From Bacteroidota bacterium (GTDB lineage Bacteria; Bacteroidota; Bacteroidia; NS11-12g; UBA955): a DNA stretch of 64,000 nt. The notes beneath the pieces were generated by a model. That model was not told the origin of the DNA. It ran no database searches and saw only the letters and a program-made list of their open reading frames with translations. Made by a program: the position numbers and the translations under genes. Positions 1 through 64,000 of this stretch are shown here, in pieces. The DNA lies in the NCBI GenBank assembly GCA_024103355.1, contig JAGFIU010000044.1:1-64000 (forward strand), read 5' to 3'. Position 1 is the first letter of the stretch. Every line of letters starts with the position of its first letter.

Positions 1-169
1 CAGCAGGAAAAAGTATCTTTTCCTCCATCTTTATATGTGTCAACAAACGTTTTCGAAACTCGTTATACGGCTCGCTTTTAACTCCCTCACTCAATGAATC
101 TGCTTGGTTCAACAGTTCTTCTATTTCTTTGTGATCATCAGTAAAAAAATGATAAATAGCCTTGTTCAT
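1..169 (-). CDS. Hemerythrin-like (HHE) domain protein, truncated by window edge
   Basis: Only the first 56 codons lie in the window; the 3' end is cut off. The peptide begins MNKAIYHFF and continues with a TDDHKEIEELL helix and later a THIKMEEKILFPA segment. These are the two halves of the H...HxxxE pattern that binds iron in hemerythrin-like domains. Proteins of this class bind a di-iron centre and sense or carry O2 or NO, or act in iron-centre repair; which role applies here cannot be told from the fragment. The ATG at 169 is preferred because a TAnnTTTG box ends 5 nt upstream. The gene diverges from the YkgJ-like gene. A second hemerythrin-type protein (RIC) lies at 21.0-21.7 kb. Confidence 0.7.
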   Translation of the reverse strand, partial: MNKAIYHFFTDDHKEIEELLNQADSLSEGVKSEPYNEFRKRLLTHIKMEEKILFPA

Positions 170-174
170 TGCAG

Positions 175-182
175 CAAAGTTA
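175..182 (-). promoter_or_regulatory. -7 promoter box for the hemerythrin-like gene
   Basis: TAACTTTG on the minus strand matches the Bacteroidota -7 consensus TAnnTTTG. Only 5 nt separate it from the ATG, so the transcript is predicted to be leaderless or nearly so. No good -33 TTG is evident. Confidence 0.5.
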
Positions 183-248
183 TCGCTATTCTCTAAACCA
201 TTACTTTTAAAATTATCTTGATAAAAAATTAGAGTTTAAAATTGCACC

Positions 249-743
249 ATGTCTGAAATGCCCGAGTCATATAAGAAACTCTTGGAAAATGCACACAATA
301 AAAAGAAAGAGAACCGGAAATTCTACCGGACTTTGTCGCGCAGAAAAGATTTGGACCAACTGTTTCATCCAAAACATGAAGAAGCATTCGAACATATCAA
401 CTGTTTGGAGTGTGCAAATTGTTGCAAAACAACCTCTCCTATTTTTAGGGATGTTGATATTGACAGAATATCCAAGCATTTGGGAATGCGTCCTTCCGAG
501 TTTACAACAAAATATCTGCATATAGACGAAGATGATGACTGGGTTTTGAACACCGCCCCTTGTCCATTTTTGGACAAAGACAACCGATGCACAATTTATG
601 AAGTTAGACCCAAGGCATGCAGAGAATATCCTCATACAGATCGAAAGAACATGGCGCAAATTCTTGATATTACTTACAGAAATGCACTGATTTGTCCTGC
701 TGTTGCCGAGATAACCGAAAAAATCAAGAAAGAAATAAGATAG
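249..743 (+). CDS. YkgJ family cysteine-cluster protein
   Basis: This 164-residue soluble protein has the metal-binding cysteine pattern of the YkgJ/CxxCxxCC family (Pfam zinc- or iron-chelating domain). C52, C55, C58 and C59 form the CLECANCC cluster. C105, C114, C124 and C149 complete it within the CPFL, RCTIYEVRPKACREYP and ICP segments. The family is presumed to bind an iron-sulfur cluster or Zn; its biochemical role is not established. Length is normal for the family. The ATG at 249 follows a weak TAAAATTG box at 237-244 by 4 nt. It is convergent with the DUF3108 gene, and a short ATAGGC/GCCTAT hairpin at about 740-757 may end both transcripts. Confidence 0.85.
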   Translation: MSEMPESYKKLLENAHNKKKENRKFYRTLSRRKDLDQLFHPKHEEAFEHINCLECANCCKTTSPIFRDVDIDRISKHLGMRPSEFTTKYLHIDEDDDWVLNTAPCPFLDKDNRCTIYEVRPKACREYPHTDRKNMAQILDITYRNALICPAVAEITEKIKKEIR

Positions 744-775
744 GCCTTGAAGCCTATGAAAACTGTTTTTGGGGA

Positions 776-1681
776 TTATTTTACTTTTGCTGAAAAGGTA
801 TTTCTCAAACCTGAATAGCTTGTCAAATCTACTTTGAGAGAACCGACCTGAATTTCAGATTGTACACGAATAGGAATTTTATTTTCATCAGCAGAAATCC
901 ATACTGTCATATCATCTTCTCCCTTGAATACCCTATCAACCACAAGTCTCGGCTTAAGTTTATAACATTTCACCTTCCCAATATCAGATTTAATGGTTTC
1001 AACACCTTCGTATTTGAAGTTCAGATTATAAATTTGATTGTCTAAGTAAACATCAATGGGAAAAACATCTCCCTTTTTTGCACTTTTGAAATCTATATTT
1101 CTTGCGAAATATAATGCAGAAGCAATGTCTTGTGTATAGCTTGGAATATCCAAATTCCCTTTTTTCCCGTTGAGTTTCCCTGAAATATGTCTGTAATAAA
1201 CCAAATCTTGGTCAGTATAGTTATTTTCCAAAACAGATTTGCTGTATTTCAAAGGTGCGAGCGCATCTTCATCAATCCATGAATCAAAACGGTCTCTAAC
1301 TTTAAAAGCCCAGTCAAAGGCCTTGATTGTGCTACCTTGAACAATCACATGGTATGCTTCTCTTCCTTTAAGTTCTTCAGGTCTGTCAAAACCTTGATTA
1401 GCATCGGCCACTTCCATCTGTATTGTTGCTGCATTGATTATCCCATAGTGAACTCTGAAATTTAATTTCTCACCTTCTTGGAAAGCAGTATTCTCAATTT
1501 GACGATAAATGTAATTACCTGTATTATCATCTGTTTGAGATGTTTTAGGGGTTTGTGTTACAATACTTTTCATTGCTACACTACCTAACCAAAATACAGT
1601 CAGCAAAAGAATAAGAGGAAATACATAAAATTTCACAAGATGATTTTTACAATGCTTTTTCATGATTGGCTCCTTTTTCAT
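776..1681 (-). CDS. DUF3108 domain-containing envelope protein
   Basis: About 300 residues with an N-terminal hydrophobic segment (residues about 17-37) that anchors or exports the protein. A DUF3108 domain follows: the GEKLNFRVHYGIINAATIQMEV start, then a KVRDRFDSWID segment and a C-terminal WISADENKIPIRVQSEI strand. DUF3108 proteins are periplasmic beta-rich proteins of unknown function. The start is ambiguous. The ATG at 1681 gives a short MKKEPI extension. The ATG at 1663 is preceded 6 nt upstream by AAGGAG, an SD-like sequence unusual in this phylum, and gives a more typical signal sequence beginning MKKHCKNH. Confidence 0.8.
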   Translation of the reverse strand: MKKEPIMKKHCKNHLVKFYVFPLILLLTVFWLGSVAMKSIVTQTPKTSQTDDNTGNYIYRQIENTAFQEGEKLNFRVHYGIINAATIQMEVADANQGFDRPEELKGREAYHVIVQGSTIKAFDWAFKVRDRFDSWIDEDALAPLKYSKSVLENNYTDQDLVYYRHISGKLNGKKGNLDIPSYTQDIASALYFARNIDFKSAKKGDVFPIDVYLDNQIYNLNFKYEGVETIKSDIGKVKCYKLKPRLVVDRVFKGEDDMTVWISADENKIPIRVQSEIQVGSLKVDLTSYSGLRNTFSAKVK

Positions 1682-1750
1682 TTTAAACGAAATAGTTTCA
1701 AGTTTTATGCCAAGATATTATACACATGAAGATAATTATCCCCCTATTAG

Positions 1751-1817
1751 TGTGAATGGATATTCTACCCTACTCTTAACATCCACTCACACCGGGAGCT
1801 CAGACTTTCGCAGTCTG
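1751..1817. other. Two consecutive hairpins between clpB and DUF3108 gene
   Basis: Positions 1751-1761 and 1781-1791 pair over 11 bp with one mismatch around a 19-nt loop. Positions 1801-1806 (CAGACT) pair with 1812-1817 (AGTCTG) around a 5-nt loop. The second hairpin sits directly downstream of the clpB stop codon. Its T run (TTTTT) follows it on the plus strand, where no gene would use it. On the clpB strand there is no U tract, so it is either a 3'-end-protecting structure or a rho-type termination region. Function is inferred only. Confidence 0.35.
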
Positions 1818-1820
1818 TTT

Positions 1821-4412
1821 TTAGTTTCTAAAAACCAATTGGTTGTCAAAAGAATCCAAAATCACTTTATGCTCTTTTGAGACATCTCCTGCGAGAATCT
1901 TTTTGGATAGTTCATTTAGAACTCTTTTTTGGATAACTCTTTTCAAAGGTCTTGCGCCATATTGAGGATCATATCCCAATTGTCCGAGCCAATCTATTGC
2001 TTCTTCGGTAGCTTCAAACTCAATTCCGTTTTCAGCAAGGCGTTTTTTGAGAATATCAAGTTGGATTCTAACGATGGAGCCAATATTGTCTCTGCTCAAG
2101 GGCTCAAACATAACAATCTCATCAATTCTATTATAAAACTCCGGTCTGATTGTTTTTTTCAATATTTCAAAAACTTCAGCTTTCGTTTTAGCCATAATCT
2201 CATCATGATTATCAGCGTCCATTTTTTCAAAATTCTCTTGGATAATATGTGAGCCAATATTAGATGTCATGATGATGATGGTATTTTTGAAATTGGCTTT
2301 ACGCCCTTTGTTATCAGTCAGAACACCGTCATCCAAGACTTGAAGTAAGATATTAAACACATCAGGATGTGCTTTTTCAATTTCATCAAGCAAAATAACT
2401 GAATATGGTTTTCTTCTGACAGCTTCGGTCAGTTGTCCGCCTTCATCATAGCCCACATAGCCGGGAGGCGCACCAATCAATCTGCTTACGGTATGTTTTT
2501 CTTGATATTCACTCATATCAATTCTAACCATCGCATCTTCTGTGTCAAACAGATAAGCGGCCAAAGCCTTAGCCAACTCAGTTTTACCCACACCGGTTGT
2601 ACCTAAAAAGATAAATGAACCTATTGGTCTTTTTGGGTCTTGTAACCCTGCCCTACTTCTGCGGACTGCGTCTGCTACAGATTCAATTGCCTCATCCTGA
2701 CCAACAACCCTTTTGTGCAGTTCATCTTCCAAATGCAATAATTTTTCTCTTTCACTTTGCATCATTTTTTGCACCGGTATCCCTGTCCATTTTGAAACTA
2801 CTTCCGCAATTTCTTCAGAGGTAACTTCTTCTTTTACCATAGAAGAGTTTTGTTGAATGTCTGCAAGTGTACTTTGCTGTTTTTCAAGTTCTTTCTGAGC
2901 TTCCAACATTCTTCCATAGCGTATTTCGGCAACCTTTCCATAATCACCATTTCGTTCTGCTTGTTCAGCTTCGAGTTTCAATTCCTCAATTTTGCGTTTG
3001 AGTGATTGAATAGAGTCCACAACATTTTTCTCTTTTTGCCACTCTGCTTTCAATGCTGCCTGCTTCTCTGTTATATTGGCAAGTTCTTCATTCAACTGTG
3101 CTAATTTCTGTGTATCATTTTCTCTTTTTAGTGCCTCACGCTCAATTTCTAACTGCATGATTTTTCTGTTAAGCTCATCTAATTCAACAGGCACAGAGTC
3201 AATTTCCATCCTCAGTTTAGAAGCTGCTTCATCCAACAGGTCGATGGCTTTGTCGGGAAGAAAACGGTCGGAGATATAGCGGTGAGATAACTCAACTGCA
3301 CTGACAATAGCTTCATCTTTTATTCTTACTTTGTGATGCACTTCGTATCTTTCCTTTAACCCTCTGAGAATAGAAACCGCATCTTCCGGAGAAGGTTCAT
3401 CAACATACACTTTCTGGAAACGTCTTTCGAGCGCTTTGTCTTGCTCTATAAATTTTTGGTATTCATTGAGGGTAGTAGCTCCGATTGCTCTGAGTTCACC
3501 TCTTGCGAGGGCAGGTTTTAGGATATTGGCGGCATCCATCGCTCCCTCTCCTTTACCTGCACCCACCAATGTATGTATTTCGTCAATAAACAATACAATT
3601 TGTCCGGCTGCTGAAATTACTTCATTGACAACGGCTTTCAAACGTTCTTCAAACTCCCCTTTGTATTTGGCACCGGCAATCAATGCTCCCATATCCAAAG
3701 AGTAAATCACCTTAGATTTTAGATTCTCGGGTACATCCCCTTTGATAATCCTATGAGCAAGTCCTTCTGCAATGGCTGTTTTACCAACACCGGGCTCTCC
3801 AATTAACACCGGATTATTTTTGGTTCTACGTGAAAGAATCTGCAAAACTCTTCTAATTTCATCATCTCGACCAATAACCGGATCAAGTTTACCCTTTGCA
3901 GCTTGTGAATTGAGGTTTATAGCGTATTTGCCCAAAGCATTGTATTGCTCTTCGGCTGACTGTGATGTAACTTTAGCACCACCCCGTAGTTCAGCGATTG
4001 CTTTTTCAACAATCTCTTTGGTTAAGCCCGCGTCCTTCAACATATCTGAAACATTGCACTTAACCAAAAGCAAGCCAAGCAGGATATGTTCGGTAGAAGT
4101 GTATTCATCTCCCATCTTGCTGGCAAGTTTATTTGCTTCCATTAATACCTGATTGGCTTCGGGTGATAGATAGGCATTGCCGGAAGTTTGGCCTGTTGGC
4201 AATGATTTTAATAAGGCATCAGTTGTTTGCTGAATTCGATTAGCATTTGCCCCTGATTTTTGAATTACAAAATCTACGACTTCCTTGGATTCCTGCATAA
4301 GGCCGGCAAATAAATGAACCGGCTCAATTACAGTATTGTTTCTGTTAAATGAGGCTTGCTGTGCAGCCTGAATACTTTGTTGTGCTTTAATTGTGAATTT
4401 ATCAAAGTTCAT
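1821..4412 (-). CDS. clpB: ATP-dependent chaperone ClpB
   Basis: ClpB is the AAA+ disaggregase that works with DnaK to pull apart heat-aggregated proteins in the cytosol. At 863 residues it has the normal length. Domains in order: N-domain with two Clp repeats (about 1-145), NBD1 with Walker A GEPGVGKT (205-212) and Walker B LFIDEIH, the coiled-coil M-domain rich in E, K and Q (about 410-525) that separates ClpB from ClpA and ClpC, and NBD2 with GTTGVGKTELA (about residue 605) and the ILLDEIEKAHPDVF segment. There is no IGF loop of the kind that would couple it to ClpP. It is a single gene with its own promoter. Confidence 0.97.
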   Translation of the reverse strand: MNFDKFTIKAQQSIQAAQQASFNRNNTVIEPVHLFAGLMQESKEVVDFVIQKSGANANRIQQTTDALLKSLPTGQTSGNAYLSPEANQVLMEANKLASKMGDEYTSTEHILLGLLLVKCNVSDMLKDAGLTKEIVEKAIAELRGGAKVTSQSAEEQYNALGKYAINLNSQAAKGKLDPVIGRDDEIRRVLQILSRRTKNNPVLIGEPGVGKTAIAEGLAHRIIKGDVPENLKSKVIYSLDMGALIAGAKYKGEFEERLKAVVNEVISAAGQIVLFIDEIHTLVGAGKGEGAMDAANILKPALARGELRAIGATTLNEYQKFIEQDKALERRFQKVYVDEPSPEDAVSILRGLKERYEVHHKVRIKDEAIVSAVELSHRYISDRFLPDKAIDLLDEAASKLRMEIDSVPVELDELNRKIMQLEIEREALKRENDTQKLAQLNEELANITEKQAALKAEWQKEKNVVDSIQSLKRKIEELKLEAEQAERNGDYGKVAEIRYGRMLEAQKELEKQQSTLADIQQNSSMVKEEVTSEEIAEVVSKWTGIPVQKMMQSEREKLLHLEDELHKRVVGQDEAIESVADAVRRSRAGLQDPKRPIGSFIFLGTTGVGKTELAKALAAYLFDTEDAMVRIDMSEYQEKHTVSRLIGAPPGYVGYDEGGQLTEAVRRKPYSVILLDEIEKAHPDVFNILLQVLDDGVLTDNKGRKANFKNTIIIMTSNIGSHIIQENFEKMDADNHDEIMAKTKAEVFEILKKTIRPEFYNRIDEIVMFEPLSRDNIGSIVRIQLDILKKRLAENGIEFEATEEAIDWLGQLGYDPQYGARPLKRVIQKRVLNELSKKILAGDVSKEHKVILDSFDNQLVFRN

Positions 4413-4445
4413 GTTTGGTTGTTTTTATTGCTTTATGGGATTAAA

Positions 4446-4453
4446 CAAAACTA
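4446..4453 (-). promoter_or_regulatory. -7 promoter box for clpB
   Basis: TAGTTTTG on the minus strand matches TAnnTTTG and lies 33 nt upstream of the clpB ATG, implying a leader of roughly 25-30 nt. No inverted repeat of the CIRCE type is present, so any heat regulation is not explained by the visible sequence. The rest of 4454-4591 shows no gene. Confidence 0.45.
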
Positions 4454-4591
4454 AAACCAAAGCATTTTTTCTGTCGAAATGACTTAAAAAATAAAATTCA
4501 ACAATGATAAAAACAGCGTAAATAAGACAAAAAGGCTGAATGCAGTCACGGATAGACCTAAAAAACGAAGTAAGAATGCAGCATGAATAAT

Positions 4592-5986
4592 TTACTGTTT
4601 GGGGTTCAAATAATCCAAGCTCGTGATTTCAACCCATTGAGAATTGGAAAGACTGAAATATTTTTTGTTCAAAGAGTTGACATCCCAAGCTCCATACCAA
4701 TCGGGTCCATAATATTTATCGGGAAATAACTCATGTGAAGTTCTAGTGGACATATCTAAAACAGTAAGGCTCCCTACCCCATTTTCATTCAATGACATCA
4801 GCAGTGTTTCAAATGGTAATGCCCAATGTGTGAGCCAAATATCATCTTTTATTTGCTCGCGTTCAACAAAGAATTTATCATGCCTTGTTCTTTGCTGTAC
4901 TTTCACTAATTTTTCCAAATAACTTAAACGTTTTTCAAAAACTTGATTGCCCGTTTGCATTATATCATTAACACTAAAAAGACTTATGACCCAAACTGCA
5001 AGAAACATAATTCCTCCAATGCCTTTGAATAACTGATAGGTTCTAAAAATAAATATATACACCACCGGTAATACTATTGCCAAATAACTTTTTTCCATCA
5101 TTGGGTTAACATCACCCTCTTTGAAAGTGAGCATTACCAACACCCACAAAGCCGGAATCCCTATTAAACTAACAAGAAATGCGGGTCTGGATTCGCGGGT
5201 ATTGAGTCTAAATAAACCCATAATCCAAAGCAAAACCAATAATAAATAAAGTCCGTTTTGCGCTCTAAAGAAGAAGTTTACGGAATACAGTTCCTTAAAC
5301 TCTCCCATCGAAGGTAAATCAGAAAATGCTTTTGAGAAAAAGGAATCCTCATAAGTTGAAGCCGGAAAAAGAAAGTATTTTAGAGGCAAGACTACTAATA
5401 GAGGCAAAAAGTAGCTCGCCCATTTTTTAATATTATCAAGGCTTTGTATTAATTTCCATCCTAAAAGAAACGCAATAAAAATCAAACCTATAGGATGCGA
5501 AAAAGCAGCACCTGCAACACCCAACACGCCTGTCAAATATTTCAACCATTGTTTATACGCATTATCATCCCACCACAAAAATGCGCTAAACAGCAAGGCA
5601 AATCCGCCAGCTGCGGGCACTTCGGTAGTGATAAAAAAACTCTCTCTCATAAACCAAACATGTGAAATAACCAATGTTAAAGCTTCAACCGGGCGTTTGA
5701 GAAATACCAAAAAGCTAAAAATAAGCAGCATGAGAATCCACGGTCCCATGGAATAGAATTTAAAAATCAGTTGAACAGGAGCATCAACAAGAACTCCAAG
5801 ATAAGCAGGTACACTTGCTAAAGCTCCAAAATAGCGATTATGTTCTACAGGAACTGTTTCATTATTCAGAATCTTGAAAACAGTAAAGGCCGAATCCCCG
5901 AACATTGATTTTGCATCTCCAAAAACGGCAGCCTGAATGATCAAAGCCAACAAAATAATAGAGCCAAAAAAACGTATTTTACCCAT
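4592..5986 (-). CDS. Polytopic membrane protein, function unknown
   Basis: 464 residues with roughly ten hydrophobic helices in the first 340 residues and a soluble C-terminal segment of about 110 residues. The C-terminal part contains aromatic-rich text (DKYYGPDWYGAWDV). I do not recognise a family. The layout resembles membrane glycosyltransferases or polysaccharide polymerases, but no catalytic motif is certain. Its start codon overlaps the stop of the upstream glycosyltransferase by 8 nt and has an excellent Shine-Dalgarno sequence, so the two are translationally coupled. A joint role in surface glycan or glycolipid synthesis is inferred from this context only. Confidence 0.75.
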   Translation of the reverse strand: MGKIRFFGSIILLALIIQAAVFGDAKSMFGDSAFTVFKILNNETVPVEHNRYFGALASVPAYLGVLVDAPVQLIFKFYSMGPWILMLLIFSFLVFLKRPVEALTLVISHVWFMRESFFITTEVPAAGGFALLFSAFLWWDDNAYKQWLKYLTGVLGVAGAAFSHPIGLIFIAFLLGWKLIQSLDNIKKWASYFLPLLVVLPLKYFLFPASTYEDSFFSKAFSDLPSMGEFKELYSVNFFFRAQNGLYLLLVLLWIMGLFRLNTRESRPAFLVSLIGIPALWVLVMLTFKEGDVNPMMEKSYLAIVLPVVYIFIFRTYQLFKGIGGIMFLAVWVISLFSVNDIMQTGNQVFEKRLSYLEKLVKVQQRTRHDKFFVEREQIKDDIWLTHWALPFETLLMSLNENGVGSLTVLDMSTRTSHELFPDKYYGPDWYGAWDVNSLNKKYFSLSNSQWVEITSLDYLNPKQ

Positions 5987-7166
5987 TTTTTACCTCCTCC
6001 AAATATGTTTCTAACAACTTTGCTACTACATTCCATTGAAACTTATTTATAACAATTTCTCTTCCTTTCAAACCGGTTTGTTTGCGTAAGTCTTCATTAT
6101 TAAGCAATTCAATTACATTATTGGCAAAGGCCATTTTATCCGTTTCCATAAATACACCTTCTCCCGATTGGATTCCAAGACCTTCAAAACCAACGTTAGT
6201 GCAAACGACAGGAACAGCCATAGCTAAGGCCTCCAGCACCTTGTTTTGTGTGCCTGCACCGATGCGCAATGGTGCTACCACAACAGATGCATTCTTATAG
6301 TATTCTGCTATATCTTCGACAAAACCTGTAACCTCGACATTGGTTGCTGCCAACGCTTTAACCTTTGCCACCGGCTTTTGTCCTGCAATGATGAATCGGG
6401 CTTGTGGTTGTTTTTTTAAAATGATTGGGAAAATCTCTTTAACAAAATAAAGAACTCCGTCAACATTGGGAGCATAGTTCATGTTGCCCGTAAAAAGCAA
6501 ATTTTGGTTGCCTGAATAATCATGCCCTGAACCGGAAGAAAACGTATCTATATCAACACCGTTAGGGAAAACCCTAATATTGCTCAACCCATGTTTGTTT
6601 ATCAGATAATTTACATCTTCAGATGAACACGCCACACAAAGATTGAACCGATTCAGGATTTTTTCATAATTCACTACCCTTTTGTACTCAAGTGAAGTAA
6701 ACCATTTATTAAAAATATTATTGGCTTGCTTCATTCTTCGCTCCCAATACATGCTGAAAGCATCCGGTAAATCGAGCAATGCAGGAATATTATTTAACTC
6801 CGGCAAATATTGCGACATACGAAGATGCTGCACATGAACCACATCCGGATTTTCTTCATTTATAACACGATTAAGTAATTTTTTAAATGCATTGGAACGA
6901 AAATACAGTACTTGCAAGGGACTTTTATCATAAAAAAAACGGGCACAAGACAGCACTGATTTCCACTGTGGCAAATGGACAGTTTCAACCCTTTTGAAAA
7001 TCGAATTTAGCTTGTTAATATTCTCTAAGTCTTGACTATCTTGTGTAAATGTTACCAAAATCAATTCATGTTTTTCTGAGAGTTTGCGTGCAAGATTATA
7101 GATTTTAATCTTGTCGCCTCTGTGAGGTGGAAATGGGAATCTATTGGCTACAAAAAGGATTTTCAA
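5979..7166 (-). CDS. GT4-family glycosyltransferase
   Basis: 395 residues with a GT-B fold. The N-terminal domain begins ILFVANRFPFPPHRGDKIK, the acceptor-binding glycine-rich loop of family 4 enzymes. The C-terminal donor domain has FTGNMNYAPNVDGVLYF, the RFIIAGQKP strand, and the GAGTQNKVLEALAMAVPVV segment that holds the nucleotide-sugar-binding E-x7-E type motif. It resembles the TIGR03087-type transferases found with exopolysaccharide loci. The sugar and acceptor are unknown. It is the first gene of a two-gene operon with the membrane protein that overlaps its 3' end. Confidence 0.88.
   Translation of the reverse strand: MKILFVANRFPFPPHRGDKIKIYNLARKLSEKHELILVTFTQDSQDLENINKLNSIFKRVETVHLPQWKSVLSCARFFYDKSPLQVLYFRSNAFKKLLNRVINEENPDVVHVQHLRMSQYLPELNNIPALLDLPDAFSMYWERRMKQANNIFNKWFTSLEYKRVVNYEKILNRFNLCVACSSEDVNYLINKHGLSNIRVFPNGVDIDTFSSGSGHDYSGNQNLLFTGNMNYAPNVDGVLYFVKEIFPIILKKQPQARFIIAGQKPVAKVKALAATNVEVTGFVEDIAEYYKNASVVVAPLRIGAGTQNKVLEALAMAVPVVCTNVGFEGLGIQSGEGVFMETDKMAFANNVIELLNNEDLRKQTGLKGREIVINKFQWNVVAKLLETYLEEVKNG
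5993..6000 (-). promoter_or_regulatory. Strong Shine-Dalgarno sequence inside the glycosyltransferase 3' end
   Basis: On the minus strand GGAGGAGGT precedes the ATG at 5986 by about 6 nt, within the last codons of the glycosyltransferase. Bacteroidota rarely use such sites, so this purine-rich block fixes the downstream start and supports coupled translation. Confidence 0.55.
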
Positions 7167-7191
7167 AATTCAGACTTTACTTTTGAGAGTG

Positions 7192-7199
7192 CAAATATA
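7192..7199 (-). promoter_or_regulatory. -7 promoter box for the glycosyltransferase operon
   Basis: TATATTTG on the minus strand matches TAnnTTTG, 25 nt upstream of the ATG at 7166. No clear -33 element is seen. Confidence 0.5.
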
Positions 7200-7264
7200 G
7201 TCTGCGTATTGACTTTATATGTTCTTTTTAGCAATAAAGGCTCTGATTACAATGAACTGCTCTG

Positions 7265-7888
7265 TTAATCTATTACGGAAATGTAATATTTATTAAGCTC
7301 ATTATTTAATTGCTCCTTAGAAAACATGGCTTTAATCTTATAGCGGCTGCTATCCTCTCTATTATAATCTCCTAAAATATTCTCAACTGCAGTTGAAATT
7401 CTAAAAGAACCAATATCAATCACAGTATCTGTTTCATAATTAAAATCCTTCAACTGAACTTTATCATTCAGTGTATATACATAAGTGAAATCACCTCCGG
7501 CAAAGTTTATATAAGCTACGGAATCTACACCGGCCTTAGTGCATCTATATACCCGATAAGTATAATCTGTACATCCGTCACATCCGGGCTCCGATTCTTC
7601 AACAACCTTTCCAACAAATTCTAAAAGTGGTGATTGGACATATTCACATAATACACCTTGACAAATCCATGCGTTTACACAACAACTGTTCCAACTCGAA
7701 GTAATTTGTATACTGTCTCCCACTTTTAAATGAATGGTAGAATCTTTAATAAGTGTTGGCAAACCTGCCGCAAAATTGATTTGTTCTTTCAACTCTTGGT
7801 TTTGTTTGTTATGACAAGAAGCAATCAAGAGTAATATTACTAAAGAATAAATTATGGTTTTCAAACTATTAGATTGTTGAATTGTCAT
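7265..7888 (-). CDS. Cysteine-rich lipoprotein, unknown function
   Basis: 207 residues. The N-terminus has a hydrophobic stretch ending in the lipobox LIASC (Cys about 25), so it is probably a lipid-anchored envelope or surface protein. The mature part holds seven further cysteines, including SCC, a CDGC motif and RC, clustered in residues about 69-115. This suggests disulfides or metal binding. No family is recognised. It diverges from another cysteine-rich secreted protein at 8027, with 138 nt between them. Base composition is AT-rich, like the next three kilobases. Confidence 0.7.
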   Translation of the reverse strand: MTIQQSNSLKTIIYSLVILLLIASCHNKQNQELKEQINFAAGLPTLIKDSTIHLKVGDSIQITSSWNSCCVNAWICQGVLCEYVQSPLLEFVGKVVEESEPGCDGCTDYTYRVYRCTKAGVDSVAYINFAGGDFTYVYTLNDKVQLKDFNYETDTVIDIGSFRISTAVENILGDYNREDSSRYKIKAMFSKEQLNNELNKYYISVID

Positions 7889-7916
7889 AAGAGGATTAAC
7901 TATTTTTAATATCCAA

Positions 7917-7924
7917 CAAATGTA
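7917..7924 (-). promoter_or_regulatory. -7 promoter box for the cysteine-rich lipoprotein
   Basis: TACATTTG on the minus strand, 28 nt upstream of the ATG at 7888, matches TAnnTTTG exactly. Confidence 0.5.
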
Positions 7925-8026
7925 GAAAGAATTTTCACTCTAATCGTTTCAAGTAGTAAGAAAGTCAGAGTTTTTTTTTATATGTTAACATGCAGTTTAT
8001 TTGCTATTTCAAAAATCTAAATACAT

Positions 8027-8533
8027 ATGAAACTGAAGAAGATTTTACTAGTTTTATTACTAAGTATGTTATTAGTATTATCTGGGTTTTCTCAAGGACA
8101 GACTTGCTCTCCAACAGACCCCGACTTCTGTAATCCTCCATGCAGTAATACTTGCGTAGACATTATTAATAACACAGACTGCGAACTTAATTTTATTTGG
8201 GGGTTTCAAGGAGGAGCGTGTAGCGACATTGACGTACCAGCTGGTTATGTAACACCTACTCCAACAACTTCCGTTCCTGCATTACCGTGGATTGCTCCTT
8301 GTATGAGGTTCTGTGACCAACATTGTGAATGTCCAACAATGTTTAGGGTTTTAAACAACAATCCGACAAGTTCAAATTTTAATAATCCAGTAGATCCTTG
8401 GGGAGGAGCAATATTTAATTGTTGTTGGAACGGAACTTATTCAAACATATTTAATGACTGTACTCAGCAAAATGTTCATGTAGATGTAAGTGTAACCTCA
8501 AATGACTGTATCACTTTTAGGTTTTATTACTGA
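8027..8533 (+). CDS. Secreted protein with 14 cysteines, unknown function
   Basis: 168 residues: a classical signal peptide (hydrophobic core to about residue 20, cleavage likely after GFSQ), then a compact mature domain with 14 cysteines (an even number) including CCW and CDQHCEC segments. The VDIINNTDCELNFIWG segment resembles the start of small beta-rich domains found in secreted Bacteroidota proteins, but no named family can be assigned. There is no T9SS sorting domain, so it probably stays in the periplasm or leaves by another route. It lies between the divergent lipoprotein and a T9SS cargo gene. Confidence 0.7.
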   Translation: MKLKKILLVLLLSMLLVLSGFSQGQTCSPTDPDFCNPPCSNTCVDIINNTDCELNFIWGFQGGACSDIDVPAGYVTPTPTTSVPALPWIAPCMRFCDQHCECPTMFRVLNNNPTSSNFNNPVDPWGGAIFNCCWNGTYSNIFNDCTQQNVHVDVSVTSNDCITFRFYY

Positions 8534-8567
8534 AGTATCTTTGTCAGGCATACATTGATTTTTTAAT

Positions 8568-8575
8568 TAATTTTG
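8568..8575 (+). promoter_or_regulatory. -7 promoter box for the frameshifted T9SS gene
   Basis: TAATTTTG matches TAnnTTTG, 16 nt upstream of the ATG at 8592. This suggests the broken gene still has a promoter of its own. Confidence 0.4.
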
Positions 8576-8591
8576 TAATCAGATATGTATA

Positions 8592-9098
8592 ATGAAAGTA
8601 AAACTAATTCATAAGGTTTTATTGTACATTTTCTTCGCTATAAGGCTGTTCAATGTGAGCCATAGTCAAAACGAGGATAGGAATTGGTGTTTTAGAGATT
8701 CTACAAGACTTTTTTTTCCAAAATATCAAACAAATGAAGAAATAAAAAAAGATGTAAACATAGCTCAAATACCCTACAGAAAAGATACAAGTAAATGGTA
8801 CTTGCCAAGTTCAATTTCGGTATCCGATTCAAATGGTCAATTATTATTTTATTCTGATGGATTGAAAGTTTGGAATAAAAATAATGATATCATGGATGGA
8901 GGTGATTCTATTGGCAGTCAAGATGAAAACGTCAAACTTAGGGTTGTTAAGAAACCCAACAGTAATCAGTATTATATCATTAATAAAAACAGGATTTGTG
9001 AGTGGGTTGTGGACTTTTCATATAATGGCGGCTTAGGCAAGGTATTAAATGTAGATTCTATATATGGCTTCCGGTACATTGTCCAATCATCCATCTAA
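8592..9098 (+). CDS. N-terminal fragment of a frameshifted T9SS cargo protein
   Basis: 168 codons encode a signal peptide (to about NVSHSQ) followed by NWCFRDST, a SSISVSDSNGQLLFYSDGLKVWNK-type segment and a DFSYNGGLG segment. These are the hallmark opening of large Bacteroidota surface proteins that carry a beta-propeller-like N-terminal region, PKD domains and a type B sorting domain. The frame closes at 9096-9098, while the matching continuation is read one frame over from about 9055. This fragment and the next entry are therefore one gene of about 2.6 kb that is broken or mis-sequenced. Alone it would be an exported fragment without a sorting signal. Confidence 0.75.
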   Translation: MKVKLIHKVLLYIFFAIRLFNVSHSQNEDRNWCFRDSTRLFFPKYQTNEEIKKDVNIAQIPYRKDTSKWYLPSSISVSDSNGQLLFYSDGLKVWNKNNDIMDGGDSIGSQDENVKLRVVKKPNSNQYYIINKNRICEWVVDFSYNGGLGKVLNVDSIYGFRYIVQSSI

Positions 9099-11199
9099 TA
9101 AATTTGTGTGGTTGTATGATATTGATAATAACGGTAAATCAAAATGCAGTTTCTTTAAGTTTCTGTCAAATGGAGAGGTAATATTCAGCCATAATTCAGA
9201 TTTTATTGATAGCAATATCAATTTTACATTATCCGATTTGTATCTCTCACCGGATAATAATAAAGCAGTGGTATCAAGGAGTGTTAAGAATGAATACATT
9301 ACAGATTCATTTGGAACTATAATTGGCATAAAAAATATTGGACTTCCCTATCTTATAGTATATGATTTTGACAATGAAACCGGATTATTCAGTAATCCTT
9401 TTAAAATCGAAATAAATCCTTCAATTACTAATACACCTAATCTATATAACAATAGGAGTATTTTTGGCAGTTTAGAATTTTCAGATTCTTCCAATTACTT
9501 TTATACAGCTTTGTCAGGTAGCGATTATGAAAACATAGTTGGACTTTATCAATGTCCTGTTAATCTAAATAACGACACCATATTGTCAAAATTTTGCACA
9601 AAAATATCAGAGAATAACAAAATTGGTTTTCTAAATAGTTTTCATGTAGGCGATATTAAAAGGGCACCTAACAGTAAAATATACATTACACAATTTGTCA
9701 ATAACGATTCAGCTCTTTCAGTCATTAACAATCCTAATATTGGAGGTATTGCAAGCAATTTTAGTTCATTAAGTATAAAACTACCCTCTCCAACCCCATT
9801 ACATTTTCCGAGAATACTCCCTTCGCTTTACTATCCCGAAATAAAAAGTCTTGGTGATTGCAATGGAGATACTATTTCATTTTGGATTACTTATACTGAT
9901 TATGATTCAATATCTTGGGATTTTGGTGATGGTAATTCAGTAACAAAATACACTGATACAGTCGAACATGTATATAGAACATCGGGTTTATATAGAGTGT
10001 TTTCAAAGATTTACAAAAACAATATTTTAGATACTGCAACATTTTACAAAGAAATCCATTATATTGAGAAACCGCAATTAGGCAATGACACTCTGATTTG
10101 CAAAGGCAATTCACTTTTTATAAATGTATTTAGCACCAATTATGACAACTATAAATGGAGTAATGACAGCACTCAATCTGCTATAGCCATAACAAAAGAA
10201 GGCACATACAGAGTAGAGGTAGGTAATAAATTTTGTAATTCTTCCGATACAATCTTTGTTGGATTAGTAGATTGCAAAATAACTGCAAATAACTTTTGTT
10301 TAAAAGATTTCACCTTAATTAAAGTTAACGATTTCAATGTCGATTCTGTTTACTGGGATTTTGGAGATGGCACTCATGTAATGAAACCGGGAAACGAAGT
10401 TTATCATCAGTACTCTAATATTGGAAAATATATTGTTTCGGCTGTTTTGTTTCATGCAGAAATGTCAATTGAAACAGAAAGTTTAGAAATTGAGATTGTA
10501 ACCATTCCCATGCCTTTGCTTCCACAAGACACAACAGCTTGCAACTTAATCAAGATTAAAGCAAAGGAAAAACCTGAATATTCCTACCGTTGGAGCACAG
10601 GAGATACATCTTCAACTGTTTTAATAAATAATTCGGGAGTTTATAAATTGGAAATTAGTTATTTAGATTGTAAAGCAAACGATTCAATAATCATTGAGCT
10701 AATAAAAGTAACAAAACCGATACTTCCATCAGATACATCAATATGCGAACCAATACTAATTAAAGCTCAGACAATAAACCCAAACTATTCCTATTTATGG
10801 AATACAGGTGAAACAGGTGCAGAAATATTAGCCAAAGAATCAGGTTTATATATTTTAACAGCTTTTGATTTTAATTGTACCAATTCTGACTCAATAGAAA
10901 TTACAAAAACATTTTGTGATTGTGACATCTATATCCCCAATGCATTTAGTCCATTTAATCATGACAATCTAAATGACAAGTTCAATTTTACTGCCACATG
11001 CCCAATTACCATAAAGTATTTTAGGATATTTGACCGCTGGGGAAATATGCTTTTTGAGAGCTTTTCCGAAAAAGAAGGCTGGGATGGTACCTATCAAGGT
11101 GCGACTATCCCCATAGGAATATATTTTTATTTCTTATCAGCAGAAACAACCTATGGTAAATCATTTGAATTTAAAGGGACAGTAACACTTATCAGATAA
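9064..11199 (+). CDS. Main part of frameshifted T9SS type B PKD-domain surface protein
   Basis: 711 codons continue the previous entry in another frame. The first 270 residues are propeller-like (SNHPSNKFVWLYDI). PKD-type repeats follow (ISWDFGDGN and VYWDFGDGTHVM), with two ACNLIKI/CEPILIKA and YSYLWNTGE Ig-like repeats between them and the C-terminus. The final 85 residues are a CHU_C/type B T9SS sorting domain: IYIPNAFSPFNHDNLND, FDRWGNMLFES, then GWDGTYQG and PIGIYFYF. The ATG at 9064 is only the first start in this frame; no signal peptide follows it. If translated without frame repair it could not be exported. Confidence 0.85.
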   Translation: MASGTLSNHPSNKFVWLYDIDNNGKSKCSFFKFLSNGEVIFSHNSDFIDSNINFTLSDLYLSPDNNKAVVSRSVKNEYITDSFGTIIGIKNIGLPYLIVYDFDNETGLFSNPFKIEINPSITNTPNLYNNRSIFGSLEFSDSSNYFYTALSGSDYENIVGLYQCPVNLNNDTILSKFCTKISENNKIGFLNSFHVGDIKRAPNSKIYITQFVNNDSALSVINNPNIGGIASNFSSLSIKLPSPTPLHFPRILPSLYYPEIKSLGDCNGDTISFWITYTDYDSISWDFGDGNSVTKYTDTVEHVYRTSGLYRVFSKIYKNNILDTATFYKEIHYIEKPQLGNDTLICKGNSLFINVFSTNYDNYKWSNDSTQSAIAITKEGTYRVEVGNKFCNSSDTIFVGLVDCKITANNFCLKDFTLIKVNDFNVDSVYWDFGDGTHVMKPGNEVYHQYSNIGKYIVSAVLFHAEMSIETESLEIEIVTIPMPLLPQDTTACNLIKIKAKEKPEYSYRWSTGDTSSTVLINNSGVYKLEISYLDCKANDSIIIELIKVTKPILPSDTSICEPILIKAQTINPNYSYLWNTGETGAEILAKESGLYILTAFDFNCTNSDSIEITKTFCDCDIYIPNAFSPFNHDNLNDKFNFTATCPITIKYFRIFDRWGNMLFESFSEKEGWDGTYQGATIPIGIYFYFLSAETTYGKSFEFKGTVTLIR

Positions 11200-11326
11200 A
11201 TTTATTATATCTTCAAAATATAATTAAAGGAAGGCATAATTGGAAGTATTAAATATTAACCTCACAAAGTATATTATTTCTGTGCCACTTCATTTTCTAC
11301 CTCTAACTTCATTACCGTAAAAATCC

Positions 11327-11334
11327 TAATTTTG
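11327..11334 (+). promoter_or_regulatory. -7 promoter box for mfd
   Basis: TAATTTTG matches TAnnTTTG, 34 nt upstream of the proposed GTG start at 11369. The remainder of 11200-11326 shows no gene. Confidence 0.45.
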
Positions 11335-11368
11335 CGATTGGCTTTCGGCAGGTGTCCGAAATTGTGAA

Positions 11369-14300
11369 GTGAAGATTAGTGAGTTAAAAGACCTTTTTAA
11401 ATTTCATCCCTCTATCAAAGGGATGGGTGAATTTTTGCGCCCAAACGGGAAAAGTATTCATCTAAAAAAACTTTGTGGTTCCGCTCCCGCCCTATTATTT
11501 AGCGCATTATTCTCTGATTTACAAAATCATTTCTTGATAATGCTGCCAAACGAAGAAGAAGCTGAATTCTTTAGAAATGATTTAGAAAATATAGAGATGG
11601 AGAAGCAAACTGTTTTGCTTTATGACTCTTTTAAAAAATCTTTTGATACTACAGAAGAGATAGCTGATAAATTGCAGTTACGCACAAGCGCACTCGAAAG
11701 AATCAACTTAACTAACAAACCTTTGATAATTGTTACTTATCCGGCAGCGTTGTGCGAAAGGGCTGTTTCGGGTGAAATATTGGAAAACAAAACCCACACG
11801 ATTAGCATTGGAGATAAATTGGATTTAGATTTCATATTGGAAGTGTTATATGAACAAGGTTATGAGCGAGATGATTTTGTGTATGAACCGGGTAGATTTG
11901 CATTGAGAGGTTCTATTGTTGATGTTTTCTCCTTTGACTCCGACCAACCTTATAGGATAGAATTGGACGGTGATGAAATTGTGTCAATCAGAGCATTTGA
12001 CCCCGAAACTCAATTATCAACCAAAGCAGTTCAATGGTTTAAGCTTGTTCCTAATATCAGCCAATTACAAACTAAAGAAAATTCAGATTCATTCTTTAAA
12101 TACCTCAAACAAAACACAGTCGTTTTTGCCAAAGATCTATTACAGATAACAGAATACATTGACAGTGAAAAACCTGATTCAAATATTTTTCTTGATTCAA
12201 TGCAGTTTGTAAAATCTCTTTGTGAATATCCTGTCATTGAGTTTGGTTCTTATTTTAAATTAAAACCAAACCATGTTATTGAATTCAATCAAAAAGAACA
12301 ACCGCTCTTTGGCAAGGGTTTGGATTTGGCATTAAATCATTTGAAAGAAAACGAAATACTCGAAGTCAAAACCTTGATTTTCTCTGAACAACCGCGTCAA
12401 TTGGAGCGTTTAGAGGCAATTATCAAAGACAAAGGGCGTGATATAGCGTTTATCCCTATGTATCATGCTCTATCATCCGGGTTTATGGATAAAGACCTTA
12501 AAATTGCTATTTATACCGAACATCAGATTTTTAGCCGTTATTACAGGTATAAAAACCGTCATGGTAAAATAAACAGGAATGCAGCCCTTACGCTGAAAGA
12601 GTTAAAAGAACTCAAAATAGGAGATTTTGTAACCCATTTTGATCATGGCGTTGGTCGGTTTGGGGGCCTGCAAAAGATTGACAACAAAGGAAAAATGCAG
12701 GAAGTTGTCAAGATTATATACAAAGACAACGACATGCTTTATGTAAGTATCAGTTCTTTGCATAAAATTGCGCGTTTCTCAGGGCAAGAAGGTACAATCC
12801 CAAAAGTTTATAAACTGGGAAGCGGTGTTTGGGAAAAACAAAAAGCCAATACTAAGCGCAAGGTAAAAGATATTGCCAGAGAATTGATAAAATTGTATGC
12901 AGCAAGAAAAGCAAGCAAAGGATTTGCATTCAGCCCTGACGGATATATGCAAAATGAATTAGAAGCATCATTTTTGTATGAAGACACTCCTGACCAATCT
13001 ACCGCGACAGAACAGGTTAAAAAAGATATGGAACAAAATCAACCTATGGATAGATTGCTATGCGGAGATGTTGGTTTTGGCAAAACCGAAGTTGCAATTA
13101 GAGCTGCTTTCAAAGCGGTTATTGACGGAAAACAAGTAGCGGTGTTAGTACCCACTACCATTCTTGCATACCAACACTTTAGAACATTTACAGACAGAAT
13201 GGAAGGGCTACCGGTTACGGTAGATTTCATTAATCGGTTTAAATCAACGAAGGAGCAACATGAAACTTTGAGAAAGTTAAAAGAAGGCAAAGTAGATATA
13301 ATAATAGGCACACACCGTCTGTTGGGCAAAGACATAAAATTCAAAGATTTGGGACTACTTATCATAGATGAAGAACAAAAATTTGGTGTAAGTGCAAAAG
13401 AAAAACTCAGAGAATTGCGGGTGAATGTTGATACACTGACACTCACAGCCACTCCGATTCCCCGTACCCTCCATTTTTCTTTAATGGGTGCAAGGGATTT
13501 GTCGGTAATCAATACACCGCCACCCAATCGCCAACCGATTCAAACTGAGTTGCACGTATTTAACAAAGAGGTGATTATCAATGCTATTGATAAAGAGGTG
13601 AACAGAGGCGGGCAAGTCTTCTTTGTTCACAACAGAGTAAAAGATATAGAAGATATTCGTGAGATGATTGAAAGTGCAATGCCGGAAATAAGAACCGTTG
13701 TTGCACACGGGCAAATGGAGGGAACAGAGTTGGAAAAAAATATGATTAGGTTTATTGAAGGAGAGTATGATGTATTGATTTCCACAACTATTATAGAAAC
13801 CGGACTCGACATTCCGAATGGCAACACGATCATCATCAACAATGCACACATGTTCGGCTTGAGTGATTTGCATCAAATGCGCGGACGCGTTGGAAGGTCT
13901 AATACCAAAGCATATTGCATTTTGCTGGCACCTCCCCTGTCTTCACTAACCGAACAAGCCAGAAAAAGACTAAAAACCATTGAGGAATTTACTGATTTAG
14001 GCAGTGGTTTTCAAATTGCAATGCGGGACTTGGATATCCGAGGTGCCGGGAATATGTTGGGAGGCGAACAAAGTGGTTTCATTTCTGAGATTGGGTTTGA
14101 TATGTATCATAAAATCTTGGATGAAGCGGTCGGAGAACTTAAAGAAGAAGAATTCAAAGATTTATTTGCCAAGAATGAAGAGCAAATTGCTTCAAGGGAT
14201 TGTGTTGTAGAAACAGATTATGAAATGTTGATCCCTGATGAATATATAAGCCAGGTCTCGGAAAGACTCTCGCAATACCAAGAATTATCAGCAATTGAAG

Positions 14301-14641
14301 ATGATGACTCTCTTGAGTTATTTAAAAAAGGTTTGGAAGACAAATTTGGTAAAATCCCTCAGGTAACATTGGATTTAATTGAAACAATCAGACTCAAATG
14401 GATGGGGAAAGCAATGGGTTTTGAAAAAATTATACTTTCCAATAATGAAATGAAAATTTACTTTCAATCCAATCCCCAAAGCTCCTATTTTGCGAGTACC
14501 GCGTTTCAGAAAATTCTTAACTATATAGCCCTAAACCCAAATAAGTTTAATTTGAAGCAAAGTAATCAATCACTGATACTCAAGGTAAGAAATATCCAAA
14601 ACCTGTCAGAAGCTATGCAAATACTGACGGAATTGAAATAA
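11369..14641 (+). CDS. mfd: Transcription-repair coupling factor Mfd
   Basis: Mfd removes RNA polymerase stalled at DNA lesions and recruits UvrA. The 1090-residue protein contains the UvrB-like N-terminal module (FVYEPGRFALRGSIVDVFSF), the RNA polymerase-interacting domain (IGDFVTHFDHGVGRFGGLQ, about residue 415), and RecG-like translocase motifs: Walker A GDVGFGKTE near residue 564, DEEQ box near 666, then TATPIPRTLHFSLMGARDLS. The C-terminal part has QMRGRVGRS and the TRCF domain. The start is GTG at 11369; no ATG is available nearby, so the exact start is uncertain. Confidence 0.96.
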   Translation: MKISELKDLFKFHPSIKGMGEFLRPNGKSIHLKKLCGSAPALLFSALFSDLQNHFLIMLPNEEEAEFFRNDLENIEMEKQTVLLYDSFKKSFDTTEEIADKLQLRTSALERINLTNKPLIIVTYPAALCERAVSGEILENKTHTISIGDKLDLDFILEVLYEQGYERDDFVYEPGRFALRGSIVDVFSFDSDQPYRIELDGDEIVSIRAFDPETQLSTKAVQWFKLVPNISQLQTKENSDSFFKYLKQNTVVFAKDLLQITEYIDSEKPDSNIFLDSMQFVKSLCEYPVIEFGSYFKLKPNHVIEFNQKEQPLFGKGLDLALNHLKENEILEVKTLIFSEQPRQLERLEAIIKDKGRDIAFIPMYHALSSGFMDKDLKIAIYTEHQIFSRYYRYKNRHGKINRNAALTLKELKELKIGDFVTHFDHGVGRFGGLQKIDNKGKMQEVVKIIYKDNDMLYVSISSLHKIARFSGQEGTIPKVYKLGSGVWEKQKANTKRKVKDIARELIKLYAARKASKGFAFSPDGYMQNELEASFLYEDTPDQSTATEQVKKDMEQNQPMDRLLCGDVGFGKTEVAIRAAFKAVIDGKQVAVLVPTTILAYQHFRTFTDRMEGLPVTVDFINRFKSTKEQHETLRKLKEGKVDIIIGTHRLLGKDIKFKDLGLLIIDEEQKFGVSAKEKLRELRVNVDTLTLTATPIPRTLHFSLMGARDLSVINTPPPNRQPIQTELHVFNKEVIINAIDKEVNRGGQVFFVHNRVKDIEDIREMIESAMPEIRTVVAHGQMEGTELEKNMIRFIEGEYDVLISTTIIETGLDIPNGNTIIINNAHMFGLSDLHQMRGRVGRSNTKAYCILLAPPLSSLTEQARKRLKTIEEFTDLGSGFQIAMRDLDIRGAGNMLGGEQSGFISEIGFDMYHKILDEAVGELKEEEFKDLFAKNEEQIASRDCVVETDYEMLIPDEYISQVSERLSQYQELSAIEDDDSLELFKKGLEDKFGKIPQVTLDLIETIRLKWMGKAMGFEKIILSNNEMKIYFQSNPQSSYFASTAFQKILNYIALNPNKFNLKQSNQSLILKVRNIQNLSEAMQILTELK

Positions 14642-14655
14642 TGATAGTTTTTCAT

Positions 14656-14681
14656 TGAAAATGAGACCTTTCTCATTTTCA
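14656..14681 (+). terminator. Hairpin downstream of mfd
   Basis: An 11-bp perfect stem (14656-14666 with 14671-14681, TGAAAATGAGA) closes a CCTT tetraloop 14 nt after the mfd stop. The downstream sequence is AT-rich but lacks a clean T run, so terminator efficiency is uncertain. Confidence 0.5.
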
Positions 14682-14733
14682 GAATAATTTATTAGGTATT
14701 TGTTTGCCACGATTAATAGAATATGTTTTTTCC

Positions 14734-14741
14734 TATTTTTG
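14734..14741 (+). promoter_or_regulatory. -7 promoter box for the envelope operon
   Basis: TATTTTTG matches TAnnTTTG, 20 nt upstream of the ATG at 14762. It would drive the three-gene lipoprotein/DUF5723/outer-membrane operon. Confidence 0.45.
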
Positions 14742-14761
14742 TTGCTTATTAAAAATAAACT

Positions 14762-16381
14762 ATGAATAGAATTTCACTACTCTCTCTTCTCTTATTAGTC
14801 TCACTAACCGGTTGTATAAAAGAAAGTGATTTTAACTTTTCAAAATCAAGAGGTATTGAGATTGATGGCACTTATGGAACTGCCCTATTTAATGATGAAT
14901 TTACTGCATTAGAAATGCTAAAAAGATATGATTCATTGAATCAGATCTTTATCAATGACGAAGGATATATCAGTTATATAGCAGGCCAAAATTCATCTTC
15001 TTTGATTGGTAATGACTACATTGTATTGACAGACCAAACTTTTAGTAATTCAATGTCCATTTCACCTTCAGTCATCACTGCTTTTAATTCCGCATCTATC
15101 GGTACATCTGTGTTTGACAGCAGTACTTTTGATTGGGTTATGAACCTAAATCCCTATGAAATTGATTCTATTATATACAAAGAAGGAACTTTGAATTTGC
15201 AATTAAGTTCAACATTGACTATCCCTGTGAGTATTTCATTCATGTTTGAAAGTTTGCTTCAGCCTAATGGAAATTCATTTTCAAATAATTTTACTATTCC
15301 TTCGGCTTCAAGTGCTTCAAGTAATACAGACATATCCGGATACAAGGCAGATTTAACCCTGAACGGAAGCAACACAAACAGACTTAGGGTTAAGATGCTT
15401 GTCAGACTTGATAAACAAAGCGTTTCAGACAATATTTTACCCGGTCAGCAGCTCAATTATGACTTAAATTTTCAGAATCAAAAATTCAAAAGGATTTTCG
15501 GTTATTTTGGGAATGAGCCATTAAGTATTCCTACAAAAAATCTTGAGATAGGGCTATTTGAATTGGCATCAGGACAAGGAAATATAGTTGCTGAAGACCC
15601 AAGACTTAATTTGTATTTTGACAATACTTATGGTATGAAAGTTCAAATTCAAACACTTTCACCCTTTATGGCAAAGAAGCAAGACGCATCACTAATACCT
15701 ATAACAGGTGTTACATTGCCTTTTTCAATTGAGAGGCCTCAGAATATCTATGATAGTAAACAGAGCAAATTGACCCTTAAATCACCGCAAGTCAACGTTA
15801 AACAACTCATTGAATCCAAAATTACAGAGATTATCTTTGGTGCCGGAGCAAAAATTAACCCTGATGGTATCACCAAAAACTTTGCATTAGATACAAGTAG
15901 AGTAACAATGACTTCTGAGATTGAATTACCTTTTTATGGTTCATTCAAAAACTTCGGATTTGAAGATACTTCTGATTTCACACCTCCAAAAGATGCCGAA
16001 ATAATAGAGTATGCGGAGATTAAGTTAATTGTCGAAAATACCCTTCCTATAGGATTAAATTTTCAGATATATTTTTTGGATTCCTCCACGAATCAAACCG
16101 TTGACTCGCTTTTTAAAGATTTTGACCAAACCCATGTTATACCTTCCGCCAATGTAGATGCAAATGGAAAAGTGATAAACACTGTTCATAAAACAACATT
16201 TTTTAGGGTGAATCAAGCAATGCTCAAAAAGCTAAACGAGAGGAATGCTACCAAAATTCGAATTCGGGCAGAAGCTCTCTCATTCAATAATGGGAACACC
16301 CCTGTCAAGGTATTTCCGGACAATAAAATTGTAATTAAAGCCGGTGTAAAAGTAAAAGCCAAAGGGATTATTAAACAATAA
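14762..16381 (+). CDS. Large lipoprotein, unknown function
   Basis: 539 residues. The signal sequence ends in a lipobox LTGC (Cys about 18), so the protein is lipid-anchored. The mature part is rich in beta strands, Ser, Asn and Thr. It contains ISFMFESLLQ and ISGYKADLTLNGSN segments and a C-terminal half with IVIKAGVKVKAKGI. No named domain is recognised. It is followed after 8 nt by the DUF5723 gene and then an overlapping outer-membrane protein gene, so the three probably form one transcript. A cell-surface or outer-membrane assembly role is inferred from the neighbours only. Confidence 0.75.
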   Translation: MNRISLLSLLLLVSLTGCIKESDFNFSKSRGIEIDGTYGTALFNDEFTALEMLKRYDSLNQIFINDEGYISYIAGQNSSSLIGNDYIVLTDQTFSNSMSISPSVITAFNSASIGTSVFDSSTFDWVMNLNPYEIDSIIYKEGTLNLQLSSTLTIPVSISFMFESLLQPNGNSFSNNFTIPSASSASSNTDISGYKADLTLNGSNTNRLRVKMLVRLDKQSVSDNILPGQQLNYDLNFQNQKFKRIFGYFGNEPLSIPTKNLEIGLFELASGQGNIVAEDPRLNLYFDNTYGMKVQIQTLSPFMAKKQDASLIPITGVTLPFSIERPQNIYDSKQSKLTLKSPQVNVKQLIESKITEIIFGAGAKINPDGITKNFALDTSRVTMTSEIELPFYGSFKNFGFEDTSDFTPPKDAEIIEYAEIKLIVENTLPIGLNFQIYFLDSSTNQTVDSLFKDFDQTHVIPSANVDANGKVINTVHKTTFFRVNQAMLKKLNERNATKIRIRAEALSFNNGNTPVKVFPDNKIVIKAGVKVKAKGIIKQ

Positions 16382-16389
16382 CTAAATCC

Positions 16390-17853
16390 ATGAAGAAAAA
16401 TTCAATTAAAACTGTTTTAGCAATGATAACTCTGGCTTTTGGAGTATCAACATCTGCCCAAGAATTAACATTACATAATATGGAATTTCTAGGTCAAAGA
16501 CATTCTTTGAACCCTGCTCTAAATCCATTAACCCGTTTTTATCTGACATTCTATGATTTAGGGATGGGGTTCTCAAATAGTTTTGCCGTCAATGACTTAA
16601 GAGAATTTGATAACAACTCGGATAGCTTCGTTTGGTCAACAGACAAGTTCTTAAAAAGTATGAAAAAGAACAATGCTACTAAATTGGACCAATTGATTAA
16701 TTTTTCATTCGGAGTCAAAGTAAATCCTAAATTGTTTATTCATGGATCTGTAGCTGAAAAATTTCAATTTAGAATGACCTATCCTTACGATCTATTTGCT
16801 TTCCTACTTCAAGGGAATCTAAATGAAGAAAACATTGGAAAAACAATGAATATTGGAGGATTTAGAGTTAATAGCACCGGGTATTTAGATTTTTCGGCAG
16901 GTGCTTCTTACCAACTTAACTGCAATCTCACTATCGGTGCACGATTCAAATACCTAAAAGGGTTTGCAAATATTTACACTAAAGAAGCGCTGTTTAATAT
17001 TACAACCAATCCTGAATATTACCAACTTACCTTTGAAAACGACCTTGACTTCCGAACAACACTTCCTGACAGTAACTATAGTGTTAAAGATCTTTTCAAA
17101 TCAAAAAATAATGGAATGGGCATTGATTTAGGTGCTACTTATTTAATGCTTGATAATAAACTTCTCTTGTCTGCATCGGTAATAGATTTGGGATATATCA
17201 ATTGGGTAGAAGGAGGAAAAAGATACTATAACAAATCTCAGACAAAGACATTTGTTTTTAAAGGGTTTGATGAAAGTTCAATGTCCGGCAGTGAAGATAT
17301 GTTTGAAAAATTAGTAGATACAATAAAAACTACTTTTGATATAGAGGAAGAAACTTCACCAAAATACAGAACGAATCTTATCCCTAAAATCTATTTATCC
17401 GGTTCCTATGAGATATTTAAGGGGAACCGAGTTGGTGCTATGATGTATGGAGAAATTGCGAACAAAAAATTAAGCACAGCATGGTCTGTGAATGCACAAT
17501 TAAGGCTGGGAAGGATACTCAATCTACAAGGCAATGTAAGCTTAATTAACAGGAAGTTGGGCAACATTGGTCTAGGGGTTGCTGCTAACTTAGGCCCGAT
17601 TCAGTGGTGGGTAGTTACCAACAATGCAGGATTCTTGTTTTTCAACCCTCTTGATACAAGAATAGTTCATTTTAGAACAGGTATAAATATAGCACTTGCA
17701 TACGGAAAAGACAAGAAAAACCCTTGCTCACCCGACTATATTCCACCCGGAGAAAGAAATAAAAAGGAAACATCAAGAAAAGGTCGAAAATCGCAGATTA
17801 TAACACCCGTTGAAACTCCACCAACCGAGGTTCCTCCTGCTAATGCCAACTAA
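16390..17853 (+). CDS. DUF5723 family outer-membrane-associated protein
   Basis: 487 residues with a signal peptide (cleavage near STSAQ). The family pattern LHNMEFLGQRHSLNPALNP, near residue 28, is followed by alternating strands typical of a PorV/FadL-like beta-barrel. The C-terminal region has FFNPLDTRIVHFRTGINIALAYG and a basic, proline-rich tail (PPGERNKKE, then TPVETPPTEVPP). DUF5723 is a Bacteroidota family of unknown function, predicted as an outer-membrane barrel. It is the middle gene of the operon. The last 11 nt overlap the next gene. Confidence 0.8.
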   Translation: MKKNSIKTVLAMITLAFGVSTSAQELTLHNMEFLGQRHSLNPALNPLTRFYLTFYDLGMGFSNSFAVNDLREFDNNSDSFVWSTDKFLKSMKKNNATKLDQLINFSFGVKVNPKLFIHGSVAEKFQFRMTYPYDLFAFLLQGNLNEENIGKTMNIGGFRVNSTGYLDFSAGASYQLNCNLTIGARFKYLKGFANIYTKEALFNITTNPEYYQLTFENDLDFRTTLPDSNYSVKDLFKSKNNGMGIDLGATYLMLDNKLLLSASVIDLGYINWVEGGKRYYNKSQTKTFVFKGFDESSMSGSEDMFEKLVDTIKTTFDIEEETSPKYRTNLIPKIYLSGSYEIFKGNRVGAMMYGEIANKKLSTAWSVNAQLRLGRILNLQGNVSLINRKLGNIGLGVAANLGPIQWWVVTNNAGFLFFNPLDTRIVHFRTGINIALAYGKDKKNPCSPDYIPPGERNKKETSRKGRKSQIITPVETPPTEVPPANAN

Positions 17854-19030
17854 TTTTTTTGTTTTACAGTTGAATTTTAGAGTTTTATTGTGCGTTTGTT
17901 TCTTATTCTCTTTAGGGAGTACATTTGCACAACTCCCCAATCATACATTTTATGTCTTGGAGAATGAAAATGGTTTTATTCCGAAGCGAATCAATAACGA
18001 AAACGTATTGGATAAACTCAATCCGTTCAATAGGATTAACAGACAACTTTATTTGGATTTTCAGACACTGTTTTTCGTAAAAAACAATGAATATTTCAGC
18101 AATATAGAACCCGGAGAGACTTACTTCGGTTATCAATTCTACCCTACTATTGTTTGGAAACCATTTAAGAACTCTGATTTTAGACTCAAAGGCGGGCTAT
18201 ATCTTCAAAAGAATTTTGGAGATATAGGATTTGCCAATCATCAAGTAACCTTCACCCTCGATTATCAGTATAAACACACCCGTTTTGTATTGGGGACATT
18301 ATATGGCGGACTTGAACACAGATTGATAGAACCCCTCTACCGATTTGAAAGAGGATTGTATGACAGAATAGAAAACGGATTTCAAATTACACATTTGAGC
18401 AAAAGATTTTTTGCAGATATATGGATTAATTGGCGTCAGACTGTCAATGCCAAGTCAAACCGACAAGAAATATTAGAGCCGGGATTGTCTTTATACTATT
18501 ATTTATCTGGCAACAAAGAATCATCGTTTAGTATAAAAGCAATAGCACAAATGACCAACCAGCACAAAGGCGGTTCTTCTGTGGGGTTACCCCTCGTTAA
18601 TCATACCAATAATGCTTTGGGTTTTGATTTTACTTTGGGCAATATCAATCATATTCGATGGACATTTCAACCCTATTTACTTCACGCTTTAGACCATTCT
18701 ATAGAGTTGCAGCAACCATATAAAGATGGAATGGGAATCTATCTGAACGGTGGTTTTTATTATAAGCATTTTACTTTTATCACAAGCTATTGGAAAGGTT
18801 GGGAATATTTTTCTTCGCTTGGCACTCCTTTGTTTAACAGTTTTAATTACGATAATTATTATACATTGGAAAGAGAACGCGAACTGATTTTCTTCCGTTT
18901 TATCTATTCAAAACCTTTAATTAATAACAATCTGAACCTCGACCTGAGAATAGAACCACTTTATGAAATATCAGCCAAGAAGTTCCAACACTCCATGGGA
19001 ATTTATTTCATATACAGAATAGGAGTTTAA
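17843..19030 (+). CDS. Outer-membrane beta-barrel-like protein, unknown function
   Basis: About 395 residues. The ATG at 17843 is chosen because it gives a normal signal peptide (MPTNFFVLQL..., cleavage near STFAQ); a start at 17810 would prepend 11 polar residues. The mature part is rich in aromatic residues alternating with polar ones (for example FRLKGGLYLQKNFG and FSIKAIAQMTNQHKGG) and ends with IYFIYRIGV, an aromatic-rich C-terminal strand typical of outer-membrane barrels. No family is recognised. It overlaps the upstream DUF5723 gene by 11 nt and is convergent with the ABC permease gene, with only 3 nt between the stop codons. Confidence 0.75.
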   Translation: MPTNFFVLQLNFRVLLCVCFLFSLGSTFAQLPNHTFYVLENENGFIPKRINNENVLDKLNPFNRINRQLYLDFQTLFFVKNNEYFSNIEPGETYFGYQFYPTIVWKPFKNSDFRLKGGLYLQKNFGDIGFANHQVTFTLDYQYKHTRFVLGTLYGGLEHRLIEPLYRFERGLYDRIENGFQITHLSKRFFADIWINWRQTVNAKSNRQEILEPGLSLYYYLSGNKESSFSIKAIAQMTNQHKGGSSVGLPLVNHTNNALGFDFTLGNINHIRWTFQPYLLHALDHSIELQQPYKDGMGIYLNGGFYYKHFTFITSYWKGWEYFSSLGTPLFNSFNYDNYYTLERERELIFFRFIYSKPLINNNLNLDLRIEPLYEISAKKFQHSMGIYFIYRIGV

Positions 19031-19033
19031 TAT

Positions 19034-20305
19034 TTAACCATTTGCCCTGATAGCTTTCACGGGAAGGAGTTTGGCCGCAACCCATGCAGGAATTATTCCT
19101 GCAATAATACCTGTGCAGATTGAAAACAAAATTCCAATAACAAGATTACCATATGTCAAATAGAGTCTGAAACTCATGTTGACTGAATTAGAAAGAATGA
19201 GATTAGCAATAAGGGTTAATAAATATACAATCAAAATACCAATGATTCCACCCAGAAGACATAGAACTATTGCTTCAGTCAGAAATTGCATTAATATATA
19301 AAATTTCTTTGCTCCTAACGCTTTTTGAATTCCAATAATTCCGGTTCTTTCCTTAACAGAAACAAACATAATATTGGCTACGCCAAATCCTCCGACTAAC
19401 AATGCAAAGCCACCAATAATTAGCCCGAAAAGATTCAATTGTTTAAAAAAATCATTCAAGAACTCTATTAAGAATGTAACTTTATTTACAGCAAAGTTGT
19501 CGTCCTCGTTGGGTTTCAATCTTCGAATACTTCTCATCGCACCTTTAATTTCATCGGCTAACGCATCAATAGAAATACCTTCTTTAGCTTTAACAATAAT
19601 TTTTGGGTCATAGATCCTTGTATTAATACCGGATAATCCGGAAAGAAACGAAATAGGAACATAAATTAGCTCATCTGATGAATTATCCATCATATTATCA
19701 CCTTCACTTTTTAACACACCTACCACTCTCATTAGTTTTCCATCAATTCTCACTTCTTTACCAATAGCATTAACATTACTATTAAACAGTTTGAGTGCCA
19801 CAGTATTACCTAGGATAGCAACAGGACTTCCTAAATTAGTTTCTTGTTCAGAAAAATATCTGCCGGAAATAATATCTAAATTCTGGATATGGTTAAAGGA
19901 GAAGGAGATCCCCGTAACATTAACACCTTTTGCATTAACACCTGATTCAATATTTACAATCGTTGCAGCAGGATATGTCATACGATAGCTTATTGCGTCA
20001 ATTATTGAAGAGACGTTAGCGTTTTCAAGCAACTCCACTTCTTTCAATGTAGGATCGGGTCTGTTAATGAATTTCCACCAAGGATATTCTTGATTTTCTT
20101 CTGTTTCCCATGGAAATACTTCAATATAAACCACACTTTTCCCTAATGATTCCAAGCTATTTTTTACTTGAATTTTCAATGAATCAATAATTGAAAAAAC
20201 GGTTACAATAGAGAAAATACCAATGCTGATTCCACTCACAGATAATATAGAACGCACCTTGTTTGCAAGAAGTGTGTAGAATGCCATACGCGCATTCTCA
20301 ATCAT
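19034..20305 (-). CDS. MacB-like ABC transporter permease (FtsX family)
   Basis: About 423 residues with MacB/FtsX topology. TM1 follows the amphipathic MIENARMAFYTLLANKVRSIL start. A large extracytoplasmic MacB-PCD domain spans about residues 60-260 (VSIIDAISYRMTYPA, VNVTGISFSFNHI). Three C-terminal helices follow, with the ALGAKKFYILMQFLTEAIVLCLLGG signature. The ATG at 20305 is preferred to 20380 because the extra 25 residues do not match the family. Such permeases export lipoproteins, peptides or drugs with a separate ATPase, which is not adjacent here. A strong terminator separates it from the azurin gene upstream. Confidence 0.88.
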   Translation of the reverse strand: MIENARMAFYTLLANKVRSILSVSGISIGIFSIVTVFSIIDSLKIQVKNSLESLGKSVVYIEVFPWETEENQEYPWWKFINRPDPTLKEVELLENANVSSIIDAISYRMTYPAATIVNIESGVNAKGVNVTGISFSFNHIQNLDIISGRYFSEQETNLGSPVAILGNTVALKLFNSNVNAIGKEVRIDGKLMRVVGVLKSEGDNMMDNSSDELIYVPISFLSGLSGINTRIYDPKIIVKAKEGISIDALADEIKGAMRSIRRLKPNEDDNFAVNKVTFLIEFLNDFFKQLNLFGLIIGGFALLVGGFGVANIMFVSVKERTGIIGIQKALGAKKFYILMQFLTEAIVLCLLGGIIGILIVYLLTLIANLILSNSVNMSFRLYLTYGNLVIGILFSICTGIIAGIIPAWVAAKLLPVKAIRANG

Positions 20306-20378
20306 GATTTTAATATAAGTATTGATTTGCTTGAACACAAAATGAGAATATATCACTTCAAAAGTATTGAAATAAAAC

Positions 20379-20407
20379 AAAAAAGGGGCTGATTCAGCCC
20401 CTTTTTT
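20379..20407 (-). terminator. Bidirectional rho-independent terminator after azurin
   Basis: The GGGGCTG/CAGCCCC stem (20385-20391 with 20395-20401) closes a 3-nt loop and is flanked by A and T runs on both sides. The U tract reads correctly downstream of the azurin stop on the minus strand. Confidence 0.9.
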
Positions 20408-20425
20408 AACCTTTATTTTTTTCTT

Positions 20426-20965
20426 TTATTCTACAATAAATTTACCTTTCATTAAAGCAGCATGTCCTGGAAATGAACAAAGGAAATCATAACTTCCTTT
20501 TGCGGGTGCAGTAAACTCAATTACATCGCTCTCTCCACCACCAATAAGTTTTGTGTGTGCAATGATATTGCTTAAATCTTTTTCAGGTATGTAATCAGTT
20601 GCTTTAGCTGCAATAGCATCTTTTGAAAAAGTAACCATGTCTAAGCCTTGAGCTAACAAGACAAAATTGTGTCCCATAACAGTTTTAGGAGCTTTTCCAA
20701 CATGTTTAAGTGTTAGTTTTACAGTTTGCCCTTCTTTTACTTTGATTTCAGAAAGGTTGAACTTCATTTGGTCATTACCTTCGATAGTAACTTCAGCAAC
20801 CGCAGGAGCAGTTGATTCAGCAGGTGCAGTCTCTGTTTCAGTTTCTGCAGGAGCTGTTGTTTCAGTTGTCTCTGGTGTTGTCTCTGTAGTTTCTGTAGTA
20901 GGTGCGTTGTTGCAAGCGGCAAATAAGAATGCTAAACTTGCTAATGTTAAAATTGATTTTTTCAT
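20426..20965 (-). CDS. Azurin-type blue copper lipoprotein
   Basis: Azurins carry electrons in the periplasm, often to cytochrome c peroxidase or nitrite reductase. The 179-residue precursor has a lipobox LFAAC (Cys18), so it is membrane-anchored. A low-complexity linker of Thr, Glu, Pro and Ala spans residues 22-55, and the cupredoxin domain about 58-179. Type-1 copper ligands are visible: His99 (MGHNF), Cys163 and His168 (FLCSFPGHA) and Met172 (LMKGKF). It is the last gene of the Rrf2-methyltransferase-RIC cluster, 40 nt downstream of RIC, and ends at a strong terminator. An electron-transfer role in nitrogen-oxide or peroxide stress is inferred from these neighbours. Confidence 0.92.
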   Translation of the reverse strand: MKKSILTLASLAFLFAACNNAPTTETTETTPETTETTAPAETETETAPAESTAPAVAEVTIEGNDQMKFNLSEIKVKEGQTVKLTLKHVGKAPKTVMGHNFVLLAQGLDMVTFSKDAIAAKATDYIPEKDLSNIIAHTKLIGGGESDVIEFTAPAKGSYDFLCSFPGHAALMKGKFIVE

Positions 20966-21005
20966 TTTGATTTATATTTTTGATTTATAAAGGTTTCCGT
21001 TTGTT

Positions 21006-21725
21006 TTATGCCATTTGTTCCTCCATTGCTATTGACTTTGGAAATAGAATGTTGTTCTCCAAATGGATGTGCAAATGTAAATCTTCTTCAAATTCATGCA
21101 ACATTAATAGTGTGATTTTATAGGTATTACATCCATCAGATGGAACTGTATAGTTGTCTGTAAGTTTAGAAATTTCTCTAAATCTCTCTCCTTCTGTATC
21201 ATGTTCTTGCATCATTACATTAATAGGTCCCGCAACACTACCAATTGGAGAATCAGATTTTGTATTATTTAATTTTGCCTGAACCATTTTTCTGATAGCA
21301 GGAAACAACATTAGTTCCTCTTTCTTCATGTGTCTGGCAAGTTCACCAACTGACTCTTTAAACAGGTGTTCAACTTTTGCTAATTCAGGATGTCTTTCTC
21401 CGTGCACTCTGACAATTTTTTCCAAGAAAGGCATTATCTCTCTTGATTTGTTTTCTACATAGCGATGATGTGTTTTTTCTATGTAATCAGCGAGTAAATC
21501 CAATGGCCATGAGTTGTAGTCGATATTAGAGCCGGCTTTATTATGTGCGGCTTCTTTGAGCGCATTTATTAATGGCTCAACAGCAATATTATCTTGTTGA
21601 CATACTTCAGCTATTGAACGATTCCCATTACAACAGAAATCGATTCCTTGTTGTTTAAATACTGAGGCTACACGGTAGTCTTGTGCTACCAAATCCCCTA
21701 CGATTGTGTCTTTTGATATTTCCAT
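21006..21725 (-). CDS. ric: Iron-sulfur cluster repair di-iron protein (RIC/ScdA/YtfE)
   Basis: RIC proteins restore iron-sulfur clusters damaged by nitric oxide or peroxide. This one has 239 residues, the usual length. The N-terminal ScdA domain has the Cys31-Cys32 pair in IDFCCNGNRSI. The C-terminal hemerythrin-like domain has the di-iron ligand segments KTHHRYVENK, VHGERHPELAKVEHLFKE, HMKKEELMLFPAIRKM, MMQEHDTEG and LHIHLENNILFP. It lies 22 nt downstream of the methyltransferase in a four-gene run led by an Fe-S-type Rrf2 regulator, a context that suits NO-inducible repair. Confidence 0.95.
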   Translation of the reverse strand: MEISKDTIVGDLVAQDYRVASVFKQQGIDFCCNGNRSIAEVCQQDNIAVEPLINALKEAAHNKAGSNIDYNSWPLDLLADYIEKTHHRYVENKSREIMPFLEKIVRVHGERHPELAKVEHLFKESVGELARHMKKEELMLFPAIRKMVQAKLNNTKSDSPIGSVAGPINVMMQEHDTEGERFREISKLTDNYTVPSDGCNTYKITLLMLHEFEEDLHLHIHLENNILFPKSIAMEEQMA

Positions 21726-21747
21726 GATTTTTTTAGTTTGATTCGGT

Positions 21748-22518
21748 TTAAATTTTTTCTGCTATAATCGCAATAGAGTTCATTTGTTTATCGTATTTTT
21801 TAAATACTCTTTTCATCTCATTTATTCTCATTCGGGCCGGCTTGTTCTTCAATATATTAAATGTGATTTTTAATGCACGCCAAAATCCCTCATCATCAAA
21901 AATACGTTTGCTTTCTAGCAAATGCATCGCATTGGTATAGACTTTTTTGATTTTAAATCCCTCTTTTTCCAATAACGTTTTCCATTCATCTTCGGTTAGG
22001 GGTCGTGCATTTACTTTAATACAAAGTGCGAGATCGTGTTGAATAGTGCTCTTTTCTTCTTCAGTTACATTAACCAAACCCAATTCGTGAATTGCATACA
22101 ATCCTCCTTTTTTTAGAATTCTGTGTGATTCCTTTATGATTTCAGATTTTCTATGGTCTGCATGCATTGTGAGCATAGCTTCACCATATACTTTATCTTT
22201 TGAATCGTTTTCAATATGAGTTTCTGAAGCCTGGCCAAGAATAAACCGGATATTATTACCCTTTATTTTTTGTTTTAGAAGTTTAATAGCATCTTCATCT
22301 GCATCAACACCAATATAGGTGTGAGGGTTTCTTTCCAATGCTAGTGATGCGGTAAAACCCAATCCGGGCGCAAATTCAACTATATCATCTTCATGTTTTA
22401 TATCTAATCCGTTGACTAACTTTTGAGTTAATTCTTTTCCTCCGGGTCGCAATACTCTTTTACCCATTTTGGCTAAAATCCAATGTCCCTGAGCTCTTGA
22501 ATAATCTGTTACATCCAT
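21748..22518 (-). CDS. Class I SAM-dependent methyltransferase
   Basis: 256 residues with the Rossmann-type methyltransferase core. Motif I is VEFAPGLGFTASLALE (about residue 48), the acidic ribose-binding residue is in TYIGVDADE, and the later motif VYGEAMLTMHADH is followed by ESHRILKKGGLYAIHELGL (post-motif III). The substrate is not evident; it could be a small molecule. It lies 33 nt after the Rrf2 gene and 22 nt before ric, so it belongs to the same transcript. Confidence 0.85.
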   Translation of the reverse strand: MDVTDYSRAQGHWILAKMGKRVLRPGGKELTQKLVNGLDIKHEDDIVEFAPGLGFTASLALERNPHTYIGVDADEDAIKLLKQKIKGNNIRFILGQASETHIENDSKDKVYGEAMLTMHADHRKSEIIKESHRILKKGGLYAIHELGLVNVTEEEKSTIQHDLALCIKVNARPLTEDEWKTLLEKEGFKIKKVYTNAMHLLESKRIFDDEGFWRALKITFNILKNKPARMRINEMKRVFKKYDKQMNSIAIIAEKI

Positions 22519-22551
22519 AATTCTTATATTATCGTTTTCTCTTTATTATTA

Positions 22552-22986
22552 TTAATGCTTTAAAAAAGTCAACCCTTCCGTTAATCCGTTTGCTAAATCC
22601 AATATACTTGTTGTTTCTAACATCCTCTTTAATTCTTCACGAATATTCTTAAATCTTGAATGTACGGGACATGGCTTACTGTCATTACATTCTTCCAATC
22701 CTATTCCACAACTCTTATAAATATCATCACCATCAAATGCTTTCACAATATGACTAAGTCTCAAGTTATTCATATTTTCAGTGGTGATTTCAAATCCTCC
22801 GCTGGGACCCTTTATTGACTGAATAATTTTATTCTTTGAGAGTTTTTGAAGAATTTTCGCAGTAAATGCTTTAGGAGAGTCTATATTCTCAGATATATCA
22901 TTCAAACTCACTCTATTCCCATTATTTGAGTTTGATGCAATATAAAGTGTAGCTTTTATTCCGTATTCACAAGACTTTGAAAACAT
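22552..22986 (-). CDS. Rrf2 family transcriptional regulator, probable Fe-S sensor
   Basis: 144 residues from the ATG at 22986, chosen because Rrf2 proteins begin with the M-F-S-K-x-C-x-Y-G-type helix seen here. The winged helix spans about residues 2-75 (ISENIDSPKAFTAKILQKL recognition region, wing GPSGGF). Cys93, Cys100 and Cys106 lie in the C-terminal loop with spacing close to that of the cluster-ligating cysteines of NsrR and IscR, so it probably binds a [2Fe-2S] or [4Fe-4S] cluster and senses NO or redox state. It leads the methyltransferase-RIC-azurin run and may repress itself through the promoter at 23008-23038. Confidence 0.9.
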   Translation of the reverse strand: MFSKSCEYGIKATLYIASNSNNGNRVSLNDISENIDSPKAFTAKILQKLSKNKIIQSIKGPSGGFEITTENMNNLRLSHIVKAFDGDDIYKSCGIGLEECNDSKPCPVHSRFKNIREELKRMLETTSILDLANGLTEGLTFLKH

Positions 22987-23007
22987 CGTTTCGGTTTTTG
23001 ACGGGTG

Positions 23008-23038
23008 CAAAATTATGCGTAAATTCTATTTCGGACAA
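23008..23038 (-). promoter_or_regulatory. Complete -33/-7 promoter for the Rrf2-RIC-azurin operon
   Basis: On the minus strand TTG (23038-23036), a 20-nt spacer and TAATTTTG (23015-23008) match the Bacteroidota promoter in both elements and in spacing. The start site would fall near 23002, giving a leader of about 15 nt before the ATG at 22986. No clean palindromic operator was recognised by eye. Confidence 0.65.
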
Positions 23039-23080
23039 GAATATCCTAAATTATTTTTTAATCATTCTAAATAAGGATTG

Positions 23081-23644
23081 TTAAAATCTGAAAACCATAC
23101 CAATACCAAGTCCGATATCTTGTGAGTAAGGTGAGATTGGTGGTGCCAGATTGGGTTTAAAACTTAGACTTTTATTTACATCAAAATTGTATAAATGAGC
23201 ATCAACCGCAGCATCAACGATATTTAAAGTATAAAGAAGAGCTATTCCTATAATAGAAAGGTCACGGTTGTTTCTGAAAAAATCACGATTTGAGCTTAAG
23301 TATTCATTAGGATAACCTGAGAACTTTATGTTCATCTTATTTGAATCATTATTATTTCTGGCAATGAGTTCGTTTTGGTATGATTTGTAATTGTTTTGAT
23401 TATAAATAATGGAATAGGTCAAAGCGCCTAATCCTGCATAGATAACTGGGACTTTCCAGTATTTCTTATTATAAACTTGTCCTGCACCGGGAACAACAGC
23501 AGAAAGTACGCTTGCTAAATGAGGTGAATGTGGTTTTGCCGGAGGGTTTGCATGCAAGAAGGCTGTATTAAAATCACCGGCATAGATTCCTTTGATGCAA
23601 AGTAATAACGCAATGAACAGAACACTATAGCCCTTATTAATCAT
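23081..23644 (-). CDS. DUF5683 domain-containing membrane protein
   Basis: 187 residues. It has a signal sequence followed by the DUF5683 pattern: HSPHLASVLSAVVPGAGQVYNKKYWKVP, a short hydrophobic helix (VIYAGLGALTYSIIY), and a second one (LSIIGIALLYTLNIVDAAVDAHLYNFDV). The family is found across Bacteroidota next to parAB and its function is unknown. It starts 7 nt after the parB stop, so it is in the same operon. In many genomes dapB and lepB follow; here the next gene is the unrelated Rrf2 regulator with its own promoter. Confidence 0.88.
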   Translation of the reverse strand: MINKGYSVLFIALLLCIKGIYAGDFNTAFLHANPPAKPHSPHLASVLSAVVPGAGQVYNKKYWKVPVIYAGLGALTYSIIYNQNNYKSYQNELIARNNNDSNKMNIKFSGYPNEYLSSNRDFFRNNRDLSIIGIALLYTLNIVDAAVDAHLYNFDVNKSLSFKPNLAPPISPYSQDIGLGIGMVFRF

Positions 23645-23651
23645 TCATTAA

Positions 23652-24527
23652 CTATTTCAGTTTGTCTAAAATCTCAACAAGTTCTTCTTCATTATTGAAC
23701 TTAATCAATAGTTGCCCCTTTTTACCTTTGACAGATTTAAGAGAAAGTCTGTCTTTCAAAAAACCGGAGTATTTTTTAAAAACGGATGGCAATTCGGCTT
23801 TACTCCTTGCCGAACTACTTGTTTTTACACCATTTTTACTGTGGTCTTTTACGATTTTTTCAGTTGCCCTAACCGATAAATTGTCTTGTGTTATCCTATG
23901 AAATAAAGCCAAGCGATCTTCATCATCTTTTAAACCGAGCAAGGAACGAGCATGTCCCATTGATAATTCATTGTTCTTAATAGCAGCCTGAATTTCATCC
24001 GGTAGTTTTAACAATCGCATATAATTTGCAACAGTAGAGCGATCCTTCCCTACTCTTTCGCCAAGTTCATCTTGTTTAAGATTACATTCTTCAAGCAGTC
24101 TTTTGTATGACAATGCAATTTCAATTGCATTGAGATTTTCACGTTGGATATTTTCTATCAACGCCATCTCAAGCATATCTTGGTCGTTGGCAATACGAAC
24201 ATAAGCAGGAATACTTTTCAATCCGGCAAGAATAGCGGCTCTGGTTCTGCGCTCTCCGGAAATGAGTTGATATTTGTCATAGCCCATTTTTCTTAATGTA
24301 ACCGGCTGAATAATACCATGTAACTTTATAGAAGCAGCAAGTTCTTCTAAAGCAGTTTTTTCAAATTCGGTTCTTGGTTGAAAAGGATTTGCTTCTATTT
24401 GACCGATAGGAACCTCATTAACACTATTAACCACTTTATTGTCACCAAATTCTTCTATGTTAACGTTCTCGGAAGCCAACAATGCTGACAATCCTCTTCC
24501 CAAACCGCTCTTTATATTTTTTGCCAT
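23652..24527 (-). CDS. parB: Chromosome-partitioning protein ParB
   Basis: 291 residues. ParB is the CTP-dependent DNA clamp that spreads from parS sites and works with ParA to segregate chromosome origins. The N-terminal CTPase domain holds the conserved RTEFEKTALEELAASIKLHGI segment and the GERRTRAA box. The central helix-turn-helix includes IQRENLNAIEIALSY and VGKDRSTVANYMRLLKLP. The short C-terminal dimerisation domain (GQLLIKFNNEEELVEILDKLK) is present. It starts 9 nt after parA. No canonical parS site (GTTTCACGTGAAAC) was noticed in the window. Confidence 0.96.
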   Translation of the reverse strand: MAKNIKSGLGRGLSALLASENVNIEEFGDNKVVNSVNEVPIGQIEANPFQPRTEFEKTALEELAASIKLHGIIQPVTLRKMGYDKYQLISGERRTRAAILAGLKSIPAYVRIANDQDMLEMALIENIQRENLNAIEIALSYKRLLEECNLKQDELGERVGKDRSTVANYMRLLKLPDEIQAAIKNNELSMGHARSLLGLKDDEDRLALFHRITQDNLSVRATEKIVKDHSKNGVKTSSSARSKAELPSVFKKYSGFLKDRLSLKSVKGKKGQLLIKFNNEEELVEILDKLK

Positions 24528-24536
24528 TCCTTAAAA

Positions 24537-25334
24537 TTATATTGAAATTGTTGCGTCTTTAAATTGTGTCATTCCGTTTTTTTGCATTACTTCCCTTGCA
24601 AGGTTGAGGTAATTAACAGCACCTTTGCTGGTTGCATCATGTTCTAAAACAGGGAGTCCGTAGCTTGGTGCTTCTCCAAGTTTGGTATTCCTATGAATAA
24701 TTGTATCAAATACGAAGTTTTGGAAATGCATTTTTACCTCATCAACCACTTGATTTGACAAACGCAGACGTGAGTCATACATGGTTAATAAAATTCCTTC
24801 AATCTCAAGGTTTTTGTTTAGGTTTTGTTGCACAATTTTAATTGTATTCAACAGTTTGCCCAAACCTTCTAAAGCAAAATATTCGCATTGTACCGGAATG
24901 ATAATAGAGTCAGCAGCCGATAGAGCATTGGTAACAAGAATTCCCAATGATGGTGAGCAATCAATGATTATAAAATCATAACTGTCTTTTATGTCCTTGA
25001 ACATTTCTTTCATGAAAAACTCTCTATTAGGACTATTTACCATTTCTATCTCAAATCCAACAAGGTCAATGGATGACGGCAAAATGTGCAAGAACTTATT
25101 TTCTGTTTCCAGAATAGCGTCTTTTGCTTTTGCATTTCCTGTAAGACATTCATACAAGCCCGTTTTAATGCTTTTAGGCTCGAATCCAAGACCTGATGTG
25201 GCATTTGCTTGTGGGTCTGCGTCCACTACAAGTGTTTTACATTCCAAAACGGCAAGGCTTGATGCCAAATTTATGGCTGAAGTTGTTTTCCCTACACCAC
25301 CTTTTTGATTTGCTATTGCTATTATTTTTCCCAT
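24537..25334 (-). CDS. parA: Chromosome-partitioning ATPase ParA
   Basis: 265 residues, a deviant Walker-type ATPase that forms nucleoid-bound gradients used by ParB. The P-loop NQKGGVGKTTSAINLASSLA lies near residue 9, switch I in VVDADPQANATSGLG, and the Walker B-like DFIIIDCSPSLGIL in the middle. The IHRNTKLGEAPSYGLPVLEHD segment near the C-terminus is typical of chromosomal ParA. It lies 5 nt downstream of the UPF0173 hydrolase gene and 9 nt upstream of parB. Confidence 0.96.
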   Translation of the reverse strand: MGKIIAIANQKGGVGKTTSAINLASSLAVLECKTLVVDADPQANATSGLGFEPKSIKTGLYECLTGNAKAKDAILETENKFLHILPSSIDLVGFEIEMVNSPNREFFMKEMFKDIKDSYDFIIIDCSPSLGILVTNALSAADSIIIPVQCEYFALEGLGKLLNTIKIVQQNLNKNLEIEGILLTMYDSRLRLSNQVVDEVKMHFQNFVFDTIIHRNTKLGEAPSYGLPVLEHDATSKGAVNYLNLAREVMQKNGMTQFKDATISI

Positions 25335-25339
25335 TTCTA

Positions 25340-26017
25340 TTATATACTAAATGTTTCTCCTATTTTGGGCAGGATTAATTCTATTCCTGCATGTTTGAAT
25401 TTATTGACTGCTTCTTGATGATTAATTTCTATATATCCAAAAGTATCAAAGTGCATACCGATGATTTTATTGCAATTGATAAAAGAAGCTGCTTTGATGG
25501 CATCTTCAATTCCCATAGTAAAGTTATCGCCAATAGGTAAGAATGCAAAATCAAGTTTGAAAGACTCTCCAATCAGTTTCATATCATAGGTCAAAGCAGT
25601 GTCACCGGCATAGTAAAAAGTTTTCTCGAATGATTGAATGACATAACCGCATGGATTTCCACCATAAGTACCATCCGGGAAACCGCTGGAGTGAATTGCA
25701 TTTACCATTTTTACTTTGCCAAAATCAAATTGCCAACTTCCGCCAATGTTCATTGGATGTACTGATGCAGCACCTTGTTTTGAAGCCCAATCGGTTATTT
25801 CAAAAATTGAAACCAATGTTGCTCCTTTATTAACAAAATACATTGTATCACCAAGGTGGTCTCCGTGAGCATGTGATAGCAGAAGGTAGTCGCATGCAAT
25901 ATTGTTCAGGATTGTATTCTTTGATAAAGGATTGTCGGTAATAAATGGGTCAAAAACAATACTTTTGTCCGCAATGTTAATACCAAAACATGACTGACCG
26001 TAATATGTTACTTCCAT
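25340..26017 (-). CDS. UPF0173 metallo-beta-lactamase-fold hydrolase
   Basis: 225 residues. It has the metallo-beta-lactamase fold with the HxHxDH motif in LLSHAHGDHLGD, further metal ligands in HSSGFPDG and YAGDTALTYDM, and IGMHFDTFG near the C-terminus. This pattern matches the UPF0173 family of metal-dependent hydrolases whose substrates are mostly unknown. It is the first gene of a run with parA, parB and DUF5683. Its start at 26017 lies 37 nt from the divergent peptide-binding protein gene. Confidence 0.9.
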   Translation of the reverse strand: MEVTYYGQSCFGINIADKSIVFDPFITDNPLSKNTILNNIACDYLLLSHAHGDHLGDTMYFVNKGATLVSIFEITDWASKQGAASVHPMNIGGSWQFDFGKVKMVNAIHSSGFPDGTYGGNPCGYVIQSFEKTFYYAGDTALTYDMKLIGESFKLDFAFLPIGDNFTMGIEDAIKAASFINCNKIIGMHFDTFGYIEINHQEAVNKFKHAGIELILPKIGETFSI

Positions 26018-26044
26018 GACGATTTTCTACATTTTAAGACTGCA

Positions 26045-26052
26045 CAAAAATA
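26045..26052 (-). promoter_or_regulatory. -7 promoter box for the UPF0173-parAB operon
   Basis: TATTTTTG on the minus strand, 27 nt upstream of the ATG at 26017. Its -33 region would lie inside the divergent coding sequence. Confidence 0.4.
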
Positions 26053-26054
26053 GG

Positions 26055-27713
26055 ATGATGAAAGCTGTTAAGCCCTTTCAAATGGTTTTACTTGTAAACA
26101 TTTTACTTATAGCTTTTGGGTGTAACAATGTGGATAAATCTCAAAATGTAGATTATTTCAGATATAACGAAGATGCAGGTATAACAACCTTAGACCCTGC
26201 TTATGTTAGAAGTCAGGCTGAAATATGGGCTTGTTCCCAAATTTTTGAGGGTTTGGTTGAATTTGACAGCACCCTTAATGTAATTCCTTGTATTGCTTAT
26301 CGCTGGGAAATAAGCAATGAAAATAAAACCTATACTTTCTACCTAAAAAATAATGTCTATTTTGTGGATTATGAAGGAAATAAGAGAAGAAAGATGACAG
26401 CCCATGACTTTGTTTACAGTTTTTCGCGTATTGTAAAAAAAGAAACTGCATCACCGGGAAGTTGGATTTTTAATGACAAAATTGATTTGAATCTTTTTGA
26501 AACCGGCAATGAACAAAATCCCCAATACCCCTTCAGAGCGCTCAATGATTCGGTTTTTGTAATTAACCTTAAAACATCGTTCGCTCCTTTTTTATCCATG
26601 CTCGCAAATCCATACTGTTACGTGGTCATGCCGGAAGAAGCTGAAAAACAAGGGAAAAAATTCCGCTCAAAACCGACCGGAACAGGGCCTTTTAGGTTAG
26701 TCAGATGGGATGAAGATGTACAAATGCTACTTAACAAAAATCCTTATTATCATGAAGATACAAAAGATGGGAAACTCCCTTTTTTAAAAGGAGTGCTTAT
26801 TGAGTTAAATAAGAATAAACAAGCTGCTTTTATGGGTTTTATTTCGGGTAAATATGATTTTTTCAATGGAATTCACCCGAATTTCAAGGACGAACTCTTT
26901 ACCCAAACAGGGACATTAAAAGAAAAATATCAAAATCAATTCATCCTCAAATCAACACCTTTTCTTAATTCTGAGTTTATTGGGTTCTATCTGGACGATA
27001 CCCCAAAAGGGATGAGTAAAGAGCAATTTGCTGAATTTCGGAAAATGTTAAATATGGCTACTAATCGGAGTGAAATTATTACTTTTCTTAAAAACGGATT
27101 TGGATATCCGGCTGACAAAGGTTTTGTACCTTACGGAATTGCTGCTTATGATTCAGTCCGCATTGCCAAACTTTCATACAATCCTTCAAAAGCTGAAGCA
27201 TGGATGAAAGCAAATGGATTTAATGCCGGCAACACCTTAAAATTAACACTTAATACCACTGCCGACTATGTGGACATTGCTGTTCTTCTAAAAAACCAAT
27301 GGAAAAAAATTTATATTGATTTGACCATTGAAATCCATCCTGGCAGTTTTTTGAGACAACTTAGAAATCAAGGGAAAGCATTGTTATTTCGCGCAAGTTG
27401 GATTGCCGATTATCCTGATCCTGAAAATTTTATGGCATATTTTTATTCCCCTTATCATAGCCCAAACGGACCCAATTACACACATTATAGCAATAAAGAA
27501 TTTGACAAGCTGTATTCAGAATCAATGTCAGAAACAAATATTCATACAAGAATGAAATATCTGGCACAAATGGACAGCATTGTTACAGAACAATGCCCGG
27601 TCTTGTTCCTTTTTTATGACAAAAGCATTAGGTTGATTTCTAAAAAAGTAACAGGATTGGAAGCAAATCCGATGAATTTTCTTAAACTCAAATACGTCTC
27701 CAAAACAAAATGA
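26055..27713 (+). CDS. Peptide/nickel-type ABC substrate-binding lipoprotein
   Basis: About 552 residues from the ATG at 26055 (another ATG is at 26058). The N-terminal 14 residues of the longer frame do not fit a signal sequence. The lipobox is IAFGC. The SBP_bac_5 (family 5) fold is shown by GITTLDPAYVRSQAEIWACSQIFEGLVEF, the MTAHDFVYSFSRI segment, GTGPFRLVRWDED, and the C-terminal SWIADYPDPENFMAYFYSP. These proteins bind oligopeptides, murein peptides or metal chelates. No permease or ATPase gene is near. Its stop overlaps the next start by 4 nt, so it is coupled to the GNAT and kinase genes. Confidence 0.9.
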   Translation: MMKAVKPFQMVLLVNILLIAFGCNNVDKSQNVDYFRYNEDAGITTLDPAYVRSQAEIWACSQIFEGLVEFDSTLNVIPCIAYRWEISNENKTYTFYLKNNVYFVDYEGNKRRKMTAHDFVYSFSRIVKKETASPGSWIFNDKIDLNLFETGNEQNPQYPFRALNDSVFVINLKTSFAPFLSMLANPYCYVVMPEEAEKQGKKFRSKPTGTGPFRLVRWDEDVQMLLNKNPYYHEDTKDGKLPFLKGVLIELNKNKQAAFMGFISGKYDFFNGIHPNFKDELFTQTGTLKEKYQNQFILKSTPFLNSEFIGFYLDDTPKGMSKEQFAEFRKMLNMATNRSEIITFLKNGFGYPADKGFVPYGIAAYDSVRIAKLSYNPSKAEAWMKANGFNAGNTLKLTLNTTADYVDIAVLLKNQWKKIYIDLTIEIHPGSFLRQLRNQGKALLFRASWIADYPDPENFMAYFYSPYHSPNGPNYTHYSNKEFDKLYSESMSETNIHTRMKYLAQMDSIVTEQCPVLFLFYDKSIRLISKKVTGLEANPMNFLKLKYVSKTK

Positions 27714-28153
27714 CAACAATAAAGATTGATATCAAAGAATTGGAATTTGGTAGCATTGAACAAAAAGAAAGTGTTTTGCTAAGAAGTAAAATATTGAGGG
27801 AGCCACTTGGATTGAACTTTAACGATGAAGAACTGTTATCTGAAGATTCAAATTACCACTTGGGGGCATTTTACCAAAATCATCTTGCAGGTATTTTACT
27901 TTTAAAACCTATGAACATAAAGGAAGTTAAAATGCGTCAGGTGGCAGTTGCACAGGACATGCAAAAGATGGGTGTCGGAAAGCAATTGGTACATTTTTCA
28001 GAAAAATTTGCAATTGAAAAAGGGTATAAAACCATTTGTCTTCATGCCAGAAAATCGGCACTTCTCTTTTATTTGAAATTAAATTATTGTATTGAGGGCA
28101 ATGAATTTATAGAAGTAGGAATACCCCATTATAAAATGACAAAAAAACTATGA
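27710..28153 (+). CDS. GNAT family N-acetyltransferase
   Basis: 147 residues with the GNAT fold. The acetyl-CoA pyrophosphate loop is MQKMGVGKQLVHFSEKFA (Q/R-x-x-G-x-G/A type). It is preceded by the KMRQVAV strand and followed by KTICLHARKSALLFYLKLNY, the C-terminal motif B with the conserved aromatic. The substrate is unknown. It overlaps both neighbours by 4 nt (ATGA junctions), which indicates translational coupling with the binding lipoprotein and the sugar kinase. Confidence 0.88.
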   Translation: MTTIKIDIKELEFGSIEQKESVLLRSKILREPLGLNFNDEELLSEDSNYHLGAFYQNHLAGILLLKPMNIKEVKMRQVAVAQDMQKMGVGKQLVHFSEKFAIEKGYKTICLHARKSALLFYLKLNYCIEGNEFIEVGIPHYKMTKKL

Positions 28154-28962
28154 GAATAATTGTTGATTGCGGAAGCACAAAATGTGATTTTTTAATCACT
28201 GAAAGTAAGAAAATCATACAATGTCCCGGATTTAACCCCAATGTATCTGAAGATTGGGTGTTAGAACAAAACTTAAAGTCGAATCCGGAACTGTTTTCAC
28301 TGTTGAGTAATGCCAATGAAATCTTATACTACGGGACAGGATGCGCAAAAGCCGCAAACAAAGAGAGGGTCCAAAGTGTTTTACTCAAATTATTCACACA
28401 AGCAACCGTATTTGTTAAACACGATTTAGACTTAACCTTAGATGCTCTTGCTAAAGGTGAACCTTGTTTTGTAAATATTATTGGTACCGGAAGTAATTCT
28501 CTTTTCTTTGATGGAGAAAAGCCTATTCAATTAGTTCCGTCACTCGGTTATATCTTGGGAGATGAAGGCAGTGGTACATGGTTTGGAAAACAGATTTTAA
28601 GAGATTTCTTTTATCGTAAACTACCAAAGGAAATAGAAAACAGAATTGTTCAAAAGGACAATCCTATATTAGAAAACATTATTGAAAAAGTGTATAGAAC
28701 AGAAGGTTCCAATCGTTTTATAGCCGGCTTTACTCAGTACCTTTCTGAGTTTAGAAATACTGAATATACTCAACATCTATTGCATAAAGGGTTTACCGCA
28801 TTTTTGGATGCTTTCATTTTTGCTTCTCAAAAAATTGATTTCCCCTTACACTTTTCGGGCTCTATAGCTTTTTATTTTGCCGATGAACTAAGGGCAACAT
28901 TGAAACAACATGGACTAGTTTGCGGCAAAATTGTAAAATCAGCATTAGAAGAAATGGCTTAA
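28150..28962 (+). CDS. BadF/BadG-type kinase, N-acetylglucosamine kinase-like
   Basis: 270 residues of the ASKHA ATPase fold. Phosphate-1 loop DCGSTKCDFLI is at the N-terminus. NIIGTGSNSLFFDGE supplies the phosphate-2 region and GYILGDEGSGTWFGK the sugar/nucleotide loop. FSGSIAFYFADELR is the adenosine region. Members of this branch phosphorylate GlcNAc (NAGK) or MurNAc/GlcNAc (MurK). A role in salvage of amino sugars is likely but the substrate is inferred. It is the last gene of the coupled trio, 14 nt from the convergent flippase gene. Confidence 0.85.
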   Translation: MRIIVDCGSTKCDFLITESKKIIQCPGFNPNVSEDWVLEQNLKSNPELFSLLSNANEILYYGTGCAKAANKERVQSVLLKLFTQATVFVKHDLDLTLDALAKGEPCFVNIIGTGSNSLFFDGEKPIQLVPSLGYILGDEGSGTWFGKQILRDFFYRKLPKEIENRIVQKDNPILENIIEKVYRTEGSNRFIAGFTQYLSEFRNTEYTQHLLHKGFTAFLDAFIFASQKIDFPLHFSGSIAFYFADELRATLKQHGLVCGKIVKSALEEMA

Positions 28963-28976
28963 ATCGTTGCCGGAAA

Positions 28977-30251
28977 TTATTTTTGGATTTTAACTAATTT
29001 TAGTAGTTCCTGCACACTGCTCCAATTGGGTATCAGTGTATGTAAGTTCACATTAAAATCAGATTTGATTTTATATAATAGAAATAAAAATTGAGCAAAG
29101 TATCCAATCACAACGCCCAATACAAATCCGTTCAAACCAAACACTTGTGAGAATATCATAAATCCGGAAAACCCAAAAACTACACCAATAGAATTGGCAA
29201 TTATCAATGTTATAAAACGATTTGCAGCATGATAAAAATGGCTAAGAATAGATGAAACTGATTGAAAAACAACCATTGGAGCAAAGAAGACAAACATTTT
29301 TCCCAAACCTGAAAACTCCTTTTTGAGCAACCAAATCCAAAATACATCAGGAATCAGCATCACAACGATTACAGCGGGTAATACCAACAATACGGAAATG
29401 CGTGTGTATTTTATTACATCAGGAATGTCATTTGCCGGGTTTGCGGAATGAATTACCTTGGCGTGCAATATTTGTCCAAGTGAGGCTGAGATAATTAAAA
29501 TACCCTCTCCTAACACCACCACATTCGAAAAAACACCCAGGTTTTCCATCCCAAATAATAAAGGTAAAATAAAAAAAGGAAGTCTGGAAGCAAAAAACTG
29601 AACCAAATGTCCTGATTGAGACAAAGCACCATTGGTAAAAACGATTTTCGCTAAGTTTTTGTAATCTATATTATTACCATTTTTCTGACTAAACAATCGT
29701 AGTGAGACAAAAGTGTAGATTGCTGATGACAGCCATGCTCCAAGCAAGCATTCAAAATATTCGGCCACTCCAATATTTTCTATTCCCTTTATAAATGCCA
29801 ATGTCGCAAATCCTGCAATTGAGAAAAAGGGAATGAAAGCAAAAGAATAATTTCTTTCGTTTAACTTCCCCATTCCAATCAAGATTGCACCTTGGGTATT
29901 GTATATTCCCATCAACAAAACAGCTAATGGAATAAACATAGAATATTTACTTTGTTTAAGAGGAAAAAGTAAATAAAACACTATGGCGACAAGGGCAATC
30001 GTAACAACCCAAAAAACGGAGAATTTCCAGAGTTGTTTGAAAGAATATTTTGTACTCAAGTTTATCAAAGCACTTCCGGATACAAAATCACAAAAAATAA
30101 TCCATGCACCAATCCATGACAATAAAAAACTAATTTCCCCTCTGATTTCAGCACCCAACCAACGCGAAGTGAGGATAACGGCAACAATACCGCAAGCAAC
30201 GGCAAATGCTTTTGATATAAAGGAGTGAATTACAAGTTTTTTAGCCGCCAA
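28977..30251 (-). CDS. Oligosaccharide flippase (Wzx/MATE-like)
   Basis: 424 residues with about 12-14 hydrophobic helices and the layout of the polysaccharide-export (PST/Wzx) branch of the MOP superfamily. The first helix region contains HSFISKAFAVACGIVAVILTSRWLG, which matches the family's N-terminal G-x-x-x-RxLG pattern. These proteins flip lipid-linked sugars across the inner membrane. The start is a TTG at 30251; no ATG fits. No polymerase or glycosyltransferase gene is beside it. It diverges from suhB. Confidence 0.82.
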   Translation of the reverse strand: MAAKKLVIHSFISKAFAVACGIVAVILTSRWLGAEIRGEISFLLSWIGAWIIFCDFVSGSALINLSTKYSFKQLWKFSVFWVVTIALVAIVFYLLFPLKQSKYSMFIPLAVLLMGIYNTQGAILIGMGKLNERNYSFAFIPFFSIAGFATLAFIKGIENIGVAEYFECLLGAWLSSAIYTFVSLRLFSQKNGNNIDYKNLAKIVFTNGALSQSGHLVQFFASRLPFFILPLLFGMENLGVFSNVVVLGEGILIISASLGQILHAKVIHSANPANDIPDVIKYTRISVLLVLPAVIVVMLIPDVFWIWLLKKEFSGLGKMFVFFAPMVVFQSVSSILSHFYHAANRFITLIIANSIGVVFGFSGFMIFSQVFGLNGFVLGVVIGYFAQFLFLLYKIKSDFNVNLHTLIPNWSSVQELLKLVKIQK

Positions 30252-30352
30252 TATAGTGTTCTTTTGAAAGTGCCAAATAAAAACAAGTTATCTTATCAAA
30301 CAAAAAATATTCATTCTATCCTTTTGTAAATAAACAACGAGAGATTTCAATC

Positions 30353-30360
30353 TATCTTTG
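30353..30360 (+). promoter_or_regulatory. -7 promoter box for suhB
   Basis: TATCTTTG ends 4 nt before the ATG at 30365, so the mRNA is predicted to start at or next to the start codon. Confidence 0.5.
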
Positions 30361-30364
30361 CCAC

Positions 30365-31162
30365 ATGCAGTTAAAAGATATTGTTGAAGATGTTAAATCC
30401 CTAGCATTAGAAGCCGGGGCATTTATTGAAAGAGAAAAGATAGGATTTAATGCACAGGTGGTAAAAGAAAAAAGCACCAACCAATTAGTCAGTTATGTAG
30501 ATATTGAAACTGAAAAACTAATTGTCAATGGTTTGTCTTCGATTATTTCACAAGCAGGTTTTATAGGAGAAGAATCAGCAGCAAATCATTCCAACGACCA
30601 TGAATATACATGGGTTATAGATCCGTTGGATGGTACCACTAATTTTGTTCATAATCTCCCCGTTTATTGCATCAGTATTGGGCTTCTCCATTTTAATAAA
30701 CCCGTATTGGGAGTAATCTATGAACCCAATCGTAAAGAACTATTTTCTGCTTATGACCAAGGTGGAGCCTATTTGAATAACAAGAAAATTACGGTATCTC
30801 ATAATAACAAATTACAAAGTACTCTATTAGCAACAGGATTCCCCTATTACGATTTCGATAAAATAGGCGCATATTTAAAGGTTTTAGACTATCTGATGAA
30901 AAACACACGCGGACTCAGAAGAATGGGTTCTGCTGCCATTGATTTGGCTTATACAGCTTGCGGTAGATTTGACGGTTTTTTTGAATACGGACTTAGTCCT
31001 TGGGATGTTGCAGGTGGTACTTGTATAGTAAATGAAGCAGGTGGTAATGTCTGTGATTTTAAAGGAACAGATAACTACTTATTTGGAAAAGAAATAATTG
31101 CTTGTAACCCATTGATATACGAACAATTAGTAAGATTAATAAAAGAAAATTTTCATTCCTGA
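30365..31162 (+). CDS. suhB: Inositol-1-monophosphatase family protein
   Basis: 265 residues. The Mg-binding motifs of the family are all present: GEES near residue 72, DPLDGTTNFVHNLP near residue 89 and LSPWDVAGGTCIVNEAGG near residue 214. IMPase/SuhB hydrolyses inositol phosphates and related sugar phosphates; SuhB can also act in rRNA transcription antitermination. Length is normal. The gene stands alone, between the divergent flippase and tryptophanase genes. Confidence 0.92.
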   Translation: MQLKDIVEDVKSLALEAGAFIEREKIGFNAQVVKEKSTNQLVSYVDIETEKLIVNGLSSIISQAGFIGEESAANHSNDHEYTWVIDPLDGTTNFVHNLPVYCISIGLLHFNKPVLGVIYEPNRKELFSAYDQGGAYLNNKKITVSHNNKLQSTLLATGFPYYDFDKIGAYLKVLDYLMKNTRGLRRMGSAAIDLAYTACGRFDGFFEYGLSPWDVAGGTCIVNEAGGNVCDFKGTDNYLFGKEIIACNPLIYEQLVRLIKENFHS

Positions 31163-31234
31163 CAACAACTACAAAAGCGTTTTCTTTTAGATAAAATTAA
31201 TTGCTGATTGGTTTTAATTTCATTTTTAAAATAG

Positions 31235-31242
31235 TACTTTTG
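31235..31242 (+). promoter_or_regulatory. -7 promoter box for tryptophanase
   Basis: TACTTTTG matches TAnnTTTG, 61 nt upstream of the ATG at 31304. A TTG about 24 nt upstream of it could be the -33 element, but the spacer is longer than usual. Confidence 0.5.
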
Positions 31243-31251
31243 CAGCCGAAA

Positions 31252-31269
31252 AACTAACGATTGTTAGTT
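31252..31269 (+). promoter_or_regulatory. Palindrome at the tryptophanase transcription start
   Basis: AACTAAC (31252-31258) and GTTAGTT (31263-31269) form a perfect inverted repeat around GATT, starting about 10 nt after the -7 box. It could be a repressor operator or a short 5'-leader hairpin. No regulator is encoded next to it. Confidence 0.45.
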
Positions 31270-31288
31270 ATAAGATAAAGTTAAATAA

Positions 31289-32686
<1,398 letters not shown>

Positions 32687-32719
32687 CATAATATTATTTT
32701 CATCTACTTTGTATCTAGG

Positions 32720-32747
32720 AGAGCATGGCGAGTATTTGTCATGCTCT
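32720..32747 (+). terminator. Hairpin downstream of tnaA
   Basis: AGAGCATG (32720-32727) pairs perfectly with CATGCTCT (32740-32747) around a 12-nt loop, followed by a short TTTG run. A moderate intrinsic terminator is likely. Confidence 0.6.
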
Positions 32748-32813
32748 TTGTATAATATAACGAATAACATGTATTCAAAAATTCAGTAATATTGTACTTC
32801 TAAAAATACAAAT

Positions 32814-35549
32814 ATGAAAAGAATCATTACTCATTCAATGTTATCAATATTTGCTTTATTATGTTTCCATGCAGAAGCACAAATCACATCCGCAAATGTT
32901 AAGATTATTGATAATATTCAGCAAAAGTTTAATGGAGACTTTGACAGAAGAAGTATTTCCAATCCTACTTTATGTTCGGTTGATACATTAGAGTACGCAA
33001 GGTATAATGCTACAGGGTTATATGTTGTGACAGGGAATAGCGGAAGAGGATTGGCTCAATTTTATGGTGCTCCACAGAAACTAACTATCTCGGGTGCAAC
33101 TTTTTATGCCTATATCTCAAGCAATCCTCCGACACCACAAACTTCCAAGGTATATGTAAATCTATACAAAGCAGGTAGCGACTCTTTACCAAGCGGAACC
33201 CCGCTTAGAAGTGACACTATTACTTTAGACTCCACATTTGGGAATGGTCAATTATCAAAGATAGTTAAACACGCAAATTTCACTCCAATTAGTATTGATT
33301 TCGACTATATCATTGCTGTGGAGACTGATGTTAATGACACATTAAATATGGGGATTGTTTGCAATGACTGGTCTAATAATAATGGTAAAGGTAGATCCTT
33401 TAATGCAGGTTCGATTAGTGGTGTTTGGTATAGAGGACGAAATCTTAATGTTGGCGGGACTCCATTTGATGCTGATATTTTAATTAACCCTCATGTAAAA
33501 TATGAGTTAGCAACAGACTTTACAATTGTAGATCAATGTTTTAAAACCGGGACGACCGTTCATTTTAAAAATAACAATGACAGCAGTGTTGTCTCCAGTA
33601 TTTTTTATAACTATAGAGCATTTTATAATCAAGAAATGTATAGTCATATCTGGAATTATGATGTAGATGGCTCACCATTTAGTAGTTATTATGCAATTGA
33701 TGGTCAGACAGTATATTCACAAAACAAGCCTTATAAGGTGAGATTGGCAACCAATGTAATACAATGGTCTAACTTTCGCTACTGTTATGATACCGCAATT
33801 ATCACGATATATCCGAAACCTGAACAACCCAAGATACTAGGTAATTCAAATATTTGTGAAGGAGATAGTACCAACTTATATGTTAATACTTCTTTGGGGA
33901 CAACAGCAAGATGGACAATAGACAATATTGATACTATTGGTTATGCATTTGGTGACACATTAATAACTCCTAAACTTTCTGCAACAACTACTTTTTATTC
34001 AAGAATCTCAAATGGAGTATGTTTGAGTGATGTGGGAAGTGCTAGTGTACCGGTATATTCTTATCCTTCTGTACCTACAACACAAAATGATTCTATCTGT
34101 TCAGGTTCTAGGGCTACATTGTTGGCAGTTTCGCCCGGTGCACTTTCTATTTTTTGGTACAAAGACACGTTGGGTACACCAAACATTCATAGTGGCAATA
34201 TTTTTCAAACCCCTGTATTGAACTCAGATACATTTTTTTATGTTAGAGCAAGTAATTATTCTTGTTATAGTCCGGGTTTTGTTAAAATAATGGCTTTAGT
34301 GGGCAATAATTTTGCCCCACAAGAACCAACATATTACGGAGATACTACGGTTTGTAGCAACACTTCACCTACTGTTACATTAATAGCATCTACCCCTACT
34401 ACCGATATCATTCGTTGGTTCAATCAAGCAAATGGTGGCTCGCCCATTGGTACAGGAGACACCTTTTTCTTCACACCACCTCTGAGTAGAGGTACATATA
34501 ACTTATTTGTTGAAGCATGGAATGGCTCTTGTGCAAGTTCCAGAATAATTGCAAATGTTGTGGTTGATGCAGCTCCATCACTTTCTATTGCTGAAGGTTC
34601 ACAAACATGTTTTGGCGATGAAGCATACGTAAAAGCCTCTGTGTCTTTTGGTAGCCTCAATTGGTATGACAGTTTAACTGGAGGTAATTATTTGAGTTCT
34701 GACTCAATCATTTTCATTAAAGGTGCTGAAAAGGACTCTACTTTGTATGTCGAAACGGTTTCGGGTACTTGCATTTCCAATTCCAGAATCCCGATCACTG
34801 CTATTATTAATACCCCTCCCGAATTTTCTTTTATCAAAGGTGATACAATTTGTAGTAAAAGTTTTGCAACCATTGAAGCCGGAGTACCATACGGCAACAT
34901 TCTCTGGTATGAGAATTCCACTGATACAATACCATTTGCTTTAGGTAATTCATTTCAAACACCTATTCTTTTAGGAAGTATAAACTACTTTATTAGCAGT
35001 CAATATAAGGGGTGTATTAGTGAGAAAAAGGTGATTCCCGTTGTAGTTAATGCTCGACCATTCTCCGGTTTTTTCTATGACGTAATGAAAGACAGAAAAA
35101 TCAAATTAACACCTTTGACCACATCCGGAAATGCTTATGATTGGGATTTTGGAGATGGATTCACAGCTACCGACATCTCTCCTATTCATCAATACCAAGA
35201 CACCGGCAGTTATAATGTCCGTCTGATATTAACTTCTATTAAGAACGGCTGTAAAGACACCACTATTAACAATGTGTATGTGCCTTGGGTTGATAATTCT
35301 TCTGTTATTAAAATTGAGAATAATTCAATTAAGATATACCCTAACCCATCCCTTTCTTATTTTATGATTGAATCAGGAAATAATATAGGGTACTTACCCT
35401 TGACAATCTTTAATATCAGAGGTCAAAAAGTATTAGAAACTGTGGTAAATCTCAATGCCGGCTCACCCATTAGAGTTGAACATAATCTTACCAAAGGATT
35501 GTATTTTATAAGCTTGGGTAATACTGTTTGGAAAATGGCAGTTGAATAG
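32814..35549 (+). CDS. Large secreted Ig-like/PKD protein with T9SS type A sorting domain
   Basis: 911 residues. Signal peptide to about HAEAQ, an N-terminal jelly-roll-like region (residues about 30-230), then a chain of Ig-like repeats. The repeats carry a CSGSRATLLA/CSNTSPTVTLIA/CFGDEAYVKA opening and a WYD/WFN segment, as in surface Ig-like domains of Bacteroidota. A single PKD domain (YDWDFGDGF) lies near residue 780. The C-terminal type A domain begins IKIYPNPSLSYFMIES and ends ITLTKGLYFISL-like (NLTKGLYFISLGNTVWK). It is exported by Sec, then by the type IX system to the surface. Ligand unknown; an adhesin role is inferred. Confidence 0.85.
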   Translation: MKRIITHSMLSIFALLCFHAEAQITSANVKIIDNIQQKFNGDFDRRSISNPTLCSVDTLEYARYNATGLYVVTGNSGRGLAQFYGAPQKLTISGATFYAYISSNPPTPQTSKVYVNLYKAGSDSLPSGTPLRSDTITLDSTFGNGQLSKIVKHANFTPISIDFDYIIAVETDVNDTLNMGIVCNDWSNNNGKGRSFNAGSISGVWYRGRNLNVGGTPFDADILINPHVKYELATDFTIVDQCFKTGTTVHFKNNNDSSVVSSIFYNYRAFYNQEMYSHIWNYDVDGSPFSSYYAIDGQTVYSQNKPYKVRLATNVIQWSNFRYCYDTAIITIYPKPEQPKILGNSNICEGDSTNLYVNTSLGTTARWTIDNIDTIGYAFGDTLITPKLSATTTFYSRISNGVCLSDVGSASVPVYSYPSVPTTQNDSICSGSRATLLAVSPGALSIFWYKDTLGTPNIHSGNIFQTPVLNSDTFFYVRASNYSCYSPGFVKIMALVGNNFAPQEPTYYGDTTVCSNTSPTVTLIASTPTTDIIRWFNQANGGSPIGTGDTFFFTPPLSRGTYNLFVEAWNGSCASSRIIANVVVDAAPSLSIAEGSQTCFGDEAYVKASVSFGSLNWYDSLTGGNYLSSDSIIFIKGAEKDSTLYVETVSGTCISNSRIPITAIINTPPEFSFIKGDTICSKSFATIEAGVPYGNILWYENSTDTIPFALGNSFQTPILLGSINYFISSQYKGCISEKKVIPVVVNARPFSGFFYDVMKDRKIKLTPLTTSGNAYDWDFGDGFTATDISPIHQYQDTGSYNVRLILTSIKNGCKDTTINNVYVPWVDNSSVIKIENNSIKIYPNPSLSYFMIESGNNIGYLPLTIFNIRGQKVLETVVNLNAGSPIRVEHNLTKGLYFISLGNTVWKMAVE

Positions 35550-35565
35550 AAATAATAAACTAAAT

Positions 35566-36543
35566 CTATTTAGTAGAAGCTCTTAATAGACGATCGTTGA
35601 TAGCCCTGCCTAATCCTTCATCAGGTAAACGCAGGGCTATTATTTTTTCATAATTCTTAGAGTCTAAATTTCGGATAAATGCATAGAGGTTGTGTGCAGC
35701 TTCATTGTAATTCCCGGAAACTGATAAATTTAATTGTTCCCTAAAACCTGTTTCTGTCTTTTTATTTCCGAAAACTAATAACGCCTTATTAGTCCTTACT
35801 TTTTCAGACAATGAATGAATATAACTTCTAAAATCTTCATCATCTAATAATATCATTTTTGTATTAGGACTATAGTGCTTGTCAAGTTGTCCTGAGGAAT
35901 CAGGATTAGAACTTTTGTTTATTTGAATGTCAATTTTATGTTCCAATATATCTTCAATATTTTCTATTGAAGTACCTCCTAATCTCCATAATTGGATTTT
36001 ATTATCTTTATATCCAAGAATTGTTGACTCTATTCCAACCTTACATTCACCACCGTCAATTATATAATCAATTTTGCCTCCAAGTTGCTCAAAAACATGT
36101 TTGGCAGTGGTTGGACTGACATAACCAAAAGGGTTTGCGCTTGGTGCTGCAAGAGGGAAATCCAAGAGTTGAAGCAGACTCAGGGTTAAAGGATGAGCAG
36201 GAACTCGAACCGCTACAATAGGGCTTCCGGCAGTAATCAAATCAGGGATAATAGCATTTTTTGGAGCAGCCAAAGTCAATGGGCCGGGCCAAAAAGCATC
36301 GGCTAACTTATCATATTCATCAGGAAATTCTTTAAATAGAGAGAATGCCGCTTCTTTATTAGCACAATGAAGAATTAGAGGGTCAAAAAAAGGGCGATTT
36401 TTTGCTGAAAAAATGGAAGCGACTGCTTCCAAATTATATGCATTTGCAGCAAGTCCATATACAGTTTCTGTTGGTATTGCAACTAACTTACCTTCACGCA
36501 GGCAATACTCTGCTTCAAATATATCTGTGCCTGTTTTTCCCAA
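35566..36543 (-). CDS. L-threonylcarbamoyladenylate synthase (Sua5/TsaC)
   Basis: This enzyme makes threonylcarbamoyl-AMP for the t6A modification of ANN-decoding tRNAs. The 325-residue length indicates the two-domain Sua5 form. The YrdC domain (about 1-200) has GKLVAIPTETVYGLAANA, KNRPFFDPL, FWPGPLTL and SAPSANPFGYVSPTTA. The linker to the C-terminal Sua5 domain holds SSGQLDKHYSPNTKM, and the extra domain spans about 230-325. It starts 14 nt after the sigma-54 activator, with which it probably shares a transcript. Confidence 0.94.
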   Translation of the reverse strand: MGKTGTDIFEAEYCLREGKLVAIPTETVYGLAANAYNLEAVASIFSAKNRPFFDPLILHCANKEAAFSLFKEFPDEYDKLADAFWPGPLTLAAPKNAIIPDLITAGSPIVAVRVPAHPLTLSLLQLLDFPLAAPSANPFGYVSPTTAKHVFEQLGGKIDYIIDGGECKVGIESTILGYKDNKIQLWRLGGTSIENIEDILEHKIDIQINKSSNPDSSGQLDKHYSPNTKMILLDDEDFRSYIHSLSEKVRTNKALLVFGNKKTETGFREQLNLSVSGNYNEAAHNLYAFIRNLDSKNYEKIIALRLPDEGLGRAINDRLLRASTK

Positions 36544-36557
36544 AATTAGTCTTTTGA

Positions 36558-37919
36558 TTAAGTGCCTCTTTTAAGTCCGTACTTATCAATTTTGTTATAG
36601 AGGTGGCTTCGTTGAATGTCTATTTGAGAGGCTGTTTTGGCTACATTCCACCCATTTTTATTTAACATATAACTCAAAAAGATTCTCTCAGAGTAGTCCT
36701 TAAAATCCTGAAACTTCTCATATTTTGTTATATCAACCGATTCAACACCTTTTATTACTTGAGAAGGATTTGAGAAACTGATTACATCGTCAGCTGTGAT
36801 TTTTTTGTCACATAAAATAACCAAACGCTCAATAACATTTCTTAATTCCCTGATATTTCCTGACCATTTAACATTTTTTAATTCTTGTAAAGCTTCTGTT
36901 GTGAATGTTTTAAGGGGCTGACCTGAATCTTCGCATATTTCTCTTAAAAACTTTTCTGCAAGAATCGGAATATCATCCTTTCTTTCGTTCAGAGTGGGAA
37001 CATGAATTAATATAACACTTAGCCTATGATAAAGATCTAACCTGAAGTTGCCTTTTTCTATTTCATCATTTAAGTTCTTATTGGTAGCGGCAACAATCCT
37101 GACATCAACCTTAATTCCCTTGTCACCACCAACCCTTGTGATAATTCCTTCCTGAATAGCCCTCAATACTTTAGCTTGTGCAGCCAAACTCATATCTCCT
37201 ATTTCATCAAGAAAAAGAGTTCCTCCGTTTGCTTGTTCAAATTTTCCTATTCTCTGTTTGATTGCTGTCGTAAATGCCCCTTTCTCATGACCAAATAATT
37301 CACTTTCAATTAACTCGGAAGGAATTGCCGCACAGTTCACTTCAATAAATGGAGCATTTGCTCGGTGGCTCTTTTCATGCAACCATCTGGCAACCAACTC
37401 CTTTCCTGTACCATTCTCTCCTGTGATAAGCACTCTTGCATCTGTTGGAGCAACTTTTTCAATGGTATTTTTAATACTAATGATAGAGGGTGATTCGCCA
37501 ATTATATCTTTTGTTTTTGATACCTTCCGTTTGAGTATTTTGGTTTCGACAACAAGATTACTTTTATCAATAGCATTTTTGATTGTAATAAGCAATCGAT
37601 TCAAATCAGGTGGTTTTGTAATAAAGTCATAAGCACCTTTTCTCACAGAATCTACGGCAACCTCTATGGAACCATGACCCGAAATCATAATAACCGGCAC
37701 ATCAGGTGATATTTCATTAGCTTTAGCTAAGAACTCTAGGCCATCCATACCGGGCATTTTGATATCAGAAAGCACAACATCATAGAGATTTTCTGATAGT
37801 GCATTAATCCCTTCATTCCCACTTTCAGCCAAATCAACCGAATATCCTTCAAAAGTTAAAATCTCTTTCAAGGTATCTCTGATTGCTTTTTCATCATCAA
37901 TCACCAAAATTTTTGTCAT
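36558..37919 (-). CDS. NtrC-family sigma-54-dependent response regulator
   Basis: 453 residues from the ATG at 37919, which gives a standard receiver start (MTKILVIDDE); a start at 37946 would add nine residues. Receiver domain 1-120 with phospho-acceptor Asp52. AAA+ domain about 140-375: Walker A GENGTGKE (167-174), sigma-54 contact loop GAFTTA (214-219) instead of GAFTGA, and Walker B GGTLFLDEIGDM. The C-terminal Fis-type helix-turn-helix is NGWNVAKTASQIDIQRSHLYNKI. No partner histidine kinase lies next to it. It is co-oriented with the Sua5 gene and divergent from the acyltransferase. Confidence 0.94.
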   Translation of the reverse strand: MTKILVIDDEKAIRDTLKEILTFEGYSVDLAESGNEGINALSENLYDVVLSDIKMPGMDGLEFLAKANEISPDVPVIMISGHGSIEVAVDSVRKGAYDFITKPPDLNRLLITIKNAIDKSNLVVETKILKRKVSKTKDIIGESPSIISIKNTIEKVAPTDARVLITGENGTGKELVARWLHEKSHRANAPFIEVNCAAIPSELIESELFGHEKGAFTTAIKQRIGKFEQANGGTLFLDEIGDMSLAAQAKVLRAIQEGIITRVGGDKGIKVDVRIVAATNKNLNDEIEKGNFRLDLYHRLSVILIHVPTLNERKDDIPILAEKFLREICEDSGQPLKTFTTEALQELKNVKWSGNIRELRNVIERLVILCDKKITADDVISFSNPSQVIKGVESVDITKYEKFQDFKDYSERIFLSYMLNKNGWNVAKTASQIDIQRSHLYNKIDKYGLKRGT

Positions 37920-37940
37920 AAGATAAGTGTATAGTTTATT

Positions 37941-37954
37941 ATGCAAATATGCAT
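37941..37954. promoter_or_regulatory. Inverted repeat between sigma-54 regulator and acyltransferase genes
   Basis: ATGCA-AATA-TGCAT at 37941-37954 lies in the divergent intergenic region. On the minus strand it overlaps CATATTTG, a near match to TAnnTTTG. It may be part of a promoter or a small operator; evidence is weak. Confidence 0.25.
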
Positions 37955-37978
37955 GACTTAGCTTAATAATTATGCAAT

Positions 37979-39130
37979 GTGTATAATCAGTTTAAAATTA
38001 GTAAAGAACCGCTTTACTTTGCTGCCCAATATTACTTGCTTTTGGCAAAAGAACATTACAAGACACTTGATGCTATTAGATTTATAGCATTCTTTAAGGT
38101 ATTCCTCCTTCATCTTCCTGATGGAACTAACACTCCTATTTATAATTTTATTAAAATGGGTGGTGGTACCGGTGTGGCTATTTTCTTTGTTCTTAGTGGT
38201 TTTTTGATTAGTGATATATTGATAAAAGAGAAAGCTGTTAAGGGTAGCATTAACCCCGGGAACTTTTTTTGGCGAAGGGCTTTTAGGATTTGGCCATTAT
38301 ATTTTCTTGGAGTAATTTTAGCTTATATTGGAATCGCTGTAACACAGTATTTAGGCATTTCCAATAGTGAAGGCTATATGCCTAAACCATTTTATTCGTT
38401 TCTTTTTTTAGAAAATTACCACTCAATTTTTGAAGGAACTTATCCAAGAGGTGTGCCTCTTCAAGTGTTTTGGTCTTTGTGTATAGAAGAACATTTTTAC
38501 CTTCTTTGGCTTTTAATCTTTGTGTTGATTCCTTTAAAACATTTTGTGAAAACAATGGGTAGTTTATGGGTGGTATCTATATGTTGCAGAATAATTGCTC
38601 TGAATTTATTACCCCAATACAAGATTAATGGAGCTGAGATTATTACTTCTTTGGATTATTTTATTGCCGGGGGATTAGTAGCTTGTTATAAGAATAATCT
38701 TATACCTCAATTTATAAACAGAGTTAATTACATTACTAAATTATCAATCTTCATTCTAAGCGGATTATTCCTTGTCTTTCAACATCTCTGGTTTGATAAG
38801 CTCGGGATTTTTGGGATTACAATTTCTGCTATAATCTATGGTGCTTGTATTTTTGCCTGTGTAGTAAAAGGAGATGAAAGATTAACAATCAGTGATAAGG
38901 CAATGATTTCCAGAATGGGAGTTATTAGTTATGGTTTATATGTTTTTCATACACCTGTAATCATGTTTCTTTACAAAGTCTTTGAAAAAATAGGATTTGA
39001 TTATCATACAAAAACAGGATTGGTTGTATTCTTTATTATAGCCTTGTCACTTTCAATTCTCATATCGAACTTATCTTACAAGTATTATGAGAGTTGGTTT
39101 CTAAAAATCAGAGAAAAATTGTGGACATAA
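37979..39130 (+). CDS. Acyltransferase 3 family membrane protein
   Basis: 383 residues with about ten transmembrane helices. The start of the family is clear in LDAIRFIAFFKVFLLHLPDG, where the histidine of the usual R-x10-H pattern is present. GGGTGVAIFFVLSGFLISDILIKE, FFWRRAFRIWPLYFLGV and the QVFWSLCIEEHFYLLW segment follow. Such enzymes O-acetylate or succinylate surface sugars, lipids or peptidoglycan. The GTG at 37979 is the annotated start; the true start could be a few codons downstream. It ends at a strong shared terminator with secDF. Confidence 0.88.
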   Translation: MYNQFKISKEPLYFAAQYYLLLAKEHYKTLDAIRFIAFFKVFLLHLPDGTNTPIYNFIKMGGGTGVAIFFVLSGFLISDILIKEKAVKGSINPGNFFWRRAFRIWPLYFLGVILAYIGIAVTQYLGISNSEGYMPKPFYSFLFLENYHSIFEGTYPRGVPLQVFWSLCIEEHFYLLWLLIFVLIPLKHFVKTMGSLWVVSICCRIIALNLLPQYKINGAEIITSLDYFIAGGLVACYKNNLIPQFINRVNYITKLSIFILSGLFLVFQHLWFDKLGIFGITISAIIYGACIFACVVKGDERLTISDKAMISRMGVISYGLYVFHTPVIMFLYKVFEKIGFDYHTKTGLVVFFIIALSLSILISNLSYKYYESWFLKIREKLWT

Positions 39131-39131
39131 A

Positions 39132-39165
39132 AAAAGGTTGTGTTTTCAAACAAACACAACCTTTT
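39132..39165. terminator. Bidirectional terminator between acyltransferase and secDF
   Basis: AAAAGGTTGTGTTT pairs with AAACACAACCTTTT around a 6-nt loop (39146-39151). The A and T flanks suit both converging transcripts. Confidence 0.9.
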
Positions 39166-39184
39166 ATCAATAAATTGTCAGTGA

Positions 39185-42100
39185 TTATTCTTTAATCTTT
39201 TTTCTTCTATTCATCATTCTGGAGATATCCATCATGATAGGAGTTGCAACGAATATGGAAGAATAAGTTCCAAACGCGATACCGATAATTATTACGAAAG
39301 AGAAACTCTTTAGAGACTCTCCTCCAAACAGGAATAAAATAATCACAACAATGATAGTAGTAAAGGAAGTCATAATTGTTCTGCTTAGGGTACTATTAAT
39401 AGCTTGATTAACAAGTGTAGGCATATCTGATGCTCGTTTTTGAGTCAGGTATTCTCTCACCCTATCAAATACTATAACAGTATCGTTAATTGAATAACCA
39501 ATAATTGTTAAGACCGCAGCAATAAAAGTTTGGTCAATCTCTGTGCTAAAAGGTAGAATAGGTCCAAAAATAGCGTACACAGAGAAAATTGCGAGTACAT
39601 CATGTATAGTTGCAATGATTGCTCCAAAACTATAGCTCCATGTTTTAAATCTGATAAAAATATACAATGCCATTCCAATCAAAGATATGATAATGATGAT
39701 TGAAGAGGTAGACCTGACAGAACTAGCCACTGTTGGACCAATTTTACTGCTTGATAAAATATTCTTTTTTGTCAAACCAAATTCAGACAATGCATTCACA
39801 AGGTCGGTTTGAACTTTCTTACTGATTTCCGGATCGGTTGAATCAATTAAGTAAGAAGTAACAATTTTATATCTTTTATCAGAACCTATAGTTTTTACTT
39901 CATTGCTACTTCCCGGTAATTTTTTATCCAAGACATCTTTTATTTTATAGGATGGGATTGATTGATCTAATTGTACGCGATAAGCCCAACCACCTTTAAA
40001 ATCAATTCCCGAAGACAAATTTCCCATTGCCATTGCGATAATACCGGCAGTTATTAACACCCATGAGAATATATAAGAATATTTACAGTTGCGAACAAAA
40101 TTAAAATTTGAATTTTGACCTAAAGTACTATAGCTAAATGCTATCTTATAGTCATTTGTCTTTTCAACTCTTCTGTCCACAAGCACTCTTGTAACGAGAA
40201 TTGCTGTAAATAATGAAGAAAGAATACCAATGATAAGAATGATTGCAAAACCATAAACAGGACCTGCACCGGAGAACAACATAATGATACCAACCAAAAG
40301 GGTTGTAATATTACCATCTAAGATGGATGGCATAGCGGCTTTGTATCCGTCATTGATTGCAGTTTTGAGCGTTTTCCCTATTCGCAACTCCTCTTTTACT
40401 CTTTCAAAAATAAGTACGTTAGCATCCACTGCCATACCAATAGTCAAAATCAAACCTGCAATACCCGGCAAGGTTAGCGCAGCTCCATAAGAAGCCAAGA
40501 TACCAATAATAAAGAACATATTGATTAATACAGCAATGGTAGCAACCCAACCACCTCTTGCATAATAAACCAACATAACAAGAACTACAGACAAGAAACC
40601 AATAATCAATGAAACAGTACCTTGAAAAATTGACTCTTGCCCCAATGTAGGTCCGACAACATCTTCTGCCACAATTCTTGCAGGTGCAGGTAATTTACCT
40701 GCTTTTAGGATGTTGGATAGAAACTGTGCTTCCTTTAAATCAAAACTTCCGGTAATTACAGACATTCCGTTTGGAATTTCTGAATTTACCGTTGGTGCAG
40801 TATAAACTTTTCCGTCCAACACAACCGCGATGAAATCTTGGTTTACGCTGGCTGCTTTGGTAATCAACCTCCACTCTCTTGCACCCACATCGTTCATTTT
40901 CATTGAGATTTCAATTTGCCCTGTTTGGCTGGTTGAAGGTCTAGCATCTACAATAATATCTCCGCTTAAAGCTGCCTTTCCTTGTTTGTTAGGTTTTAAA
41001 AAGTAAAGTGCATAAATATCGCTATTATCACCCATCGGTTCTGCACCCCACGCGAACTGAATATTTCTAGGTAATACTTTTTTTACAACAGGGTCATTTA
41101 GCAATTCTTCGATTTTTGCCATATTTTCCTTTTTGGCATAACCAACATAGGGGCTTGGATATAGTTGTCCATCTGATGACACAGCCGGATACAAATAGGT
41201 ATATAGCGGATTTTCTTTCTTAAATTTATCTTCTTCACTTAATGAATCAGATGTTGAAACAGATGCAGAGTCTTTCTTGCTTTCTGTTTTGCTAAATAAG
41301 TCACCTTCTGTACTTTCTGTTTTAGATTCTTCTGATTCATTTACTGTAGTAGAATCTTTTGTGGTGGTGTCTGTCTCGTCCGTAATTCCGTATTTTGCTT
41401 TGAGTGCCTTATTTGCTTCATCCATGAATTTGAATCCTGCAAAATCATTTTTCTCATTGTTTCCATACACTTCCCAGAATTCTAATTTAGCAGACTCTTG
41501 AAGCATTCTGCGAATTTGTTCCGGGTTATCCGCGCCCGGTAATTCAACGGAAATTCTGCCACCTTCTATTCTTTGAATATTTGGCTGTGACACATTGCTT
41601 TGAGAAATCCTTGTTTCTATAACGTCAAGAGAACGATCCGCTGCTTGTTTGGTCTCATTCTTTAAAAAATTAATTACATCTTTGTCTGTTGAATTATATT
41701 TAACATATTCACTATTTTCACGAGAAGAAAATAATGGAGCTAAACTTCTGTTTGGAGCAATTGATTTAAAACTTTCAGCAAAATAGTCAACAAAATTACC
41801 TTCTGATTGGGTTGACTTTTCTTTTGCTTTTTCCAAGGCTGCTAGTAAATCCTTGTCCTCTCCGTTTGCTCCGGCAAGTCCTTTGATTACATCTTCTGAA
41901 GATACCTCCAAAATAATATTCATTCCTCCTCTTAGGTCAAGACCTAAATTCAATTCCTTCTCTTTACATTCCAGATAGGTATATGAGGTAATCCCTATAT
42001 TGTAAACAGTTTCATGGCTTATGGAATCTAATTTGTGTCTGTACAAATCATTGTCTAATTTTCCATTGATGGTTGCACTCTCTCTCTGTGTTTTTTCAAC

Positions 42101-42190
42101 ATTTCGAGTAACAAACGTGAATGATAATTGGTAGATACAAACCAGCGCCAAAATCGCGGTAAACCATACTATTGTGCCTTTATTTTTCAT
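39185..42190 (-). CDS. secDF: Fused protein translocase subunit SecDF
   Basis: SecDF uses the proton gradient to pull exported proteins through SecYEG. The 1001-residue fusion is the standard form in Bacteroidota. The SecD half starts with a TM helix, then GLDLRGGMNIILEV (about 83-96) and the periplasmic P1 domain. Its TM bundle includes GLILTIGMAVDANVLIFERVKEELR. The SecF half has GIDFKGGWAYRVQ and TIIGYSINDTVIVFDRVREYL. An acidic/serine-rich low-complexity insertion occupies residues about 270-325. The gene stands alone between two convergent or divergent neighbours, downstream of dnaN. Confidence 0.96.
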   Translation of the reverse strand: MKNKGTIVWFTAILALVCIYQLSFTFVTRNVEKTQRESATINGKLDNDLYRHKLDSISHETVYNIGITSYTYLECKEKELNLGLDLRGGMNIILEVSSEDVIKGLAGANGEDKDLLAALEKAKEKSTQSEGNFVDYFAESFKSIAPNRSLAPLFSSRENSEYVKYNSTDKDVINFLKNETKQAADRSLDVIETRISQSNVSQPNIQRIEGGRISVELPGADNPEQIRRMLQESAKLEFWEVYGNNEKNDFAGFKFMDEANKALKAKYGITDETDTTTKDSTTVNESEESKTESTEGDLFSKTESKKDSASVSTSDSLSEEDKFKKENPLYTYLYPAVSSDGQLYPSPYVGYAKKENMAKIEELLNDPVVKKVLPRNIQFAWGAEPMGDNSDIYALYFLKPNKQGKAALSGDIIVDARPSTSQTGQIEISMKMNDVGAREWRLITKAASVNQDFIAVVLDGKVYTAPTVNSEIPNGMSVITGSFDLKEAQFLSNILKAGKLPAPARIVAEDVVGPTLGQESIFQGTVSLIIGFLSVVLVMLVYYARGGWVATIAVLINMFFIIGILASYGAALTLPGIAGLILTIGMAVDANVLIFERVKEELRIGKTLKTAINDGYKAAMPSILDGNITTLLVGIIMLFSGAGPVYGFAIILIIGILSSLFTAILVTRVLVDRRVEKTNDYKIAFSYSTLGQNSNFNFVRNCKYSYIFSWVLITAGIIAMAMGNLSSGIDFKGGWAYRVQLDQSIPSYKIKDVLDKKLPGSSNEVKTIGSDKRYKIVTSYLIDSTDPEISKKVQTDLVNALSEFGLTKKNILSSSKIGPTVASSVRSTSSIIIIISLIGMALYIFIRFKTWSYSFGAIIATIHDVLAIFSVYAIFGPILPFSTEIDQTFIAAVLTIIGYSINDTVIVFDRVREYLTQKRASDMPTLVNQAINSTLSRTIMTSFTTIIVVIILFLFGGESLKSFSFVIIIGIAFGTYSSIFVATPIMMDISRMMNRRKKIKE

Positions 42191-42323
42191 CTTTTAGATA
42201 TACTTTTCTTTCTTTTAAAACGGTGGGCGAAAATAAACATAAATTTCAACCCATGAAATATTTTCAGTAGGTTTTAACAAGTTTCTAAAACGTGTTATAA
42301 ATATATTAGATGTGCTTTAATAA

Positions 42324-43445
42324 TCAATAATTGTTAAGCATCATTGGCATGATGAGCATTAGAATGTCTTCGTTTGCCTCATTTTCTTTTGGCACTAAGA
42401 GTCCTGCCCTACTAGGGGTTGAGAGTTTTATTTGAATCTCACTACTTTCTAAATTTGCTAATAGCTCTGTGAGAAATTTTGCATTAAATCCAATCTCCAT
42501 GTCCTCGCCCTCAAACTCACACGCCAAAGCTTCATGTGCTTCACTTGACTTTTCAATATCTTCTGCCATAGTACTCAATTGACTACCGGCAATCTTCAGT
42601 CTGATTTGATGGGTCTGTTGGTTAGCAAAGATGGCGGTTCTTCGTACTGCATTTAAAACTTCTTGGCGTGAAATTGTCAATATATTATTGTTATCACTTG
42701 GAATAACCATTTTATAATCAGGAAATTTCTCATCCATGATGCGGGTTATCAACACCAAATTTCCGCAGGTGAATCTTACATTTGAATCTGCAATATCTAC
42801 AGTAACTGCACTGCTATCGTTGGGAAGACTTGATTTTAATAAATTGAGTGATTTTTTGGGGAGAATAAAAGATACATCAAAACCGGGTTTCACTTCTTTA
42901 GTAGTGTATTTTACAAGTCTGTTTGCATCGGTTGCAACCAAATTAAGAGTATCTGAATTAATTTCAAAAAATACTCCGGTCAAAGCCAATCTCAAGTCAT
43001 CGGTACCGGTTGCGAAAAGTGTTTTATTGATACCTCTGATGAGTATGTTAGATGGAATTGAAAAACTGTTACTTACTTCAATTTCCGGTGCTGCGGGGTA
43101 TTCCTCGGGCGATTCACCGGGTAGTTTATACCGTCCTGATGAAGTGCTGAGTTCTATGCTGTTGTTTTCGGTATTGATAGTAACATTCAATGGTTGTTCG
43201 CTGAATTCTCTTAATATTTCAATGGTAGATTTTGCCGGAACACAAACTCTTACATCTTCTGAGGACTGAACCTCTAAGGATTCTTGCATGAAAGTCTCAA
43301 GGTCTGTGGTTGTAACAGATAAGTTACCTTTCTTTATGTCAAAATAAAAATTCTCAATAGCAGGGATTACGGGCTTTGATAAAATTGCACCATTTACGGT
43401 CTGTAACTTTTGCAGCAAGGCACTTGAAGGTACTATAAATTTCAT
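42324..43445 (-). CDS. dnaN: DNA polymerase III beta sliding clamp
   Basis: 373 residues, three repeats of the clamp domain. The N-terminal MKFIVPSSALLQKLQTVNGAI, the central FSIPSNILIRGINKTLFATGTDDLR and the C-terminal ILMLIMPMMLNNY end with the conserved hydrophobic M-P-M pattern. The clamp tethers polymerases and repair proteins to DNA. It is not beside dnaA here, so this is not a classic origin locus. Confidence 0.96.
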   Translation of the reverse strand: MKFIVPSSALLQKLQTVNGAILSKPVIPAIENFYFDIKKGNLSVTTTDLETFMQESLEVQSSEDVRVCVPAKSTIEILREFSEQPLNVTINTENNSIELSTSSGRYKLPGESPEEYPAAPEIEVSNSFSIPSNILIRGINKTLFATGTDDLRLALTGVFFEINSDTLNLVATDANRLVKYTTKEVKPGFDVSFILPKKSLNLLKSSLPNDSSAVTVDIADSNVRFTCGNLVLITRIMDEKFPDYKMVIPSDNNNILTISRQEVLNAVRRTAIFANQQTHQIRLKIAGSQLSTMAEDIEKSSEAHEALACEFEGEDMEIGFNAKFLTELLANLESSEIQIKLSTPSRAGLLVPKENEANEDILMLIMPMMLNNY

Positions 43446-43480
43446 ATTAATTAAGTTTTATCTTTGATTGTACTAGTTTG

Positions 43481-43488
43481 CAAACGTA
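43481..43488 (-). promoter_or_regulatory. -7 promoter box for dnaN, overlapping a palindrome
   Basis: TACGTTTG on the minus strand, 35 nt upstream of the dnaN ATG. It overlaps the perfect 10-bp palindrome GTTTGCAAAC at 43476-43485. A TTG 16 nt upstream of the box could be the -33 element. Confidence 0.5.
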
Positions 43489-43557
43489 TTATTTTTTGTC
43501 CGCTCAATACCTAAACTGATAGAACACTTATTCACATTTTCTGCCAAGTAAATGGGT

Positions 43558-44583
43558 TTAAAACAAGGTATCTGTACTATTGTTTTTTACCAATCCTAAA
43601 TGTTTATAGGCACTAATGGTGGCTTCTCTGCCACGAGGTGTTCTCACTAAGAATCCTTGCATAATTAGAAAGGGTTCATACACTTCTTCTATAGTACCGG
43701 CATCTTCACCCACTGCCGTTGATATGGTAGTCAGTCCAACAGGGCCTCCTTTGAATTTTTGTATTATAGTGCTCAATATTTTGTTGTCCATTTCATCCAA
43801 ACCAAATGCATCCACATTGAGTGCTTTCAAGGCCGTATCTGCAATTTTGAGCGTAATTTTTCCATTGCCTTTTATTTCGGCAAAATCTCTTGTTCTGCGT
43901 AAAAGTGCATTGGCAACCCTAGGTGTTCCTCTGCTTCTTTTGGCAATTTCCACTGCTGCATCTTGTTCGATTGGGACCTTTAATAATTGTGCGGAGCGTA
44001 GAATAATTTTGGTTAACAATTCTACATCGTAATATTCCAATCGGGAGGTAATACCAAAGCGTGCACGCAAAGGCGATGTGAGTAATCCGGAACGTGTGGT
44101 AGCACCAATAAGTGTAAAAGGGTCTATAGAAATTTGAACCGAGCGGGCACTGGGTCCGCTATCCAACATGATATCAATTCTAAAATCTTCCATTGCGGAA
44201 TAAAGATACTCCTCCACAACAGGACTCAAGCGATGAATTTCGTCAATAAACAAGACATCTCCTTTTTCCAGGTTGGTAAGCAAACCCGCTAAGTCACCGG
44301 GCTTTTCCAAAACCGGCCCTGAAGTCATTTTGAGGTTTGTACCCAATTCTTTAGAAATAATATGTGCCAAAGTAGTTTTGCCAAGACCGGGAGGTCCGTG
44401 TAATAAAACATGATCAAGTGCTTCTCCGCGTTTTTTTGCTGCACCTACAAATACTTCTAAATTGGAAATTATTGCGGTTTGACCGGTAAAATCTTCAAAA
44501 CTAAGAGGACGCAAGGCCTTTTCTGCTTCTAATTCTGTCGCACTCAGCAATTCATTATCCGGTCTCAAAAATGGATTTGACAT
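43558..44583 (-). CDS. ruvB: Holliday junction branch-migration ATPase RuvB
   Basis: 341 residues. RuvB is the hexameric motor that moves Holliday junctions with RuvA. The RuvB N-terminal signature [15 protein letters not shown] is followed by Walker [13 protein letters not shown], Walker [12 protein letters not shown], the arginine-finger region [22 protein letters not shown], and the winged-helix domain with [28 protein letters not shown]. It is a single gene with a start only 7 nt from its -7 box. Confidence 0.97.
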
Positions 44584-44590
44584 CGAGTTT

Positions 44591-44598
44591 CAAAATTA
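44591..44598 (-). promoter_or_regulatory. -7 promoter box for ruvB
   Basis: TAATTTTG on the minus strand ends 7 nt before the ruvB ATG at 44583; a leaderless transcript is predicted. Confidence 0.5.
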
Positions 44599-44659
44599 GT
44601 TTTAAAAATCTATCTCCATACACATACTTATTCACGAATTTTCCTTTGTGGTTTTGAAT

Positions 44660-44667
44660 TACATTTG
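44660..44667 (+). promoter_or_regulatory. -7 promoter box for the TrpF-like gene
   Basis: TACATTTG ends 9 nt before the ATG at 44677. TTTGC-ACGC-GCAAA (44664-44677) forms an inverted repeat that includes the A of the ATG. The TTG at 44665 is in frame with the gene but belongs to this box and is not taken as the start. Confidence 0.5.
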
Positions 44668-44676
44668 CACGCGCAA

Positions 44677-45204
44677 ATGGAACTTTACTTTCACTCATTG
44701 GTGAGCCTTGCAGAAGCTCGCTTTGCCGCCTCTTCTCATCCTAAATTCATAGGATTTTGTTTTACTGTACACTCACCCAATCATATAAGCCCTATTGATT
44801 TTATCAAAATCCGCTCATGGCTTTCAGGTGGCGAACTCGTTGCCCAGTTTCTTTATGAACCCATCAGCTCAATTAACCTTTTTCTTGAAAGTTTACAGAT
44901 AAAATGGATTGAAATTCCTGCCGACCACCCTGATATTGAAGAATTGAGTAAGCAATACCGCATAATTACTGTTAAAGACAGTCATCCCCTTGCTGATTTT
45001 TCGCGTTTAAGAACATTTGACAATGCTACACACAAAACAGAAGGAATATTCTTGGATATTGAAAATCTGTCCAATGCTTCTGAAATAATTGCACAACAGA
45101 ATCCTTTTGGAATAGCGCTATCCGGTGGACATGCAGAATCAGAGCCGGGAATGACCGACCTTTCTCAGTGGATGGATTTGATGGAAGAACTTGATATTCA
45201 CTGA
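44677..45204 (+). CDS. TrpF-like (phosphoribosylanthranilate isomerase-fold) protein
   Basis: 175 residues. Resemblance to TrpF TIM barrels is seen in FIGFCFTVHSPNHIS, the ISSINLFLESLQIKWIEI segment (compare the TrpF barrel strands), and the C-terminal FGIALSGGHAESEPGMTDLSQW, which matches the phosphate-binding loop and final helix. The usual catalytic cysteine and aspartate of TrpF were not located, so it may be a non-catalytic relative. No other tryptophan biosynthesis gene is nearby. It starts 6 nt before the transporter gene and is probably co-transcribed. Confidence 0.55.
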   Translation: MELYFHSLVSLAEARFAASSHPKFIGFCFTVHSPNHISPIDFIKIRSWLSGGELVAQFLYEPISSINLFLESLQIKWIEIPADHPDIEELSKQYRIITVKDSHPLADFSRLRTFDNATHKTEGIFLDIENLSNASEIIAQQNPFGIALSGGHAESEPGMTDLSQWMDLMEELDIH

Positions 45205-45209
45205 GAGTA

Positions 45210-46106
45210 ATGCGTAAAAATCCACTTTTTGCACTTCACACTTCGGTGTTTTTGTTTGGCTTTACGCCTATTCTCGGCAAGCTAATCTCCATAAATGCAT
45301 ACAGTCTTGTATGGTGGCGAATGTTACTCGCGTCTTTGATTTTCCTCATTTTCCCAAATTTTTTCAGCAAACTCAAACAGCTCAGCAAAAAACAAATCAT
45401 GATTTTTGTCGGAATTGGTTTTTTGGTAGCGCTTCACTGGATTACTTTTTATGCTTCAATCAAAGTGGCAAACAGTGTTTCTCTCACACTTGCTTGTTTT
45501 GGTCTGACCGCCACTTTTACATCCTATATAGAGCCTTTTATTACCAAAAAGAAATTCAAGATGTTGGATAACCTTATAGGGATTTTGGCTTTTGGCGGTA
45601 TCAGTATTATTTTTATGACTTCTGACCAAAATTCTATTCCCGAATCTGATTTTGCCTTAGCTTTTGTTTTAGGAACTGTTTCGAGTTTTATAGCTGCAAC
45701 ATTCTCTAGCCTGAATGCAAGATTTATCAAAGATTCCAACCCAATACCCGTTACATTTGTTGAGCTATCCAGCGGATTTGTATTCCTTTCGCTTTATTTC
45801 ATACTCTTTGCCTCATCCTCATTTGAGATGCTCAGTTCTTCCAACGATTGGATTTTGATGCTGTTGTTTGCGGTATTTTGCACCAATATAGCGTTTGCCT
45901 TAAACCTGCAAGCACTCAAAAAAATCAGTGCATTTACTGCCAATATAGCAATCAATTTAGAACCTGTTTATGGTATTATATGGGCAATCATTCTTTTCAA
46001 CGAAAATCACATGCTCAATGCTGAATTTTATTGGGGAGCAGCCATCATTCTGGCAACTGTTTTTATCCACCCCATTTTGATGTCGAAAAAAATAAAACCA
46101 ATTTAG
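45210..46106 (+). CDS. DMT family transporter (EamA domain)
   Basis: 298 residues with ten predicted helices in two EamA repeats. Helix 1 is ALHTSVFLFGFTPILGKLI and the repeats are separated near residue 145. The second repeat contains NIAFALNLQALKKISAFTANIAINLEPVYGIIWAIILFNE, the EamA signature near the C-terminus. These carriers export or import amino acids or other metabolites; the substrate is not predictable. It follows the TrpF-like gene after 5 nt. Confidence 0.9.
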   Translation: MRKNPLFALHTSVFLFGFTPILGKLISINAYSLVWWRMLLASLIFLIFPNFFSKLKQLSKKQIMIFVGIGFLVALHWITFYASIKVANSVSLTLACFGLTATFTSYIEPFITKKKFKMLDNLIGILAFGGISIIFMTSDQNSIPESDFALAFVLGTVSSFIAATFSSLNARFIKDSNPIPVTFVELSSGFVFLSLYFILFASSSFEMLSSSNDWILMLLFAVFCTNIAFALNLQALKKISAFTANIAINLEPVYGIIWAIILFNENHMLNAEFYWGAAIILATVFIHPILMSKKIKPI

Positions 46107-46270
46107 TTTACTGCTTTTGGTAAAAGGGTCTGACACCTTGGTATTTTAGGATGTTAGAAAACCTAATATCAAAATAAACTCATGGGTTCTTTGCCAAGCA
46201 TATTCTTATTTATCATCAAACCACCTTACAGTAGAAATTTCAAAGGCTTAATAGGAAGTTTTTCCCTGAC

Positions 46271-46972
46271 CTACTTCTGAAACTTGTATCCTACACCTCT
46301 GACAGAGATAAAATGGTGGGGATTTTTGGGGTCGCTTTCAAAGTATTTGCGAAAAGCAAGAATAAAATTGTCTATGGTTCTTGTGGAGGGATAGACATTA
46401 TACCCCCAAACGGTTTCCAATATGCGGTTTCGGCTTACAACCTCCCCTTCATTATCAACTAATAACTTAAGGAGTTGTGCTTCTTTTTGTGTGAGATTAA
46501 TGGTGCCATTGATACCACGCGCTTCGAAACTATCAAAGTTGATAAAACAGCCATCATTGCAGAAATGAACAATCTCTGTGTCTTTTATCTGCAAATTTGT
46601 CAAATGTGCACTTCTTTTCAGGAGTTTGTGTACTCTGAGCAATAGCTCTTCAAGGTTAAAGGGTTTTGGCAAATAATCATCCCCACCCATTTTCAATCCG
46701 GCTATTCTGTCTTCCGTGCTTCCTTTGGCAGAAAGAAAAAGAATAGGAACCGTTCTGTCACGTAAGCGTATGGCTTCACAAAGACTTAATCCGTCTTTTC
46801 CCGGCAACATGATATCCAATATCAGTAAATCAAATTTCTGCTCTCCGAAGAATTGTAAAGCTTCCACTCCGTTTCCGCTTGCGGTTACATGATAGCCCTC
46901 CATTTCGAGGTTCAGCACTACCATATCCCTTATATTTTCTTCATCTTCTACTAACAGAATTCTTTTTTTCAT
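46271..46972 (-). CDS. OmpR-family response regulator
   Basis: 233 residues. The receiver domain has the acidic patch EDEEN, the phospho-acceptor Asp in LLILDIMLPGKDG (about residue 53), and the conserved Lys in KPFNLEELLLRVHKLL. The C-terminal winged helix ends with the YPSTRTIDNFILAFRKYFE and VRGVGYKF pattern. It lies 2 nt after the histidine kinase gene, so they form one transcript and very probably a signalling pair. The 164-nt stretch beyond its 3' end (46107-46270) shows no gene. Confidence 0.94.
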   Translation of the reverse strand: MKKRILLVEDEENIRDMVVLNLEMEGYHVTASGNGVEALQFFGEQKFDLLILDIMLPGKDGLSLCEAIRLRDRTVPILFLSAKGSTEDRIAGLKMGGDDYLPKPFNLEELLLRVHKLLKRSAHLTNLQIKDTEIVHFCNDGCFINFDSFEARGINGTINLTQKEAQLLKLLVDNEGEVVSRNRILETVWGYNVYPSTRTIDNFILAFRKYFESDPKNPHHFISVRGVGYKFQK

Positions 46973-46974
46973 TG

Positions 46975-48102
46975 CTAAAATTTAATTTTAATGATGGTTC
47001 CTTTTGGGGTATTTGACAAAATTCCGATTTTTGCTTTGTGGACTTTGAGTAAGTTTTTCACCAAATACAATCCTAAACCGGTTCCTTTTGTGGTTCTGAC
47101 ACTCTCATCTCCAATTCTGTAAAACTGTCTGAAAACTTTTCTGCGCTCTCCTGCAGGAATGCCCACACCTTGGTCTGCAAAACTGAGGGTGCGTGCATAA
47201 GAATCAAGGGTTATCTTTAGTTCAAGAGGAGAATCACCGTATTTTATTGCATTTTCAATGATGTTTTTGAAACAGGTTTTGAGTGAAAGGTAATCTCCCC
47301 ATACTTTTAGTTCTTTGCCGGCTTCTATTGTAATTTCTCCTTTAAAATTCGGGTGATTGCTAAATTCAGAAACAAGTTCTTCAATCAATTTTTTGAGTTC
47401 AACCCAGTCAAACACAGTTTTGAGCTCTTTATGCTCGACTTTGATAGCGAGCAGAAGTTCATCTATCAGATTAGCCAAGCGATCTGTGCTGTTATCAGCT
47501 TTGATAATTAGTTCCTTTTTTTTCTCTTCATCCAGATTTCTCTTCTTGAGCGTTTGTATCATCAATTTGAGGGCTGCCACCGGTGATTTGAGTTCGTGTG
47601 TAACTGCCATCATAAAGTTTTTTTGAAGAATATTGAGGTTTATGATTTTGTCAATACTTGCAAAAATCCAGAAAAAGCCTGCTATCATCAGCAAAATAAA
47701 GAAAATAGATTCGGAGATATAAGCTCTGCGCCTGATTTGATATTCTTTGAAAGTGTTATAAATCAAAGTAGAAGATGGTGTAACTCGAGCTTTTAGTCCT
47801 GTTAAAAATGGTTCAAACTCCAGTAAATATTCATTCTTGTAGTTATCTTTTATAAATTCAAACATCAATGAGGTATCTAATGTATAAATTGATTTTCCAA
47901 AATAGATTCTGCTTCCATCTTCAGCATTAAATTCAGGAACTTTTTGCATCAATTCATGTTCTATCCACCTTGCTTTTAATGTCATATTCTCATTTGCAAG
48001 AATATAATCTGACCTGCTTAAATTTAATAAAGAATAGGTCCACCAAGAAAAGGCACCCGCTAAATAAAGGATAACCAGTATGAGTAAAACTTTTACTTTC
48101 AC
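46975..48102 (-). CDS. Sensor histidine kinase
   Basis: 375 residues. TM1 is at residues about 4-25, an extracytoplasmic sensor of about 110 residues follows, TM2 lies near 135-155. HisKA has the phospho-acceptor in MAVTHELKSPVAALKLM; HATPase_c has NIIENAIKYGD (N box), ADQGVGIPAG (G1) and GTGLGLYLVKNLL (G2). The start is GTG at 48102; no ATG is available upstream in frame. The sensed signal is unknown. It is followed by its regulator 2 nt later and is divergent from a cytochrome b5-like gene. Confidence 0.93.
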   Translation of the reverse strand: MKVKVLLILVILYLAGAFSWWTYSLLNLSRSDYILANENMTLKARWIEHELMQKVPEFNAEDGSRIYFGKSIYTLDTSLMFEFIKDNYKNEYLLEFEPFLTGLKARVTPSSTLIYNTFKEYQIRRRAYISESIFFILLMIAGFFWIFASIDKIINLNILQKNFMMAVTHELKSPVAALKLMIQTLKKRNLDEEKKKELIIKADNSTDRLANLIDELLLAIKVEHKELKTVFDWVELKKLIEELVSEFSNHPNFKGEITIEAGKELKVWGDYLSLKTCFKNIIENAIKYGDSPLELKITLDSYARTLSFADQGVGIPAGERRKVFRQFYRIGDESVRTTKGTGLGLYLVKNLLKVHKAKIGILSNTPKGTIIKIKF

Positions 48103-48138
48103 GCCTCAAAATTTGACCCTTCAAAATTGCATTAAATT

Positions 48139-48384
48139 ATGGAAAATGAATTGCCTGAATATACAATAAGACAACTTTCTCTTCGCAACGGACAAGACAA
48201 ACCCGAAATATGGATTGCTTACAAGGGCTTTATCTATGATGTCAGCAACAGCCGTTTATGGCGGAACGGAAAACATTATGAACATTGGGCAGGACAAGAT
48301 TTAACAGACGAACTCAAGGATGCGCCCCATTCCAATTGGGTATTTGACAAGTTTAAGATAATCGGGAAACTCATATATAAATAA
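48139..48384 (+). CDS. Small cytochrome b5-like heme/steroid-binding domain protein
   Basis: 81 residues, just one domain. It has the order seen in small prokaryotic cytochrome b5 relatives: TIRQLSLRNGQDKPEIWIAYKGFIYDVSNSRLW, then HYEHWAGQDLTDELKDAPHSNW. The two histidines in HYEHWAG and APHSN are the likely heme or ligand contacts. There is no export signal. It may bind heme or another small ligand in the cytosol; function unknown. Confidence 0.8.
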   Translation: MENELPEYTIRQLSLRNGQDKPEIWIAYKGFIYDVSNSRLWRNGKHYEHWAGQDLTDELKDAPHSNWVFDKFKIIGKLIYK

Positions 48385-48457
48385 TACACTTTCACCGATT
48401 TGAATCGCAATTTCTGATTTCTTGAAATTTTTATTTAGACTTATTCTTAATAATAAA

Positions 48458-48465
48458 TACATTTG
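48458..48465 (+). promoter_or_regulatory. -7 promoter box for the membrane protein at 48486
   Basis: TACATTTG lies 20 nt upstream of the ATG. The overlapping TTTGC-ACAC-GCAAA (48462-48475) closely matches the repeat at 44664-44677. Confidence 0.5.
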
Positions 48466-48485
48466 CACACGCAAAATCAAAACGA

Positions 48486-49370
48486 ATGAATAAGATTGGA
48501 TTAAGAAACGGAATACTGTCATTTATCATTGTACTATTGCTAATGCCTATCGGACATGCCATTATGATTTTAAACGAGGAACTACTTCTTCATCATAAAT
48601 ACTTAGGTGCAGTGATTATGGGTATTTTAGGTGTAGCGATTTTTGTTTGGGGAATTATTGCAGAAAAGAGGCACACATTCGCCACATTAATGGGTTTTTT
48701 GGGAGGAGTATTGGTATGGACAGGTTGGATAGAGTTTTCATTCGTATGGATTGCAGAAAAGAATAATGTTGCACCATTGATGGGAAACGGAGATATAGCA
48801 ACAAAACCGGAATATTTAGTTATGTTATCATCAATTGGTTTGTTGGCAACTGTATGCTTATTTTATTTATTTTCAAGGAGTAATTGTACCTTCTTTATTT
48901 GGTTTCAAAAAATATTCGGTTATAGAGATAAGGTAGTACTAAGTCAGAGTGGGTTTAAAAGACCTTTAGCTGTATCAACATTCAGTGAAACAATAATGAT
49001 TCTATGGTTCTTCTATATTTTATTATTGGTAGTTTATGATAAGCAGATTGCCGGAGACAGACATCCTGCCACATATATTACAGGATTTGGGTCATTGTTA
49101 TGGTCTATGTATCTATTTGCTAAACTGATAAAGATTCAGAATTTTGACTATGCAATTCGCTATGCAATTCCTACTGTTATAATATTTTGGAATTTCATTG
49201 AAGTAATAGGAAGATGGGAAGTATTTGATGAAATATGGGTTGAACCTATCAAATATTGGTGGCAGGTCTCATTGTTCTTTATAGCATTTATAGCACTCTT
49301 CATTCTATTTATCATAAGTCCTAAGTTCCAAAGAAAGCACAAGCACGCTACAGCAGGGCTAAGTAAATAA
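48486..49370 (+). CDS. Polytopic membrane protein, unknown function
   Basis: 294 residues with about eight hydrophobic helices: two in the first 60 residues, one near 70-90, one near 110-130 and four in 165-285. It has a positively charged C-terminus (PKFQRKHKHA). Conserved-looking segments include LLLMPIGHAIMILNEELLLHHKYLGAV and DRHPATYITGFGSLLW. I do not recognise a family. Its promoter box is similar to that of the TrpF-like gene. The next gene is convergent, 21 nt away. Confidence 0.7.
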   Translation: MNKIGLRNGILSFIIVLLLMPIGHAIMILNEELLLHHKYLGAVIMGILGVAIFVWGIIAEKRHTFATLMGFLGGVLVWTGWIEFSFVWIAEKNNVAPLMGNGDIATKPEYLVMLSSIGLLATVCLFYLFSRSNCTFFIWFQKIFGYRDKVVLSQSGFKRPLAVSTFSETIMILWFFYILLLVVYDKQIAGDRHPATYITGFGSLLWSMYLFAKLIKIQNFDYAIRYAIPTVIIFWNFIEVIGRWEVFDEIWVEPIKYWWQVSLFFIAFIALFILFIISPKFQRKHKHATAGLSK

Positions 49371-49391
49371 GTGAAATCAGATTGGGTTAAC

Positions 49392-50246
49392 TTATTCCAA
49401 AATAAATTCAGCAGTATTTTCTACAAGTTCATTCAGCATCTCAATATCCTTGCATTTTTTGGGGTCAAATGGATGAGTAGCACCAAAAGTATGACCCGCT
49501 CCTTCCATCTTAATAAAAATAGAGTGAGGAATTGCATTGTAATAATGCTCGGATTCGCTCATAGCTACTGACTCATCCTTGTCTCCGTGAATGAGCAAAA
49601 GAGGAATGGAGAGCTTGTGAATGTTCTTTGGAATATCTAACTTATCCTTATTTTTTAAATAATCTTCATAAAACTGTTTGTAAAGCGGATACACATCTCC
49701 TGTTCTTTTGTTCTCTACCCATACTTTTCCTTCTTTTTCAAGTTGTTCAATGGTAGCGGGTCTGAACAATCTGCCTAAATTGAACGGAGAAGCCCAAAGA
49801 ATTAATCTTTTAATTCGATTGTCATCAATGGCTCTCAACACTGCGGTTGCTCCTCCCCTGCTATGTCCTGCTACAGCAATATTGCCGATTTCTAATCGTG
49901 TCTTTTGTTCGCAGTTTTGCAAAAAATCCAAAACCAACCCAAGGTCTTCAATTTCTTTGGAATAATTATTTTGTCCAAAGGTTTCAAAATCATTGATATC
50001 AACAGGGTTATCAGGGTTAACACCACCATGCGAGAAATTGAATTTGCAAAATGCAATTCCGTAGTTCATGAATTGTTCTGCAAGCCAATTAAAGTGTCCC
50101 CAATCTTTGAACCCTTTAAATCCATGAGCAAAAACAAGTAACGGAAATCGTTTATTCCCTTTGGGTATAAACAAATCCAACAATATTGGTTTGCCGGAAG
50201 CTCCCTTAATCCTTATATTTTTGATTATTTCTTTTTCTTGTATCAT
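49392..50246 (-). CDS. Alpha/beta hydrolase (dienelactone hydrolase/S9-like)
   Basis: 284 residues from the ATG at 50246; the ATG at 50276 would overlap folB by 29 nt. The nucleophile elbow GHSRGGATAV holds the catalytic Ser. HGDKDESVAMSESEHYY holds the acid and GAGHTFGATHPFD the His. The oxyanion-hole region is VFAHGFKGFKDWGHF. The substrate is probably an ester or peptide; unknown. It follows folB after 1 nt in a pepT-folB-hydrolase run. Confidence 0.85.
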   Translation of the reverse strand: MIQEKEIIKNIRIKGASGKPILLDLFIPKGNKRFPLLVFAHGFKGFKDWGHFNWLAEQFMNYGIAFCKFNFSHGGVNPDNPVDINDFETFGQNNYSKEIEDLGLVLDFLQNCEQKTRLEIGNIAVAGHSRGGATAVLRAIDDNRIKRLILWASPFNLGRLFRPATIEQLEKEGKVWVENKRTGDVYPLYKQFYEDYLKNKDKLDIPKNIHKLSIPLLLIHGDKDESVAMSESEHYYNAIPHSIFIKMEGAGHTFGATHPFDPKKCKDIEMLNELVENTAEFILE

Positions 50247-50247
50247 A

Positions 50248-50589
50248 TCATTTAATTTCTCTTTCAATTTCAACACCTACTGTTTCAACAAATTTGTTCA
50301 TAAATGCAGGGTTTATTTTGTAAATATTAAGCAGCACTTTGCATTGAGAAAATTGCTTTGCTACTGTTTGAAAAATAGTTTCAGCCCAATCTTCAATCCA
50401 TATAAAACCTTTGTCAGCACTTGAAATAACAATATCACAAAGCATTTCATAATCCGGTATATGTTTGGGTTGTGAGTCAAAAGTTAGTTTGATATTAACC
50501 CTAAAGCGGTTTTCCACCAAAGATTCTTCGGAATATACACCTGCTTTCTTTATCACTTCAATCCCATTTGCAAAAACGCTGTACATCAT
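50248..50589 (-). CDS. folB: Dihydroneopterin aldolase-like protein
   Basis: 113 residues, the usual FolB length. The N-terminal VFANGIEVIKKAGVYSEESLVENRFRVNI aligns with the FolB start (F-x-G-Y-E-V..GV..EE...NRF). The pterin-binding Tyr lies in HIPDYEML and the catalytic Lys in NIYKINPAF. The C-terminal FVETVGVEIE matches the family end. FolB splits dihydroneopterin to make the folate precursor 6-hydroxymethyl-dihydropterin. It starts 9 nt after pepT and ends 1 nt before the hydrolase gene. It could have diverged in function, since the N-terminal catalytic segment is unusual (IKKAGVY rather than GYHGVY). Confidence 0.72.
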   Translation of the reverse strand: MMYSVFANGIEVIKKAGVYSEESLVENRFRVNIKLTFDSQPKHIPDYEMLCDIVISSADKGFIWIEDWAETIFQTVAKQFSQCKVLLNIYKINPAFMNKFVETVGVEIEREIK

Positions 50590-50598
50590 ACTGTTTGA

Positions 50599-51849
50599 TT
50601 ATGCTTTTTCTTCCCAGATTGCAGCAAGATGAACCACAACTTCAGCAGCTTTTGCCATATCCTGAACACTAATCCATTCTCTTTTGGAATGAATTCCCTG
50701 CATTCCTGTAAAGATATTAGGACAAGGCAGCCCCATATAGCTCAAACGACTTCCGTCAGTTCCACCTCTGATGCTTTCGGTAATGACTTCCAATCCTGCC
50801 CTTTGAATGGCCTTAGCAGCATTTTCAGCCACCTGCGGATATTGGTCTAATACCTTTTTCATATTTCGATACTGCTCTTTAATAGTAAATTGCATTGTAG
50901 CACCGGGATGTGAAGCCAATACTTTTTCTGCAATTTCTTTCAATTTTGTTCCGTGCTCAGCAAGTTTTATATCATCAAAGTCTCTTACAATAAATTCGAT
51001 TACTGCTTCTTCTGCAATACCATCAAAATGAGTGGGATGAACAAATCCCTGCATTCTTTCTGTAGTTTCAGGAGACCATTCATTCTTAGGTAAAGCAGCA
51101 AGGATTTCACCTGCTATTTTCAATGCATTGACCAACTTACCTTTTGCATAACCGGGGTGTGAAATAACACCGAAGATTCTAATAACAGCTTGGTCTGCAC
51201 TGAAAGTTTCTACCTCAAGGCAACCGGCTTCACCACCATCCAATGTATAACCAAAATCAGCTCCCAACCTTTTCATATCTACCTTTGCAGTACCTTCTCC
51301 AATTTCTTCATCAGGGGTAAACATAATCCTGATATCGCCATGTTTGATTTCGGGGTGTTCAATCAAATACTTGGCAGCCTGCATGATAGCAGCAACACCA
51401 CTCTTATCATCTCCGCCAAGCAGCGTATTCCCGGAAGCGGTAATAATATCATCTCCTATTTTTTCCTTTAGATAATGAAAATCATCGGTGCGCAAAACTA
51501 TTGACGTATCATCGGGCAGGGCTATATCGTCCCCATTATAGTTTTTATGCAAAACAGGCTTCACATTTTTTCCGCTGCAATCGGGTGCGGTATCAACATG
51601 GCTGCAAAAACATATAACGGGAATGTTGTTTTTGGTTGAATTGCCTTTGATGGTGGCATATACATACCCATATTCGTCCATCTCAGCATCATTTAGACCC
51701 ATTTGCTTTAATTCTTGTTCTAACAAACGGCTGAGGTCTTTTTGCTTCTCGGTGGATGGATGTAAACCACTTTTGGGGTCGCTTTGGGTATCAATTTTTA
51801 CATACCTGAAAAATCTTTCGGTCAGCTCTTCTTTGTTGATGTTAATCAT
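50599..51849 (-). CDS. pepT: Peptidase T (tripeptide aminopeptidase)
   Basis: PepT cleaves N-terminal residues from tripeptides with two zinc ions. The 416-residue length is normal. Metal ligands: CFCSHVDTAPD, GGDDKSGVAAIMQ, FTPDEEIGEGT, YTLDGGEAGCLE and the C-terminal GIHSKREWISV. The dimerisation domain lies about residues 215-325. It leads the pepT-folB-hydrolase run. Confidence 0.96.
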   Translation of the reverse strand: MININKEELTERFFRYVKIDTQSDPKSGLHPSTEKQKDLSRLLEQELKQMGLNDAEMDEYGYVYATIKGNSTKNNIPVICFCSHVDTAPDCSGKNVKPVLHKNYNGDDIALPDDTSIVLRTDDFHYLKEKIGDDIITASGNTLLGGDDKSGVAAIMQAAKYLIEHPEIKHGDIRIMFTPDEEIGEGTAKVDMKRLGADFGYTLDGGEAGCLEVETFSADQAVIRIFGVISHPGYAKGKLVNALKIAGEILAALPKNEWSPETTERMQGFVHPTHFDGIAEEAVIEFIVRDFDDIKLAEHGTKLKEIAEKVLASHPGATMQFTIKEQYRNMKKVLDQYPQVAENAAKAIQRAGLEVITESIRGGTDGSRLSYMGLPCPNIFTGMQGIHSKREWISVQDMAKAAEVVVHLAAIWEEKA

Positions 51850-51868
51850 ACGCTCAATTTTATGACTG

Positions 51869-51876
51869 CAAACTTA
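51869..51876 (-). promoter_or_regulatory. -7 promoter box for the pepT operon
   Basis: TAAGTTTG on the minus strand, 19 nt upstream of the pepT ATG, matches TAnnTTTG. Confidence 0.5.
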
Positions 51877-51953
51877 TTGGTTTTGAAGAGGAAATCGGGA
51901 GATAAAATATTTTTTTGGATAATGGTATGAATGCAATAGGACAAAAACAGGAA

Positions 51954-54900
51954 CTACCTTATCAGATGAATTACGCCATTGGTTTCAATATTGGTTTTCT
52001 TATTTCTTTCGGTTGTAATTAAATAATAATAAACACCCGTTGGTAATTCTTCTCCGGTATTGTTAATCCTGCCATTCCAACATTCAGTTGCCAAATTTCC
52101 CTTATAGACCACCAATCCCCATCGATCATAGATTACAATTTTACCTTGTTCGCACTCATCAGAAATTCCTAAAACACGGTAACAGTCATTCAGCCCGTCA
52201 TTGTTAGGAGTGAATACATTGGGAATTTGAAGATTGGTAAAAGGATATTCGGCAAATACCAAAGTGGTATCCAATGAGTCAATACAACCATTGTCAGGAT
52301 TTTCAAGTCTAAGAACAACCTTAAAAATTCCTCCGTGTGGAAATTGATGAACAGGATTGTCTTCAAAAGACTTAGAACTATCACCAAAGTCCCATTCCAA
52401 AATGGCATGTTTATCTTCTGTTGTGTTCTTAAATCTTGTTTCTAATTCACAAAATGAATTTTCAAATTCAAATTGTGGTTTAGGGCCTTTGAGTACCTCA
52501 ATGGTTATGCTTGCAGAATCAATATTATTACAACTGAATGAATCAGTAATCATAAGTTTTACAGAATACAAACCTTCATTATCAAAAACATGAGATGGAT
52601 TTTGTGTAGTATCTGTAGTTCCATCACCAAAATCCCAAAGAAAATTTTTCCCTCCAATAGATTTATTATTAAAATCTACGGTCAATGGACTGCATCCCGA
52701 GATAGGGGCTGCATCAAAGTCAGCATCGATATTATATGTAACTTGAAAATCAATTTTGAAAGCAGCATTGCTGCATCTGCGGCTAAAGTTTTTTGTAAAT
52801 ACTGCATCTGAAGTGATAGGAAAATCACTTAGGAAAGATTGAGAAAAGTTGTTGGGACAGCTTGCACAAACTGATTGATATATTACTCCATTTTTGTCAA
52901 ACCTGCTTGTTCCGCCATCCACATGGTCTTGTGTCATTGAGCCTCCAAAATAGGTAGCATATATTAAGTTTTTAAGTTCTCTACTCAAGACAATCAAATA
53001 AAAATCATTATTATCAGTTGTCTGCTGGATTGCATTGGGTGTTATGGGTAAATCCTTTGTAGAGCCTGCATTTAAATCGATATCAGCACCCCATCCGGAA
53101 AAATAAATATTATCACATTTATCAACCAGGAAAGCAGATGGAGACAAATCTGGTTTATTAGCACCGGTTCTGTTTCCAAATGTTGTAACTAGATATATTG
53201 AGTCTAAATTTTGATTGATTTTTCCAATAAACTGTCCTGTTTGATTTTGACCGTATGTTCCTTGACTTCGAACCATACTACCGCGAGTTTGGCCTGAGAA
53301 ATAAATATTTTTTTCCGAATCAAAATCTAAAAAATACACTTGGTCATAGTCATTAGTGCCAAAGAAAGTAAAGTCTTTTAGAATTCCGGAATCCTTGTAA
53401 TAACTGGTAATGAAACCATCGGCAATTCCACCCTGATATGATTGGGTTACTCCATTTGCAAATACATCCAATCCATTACTGGACGTACCTCCTGAAACAA
53501 ATACAAGAGAATCTATCACTTTAATTGAATATGCTGCATCATGACCTGATGAGCCTAAAAAGGTTGACCATTGAATTGTCCTGAGTGAAGAATCAATTTT
53601 CATCACCACTCCATCAATTGCACCGCCAAATATTGTTTGTGTAACACCGGAAGTAATAGGAAAATCACCTGAACTTGTGCATGTAGCCAAATACACCATA
53701 TTGGCAGAATCAACATAAACATCTCCCCTGAAATCGTCAGCATAATTAAATCTAAGTAATCCATTATTAATTCCGTCATCAGATACGCCTCCAAGAAAAC
53801 TTCCTCCCAATAATGTAGAACCATCCTCTGAGAGTTTAAGAACCACAAGATCATATCCCCCATTAAAACTTGTATCATAGCCAAAACTGTCAACCGGGAA
53901 GTCATTAGAATTGGATGTTCCAAATACAATCAGATTATCTTCGTTGTCAATTACAAGACTGTGCGGGTGTTCATTGCGATGTCCACCAAGATAAGTAGCA
54001 TACAAAAGAGATTTGCCGTCTGCTGCATACTTGCTGATAGAAATATCACAAGGGAGATTTATGGGAGGTTGTCCCCCTGTGCTACCACCATAATGGGTTT
54101 GGAAAGCACCGATTGTCCATGGATATTCACCATCATCTCCATCCACAATTCCTCCTGCATACAAATTCCCATGAATATCGTAAGTAGCTGTGAATCCAAA
54201 ATTATCTCCCAATGACCCGCTATAGGTCGAAAAAACCAAAATAGGGTCAATAATCAATTCTATATTGGGATTATAATTACCAAGAGAATAGAAGATTGAG
54301 CTATCTCCGGGGTTTATTGAATATTTGCAATCAATAAATATTTTTTGACCCTCAACTAATTGCCAGACCAATGGTTTGCTTTCTTTGACTTCTCCCAATG
54401 AAGTTTTAATAACCAACTCTCCGTTTTCGTTCAGAGAAATACCATCTGCACCGTCAATTCTAAACGCAACTTTGCTAAAATCCGCATGAGGGCTTATAAT
54501 CAATTCGTGTTTGGGATGAAAATTCGGAGCATATACTCTCCAATCTATGCCATCATAAAGTGAGTTTAACGTAACACTTTTAACAACCGGAACTTTACCT
54601 TTCCAACGTCTTGAATCATTTCCAATGAAATAATTATAATAAAATGAGTAATTGTCAGTTTCCAGCGATTTAGCACCCTTTGTATTCAACCATTTGAAGC
54701 GCAGTGCATGATGATTGACTGTGAACTCTGTATCAAGGTCGTAATGATTTTGGTGAATCAACTTTCTTAACTCTTCCAAGCCATCTTGTTGATTGATTTT
54801 GAGAGTATAACCATCCTTTTCCAAATAGAACCAAGAACCGTATAGTTCCGCTCTGAATAAAAATGGCGCATCCCATTGTCCTTGATTTTTAACCAAAAAC

Positions 54901-54998
54901 CAAGACTGAGATTCTTCTTGAGAAAATCCTATACCGGCAAAGCTGATTAGCAAAGCTATCAAGGAAAAGCAGAACTTTGAGAAAAAAGAATCCGACAT
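51954..54998 (-). CDS. Secreted SBBP-repeat/PKD protein with T9SS type B sorting domain
   Basis: 1014 residues. A signal peptide (to about IGFSQ) is followed by the VKNQGQWDAPFLFRAEL start of the DUF7948-type domain (about 30-240). A beta-propeller of SBBP repeats comes next: GNLYAGGIVDGDD, LLYATYLGGHRNEHPHSL, TIQWSTFLGSSGHDAAYSI. Two PKD domains (FLWDFGDGTTDT, LEWDFGDSSKS) follow from about residue 760. The last 90 residues are the CHU_C type B sorting domain: IPNVFTPNNDGLND, YDRWGLVVYKG, WNGRINNTGEELPTGVYYYLI. It reaches the surface by the type IX system. Function beyond display or adhesion is unknown. Confidence 0.88.
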   Translation of the reverse strand: MSDSFFSKFCFSLIALLISFAGIGFSQEESQSWFLVKNQGQWDAPFLFRAELYGSWFYLEKDGYTLKINQQDGLEELRKLIHQNHYDLDTEFTVNHHALRFKWLNTKGAKSLETDNYSFYYNYFIGNDSRRWKGKVPVVKSVTLNSLYDGIDWRVYAPNFHPKHELIISPHADFSKVAFRIDGADGISLNENGELVIKTSLGEVKESKPLVWQLVEGQKIFIDCKYSINPGDSSIFYSLGNYNPNIELIIDPILVFSTYSGSLGDNFGFTATYDIHGNLYAGGIVDGDDGEYPWTIGAFQTHYGGSTGGQPPINLPCDISISKYAADGKSLLYATYLGGHRNEHPHSLVIDNEDNLIVFGTSNSNDFPVDSFGYDTSFNGGYDLVVLKLSEDGSTLLGGSFLGGVSDDGINNGLLRFNYADDFRGDVYVDSANMVYLATCTSSGDFPITSGVTQTIFGGAIDGVVMKIDSSLRTIQWSTFLGSSGHDAAYSIKVIDSLVFVSGGTSSNGLDVFANGVTQSYQGGIADGFITSYYKDSGILKDFTFFGTNDYDQVYFLDFDSEKNIYFSGQTRGSMVRSQGTYGQNQTGQFIGKINQNLDSIYLVTTFGNRTGANKPDLSPSAFLVDKCDNIYFSGWGADIDLNAGSTKDLPITPNAIQQTTDNNDFYLIVLSRELKNLIYATYFGGSMTQDHVDGGTSRFDKNGVIYQSVCASCPNNFSQSFLSDFPITSDAVFTKNFSRRCSNAAFKIDFQVTYNIDADFDAAPISGCSPLTVDFNNKSIGGKNFLWDFGDGTTDTTQNPSHVFDNEGLYSVKLMITDSFSCNNIDSASITIEVLKGPKPQFEFENSFCELETRFKNTTEDKHAILEWDFGDSSKSFEDNPVHQFPHGGIFKVVLRLENPDNGCIDSLDTTLVFAEYPFTNLQIPNVFTPNNDGLNDCYRVLGISDECEQGKIVIYDRWGLVVYKGNLATECWNGRINNTGEELPTGVYYYLITTERNKKTNIETNGVIHLIR

Positions 54999-55009
54999 AG
55001 TAAACGCTT

Positions 55010-55017
55010 CAAAGGTA
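55010..55017 (-). promoter_or_regulatory. -7 promoter box for the SBBP/PKD protein gene
   Basis: TACCTTTG on the minus strand, 11 nt upstream of the ATG at 54998. The leader is very short. Confidence 0.5.
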
Positions 55018-55105
55018 GTTATTAAAGAGAAATCTTATGTTTTGAAGTTTATGAATTGAAGTTCTATGAGAAAACAAATTTTCATTCAATTAACCCTGCA
55101 ATTTT

Positions 55106-55113
55106 TACCTTTG
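55106..55113 (+). promoter_or_regulatory. -7 promoter box for tilS
   Basis: TACCTTTG lies within the in-frame upstream extension of tilS and ends 8 nt before the ATG at 55122. This argues for the internal start. Confidence 0.5.
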
Positions 55114-55121
55114 CCGTACTA

Positions 55122-56426
55122 ATGAAAAGCCAATTTCAAACAGAAATTTTTCGATTAAACATTTCAAAATCAAGCAGAATTGGATTGGCAATTAGCGGTG
55201 GCGTAGATTCCGTAACACTTTTAGCACTATTGATGGAATCAGGGTTTAATAATATTTTATTGTTGCATGTAAACTATGGACTCAGAGGGCAAGAAAGTGA
55301 CGATGATGAATTATTTGTTAAAAATCTTGCATCACAAAAAGGTGTTGAAATCAAAGTATTAGATGCAAAAAACGAATTTAAAAACCATTCTGCAATTCAG
55401 GAAAAGGCTCGCCAAATAAGATATAAGTGGTTTAATGAATTGGCTGTTTCAGGTCAAATTGAATATATTTTTACAGCACATCACCAAAATGACTTGAGCG
55501 AAACGTTTTTGCTGAATTTATTTAGAAAAACAGGGCTGAGTGGGTTAACAGGGATTCACAGCACAGGAATAATCATCCGCCCTCTTCTACCCTTTTCGAG
55601 AGAACAGATTGAAAACTATGCAAAGCAACATAAAATCGAATGGCGGAATGACAGCAGTAATTTGAAATCAGACTATTCTCGCAACTTTATCAGAAATAAA
55701 ATCATCCCGATTGCAAAAGATAAATTTCCTGAAATTGTAAAAAATATTGCTGCAACTTCAGTGCAGCTCAATCAAGAAAGGGAACTCTTATTGGAGTTGA
55801 TTAACAAAAATTCACAAGAATTTTGGATTCAAAAAAACTTATATACCAAGGTTTTATCACTCAACAAAATCAAAGAATACAACCATGCTTCATTATTGCT
55901 TCATTATTTGTTAGAAGCAGAAGGATTCAGTTATACGCAAACAGAAGAAATGATCCATAGTACAGAATCCGGTAAAGTGTGGGAAAACGAACGATATGCA
56001 GCTTGTACCAGCGAGAATAAACTTTGGGTTATTGCTGCCGGATTGGATTTTGTATCGCATATCTGTAAATGGAAATTAGGTACAGAAAAAGAGATTGACT
56101 TGGGATTAATTAGAATCAGTACAAAACAAATCTTTGAAGATGGCAGTACATTGCTGTTTGACGAATCATATTTAGGTAAAGAAATTGAGTTTCGTTTCTG
56201 GAATTTGGGTGACAATATTCAAATTTCACAAAAGGGGGAAAGCAAAAAACTAAGTGATTTATTTACAGAAAAGAAAATTCCGGTTCTGTTTAGAAAGGCA
56301 ATTCCGGTCTTTTTAATTGACAATCAAGTGATTTGGGTTGCGGGTCTGCGTATTTCATCCGTATTGAACAATCCACAAAATACCAACGCTTCCCTATTTA
56401 TTAGTGTAAAGAACTTATTATTGTAG
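55122..56426 (+). CDS. tilS: tRNA(Ile)-lysidine synthase TilS
   Basis: TilS converts the wobble cytidine of the AUA-reading tRNA-Ile to lysidine. From the ATG at 55122 it has 434 residues. The PP-loop lies in LAISGGVDSVTLLALL near residue 22, and HHQNDLSETFLLNLFRKTGLSGL and NYSRNFIRNKIIP-like (SDYSRNFIRNKIIP) supply the remaining catalytic segment. TilS central and C-terminal domains follow (SQKGESKKLSDLFTEKKIPVLFRKAIPVFL). The in-frame ATG at 55056 is rejected: it precedes a promoter box and gives 22 residues unlike the family. The gene is followed 17 nt later by the metzincin gene. Confidence 0.95.
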   Translation: MKSQFQTEIFRLNISKSSRIGLAISGGVDSVTLLALLMESGFNNILLLHVNYGLRGQESDDDELFVKNLASQKGVEIKVLDAKNEFKNHSAIQEKARQIRYKWFNELAVSGQIEYIFTAHHQNDLSETFLLNLFRKTGLSGLTGIHSTGIIIRPLLPFSREQIENYAKQHKIEWRNDSSNLKSDYSRNFIRNKIIPIAKDKFPEIVKNIAATSVQLNQERELLLELINKNSQEFWIQKNLYTKVLSLNKIKEYNHASLLLHYLLEAEGFSYTQTEEMIHSTESGKVWENERYAACTSENKLWVIAAGLDFVSHICKWKLGTEKEIDLGLIRISTKQIFEDGSTLLFDESYLGKEIEFRFWNLGDNIQISQKGESKKLSDLFTEKKIPVLFRKAIPVFLIDNQVIWVAGLRISSVLNNPQNTNASLFISVKNLLL

Positions 56427-56443
56427 CCTTTAAAAAAATAAAA

Positions 56444-59179
56444 ATGAAAAGAATACTAATACTTATCTTAGCCATCACCTATTCATGGCAATCAAATGCG
56501 GGATGTCCATTGATAAATGTTCCGTTAAAAGACAGAATCAACGAAAATGAAATTGTAGTAGAGGCTACCGTGATTTCGAAATTCTCTTACAAAAACAAGG
56601 CAGATAACTTTATATACACTGCACATACTTTGCAAGTACACAAATATTTTAAAGGGAATCTCAGTAAAGAATTTATCACATTTTTGACAGAAGGAGGTGT
56701 TGTAGGCAATGAGGCACTAGGAGTTAGTCCAAACTTAGAAACTCAAATTGGTCAGAGCGGAATCTTCTTTTTAACAAAAAACATTAGTTGGGATAATCCA
56801 AGCGGAGAGACACAAACTTTCTATTCAAAAACAGGGCCTCTGGGCTTTATTTATTACGATTATTTCAAAAAAGAAGCTTTTGACAACTTGAACCAATGGG
56901 GCGAGGTTCAAAACAATTTGATACCTCAAATAAAATCATTAACAAACCAAGAAATTGTGGTGTCACAGTTGAATGAACCAAAAGTTGGTGGTAGAAGAGC
57001 AACTCCCACAATCACAAGTTTCTCACCTACTTCAATGGTTTCAGGAACACAACAAATTTTAACCATAACCGGTACCGGATTTGGAGCAACTCGTGGTAAT
57101 GGTTTTGTGCAATTCCCCGATGCTAATAGCGGTGGAAGCGGCTATATTATTCCCAATAAGGGAGATTATGTTTCTTGGACAGATACCGAAATCAAATTAA
57201 AAGTTTTGACCAGAGCGGGAACAGGAAAATTCAAAGTATTTAATAATGCCGGAGATAATGTTACTTCATCTTCAAATCTTACAATTAATTGGGCTCACTT
57301 GAATGTCAATTATTTTGGTCCACCCAACGTTCCGGATACAACCGCTTTTGAAACTCAACATATAGGTGAAAATGGTAACGGAGGTATTACATGGATTTGG
57401 GATTCACAATTTATCACAAACACCCCTGCTGTTGGTTCATTTATTCGAGCTTTAGAATCATGGCGATGCAATACACTCATCAATTGGGATACAGCCGGAA
57501 TTGAATCAAATGACACAATGCTCAAAGACAGTAAAAACATGGTATTTTTTGACAAAGGCTGGATGGGTTCATCAGTTTTGGGGACTTGTTATTCGTATTA
57601 CATGGGATGTTATACTCCCGGAGGAATGAATTGGTACGTTATAGGTCTTGATATCGTATTCAAAAAAACATATAATTGGGAATTCGGCCCAACTACGGCT
57701 TCAGGAGGAAAAACTGACTTCGAATCAGTTGCATTACATGAACTCGGACACGGACACCAATTAGGACACGTTATTAATTCAAACAATGTGATGCACTATT
57801 CGATTGGTGCAAACCAGAATAAGAGAACATTACAAACCAATGACACCGCATGTGGAAATTATGTTATGAGAAAAAGCATTACTTCAGTTTGTGGCAACCC
57901 CGCAATGGTGCTCATTAACCCCGGAGCATGCCAATTTGTTCCGTTGGTTGCTGATTTTAGCGTTGATAAATCTAATGTTTGCGCAAAAGATACTGTTATT
58001 TTCAGCGATTTGTCTCAAGGCAATATAAGCACTTGGAGTTGGGATTTTGGACTTGGAGCATCTCCGGCAACCGCAACCGGACAAGGCCCTCATAAAGTAA
58101 TTTATAATATTGGAGGAAATAAAACCGTAAAGCTAGACATCACATCAGGAGCAGCATCTGATAGCAAACAATATACAGCAATGGTTTCTGTGAAGTCCAC
58201 ATCTCAACCTGTTGCTGATTTTAACTCTACATTTGTAAAAGGATGTGAAATATCATTTTCTGTGATAGACCCTATTCCTACCACCACTTATTCTTGGGAT
58301 TTTGATGGACAAGGTACAGCAACCGGAAATAACAGTTCTTTTATTTTTTCTAGTGGCGGAACTGTTAATGTTAAATTAACCGCAACCAATTCTTGCAACT
58401 CAATAGATGAATCCAAAGCAATTAGCTTTATATGTACAGACTTCTCAACAGATGTTCAAGAAGCTTGCATAGAAGACACAGTAACTTTTACCAATCTTTC
58501 CGGTCCTGCCAACACCACAACTTGGAATTTTGGAATCGGAGCAAATCCTCCAACAGCAACCGGTGTCGGACCTCATAAAGTTGTTTATAGCAGCGGTGGC
58601 AGCAAATCAATTACAATTTCTACCTCAGATGCCAATTCAAGTCAAAGTGTAACCAATAATATTCTTATCAAAAATGCTAACCACCCAATAGCAGGTTTCT
58701 CTTATGATTACAAAGGAAATTTTGAATTTGGGTTTACAAACACCTCTAACGGCATTAATAACACATACAATTGGGATTTTGGAGATGGCAATACAAGTAC
58801 TGATAAAGACCCTTTATACAAATACAGCAATAACCCTAACGGATTTGTTGTCGTACTTACTGCCGAGAATGCGTGTGACACTAGTAGTTTCAGCATGACT
58901 TTACCTAACCATTTATCTGTTCAAAGTCTTAACAATTCTCGCTTGTGGTCTATTTATCCAAACCCCACTAAATCATTATTGAACATACGGTCTGAGGATA
59001 ATACTCACATTCAGAAAATTATAATTACAGATATTTTAGGAAAATCAGTCCTAATAAAAACCTTTGATGCTCAAATCTCTGAGTATTCTTTCAGTGTTCA
59101 ATCACTCTCTAATGGTGTATACACAATAAGTATATACAGCGAGAATGGAATGTTCAAGCAACTATTTAATAAGGAATAG
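56444..59179 (+). CDS. Secreted metzincin-like metalloprotease with IPT, PKD and T9SS type A domains
   Basis: 911 residues. Signal peptide to about SNAG. The N-terminal domain (about 20-180) is followed by an IPT/TIG domain (ITSFSPTSMVSGTQQILTITGTGFG, about 188-280). The protease domain holds the zinc site HELGHGHQLGH (His432, Glu433, His436, His442); the usual Gly of HExxHxxGxxH is Gln here. The NNVMHYS Met-turn follows. Downstream are PKD domains (WSWDFGLGA, YSWDFDGQG, YNWDFGDGN) and the type A sorting domain starting IYPNPTKSLLNI. It would act outside the cell on proteins. Its transcript ends at a terminator inside the overlapping coaE gene. Confidence 0.88.
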   Translation: MKRILILILAITYSWQSNAGCPLINVPLKDRINENEIVVEATVISKFSYKNKADNFIYTAHTLQVHKYFKGNLSKEFITFLTEGGVVGNEALGVSPNLETQIGQSGIFFLTKNISWDNPSGETQTFYSKTGPLGFIYYDYFKKEAFDNLNQWGEVQNNLIPQIKSLTNQEIVVSQLNEPKVGGRRATPTITSFSPTSMVSGTQQILTITGTGFGATRGNGFVQFPDANSGGSGYIIPNKGDYVSWTDTEIKLKVLTRAGTGKFKVFNNAGDNVTSSSNLTINWAHLNVNYFGPPNVPDTTAFETQHIGENGNGGITWIWDSQFITNTPAVGSFIRALESWRCNTLINWDTAGIESNDTMLKDSKNMVFFDKGWMGSSVLGTCYSYYMGCYTPGGMNWYVIGLDIVFKKTYNWEFGPTTASGGKTDFESVALHELGHGHQLGHVINSNNVMHYSIGANQNKRTLQTNDTACGNYVMRKSITSVCGNPAMVLINPGACQFVPLVADFSVDKSNVCAKDTVIFSDLSQGNISTWSWDFGLGASPATATGQGPHKVIYNIGGNKTVKLDITSGAASDSKQYTAMVSVKSTSQPVADFNSTFVKGCEISFSVIDPIPTTTYSWDFDGQGTATGNNSSFIFSSGGTVNVKLTATNSCNSIDESKAISFICTDFSTDVQEACIEDTVTFTNLSGPANTTTWNFGIGANPPTATGVGPHKVVYSSGGSKSITISTSDANSSQSVTNNILIKNANHPIAGFSYDYKGNFEFGFTNTSNGINNTYNWDFGDGNTSTDKDPLYKYSNNPNGFVVVLTAENACDTSSFSMTLPNHLSVQSLNNSRLWSIYPNPTKSLLNIRSEDNTHIQKIIITDILGKSVLIKTFDAQISEYSFSVQSLSNGVYTISIYSENGMFKQLFNKE

Positions 59180-59756
59180 ATAATATTTGTTTATGCAAAC
59201 TGATAACCTGCGGGATGATCATTTCTCGCAGGTTATTTTTTATAACAAAGTCTGCAAGTTTAATTTTTTCTTCATCCGGCATCTGTTTTTCTATTCTTCT
59301 GAGTACCTCATCCCTGCTAATATTATCACGTTCACAAACCCGTTGGATTTTTAATTCCTTGTCTGCAACAACCATAATTGTTTTGTCTAAAAATTTGTAG
59401 GAACCCGACTCAAATAGGATGGCAGCCTCTTTTAGAGTATATGGGAAATGTTTGTGTTTTTCACAAAATTCAGCGTAATCATCTGCTACTCGCGGATGAA
59501 TAATTTGATTGAGCTTTTGGAGTTTATAGCTATCGTTGAAAACAATTGATGCAATAAATTTTCTGTTATAAGAACCGAAAGCATAAGCCTGATTGCCAAA
59601 TTCAGCAGTAATTTCTCTAATAATATCAGGATGATGTTCTGTTAGCCACAGTGCTCTTTCATCGGCATTGTAATAGGGTATTCCAAGGAAAACAAAAACA
59701 GCGGAAACTGTAGATTTTCCGCTGCCTATTCCTCCGGTTATGCCAACCCTAAGCAT
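59166..59756 (-). CDS. coaE: Dephospho-CoA kinase
   Basis: CoaE phosphorylates dephospho-CoA in the last step of coenzyme A synthesis. The 196-residue protein has the P-loop GITGGIGSGKSTVS near residue 6, the LGIPYYNADERAL core, IIHPRVADDYAEF, the LKEAAILFESGSYKFLDK segment, and the RVCERDNISRDEVLRRIEKQM lid. The last 14 nt overlap the 3' end of the convergent metzincin gene. Its gene context (nusB, DUF1573, yajC, coaE) is conserved in Bacteroidota, though the usual YbbR gene is missing between yajC and coaE. Confidence 0.95.
   Translation of the reverse strand: MLRVGITGGIGSGKSTVSAVFVFLGIPYYNADERALWLTEHHPDIIREITAEFGNQAYAFGSYNRKFIASIVFNDSYKLQKLNQIIHPRVADDYAEFCEKHKHFPYTLKEAAILFESGSYKFLDKTIMVVADKELKIQRVCERDNISRDEVLRRIEKQMPDEEKIKLADFVIKNNLREMIIPQVISLHKQILSIPY
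59203..59241 (+). terminator. Strong intrinsic terminator inside coaE coding sequence
   Basis: ATAACCTGCG (59203-59212) pairs perfectly with CGCAGGTTAT (59227-59236) and a TTTTT run follows to 59241. It lies 24 nt after the metzincin stop and within the last codons of coaE on the other strand (NNLREMIIPQVI). Confidence 0.85.
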
Positions 59757-59765
59757 AACTAATTA

Positions 59766-60092
59766 TTATTTTGCAGGATTACCCTGCGCTGCAAGGCTCA
59801 AATCTGCTGAGATTCCTGATTTTTCAATTACAAAGCTAGTTGTTCCTTCACATTCAATTGTTACTTTAGAATCTTGAATAGATGAAACTTTGCCATGAAT
59901 ACCACCGGTTGTAACAACCTTATCGCCCTTCTTCAATTCCTCCAAAAATTTTCTGGTTTTCTTATTTTTTCTAGTCTGTGGGAGAATCATGAAAAAATAA
60001 AAAACAACAATAATAAGAATTAACGGCAAAAATTGACCGATTCCGCCTCCTGCTGGGGCCGCTGTTTGTAATAGAATACTTGTAAATAGCAT
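59766..60092 (-). CDS. yajC: Preprotein translocase subunit YajC
   Basis: 108 residues. A single TM helix (FLPLILIIVVFYFFMIL) is followed by the family motif PQTRKNKKTRKFLEELKKGDKVVTTGGIHGKV. YajC associates with SecDF, encoded separately at 39.2-42.2 kb. It starts 12 nt after the DUF1573 gene and is followed by coaE after 9 nt. Confidence 0.95.
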   Translation of the reverse strand: MLFTSILLQTAAPAGGGIGQFLPLILIIVVFYFFMILPQTRKNKKTRKFLEELKKGDKVVTTGGIHGKVSSIQDSKVTIECEGTTSFVIEKSGISADLSLAAQGNPAK

Positions 60093-60104
60093 GAATGAAA
60101 TATA

Positions 60105-60563
60105 TTATTTTGATTTAGGTAAGACAGTTGCTTTGATTGTCAAATATGCGTTGGCATCTTTAGAATTGGTTGAAACAGTAACTCGTTTGGTATTTTCTCC
60201 TACTTTCCCTGAACTGTTAAACGATACTGTGATTTTACTCTCTTGTCCGGGTTTAATTGGTTCTTTTGGGAAAACCGGAACCGTACAACCACAATCTCCT
60301 TTTGCTTCAGAAATCAGCAAATTGGATGTGCCTGCATTTTTAAATTTAAATGTAGTTTCCACTATTTCCCCTTCAGAAATGGTACCGAAATCATGTTCAT
60401 ATTCTTCAAAAACAATTTCTGCCATCCCTTTGGACGAACCATTAGGGTTTTCTGCTGTAGCATTGTCTTTGATTACATCTGTAGAAATAGAAGAATTTTC
60501 CGATTGACCGCAGCCAAAACTTAATATGGCTGCTACACAAGCTATAAGATAGATTCTTTTCAT
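60105..60563 (-). CDS. DUF1573 domain-containing lipoprotein
   Basis: 152 residues. The signal sequence ends with FGCGQ, so Cys19 is probably lipidated. The DUF1573 domain spans residues about 50-150 with the signature VFEEYEHDFGTISEGEIVETTFKFKNAGTSNLLI and GDCGCTVP. The domain is a beta-sandwich of Ig/ASPM-type fold, widespread in Bacteroidota and of unknown role. It has its own -7 box and sits between nusB and yajC, in the conserved order for the phylum. Confidence 0.88.
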   Translation of the reverse strand: MKRIYLIACVAAILSFGCGQSENSSISTDVIKDNATAENPNGSSKGMAEIVFEEYEHDFGTISEGEIVETTFKFKNAGTSNLLISEAKGDCGCTVPVFPKEPIKPGQESKITVSFNSSGKVGENTKRVTVSTNSKDANAYLTIKATVLPKSK

Positions 60564-60586
60564 TTTATTATTTCAATAACAAAGTG

Positions 60587-60594
60587 CAAAAGTA
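60587..60594 (-). promoter_or_regulatory. -7 promoter box for the DUF1573-yajC-coaE operon
   Basis: TACTTTTG on the minus strand, 23 nt upstream of the DUF1573 ATG at 60563. Confidence 0.5.
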
Positions 60595-60601
60595 TTGTTT
60601 T

Positions 60602-61546
60602 TTAATTGTCTCGCAAACCTCTTCCCTCTTTCTTAATTTTACCCTCAGTTAGCAACAAGTCTTTTGTTTTATCCAATACTCCATTGATAAAAATATGACT
60701 CTTATCTGTACTGAATGATTTGGCTAAATCAATGTATTCATTAATAGTAACTTTCAATGGAATAGTTGGAAAATATAAGAACTCGGTCATTGCCATCTCC
60801 ATAAGAATTATGTCAACTTTGGCAATACGCTCGGTATCCCAAGATTTGGCAATTTCACGCAATATTTTTTGATACGTTTGGCTTTCAGTAGTTGTTCTTT
60901 CAATCAGCACTTTCACAAAGTCATAATCTTCTTCTTCGTCTTTGTATATTTTCTGAATAAACAGCTTTTGCTCTTTAAATGAATTCTTTAATGAATCTGA
61001 AAGCATCTGATAGAAGGAAAATACATCATAATCCCAGTTATAATATATATCTGTTACTTCATCCTGAAAAACAGTACAAGTCTCAAATAAATACCCATAA
61101 AATGTAAGGAGAAACTCTTCTTGTTGCTTTGCATTTGGCGAATCAAAAACCAAATAATCTCTGTAGAAATCGGTGCTTTTGAGTTCCTTGAAAATTTTCT
61201 CCAATAATTCTCCGTGATTCTTCCAATCGTAAGGTGATTTTTTTAGAAGTTTTTCGAGTGGCTCGGAACTATCAATATAGGATACAAACAAGTTGTCTTC
61301 TAAAAAAGATGACTCTCTTATTTTTTCTTTATCAGGAAAATATTTTGACAGTTCAAAGTCCTTTTCAGATAATAGATAATGAGCTAAGGCCGATGGAAGC
61401 ATGAGCAGATGACAATAGAATTTTTCAAACAAATCGATGTTTTGGTTAAACTCTTTTAGAATTGCCCTTGGCTCAGTTTCACCCTTAGCCCTCCCTGAAA
61501 ATATGGTCTGAAAGGCTTTAATTCTTAAATTTCTTCGTGCAAGCAT
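60602..61546 (-). CDS. nusB: Transcription antitermination protein NusB
   Basis: About 314 residues from the ATG at 61546, where the family opening LARRNLRIKAFQTIFSG begins; a start at 61651 adds 35 unrelated residues. The canonical NusB domain is in the C-terminal half: VKVLIERTTTESQTYQKILREIAKSWDTERIAKVDIILMEMAMTEFLYFPTIPLKVTINEYIDLAKSFSTDK. The long N-terminal half is the usual Bacteroidota form, about twice the E. coli length. NusB with NusE forms the rRNA antitermination complex. A TATTTTCG near-box lies 19 nt upstream of the start. Confidence 0.92.
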   Translation of the reverse strand: MLARRNLRIKAFQTIFSGRAKGETEPRAILKEFNQNIDLFEKFYCHLLMLPSALAHYLLSEKDFELSKYFPDKEKIRESSFLEDNLFVSYIDSSEPLEKLLKKSPYDWKNHGELLEKIFKELKSTDFYRDYLVFDSPNAKQQEEFLLTFYGYLFETCTVFQDEVTDIYYNWDYDVFSFYQMLSDSLKNSFKEQKLFIQKIYKDEEEDYDFVKVLIERTTTESQTYQKILREIAKSWDTERIAKVDIILMEMAMTEFLYFPTIPLKVTINEYIDLAKSFSTDKSHIFINGVLDKTKDLLLTEGKIKKEGRGLRDN

Positions 61547-61687
61547 AGAGAACTTTTGGAGGCGCGAAAATAGCTTAATATCTCTGCAAAAAATCAATTT
61601 TTTTGATAATAAATAAACCCTTGTATCAAGAGATAAATTTAAAGTAATCATGTTTACAAAGCAGTTCTGCTTGTTTTAATTTGCAGC

Positions 61688-62767
61688 ATGAAAAAAGTTG
61701 CCAAATTTATTTTCTTGTTTGGGATTGTATCCCTGATGCTATCTTGCAATCTCAACCAAAATAAATCAAAAGTATTTGTAGGGAAGGAATTGATAAAGTA
61801 TTCAAGCCTTTTGTCAATTAAAGAGAGTGAGGACAGCTTTATGATTTCAGTTAAGACATCCGAAAACAAGCAGCTTCAATATAGCATAAGCAAAAACGAC
61901 CCTATTCCATATCAGAGAATGGTCTCTCTATCTTCTGTATTTACCGGATTTATATGTGAGATAAATGCCCAAAACTCAATCATTGCAGTAGATGACATCG
62001 ACTACATCAGTAATCCTGATTTGGTAGAAAGGAATAAATCCGGCAACCTCCCTTCGGTCAGCAAGGGAGGAAGTTTAAATCCCGAATTACTCATCAGTTT
62101 ACATCCTGATTTGGTAATACATTCGGGTTACGGTGAACTTTCAGATGTAATGACTCACAACCTATCAACTGCCGGTATTCCATTGTTTTTGTGCAATAAT
62201 TATCTGGAAGAAAGTCCTCTCGGTCGCGCTGAATGGATTAAAGCCTTTGGAATTTTATGTGGAAAAAAACAAGAATCATTTTTACTTTTTGAAAAAATTG
62301 AAAAGGAATACCTAAGTCTTAAAAATACAAAATTTAACCATCATCCGAAAGTTATGGCGGGGATTCTCTTTGGCGGTATTTGGGACGTTCCCGGTTCTTT
62401 GAGCTATACTGCACAACTTATAAAAGATGCCGGTGGGGATTATTTATGGCAAAATGAGGGTAAAGAAGGTAGAATTCCTCTGAGTCTTGAAATGGTAGCC
62501 AAAAAAGCACTAGATGCCGATGTTTGGATACATCCGGGTGCTTATAAAAGTTTATTGAATATGAAAAATGAAGAACCTCGTTATGCTGATTTTAAACCAT
62601 TCAGAAACAAAAAGATTTTTAACAATAATAAACAACTCAACGAAAAAGGCGGTAATGCATTTTGGGAAACAGCACCCGTCAGACCACAAACTGTACTAAA
62701 AGATTTAATTCAGATTTTCCATTCAGATTCGATTTCCAATCTCGTTTACTATCAAAGATTAGAATAA
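61688..62767 (+). CDS. BtuF-like ABC substrate-binding lipoprotein
   Basis: 359 residues. The signal sequence ends in the lipobox MLSC (about residue 19). The fold is of the periplasmic-binding family 2 type: QRMVSLSSVFTGFICEINAQNSIIAVDDIDYISNPDLV, LISLHPDLVIHSGYG, and NYLEESPLGRAEWIKAFGILCGKKQES. The PLSLEMVAKKALDADVWIHPGAYKS segment is in the second lobe. Such proteins bind cobalamin, siderophores or heme. No permease or ATPase is nearby. The N-terminal half has a longer linker than typical BtuF. Confidence 0.85.
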   Translation: MKKVAKFIFLFGIVSLMLSCNLNQNKSKVFVGKELIKYSSLLSIKESEDSFMISVKTSENKQLQYSISKNDPIPYQRMVSLSSVFTGFICEINAQNSIIAVDDIDYISNPDLVERNKSGNLPSVSKGGSLNPELLISLHPDLVIHSGYGELSDVMTHNLSTAGIPLFLCNNYLEESPLGRAEWIKAFGILCGKKQESFLLFEKIEKEYLSLKNTKFNHHPKVMAGILFGGIWDVPGSLSYTAQLIKDAGGDYLWQNEGKEGRIPLSLEMVAKKALDADVWIHPGAYKSLLNMKNEEPRYADFKPFRNKKIFNNNKQLNEKGGNAFWETAPVRPQTVLKDLIQIFHSDSISNLVYYQRLE

Positions 62768-62780
62768 AATTAAGTATTGC

Positions 62781-63338
62781 TCAAGGATTAAGCCTGTTAA
62801 ACCAAGCAATATAAGCATCCACAACTTTTTTCAAGAAATCAAAAGTGCGTTGGTCCGTTAAATTATTCTCGCTGTCAAACATATCAGGACTGACCTTAGC
62901 CAAGTAGGCTTCCGGTTGTTGCATAGTAAAAACATTCAAGAAAGTCAGACTCTGACGCAAGTGATGATTTGCACCAAAACCAGAAATATTCCCGGTTGAC
63001 ATACTGACAATTGCTCCCGGTTTGCCTGTCCAACAATTTTGTCCGGGAGGACGCGAAGCTATGTCCAGCGCGTTCTTAAGAGCTGCCGACATTGAACGAT
63101 TATATTCCGGTGTAACAAAAATAACCCCATCAAGAGTCTTGATTGTATTTCTAAATGCAATATAGTCTTGATGTATATTGGTTTCAGTATCCAAATCCTG
63201 ATTATAAAATGGCAAGTGACCTATAGGAATAAAAGTAAACACAAACCCCTGAGGTGCCATGGATTGAATATTCAAAGCAATCTTTTTTGAAAGTGAGTCT
63301 GCTCTGAGACTTCCCACAATTATACCTATATTTTTCAT
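62781..63338 (-). CDS. NADPH-dependent FMN reductase family protein
   Basis: 185 residues of the flavodoxin-like NADPH-FMN reductase family. The flavin phosphate loop GSLRADSLSKKIA is near residue 9. TPEYNRSMSAALKNALD carries the family motif near residue 77, and the PGAIVSMSTGNISGFGANHHLRQSL segment is conserved. Members reduce quinones, chromate or azo dyes; the substrate is not predictable. It starts 5 nt after the coiled-coil protein gene. Confidence 0.92.
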   Translation of the reverse strand: MKNIGIIVGSLRADSLSKKIALNIQSMAPQGFVFTFIPIGHLPFYNQDLDTETNIHQDYIAFRNTIKTLDGVIFVTPEYNRSMSAALKNALDIASRPPGQNCWTGKPGAIVSMSTGNISGFGANHHLRQSLTFLNVFTMQQPEAYLAKVSPDMFDSENNLTDQRTFDFLKKVVDAYIAWFNRLNP

Positions 63339-63343
63339 GGATG

Positions 63344-63985
63344 TTATTTTTTCTGCTTTTGCAAATCATCTAACACTTGCTTTTGCTTATCAATTTCCGT
63401 TGCGATGGACTCGTATTTCTTCTTGTTCTTCTCGATTTTCTTATTCAACTTCTCAATCTTTTTGCTGTATTTGCGCTCTTTCTTCATTTTGGATTTATAT
63501 TCCTTCTCTAAACTATTAATCTTCTTTTCTTGAGCAACAATTTTGGCGTTTAGTTGATAAGCATCAATTTCTTTCTGAAATTCAGGAGCAAACATTGATA
63601 ATGAAGCATAAACTTTAGGCTCGGATGAAGTACTCACAAAATTATCATACCCCATAGAAACCAATATAACTAATGTGGATGTTTTCTTATTACCTTCTAT
63701 TTTATAGTAGATATCACCCTTTTCAAAAGGCATAATATCCCAACTTGCAGCTTTATATTGGACAAATCCGGAACTGCTCGTTTTCTTGCCATTGATTACT
63801 TTAGGAAAATATTGTTCTGCTACTTTGCTTAAATCACTTTTTGAAACATTGTATTCAATTGAATAAGCAGCAACATCTGATTTATTAAAAGACACTTTGG
63901 TTTCCTTCACTTTTTGCGCTTGAAGTGTGTTCAGAAAAAATCCAAATACTATTAATACGGTAAAACTTAAAACTTTCTTTAACAT
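63344..63985 (-). CDS. Secreted protein with C-terminal coiled coil, unknown function
   Basis: 213 residues from the ATG at 63985; the TTG at 63994 is in frame and less likely. Signal peptide cleaved near TLQAQ. The mature N-terminal half is beta-rich (VSFNKSDVAAYSIEYNVSKSDLSKVA), and residues about 150-213 form a lysine-rich coiled coil (KKINSLEKEYKSKMKKERK then KIEKLNKKIEKNKK). I do not recognise a family. It is predicted to be periplasmic or surface-associated and is co-transcribed with the FMN reductase gene. Confidence 0.72.
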   Translation of the reverse strand: MLKKVLSFTVLIVFGFFLNTLQAQKVKETKVSFNKSDVAAYSIEYNVSKSDLSKVAEQYFPKVINGKKTSSSGFVQYKAASWDIMPFEKGDIYYKIEGNKKTSTLVILVSMGYDNFVSTSSEPKVYASLSMFAPEFQKEIDAYQLNAKIVAQEKKINSLEKEYKSKMKKERKYSKKIEKLNKKIEKNKKKYESIATEIDKQKQVLDDLQKQKK

Positions 63986-64000
63986 GATTATCAATTTTCT

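Follow-up and report, generated by a model that had tools for sequence, protein, structure and literature searches.

A probable nitric oxide-response operon in Bacteroidota with a predicted Fe-S repressor, a conserved palindromic operator and a rare methyltransferase

NsrR, an NO-sensing repressor of the Rrf2 family found in E. coli, Neisseria, Bacillus and Streptomyces, is among the described systems closest to the locus reported here, with which it has the Rrf2 fold, three cysteines and target genes in common. IscR has three cysteines followed by a CxxH motif, and its palindrome has GAC/GTC cores. Members of the Bacteroidota are often met as partial denitrifiers in sludge, sediment and biofilm, and NO sensing in this phylum is poorly described. 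The NsrR regulon comprises ric/dnrN, hmp, nirK and NO reductase genes (Rodionov et al. 2005, PMC1274295). In clade II nos clusters, including those of Bacteroidota, Rrf2 genes lie beside denitrification genes, but no operator, regulon or methyltransferase is described for them, and such regulatory knowledge is limited to Proteobacteria and Firmicutes (PMC6264515). Relative to the known NsrR regulon, the predicted regulon has globin, HTHP, azurin and methyltransferase genes in addition, and no description of the gene combination was found in the literature searched. The operon analysed here lies in a stretch of 64,000 nucleotides of a Bacteroidota bacterium (the window), with the following features:

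20378..20408, minus strand: intrinsic terminator at the operon end, with a 14-pair stem, 6 G-C pairs and a T-rich tail
20426..20965, minus strand: azurin, probable lipoprotein (179 aa)
21006..21725, minus strand: RIC/ScdA/YtfE di-iron iron-sulfur cluster repair protein (239 aa)
21748..22518, minus strand: class I SAM-dependent methyltransferase, MT (256 aa; PF13649/PF08241)
22552..22986, minus strand: Rrf2-family regulator (144 aa; ATG start)
23008..23038, minus strand: Bacteroidota-type promoter TTG-N20-TAATTTTG, with the −33 TTG within the operator and TAATTTTG as the −7 element
23028..23051, minus strand: 24-bp palindromic operator ATTTAGGATATTCTTGTCCGAAAT, overlapping the −33 element, 41 bp before the Rrf2 ATG

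An earlier note on this DNA had described four same-strand genes with gaps of 33, 22 and 40 nt between a −33/−7 promoter and a strong terminator, and this layout was confirmed in coordinates and strands, including the 14-pair stem behind azurin. The Bacteroidota promoter consensus is of the −33/−7 type, and the operon promoter, read on the minus strand, fits it. A TTG at 23010, upstream of the ATG, is also possible as the start of the Rrf2 gene. Gene order and control site are identical in another genome of the same genus (L097), and in 32 of 80 MT loci the next gene downstream of MT, on the same strand, is RIC. The arrangement is therefore not due to chance, and the adjacency, whose absence from relatives would have refuted the note, is conserved.

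The regulator matched PF02082 (1.2e-22) and, among NCBIfam models, passed only the superfamily model TIGR00738. It thus combines the Rrf2 fold with three cysteines as candidate cluster ligands, as NsrR does, but scored 34.4 bits against the NsrR equivalog model NF008240 (cut-off 182) and 67.2 bits against the IscR equivalog model TIGR02010 (cut-off 207.55). The cysteines noticed earlier at positions 93, 100 and 106 are present and followed by a CxxH histidine (H109), which is extra relative to NsrR; all four residues are invariant in the 24 aligned Rrf2 homologues, so that the loss of cysteines which would have refuted the earlier note was not seen. The resulting arrangement, C-x6-C-x5-C-x2-H plus E7 close to the N-terminus, mixes features of NsrR and IscR. 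We predict that the protein is an NsrR-like Fe-S repressor of its own operon, and we infer its cluster type, the binding of the cluster and the sensing of NO. Given an IscR-like CxxH motif in a protein outside the NsrR equivalogs, Fe-S status or oxygen could act as the trigger just as NO could.

The palindrome at 23028-23051 is an addition to the observations of the earlier note. Its pattern, ATTTMNGAYANNNNTRTCNKAAAT, was found by aligning the regions upstream of 28 Rrf2 relatives near MT genes, and differs from the NsrR operator gATGyAT-N5-ATrCATc. It precedes Rrf2 in 23 of these 28 loci, mostly 38–45 bp from the start codon, and overlaps the promoter; the note had proposed to look for such a conserved operator upstream of Rrf2 orthologues. 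Three of the five loci lacking it hold a different Rrf2 subgroup (MLSxTC...) in a different operon. The operator contains the −33 element (TTTG or TTAT), followed 18–22 nt on by an exact −7 box TANNTTTG in 19 of the 23 loci; on this element a repressor would block RNA polymerase. The operator may be new, although this is not certain: it was not found in the open literature searched.

The genome has exactly two Rrf2 genes and exactly two perfect sites, one beside each; the other genome of its genus has kept the two sites as well. Their half-sites differ (ATTTAGGATA vs ATAAAGGACA), and the half-sites among operators are of two types, ATTT and ATAAA. Whole-genome searches with one or two mismatches gave many chance matches, with controls equal to the observed numbers in several genomes; only sites directly upstream of genes were therefore taken as support. 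A blind search with the strict pattern in 395 genomes of the phylum found the site in 8 genomes, as against 2 for a reversed control pattern. Of the seven strict sites outside the genome of the window, three stand in front of Rrf2 operons that include globin, cbb3 or RIC, two in front of azurin and one in the interval from Rrf2 to tryptophanase (L121); the seventh has no clear reading. In 29 ric loci picked without regard to MT, 12 sites were found in 107 kb, compared with none in shuffled sequences and none with the reversed pattern; several Flavobacteria-like ric loci had a site upstream of Rrf2 as well as a second one upstream of ric. Rrf2-ric pairs with an operator-like palindrome before each gene were also observed in genomes without MT (L127, L130, L143 and L152).

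The second perfect site precedes a NOR-like pair of heme-copper oxidase subunit II and I genes (L092:5435-7464), with narG and the genes of an NnrS-like protein and of a long DUF2249-RIC protein close by. The HPxxY tyrosine that is usual in subunit I is absent (GHTIANESLYL), and the pair is, judged from its sequence, a candidate Bacteroidota NO reductase of the oxidase type. NO reductase families of the oxidase type are named in PMC11388526. The long protein (L092:10504-12501, contig C29) has 665 aa, in which about five DUF2249-like repeats precede a ScdA_N/hemerythrin RIC-type part, and stands in a gene run with Rrf2, DUF59, the NnrS-like protein and DUF1858. Among relatives that carry MT, the genes behind such sites include hmp, nirK, globin, Rrf2-ric, Mrp-type Fe-S carriers and a DUF2249 protein, named according to our reading of the sequences. 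The genome's own nirK and norCB-like genes have no operator upstream when up to two mismatches are allowed. Genes such as hmp, nirK and ric are classical targets of NO regulators. As predicted from sequence, the palindromic operator thus resembles that of NsrR in standing before NO detoxification genes (hmp, ric, nirK, globin, NOR-like), and these together with azurin point to NO and nitrite. A concrete operator and regulon make NO regulation in Bacteroidota testable at once, and the operator can serve to trace NO-related genes without an assigned function across this phylum. One protein of unassigned function, with its N-terminus around FHIPVMGLAYTIDTPIKVA, lies directly behind the operator in two different genomes (L179 and L180).

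The organism is a probable partial denitrifier from nitrate to nitrous oxide, since its genome carries narG, a copper nitrite reductase gene nirK above the cut-off (L176:7149-8276), a norC/norB-like pair (L093:6539-8231) and the NOR-like oxidase, and no NosZ above the cut-off. In this last respect it differs from the clade II nos clusters. The RIC of the operon, with ScdA_N (PF04405) and Hemerythrin (PF01814) domains, passed the equivalog model TIGR03652 (241.8 bits, cut-off 204.7), and the azurin passed TIGR02695 (117.8 bits, cut-off 105.1). The azurin signal ends in LAFLFAAC, which is of the lipoprotein type, and the best solved relative is the lipid-modified azurin 3ay2. Azurins are established electron donors to nitrite reductase, and by analogy this protein would be a natural donor to the nitrite reductase of the same organism.

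We consider it likely, with a probability of roughly 80%, that the four genes form an autoregulated NO-response operon of a partial denitrifier with narG, nirK and norCB-like genes. Without NO, the Fe-S-loaded Rrf2 protein would bind the 24-bp palindrome and block the −33 element, keeping the operon low. NO arising from the cell's own nitrite reductase or from neighbouring organisms would damage the cluster, upon which the repressor would leave and all four genes would be expressed. RIC would then repair NO-damaged Fe-S centres, azurin would supply electrons to the copper nitrite reductase, to an NO reductase or to both, and MT would modify a small molecule important under nitrosative or denitrifying conditions. 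The nitrosative-stress unit proposed in the earlier note is supported, since hmp, nirK, ric, azurin, globin and NOR-like genes all stand behind the operator, with the qualifications that the regulator is not an NsrR equivalog, that it would sense NO only by prediction, and that MT is an accessory.

If the regulator mainly sensed Fe-S status or oxygen, in the manner of IscR or SufR, the operon would be a unit for low oxygen or Fe-S maintenance rather than for the response to NO. The system has the Rrf2 fold and a palindrome with GAC/GTC cores in common with IscR. In favour of this explanation, the Cys3-xx-His arrangement is as in IscR, and IscR is the regulator's best PDB match in a single-sequence search; moreover, Mrp-type Fe-S carriers stand behind the operator in two genomes (L182 and L186) and cbb3 oxidase genes in some others. 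We nevertheless regard this explanation as unlikely, because the same operator precedes hmp, nirK, globin, azurin and the NOR-like oxidase, and the regulator, unlike IscR, goes with NO and denitrification genes. No isc genes were seen, and none of the sites that were read is followed closely by the start of an isc or suf gene; a one-mismatch site inside a sufB-like gene in L184 looks like chance.

The earlier note singled out MT as the novel part of the unit. MT passed no NCBIfam cut-off, it is linked to the system by its adjacency to RIC and by the operator at the head of its operons, and it is the clearest candidate among NO-related genes of unknown function. It is conserved across an alignment of 47 members, all of which matched the DVU_1556 methyltransferase family (NF045667), although the window protein itself remained below the cut-off (64.2 bits, cut-off 155) and is not a member. 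An AlphaFold2 model (pLDDT 91.9) was nearest to the solved folds of PMT, TleD, RebM and AtmM. Since these are small-molecule methyltransferases, protein or RNA substrates are less likely, and judged from the model MT probably acts on a small molecule. The nearest solved fold is that of phosphoethanolamine N-methyltransferase (PMT; TM about 0.66–0.73, identity 16–18%). This likeness is one of fold only, and a phosphoethanolamine methyltransferase is not favoured; a non-His residue stands at the PMT catalytic His position in the profile alignment, which is of low identity. An ArsM arsenite methyltransferase was rejected, given that the window protein has no cysteine and scored 38.9 bits against PRK11873 (cut-off 263). 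A siroheme-type methyltransferase lies beside NsrR and ric in Bacillus cereus; this type belongs to a different class and was rejected for MT, which matches class I only. The NsrR-ric region of B. cereus is the subject of PMC8151001.

MT is found in 6 of 395 genomes of the phylum and in 2 of 57 relatives, both of the genus to which this genome belongs. Homologous loci in named genomes number 74, nearly all in Bacteroidota, with a few in Ignavibacteriota and one in a haloarchaeal record. RIC occurs anywhere in the locus in 41 of 80 MT loci. The operator leads the operon of MT in 26/80 loci, compared with 181/973 for other genes of the same loci (p = 0.003), a contrast that is understated because the comparison genes include the rest of the same operons; 46 of the 80 loci have neither the operator lead nor RIC directly downstream. 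Where MT is the first gene, the operator stands directly before it (L015, L023, L030, L034 and L062); L030, from Taishania pollutisoli, has the order operator-MT-RIC. In the tree group of MT, which has 30 members and weak support, 27 are operator-led or RIC-adjacent. RIC is present in 5 of 6 MT-bearing genomes vs 136 of 389 others (p = 0.02), whereas only 5 of 141 RIC-bearing genomes have MT. NirK above the cut-off was found in 11 of 26 genomes with MT vs 4 of 50 without (p = 0.0007), in sets that we chose ourselves and whose species are not independent. We conclude that MT is a rare accessory and not a core part, yet firmly linked to operator and RIC loci. Tentatively, it may be a new kind of nitrosative-stress enzyme of Bacteroidota that methylates a small metabolite and is controlled by an undescribed NsrR-like regulator which has an operator code of its own; candidate substrates would be, for example, a metabolite otherwise made toxic by NO or nitrite, or a compound derived from tryptophan.

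Common partners in a longer form of the operon are a group III-type truncated haemoglobin, HTHP, a 149-aa membrane protein and a TDO-family protein (PF03301, tryptophan 2,3-dioxygenase), whose gene, where present, is always immediately upstream of MT (11/11 loci). In L177, L121 and L034, tryptophanase-like genes follow or adjoin the operator or are neighbours of a related Rrf2 gene. Together with the TDO genes this placement hints, at the level of sequence, at a link between NO response and tryptophan metabolism. A refinement compatible with the NO-response operon is that the substrate of MT is a metabolite derived from tryptophan and that MT belongs to the same pathway as TDO or tryptophanase. 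The 11 TDO loci, the tryptophanase gene behind the operator in L177, the site between Rrf2 and tryptophanase in L121 and the resemblance of the fold to indole-alkaloid methyltransferases, among many others, would agree with this; we consider it quite improbable, as the fold similarity is generic, the surroundings of the operon in its own genome contain neither TDO nor tryptophanase, and both genes may be present for other reasons. That MT is a mere passenger without a role in the response, as its rarity and the homologues of Capnocytophaga and others outside such loci might suggest, is very improbable in view of the frequency of RIC directly downstream and of the operator lead, the operator of its own when it is the first gene, and the weakly supported tree group.

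The haloarchaeal homologue (L077) is 51% identical to MT and occurs in a metagenome-assembled record of Haloquadratum walsbyi, where it is either a lateral transfer or a contaminant.
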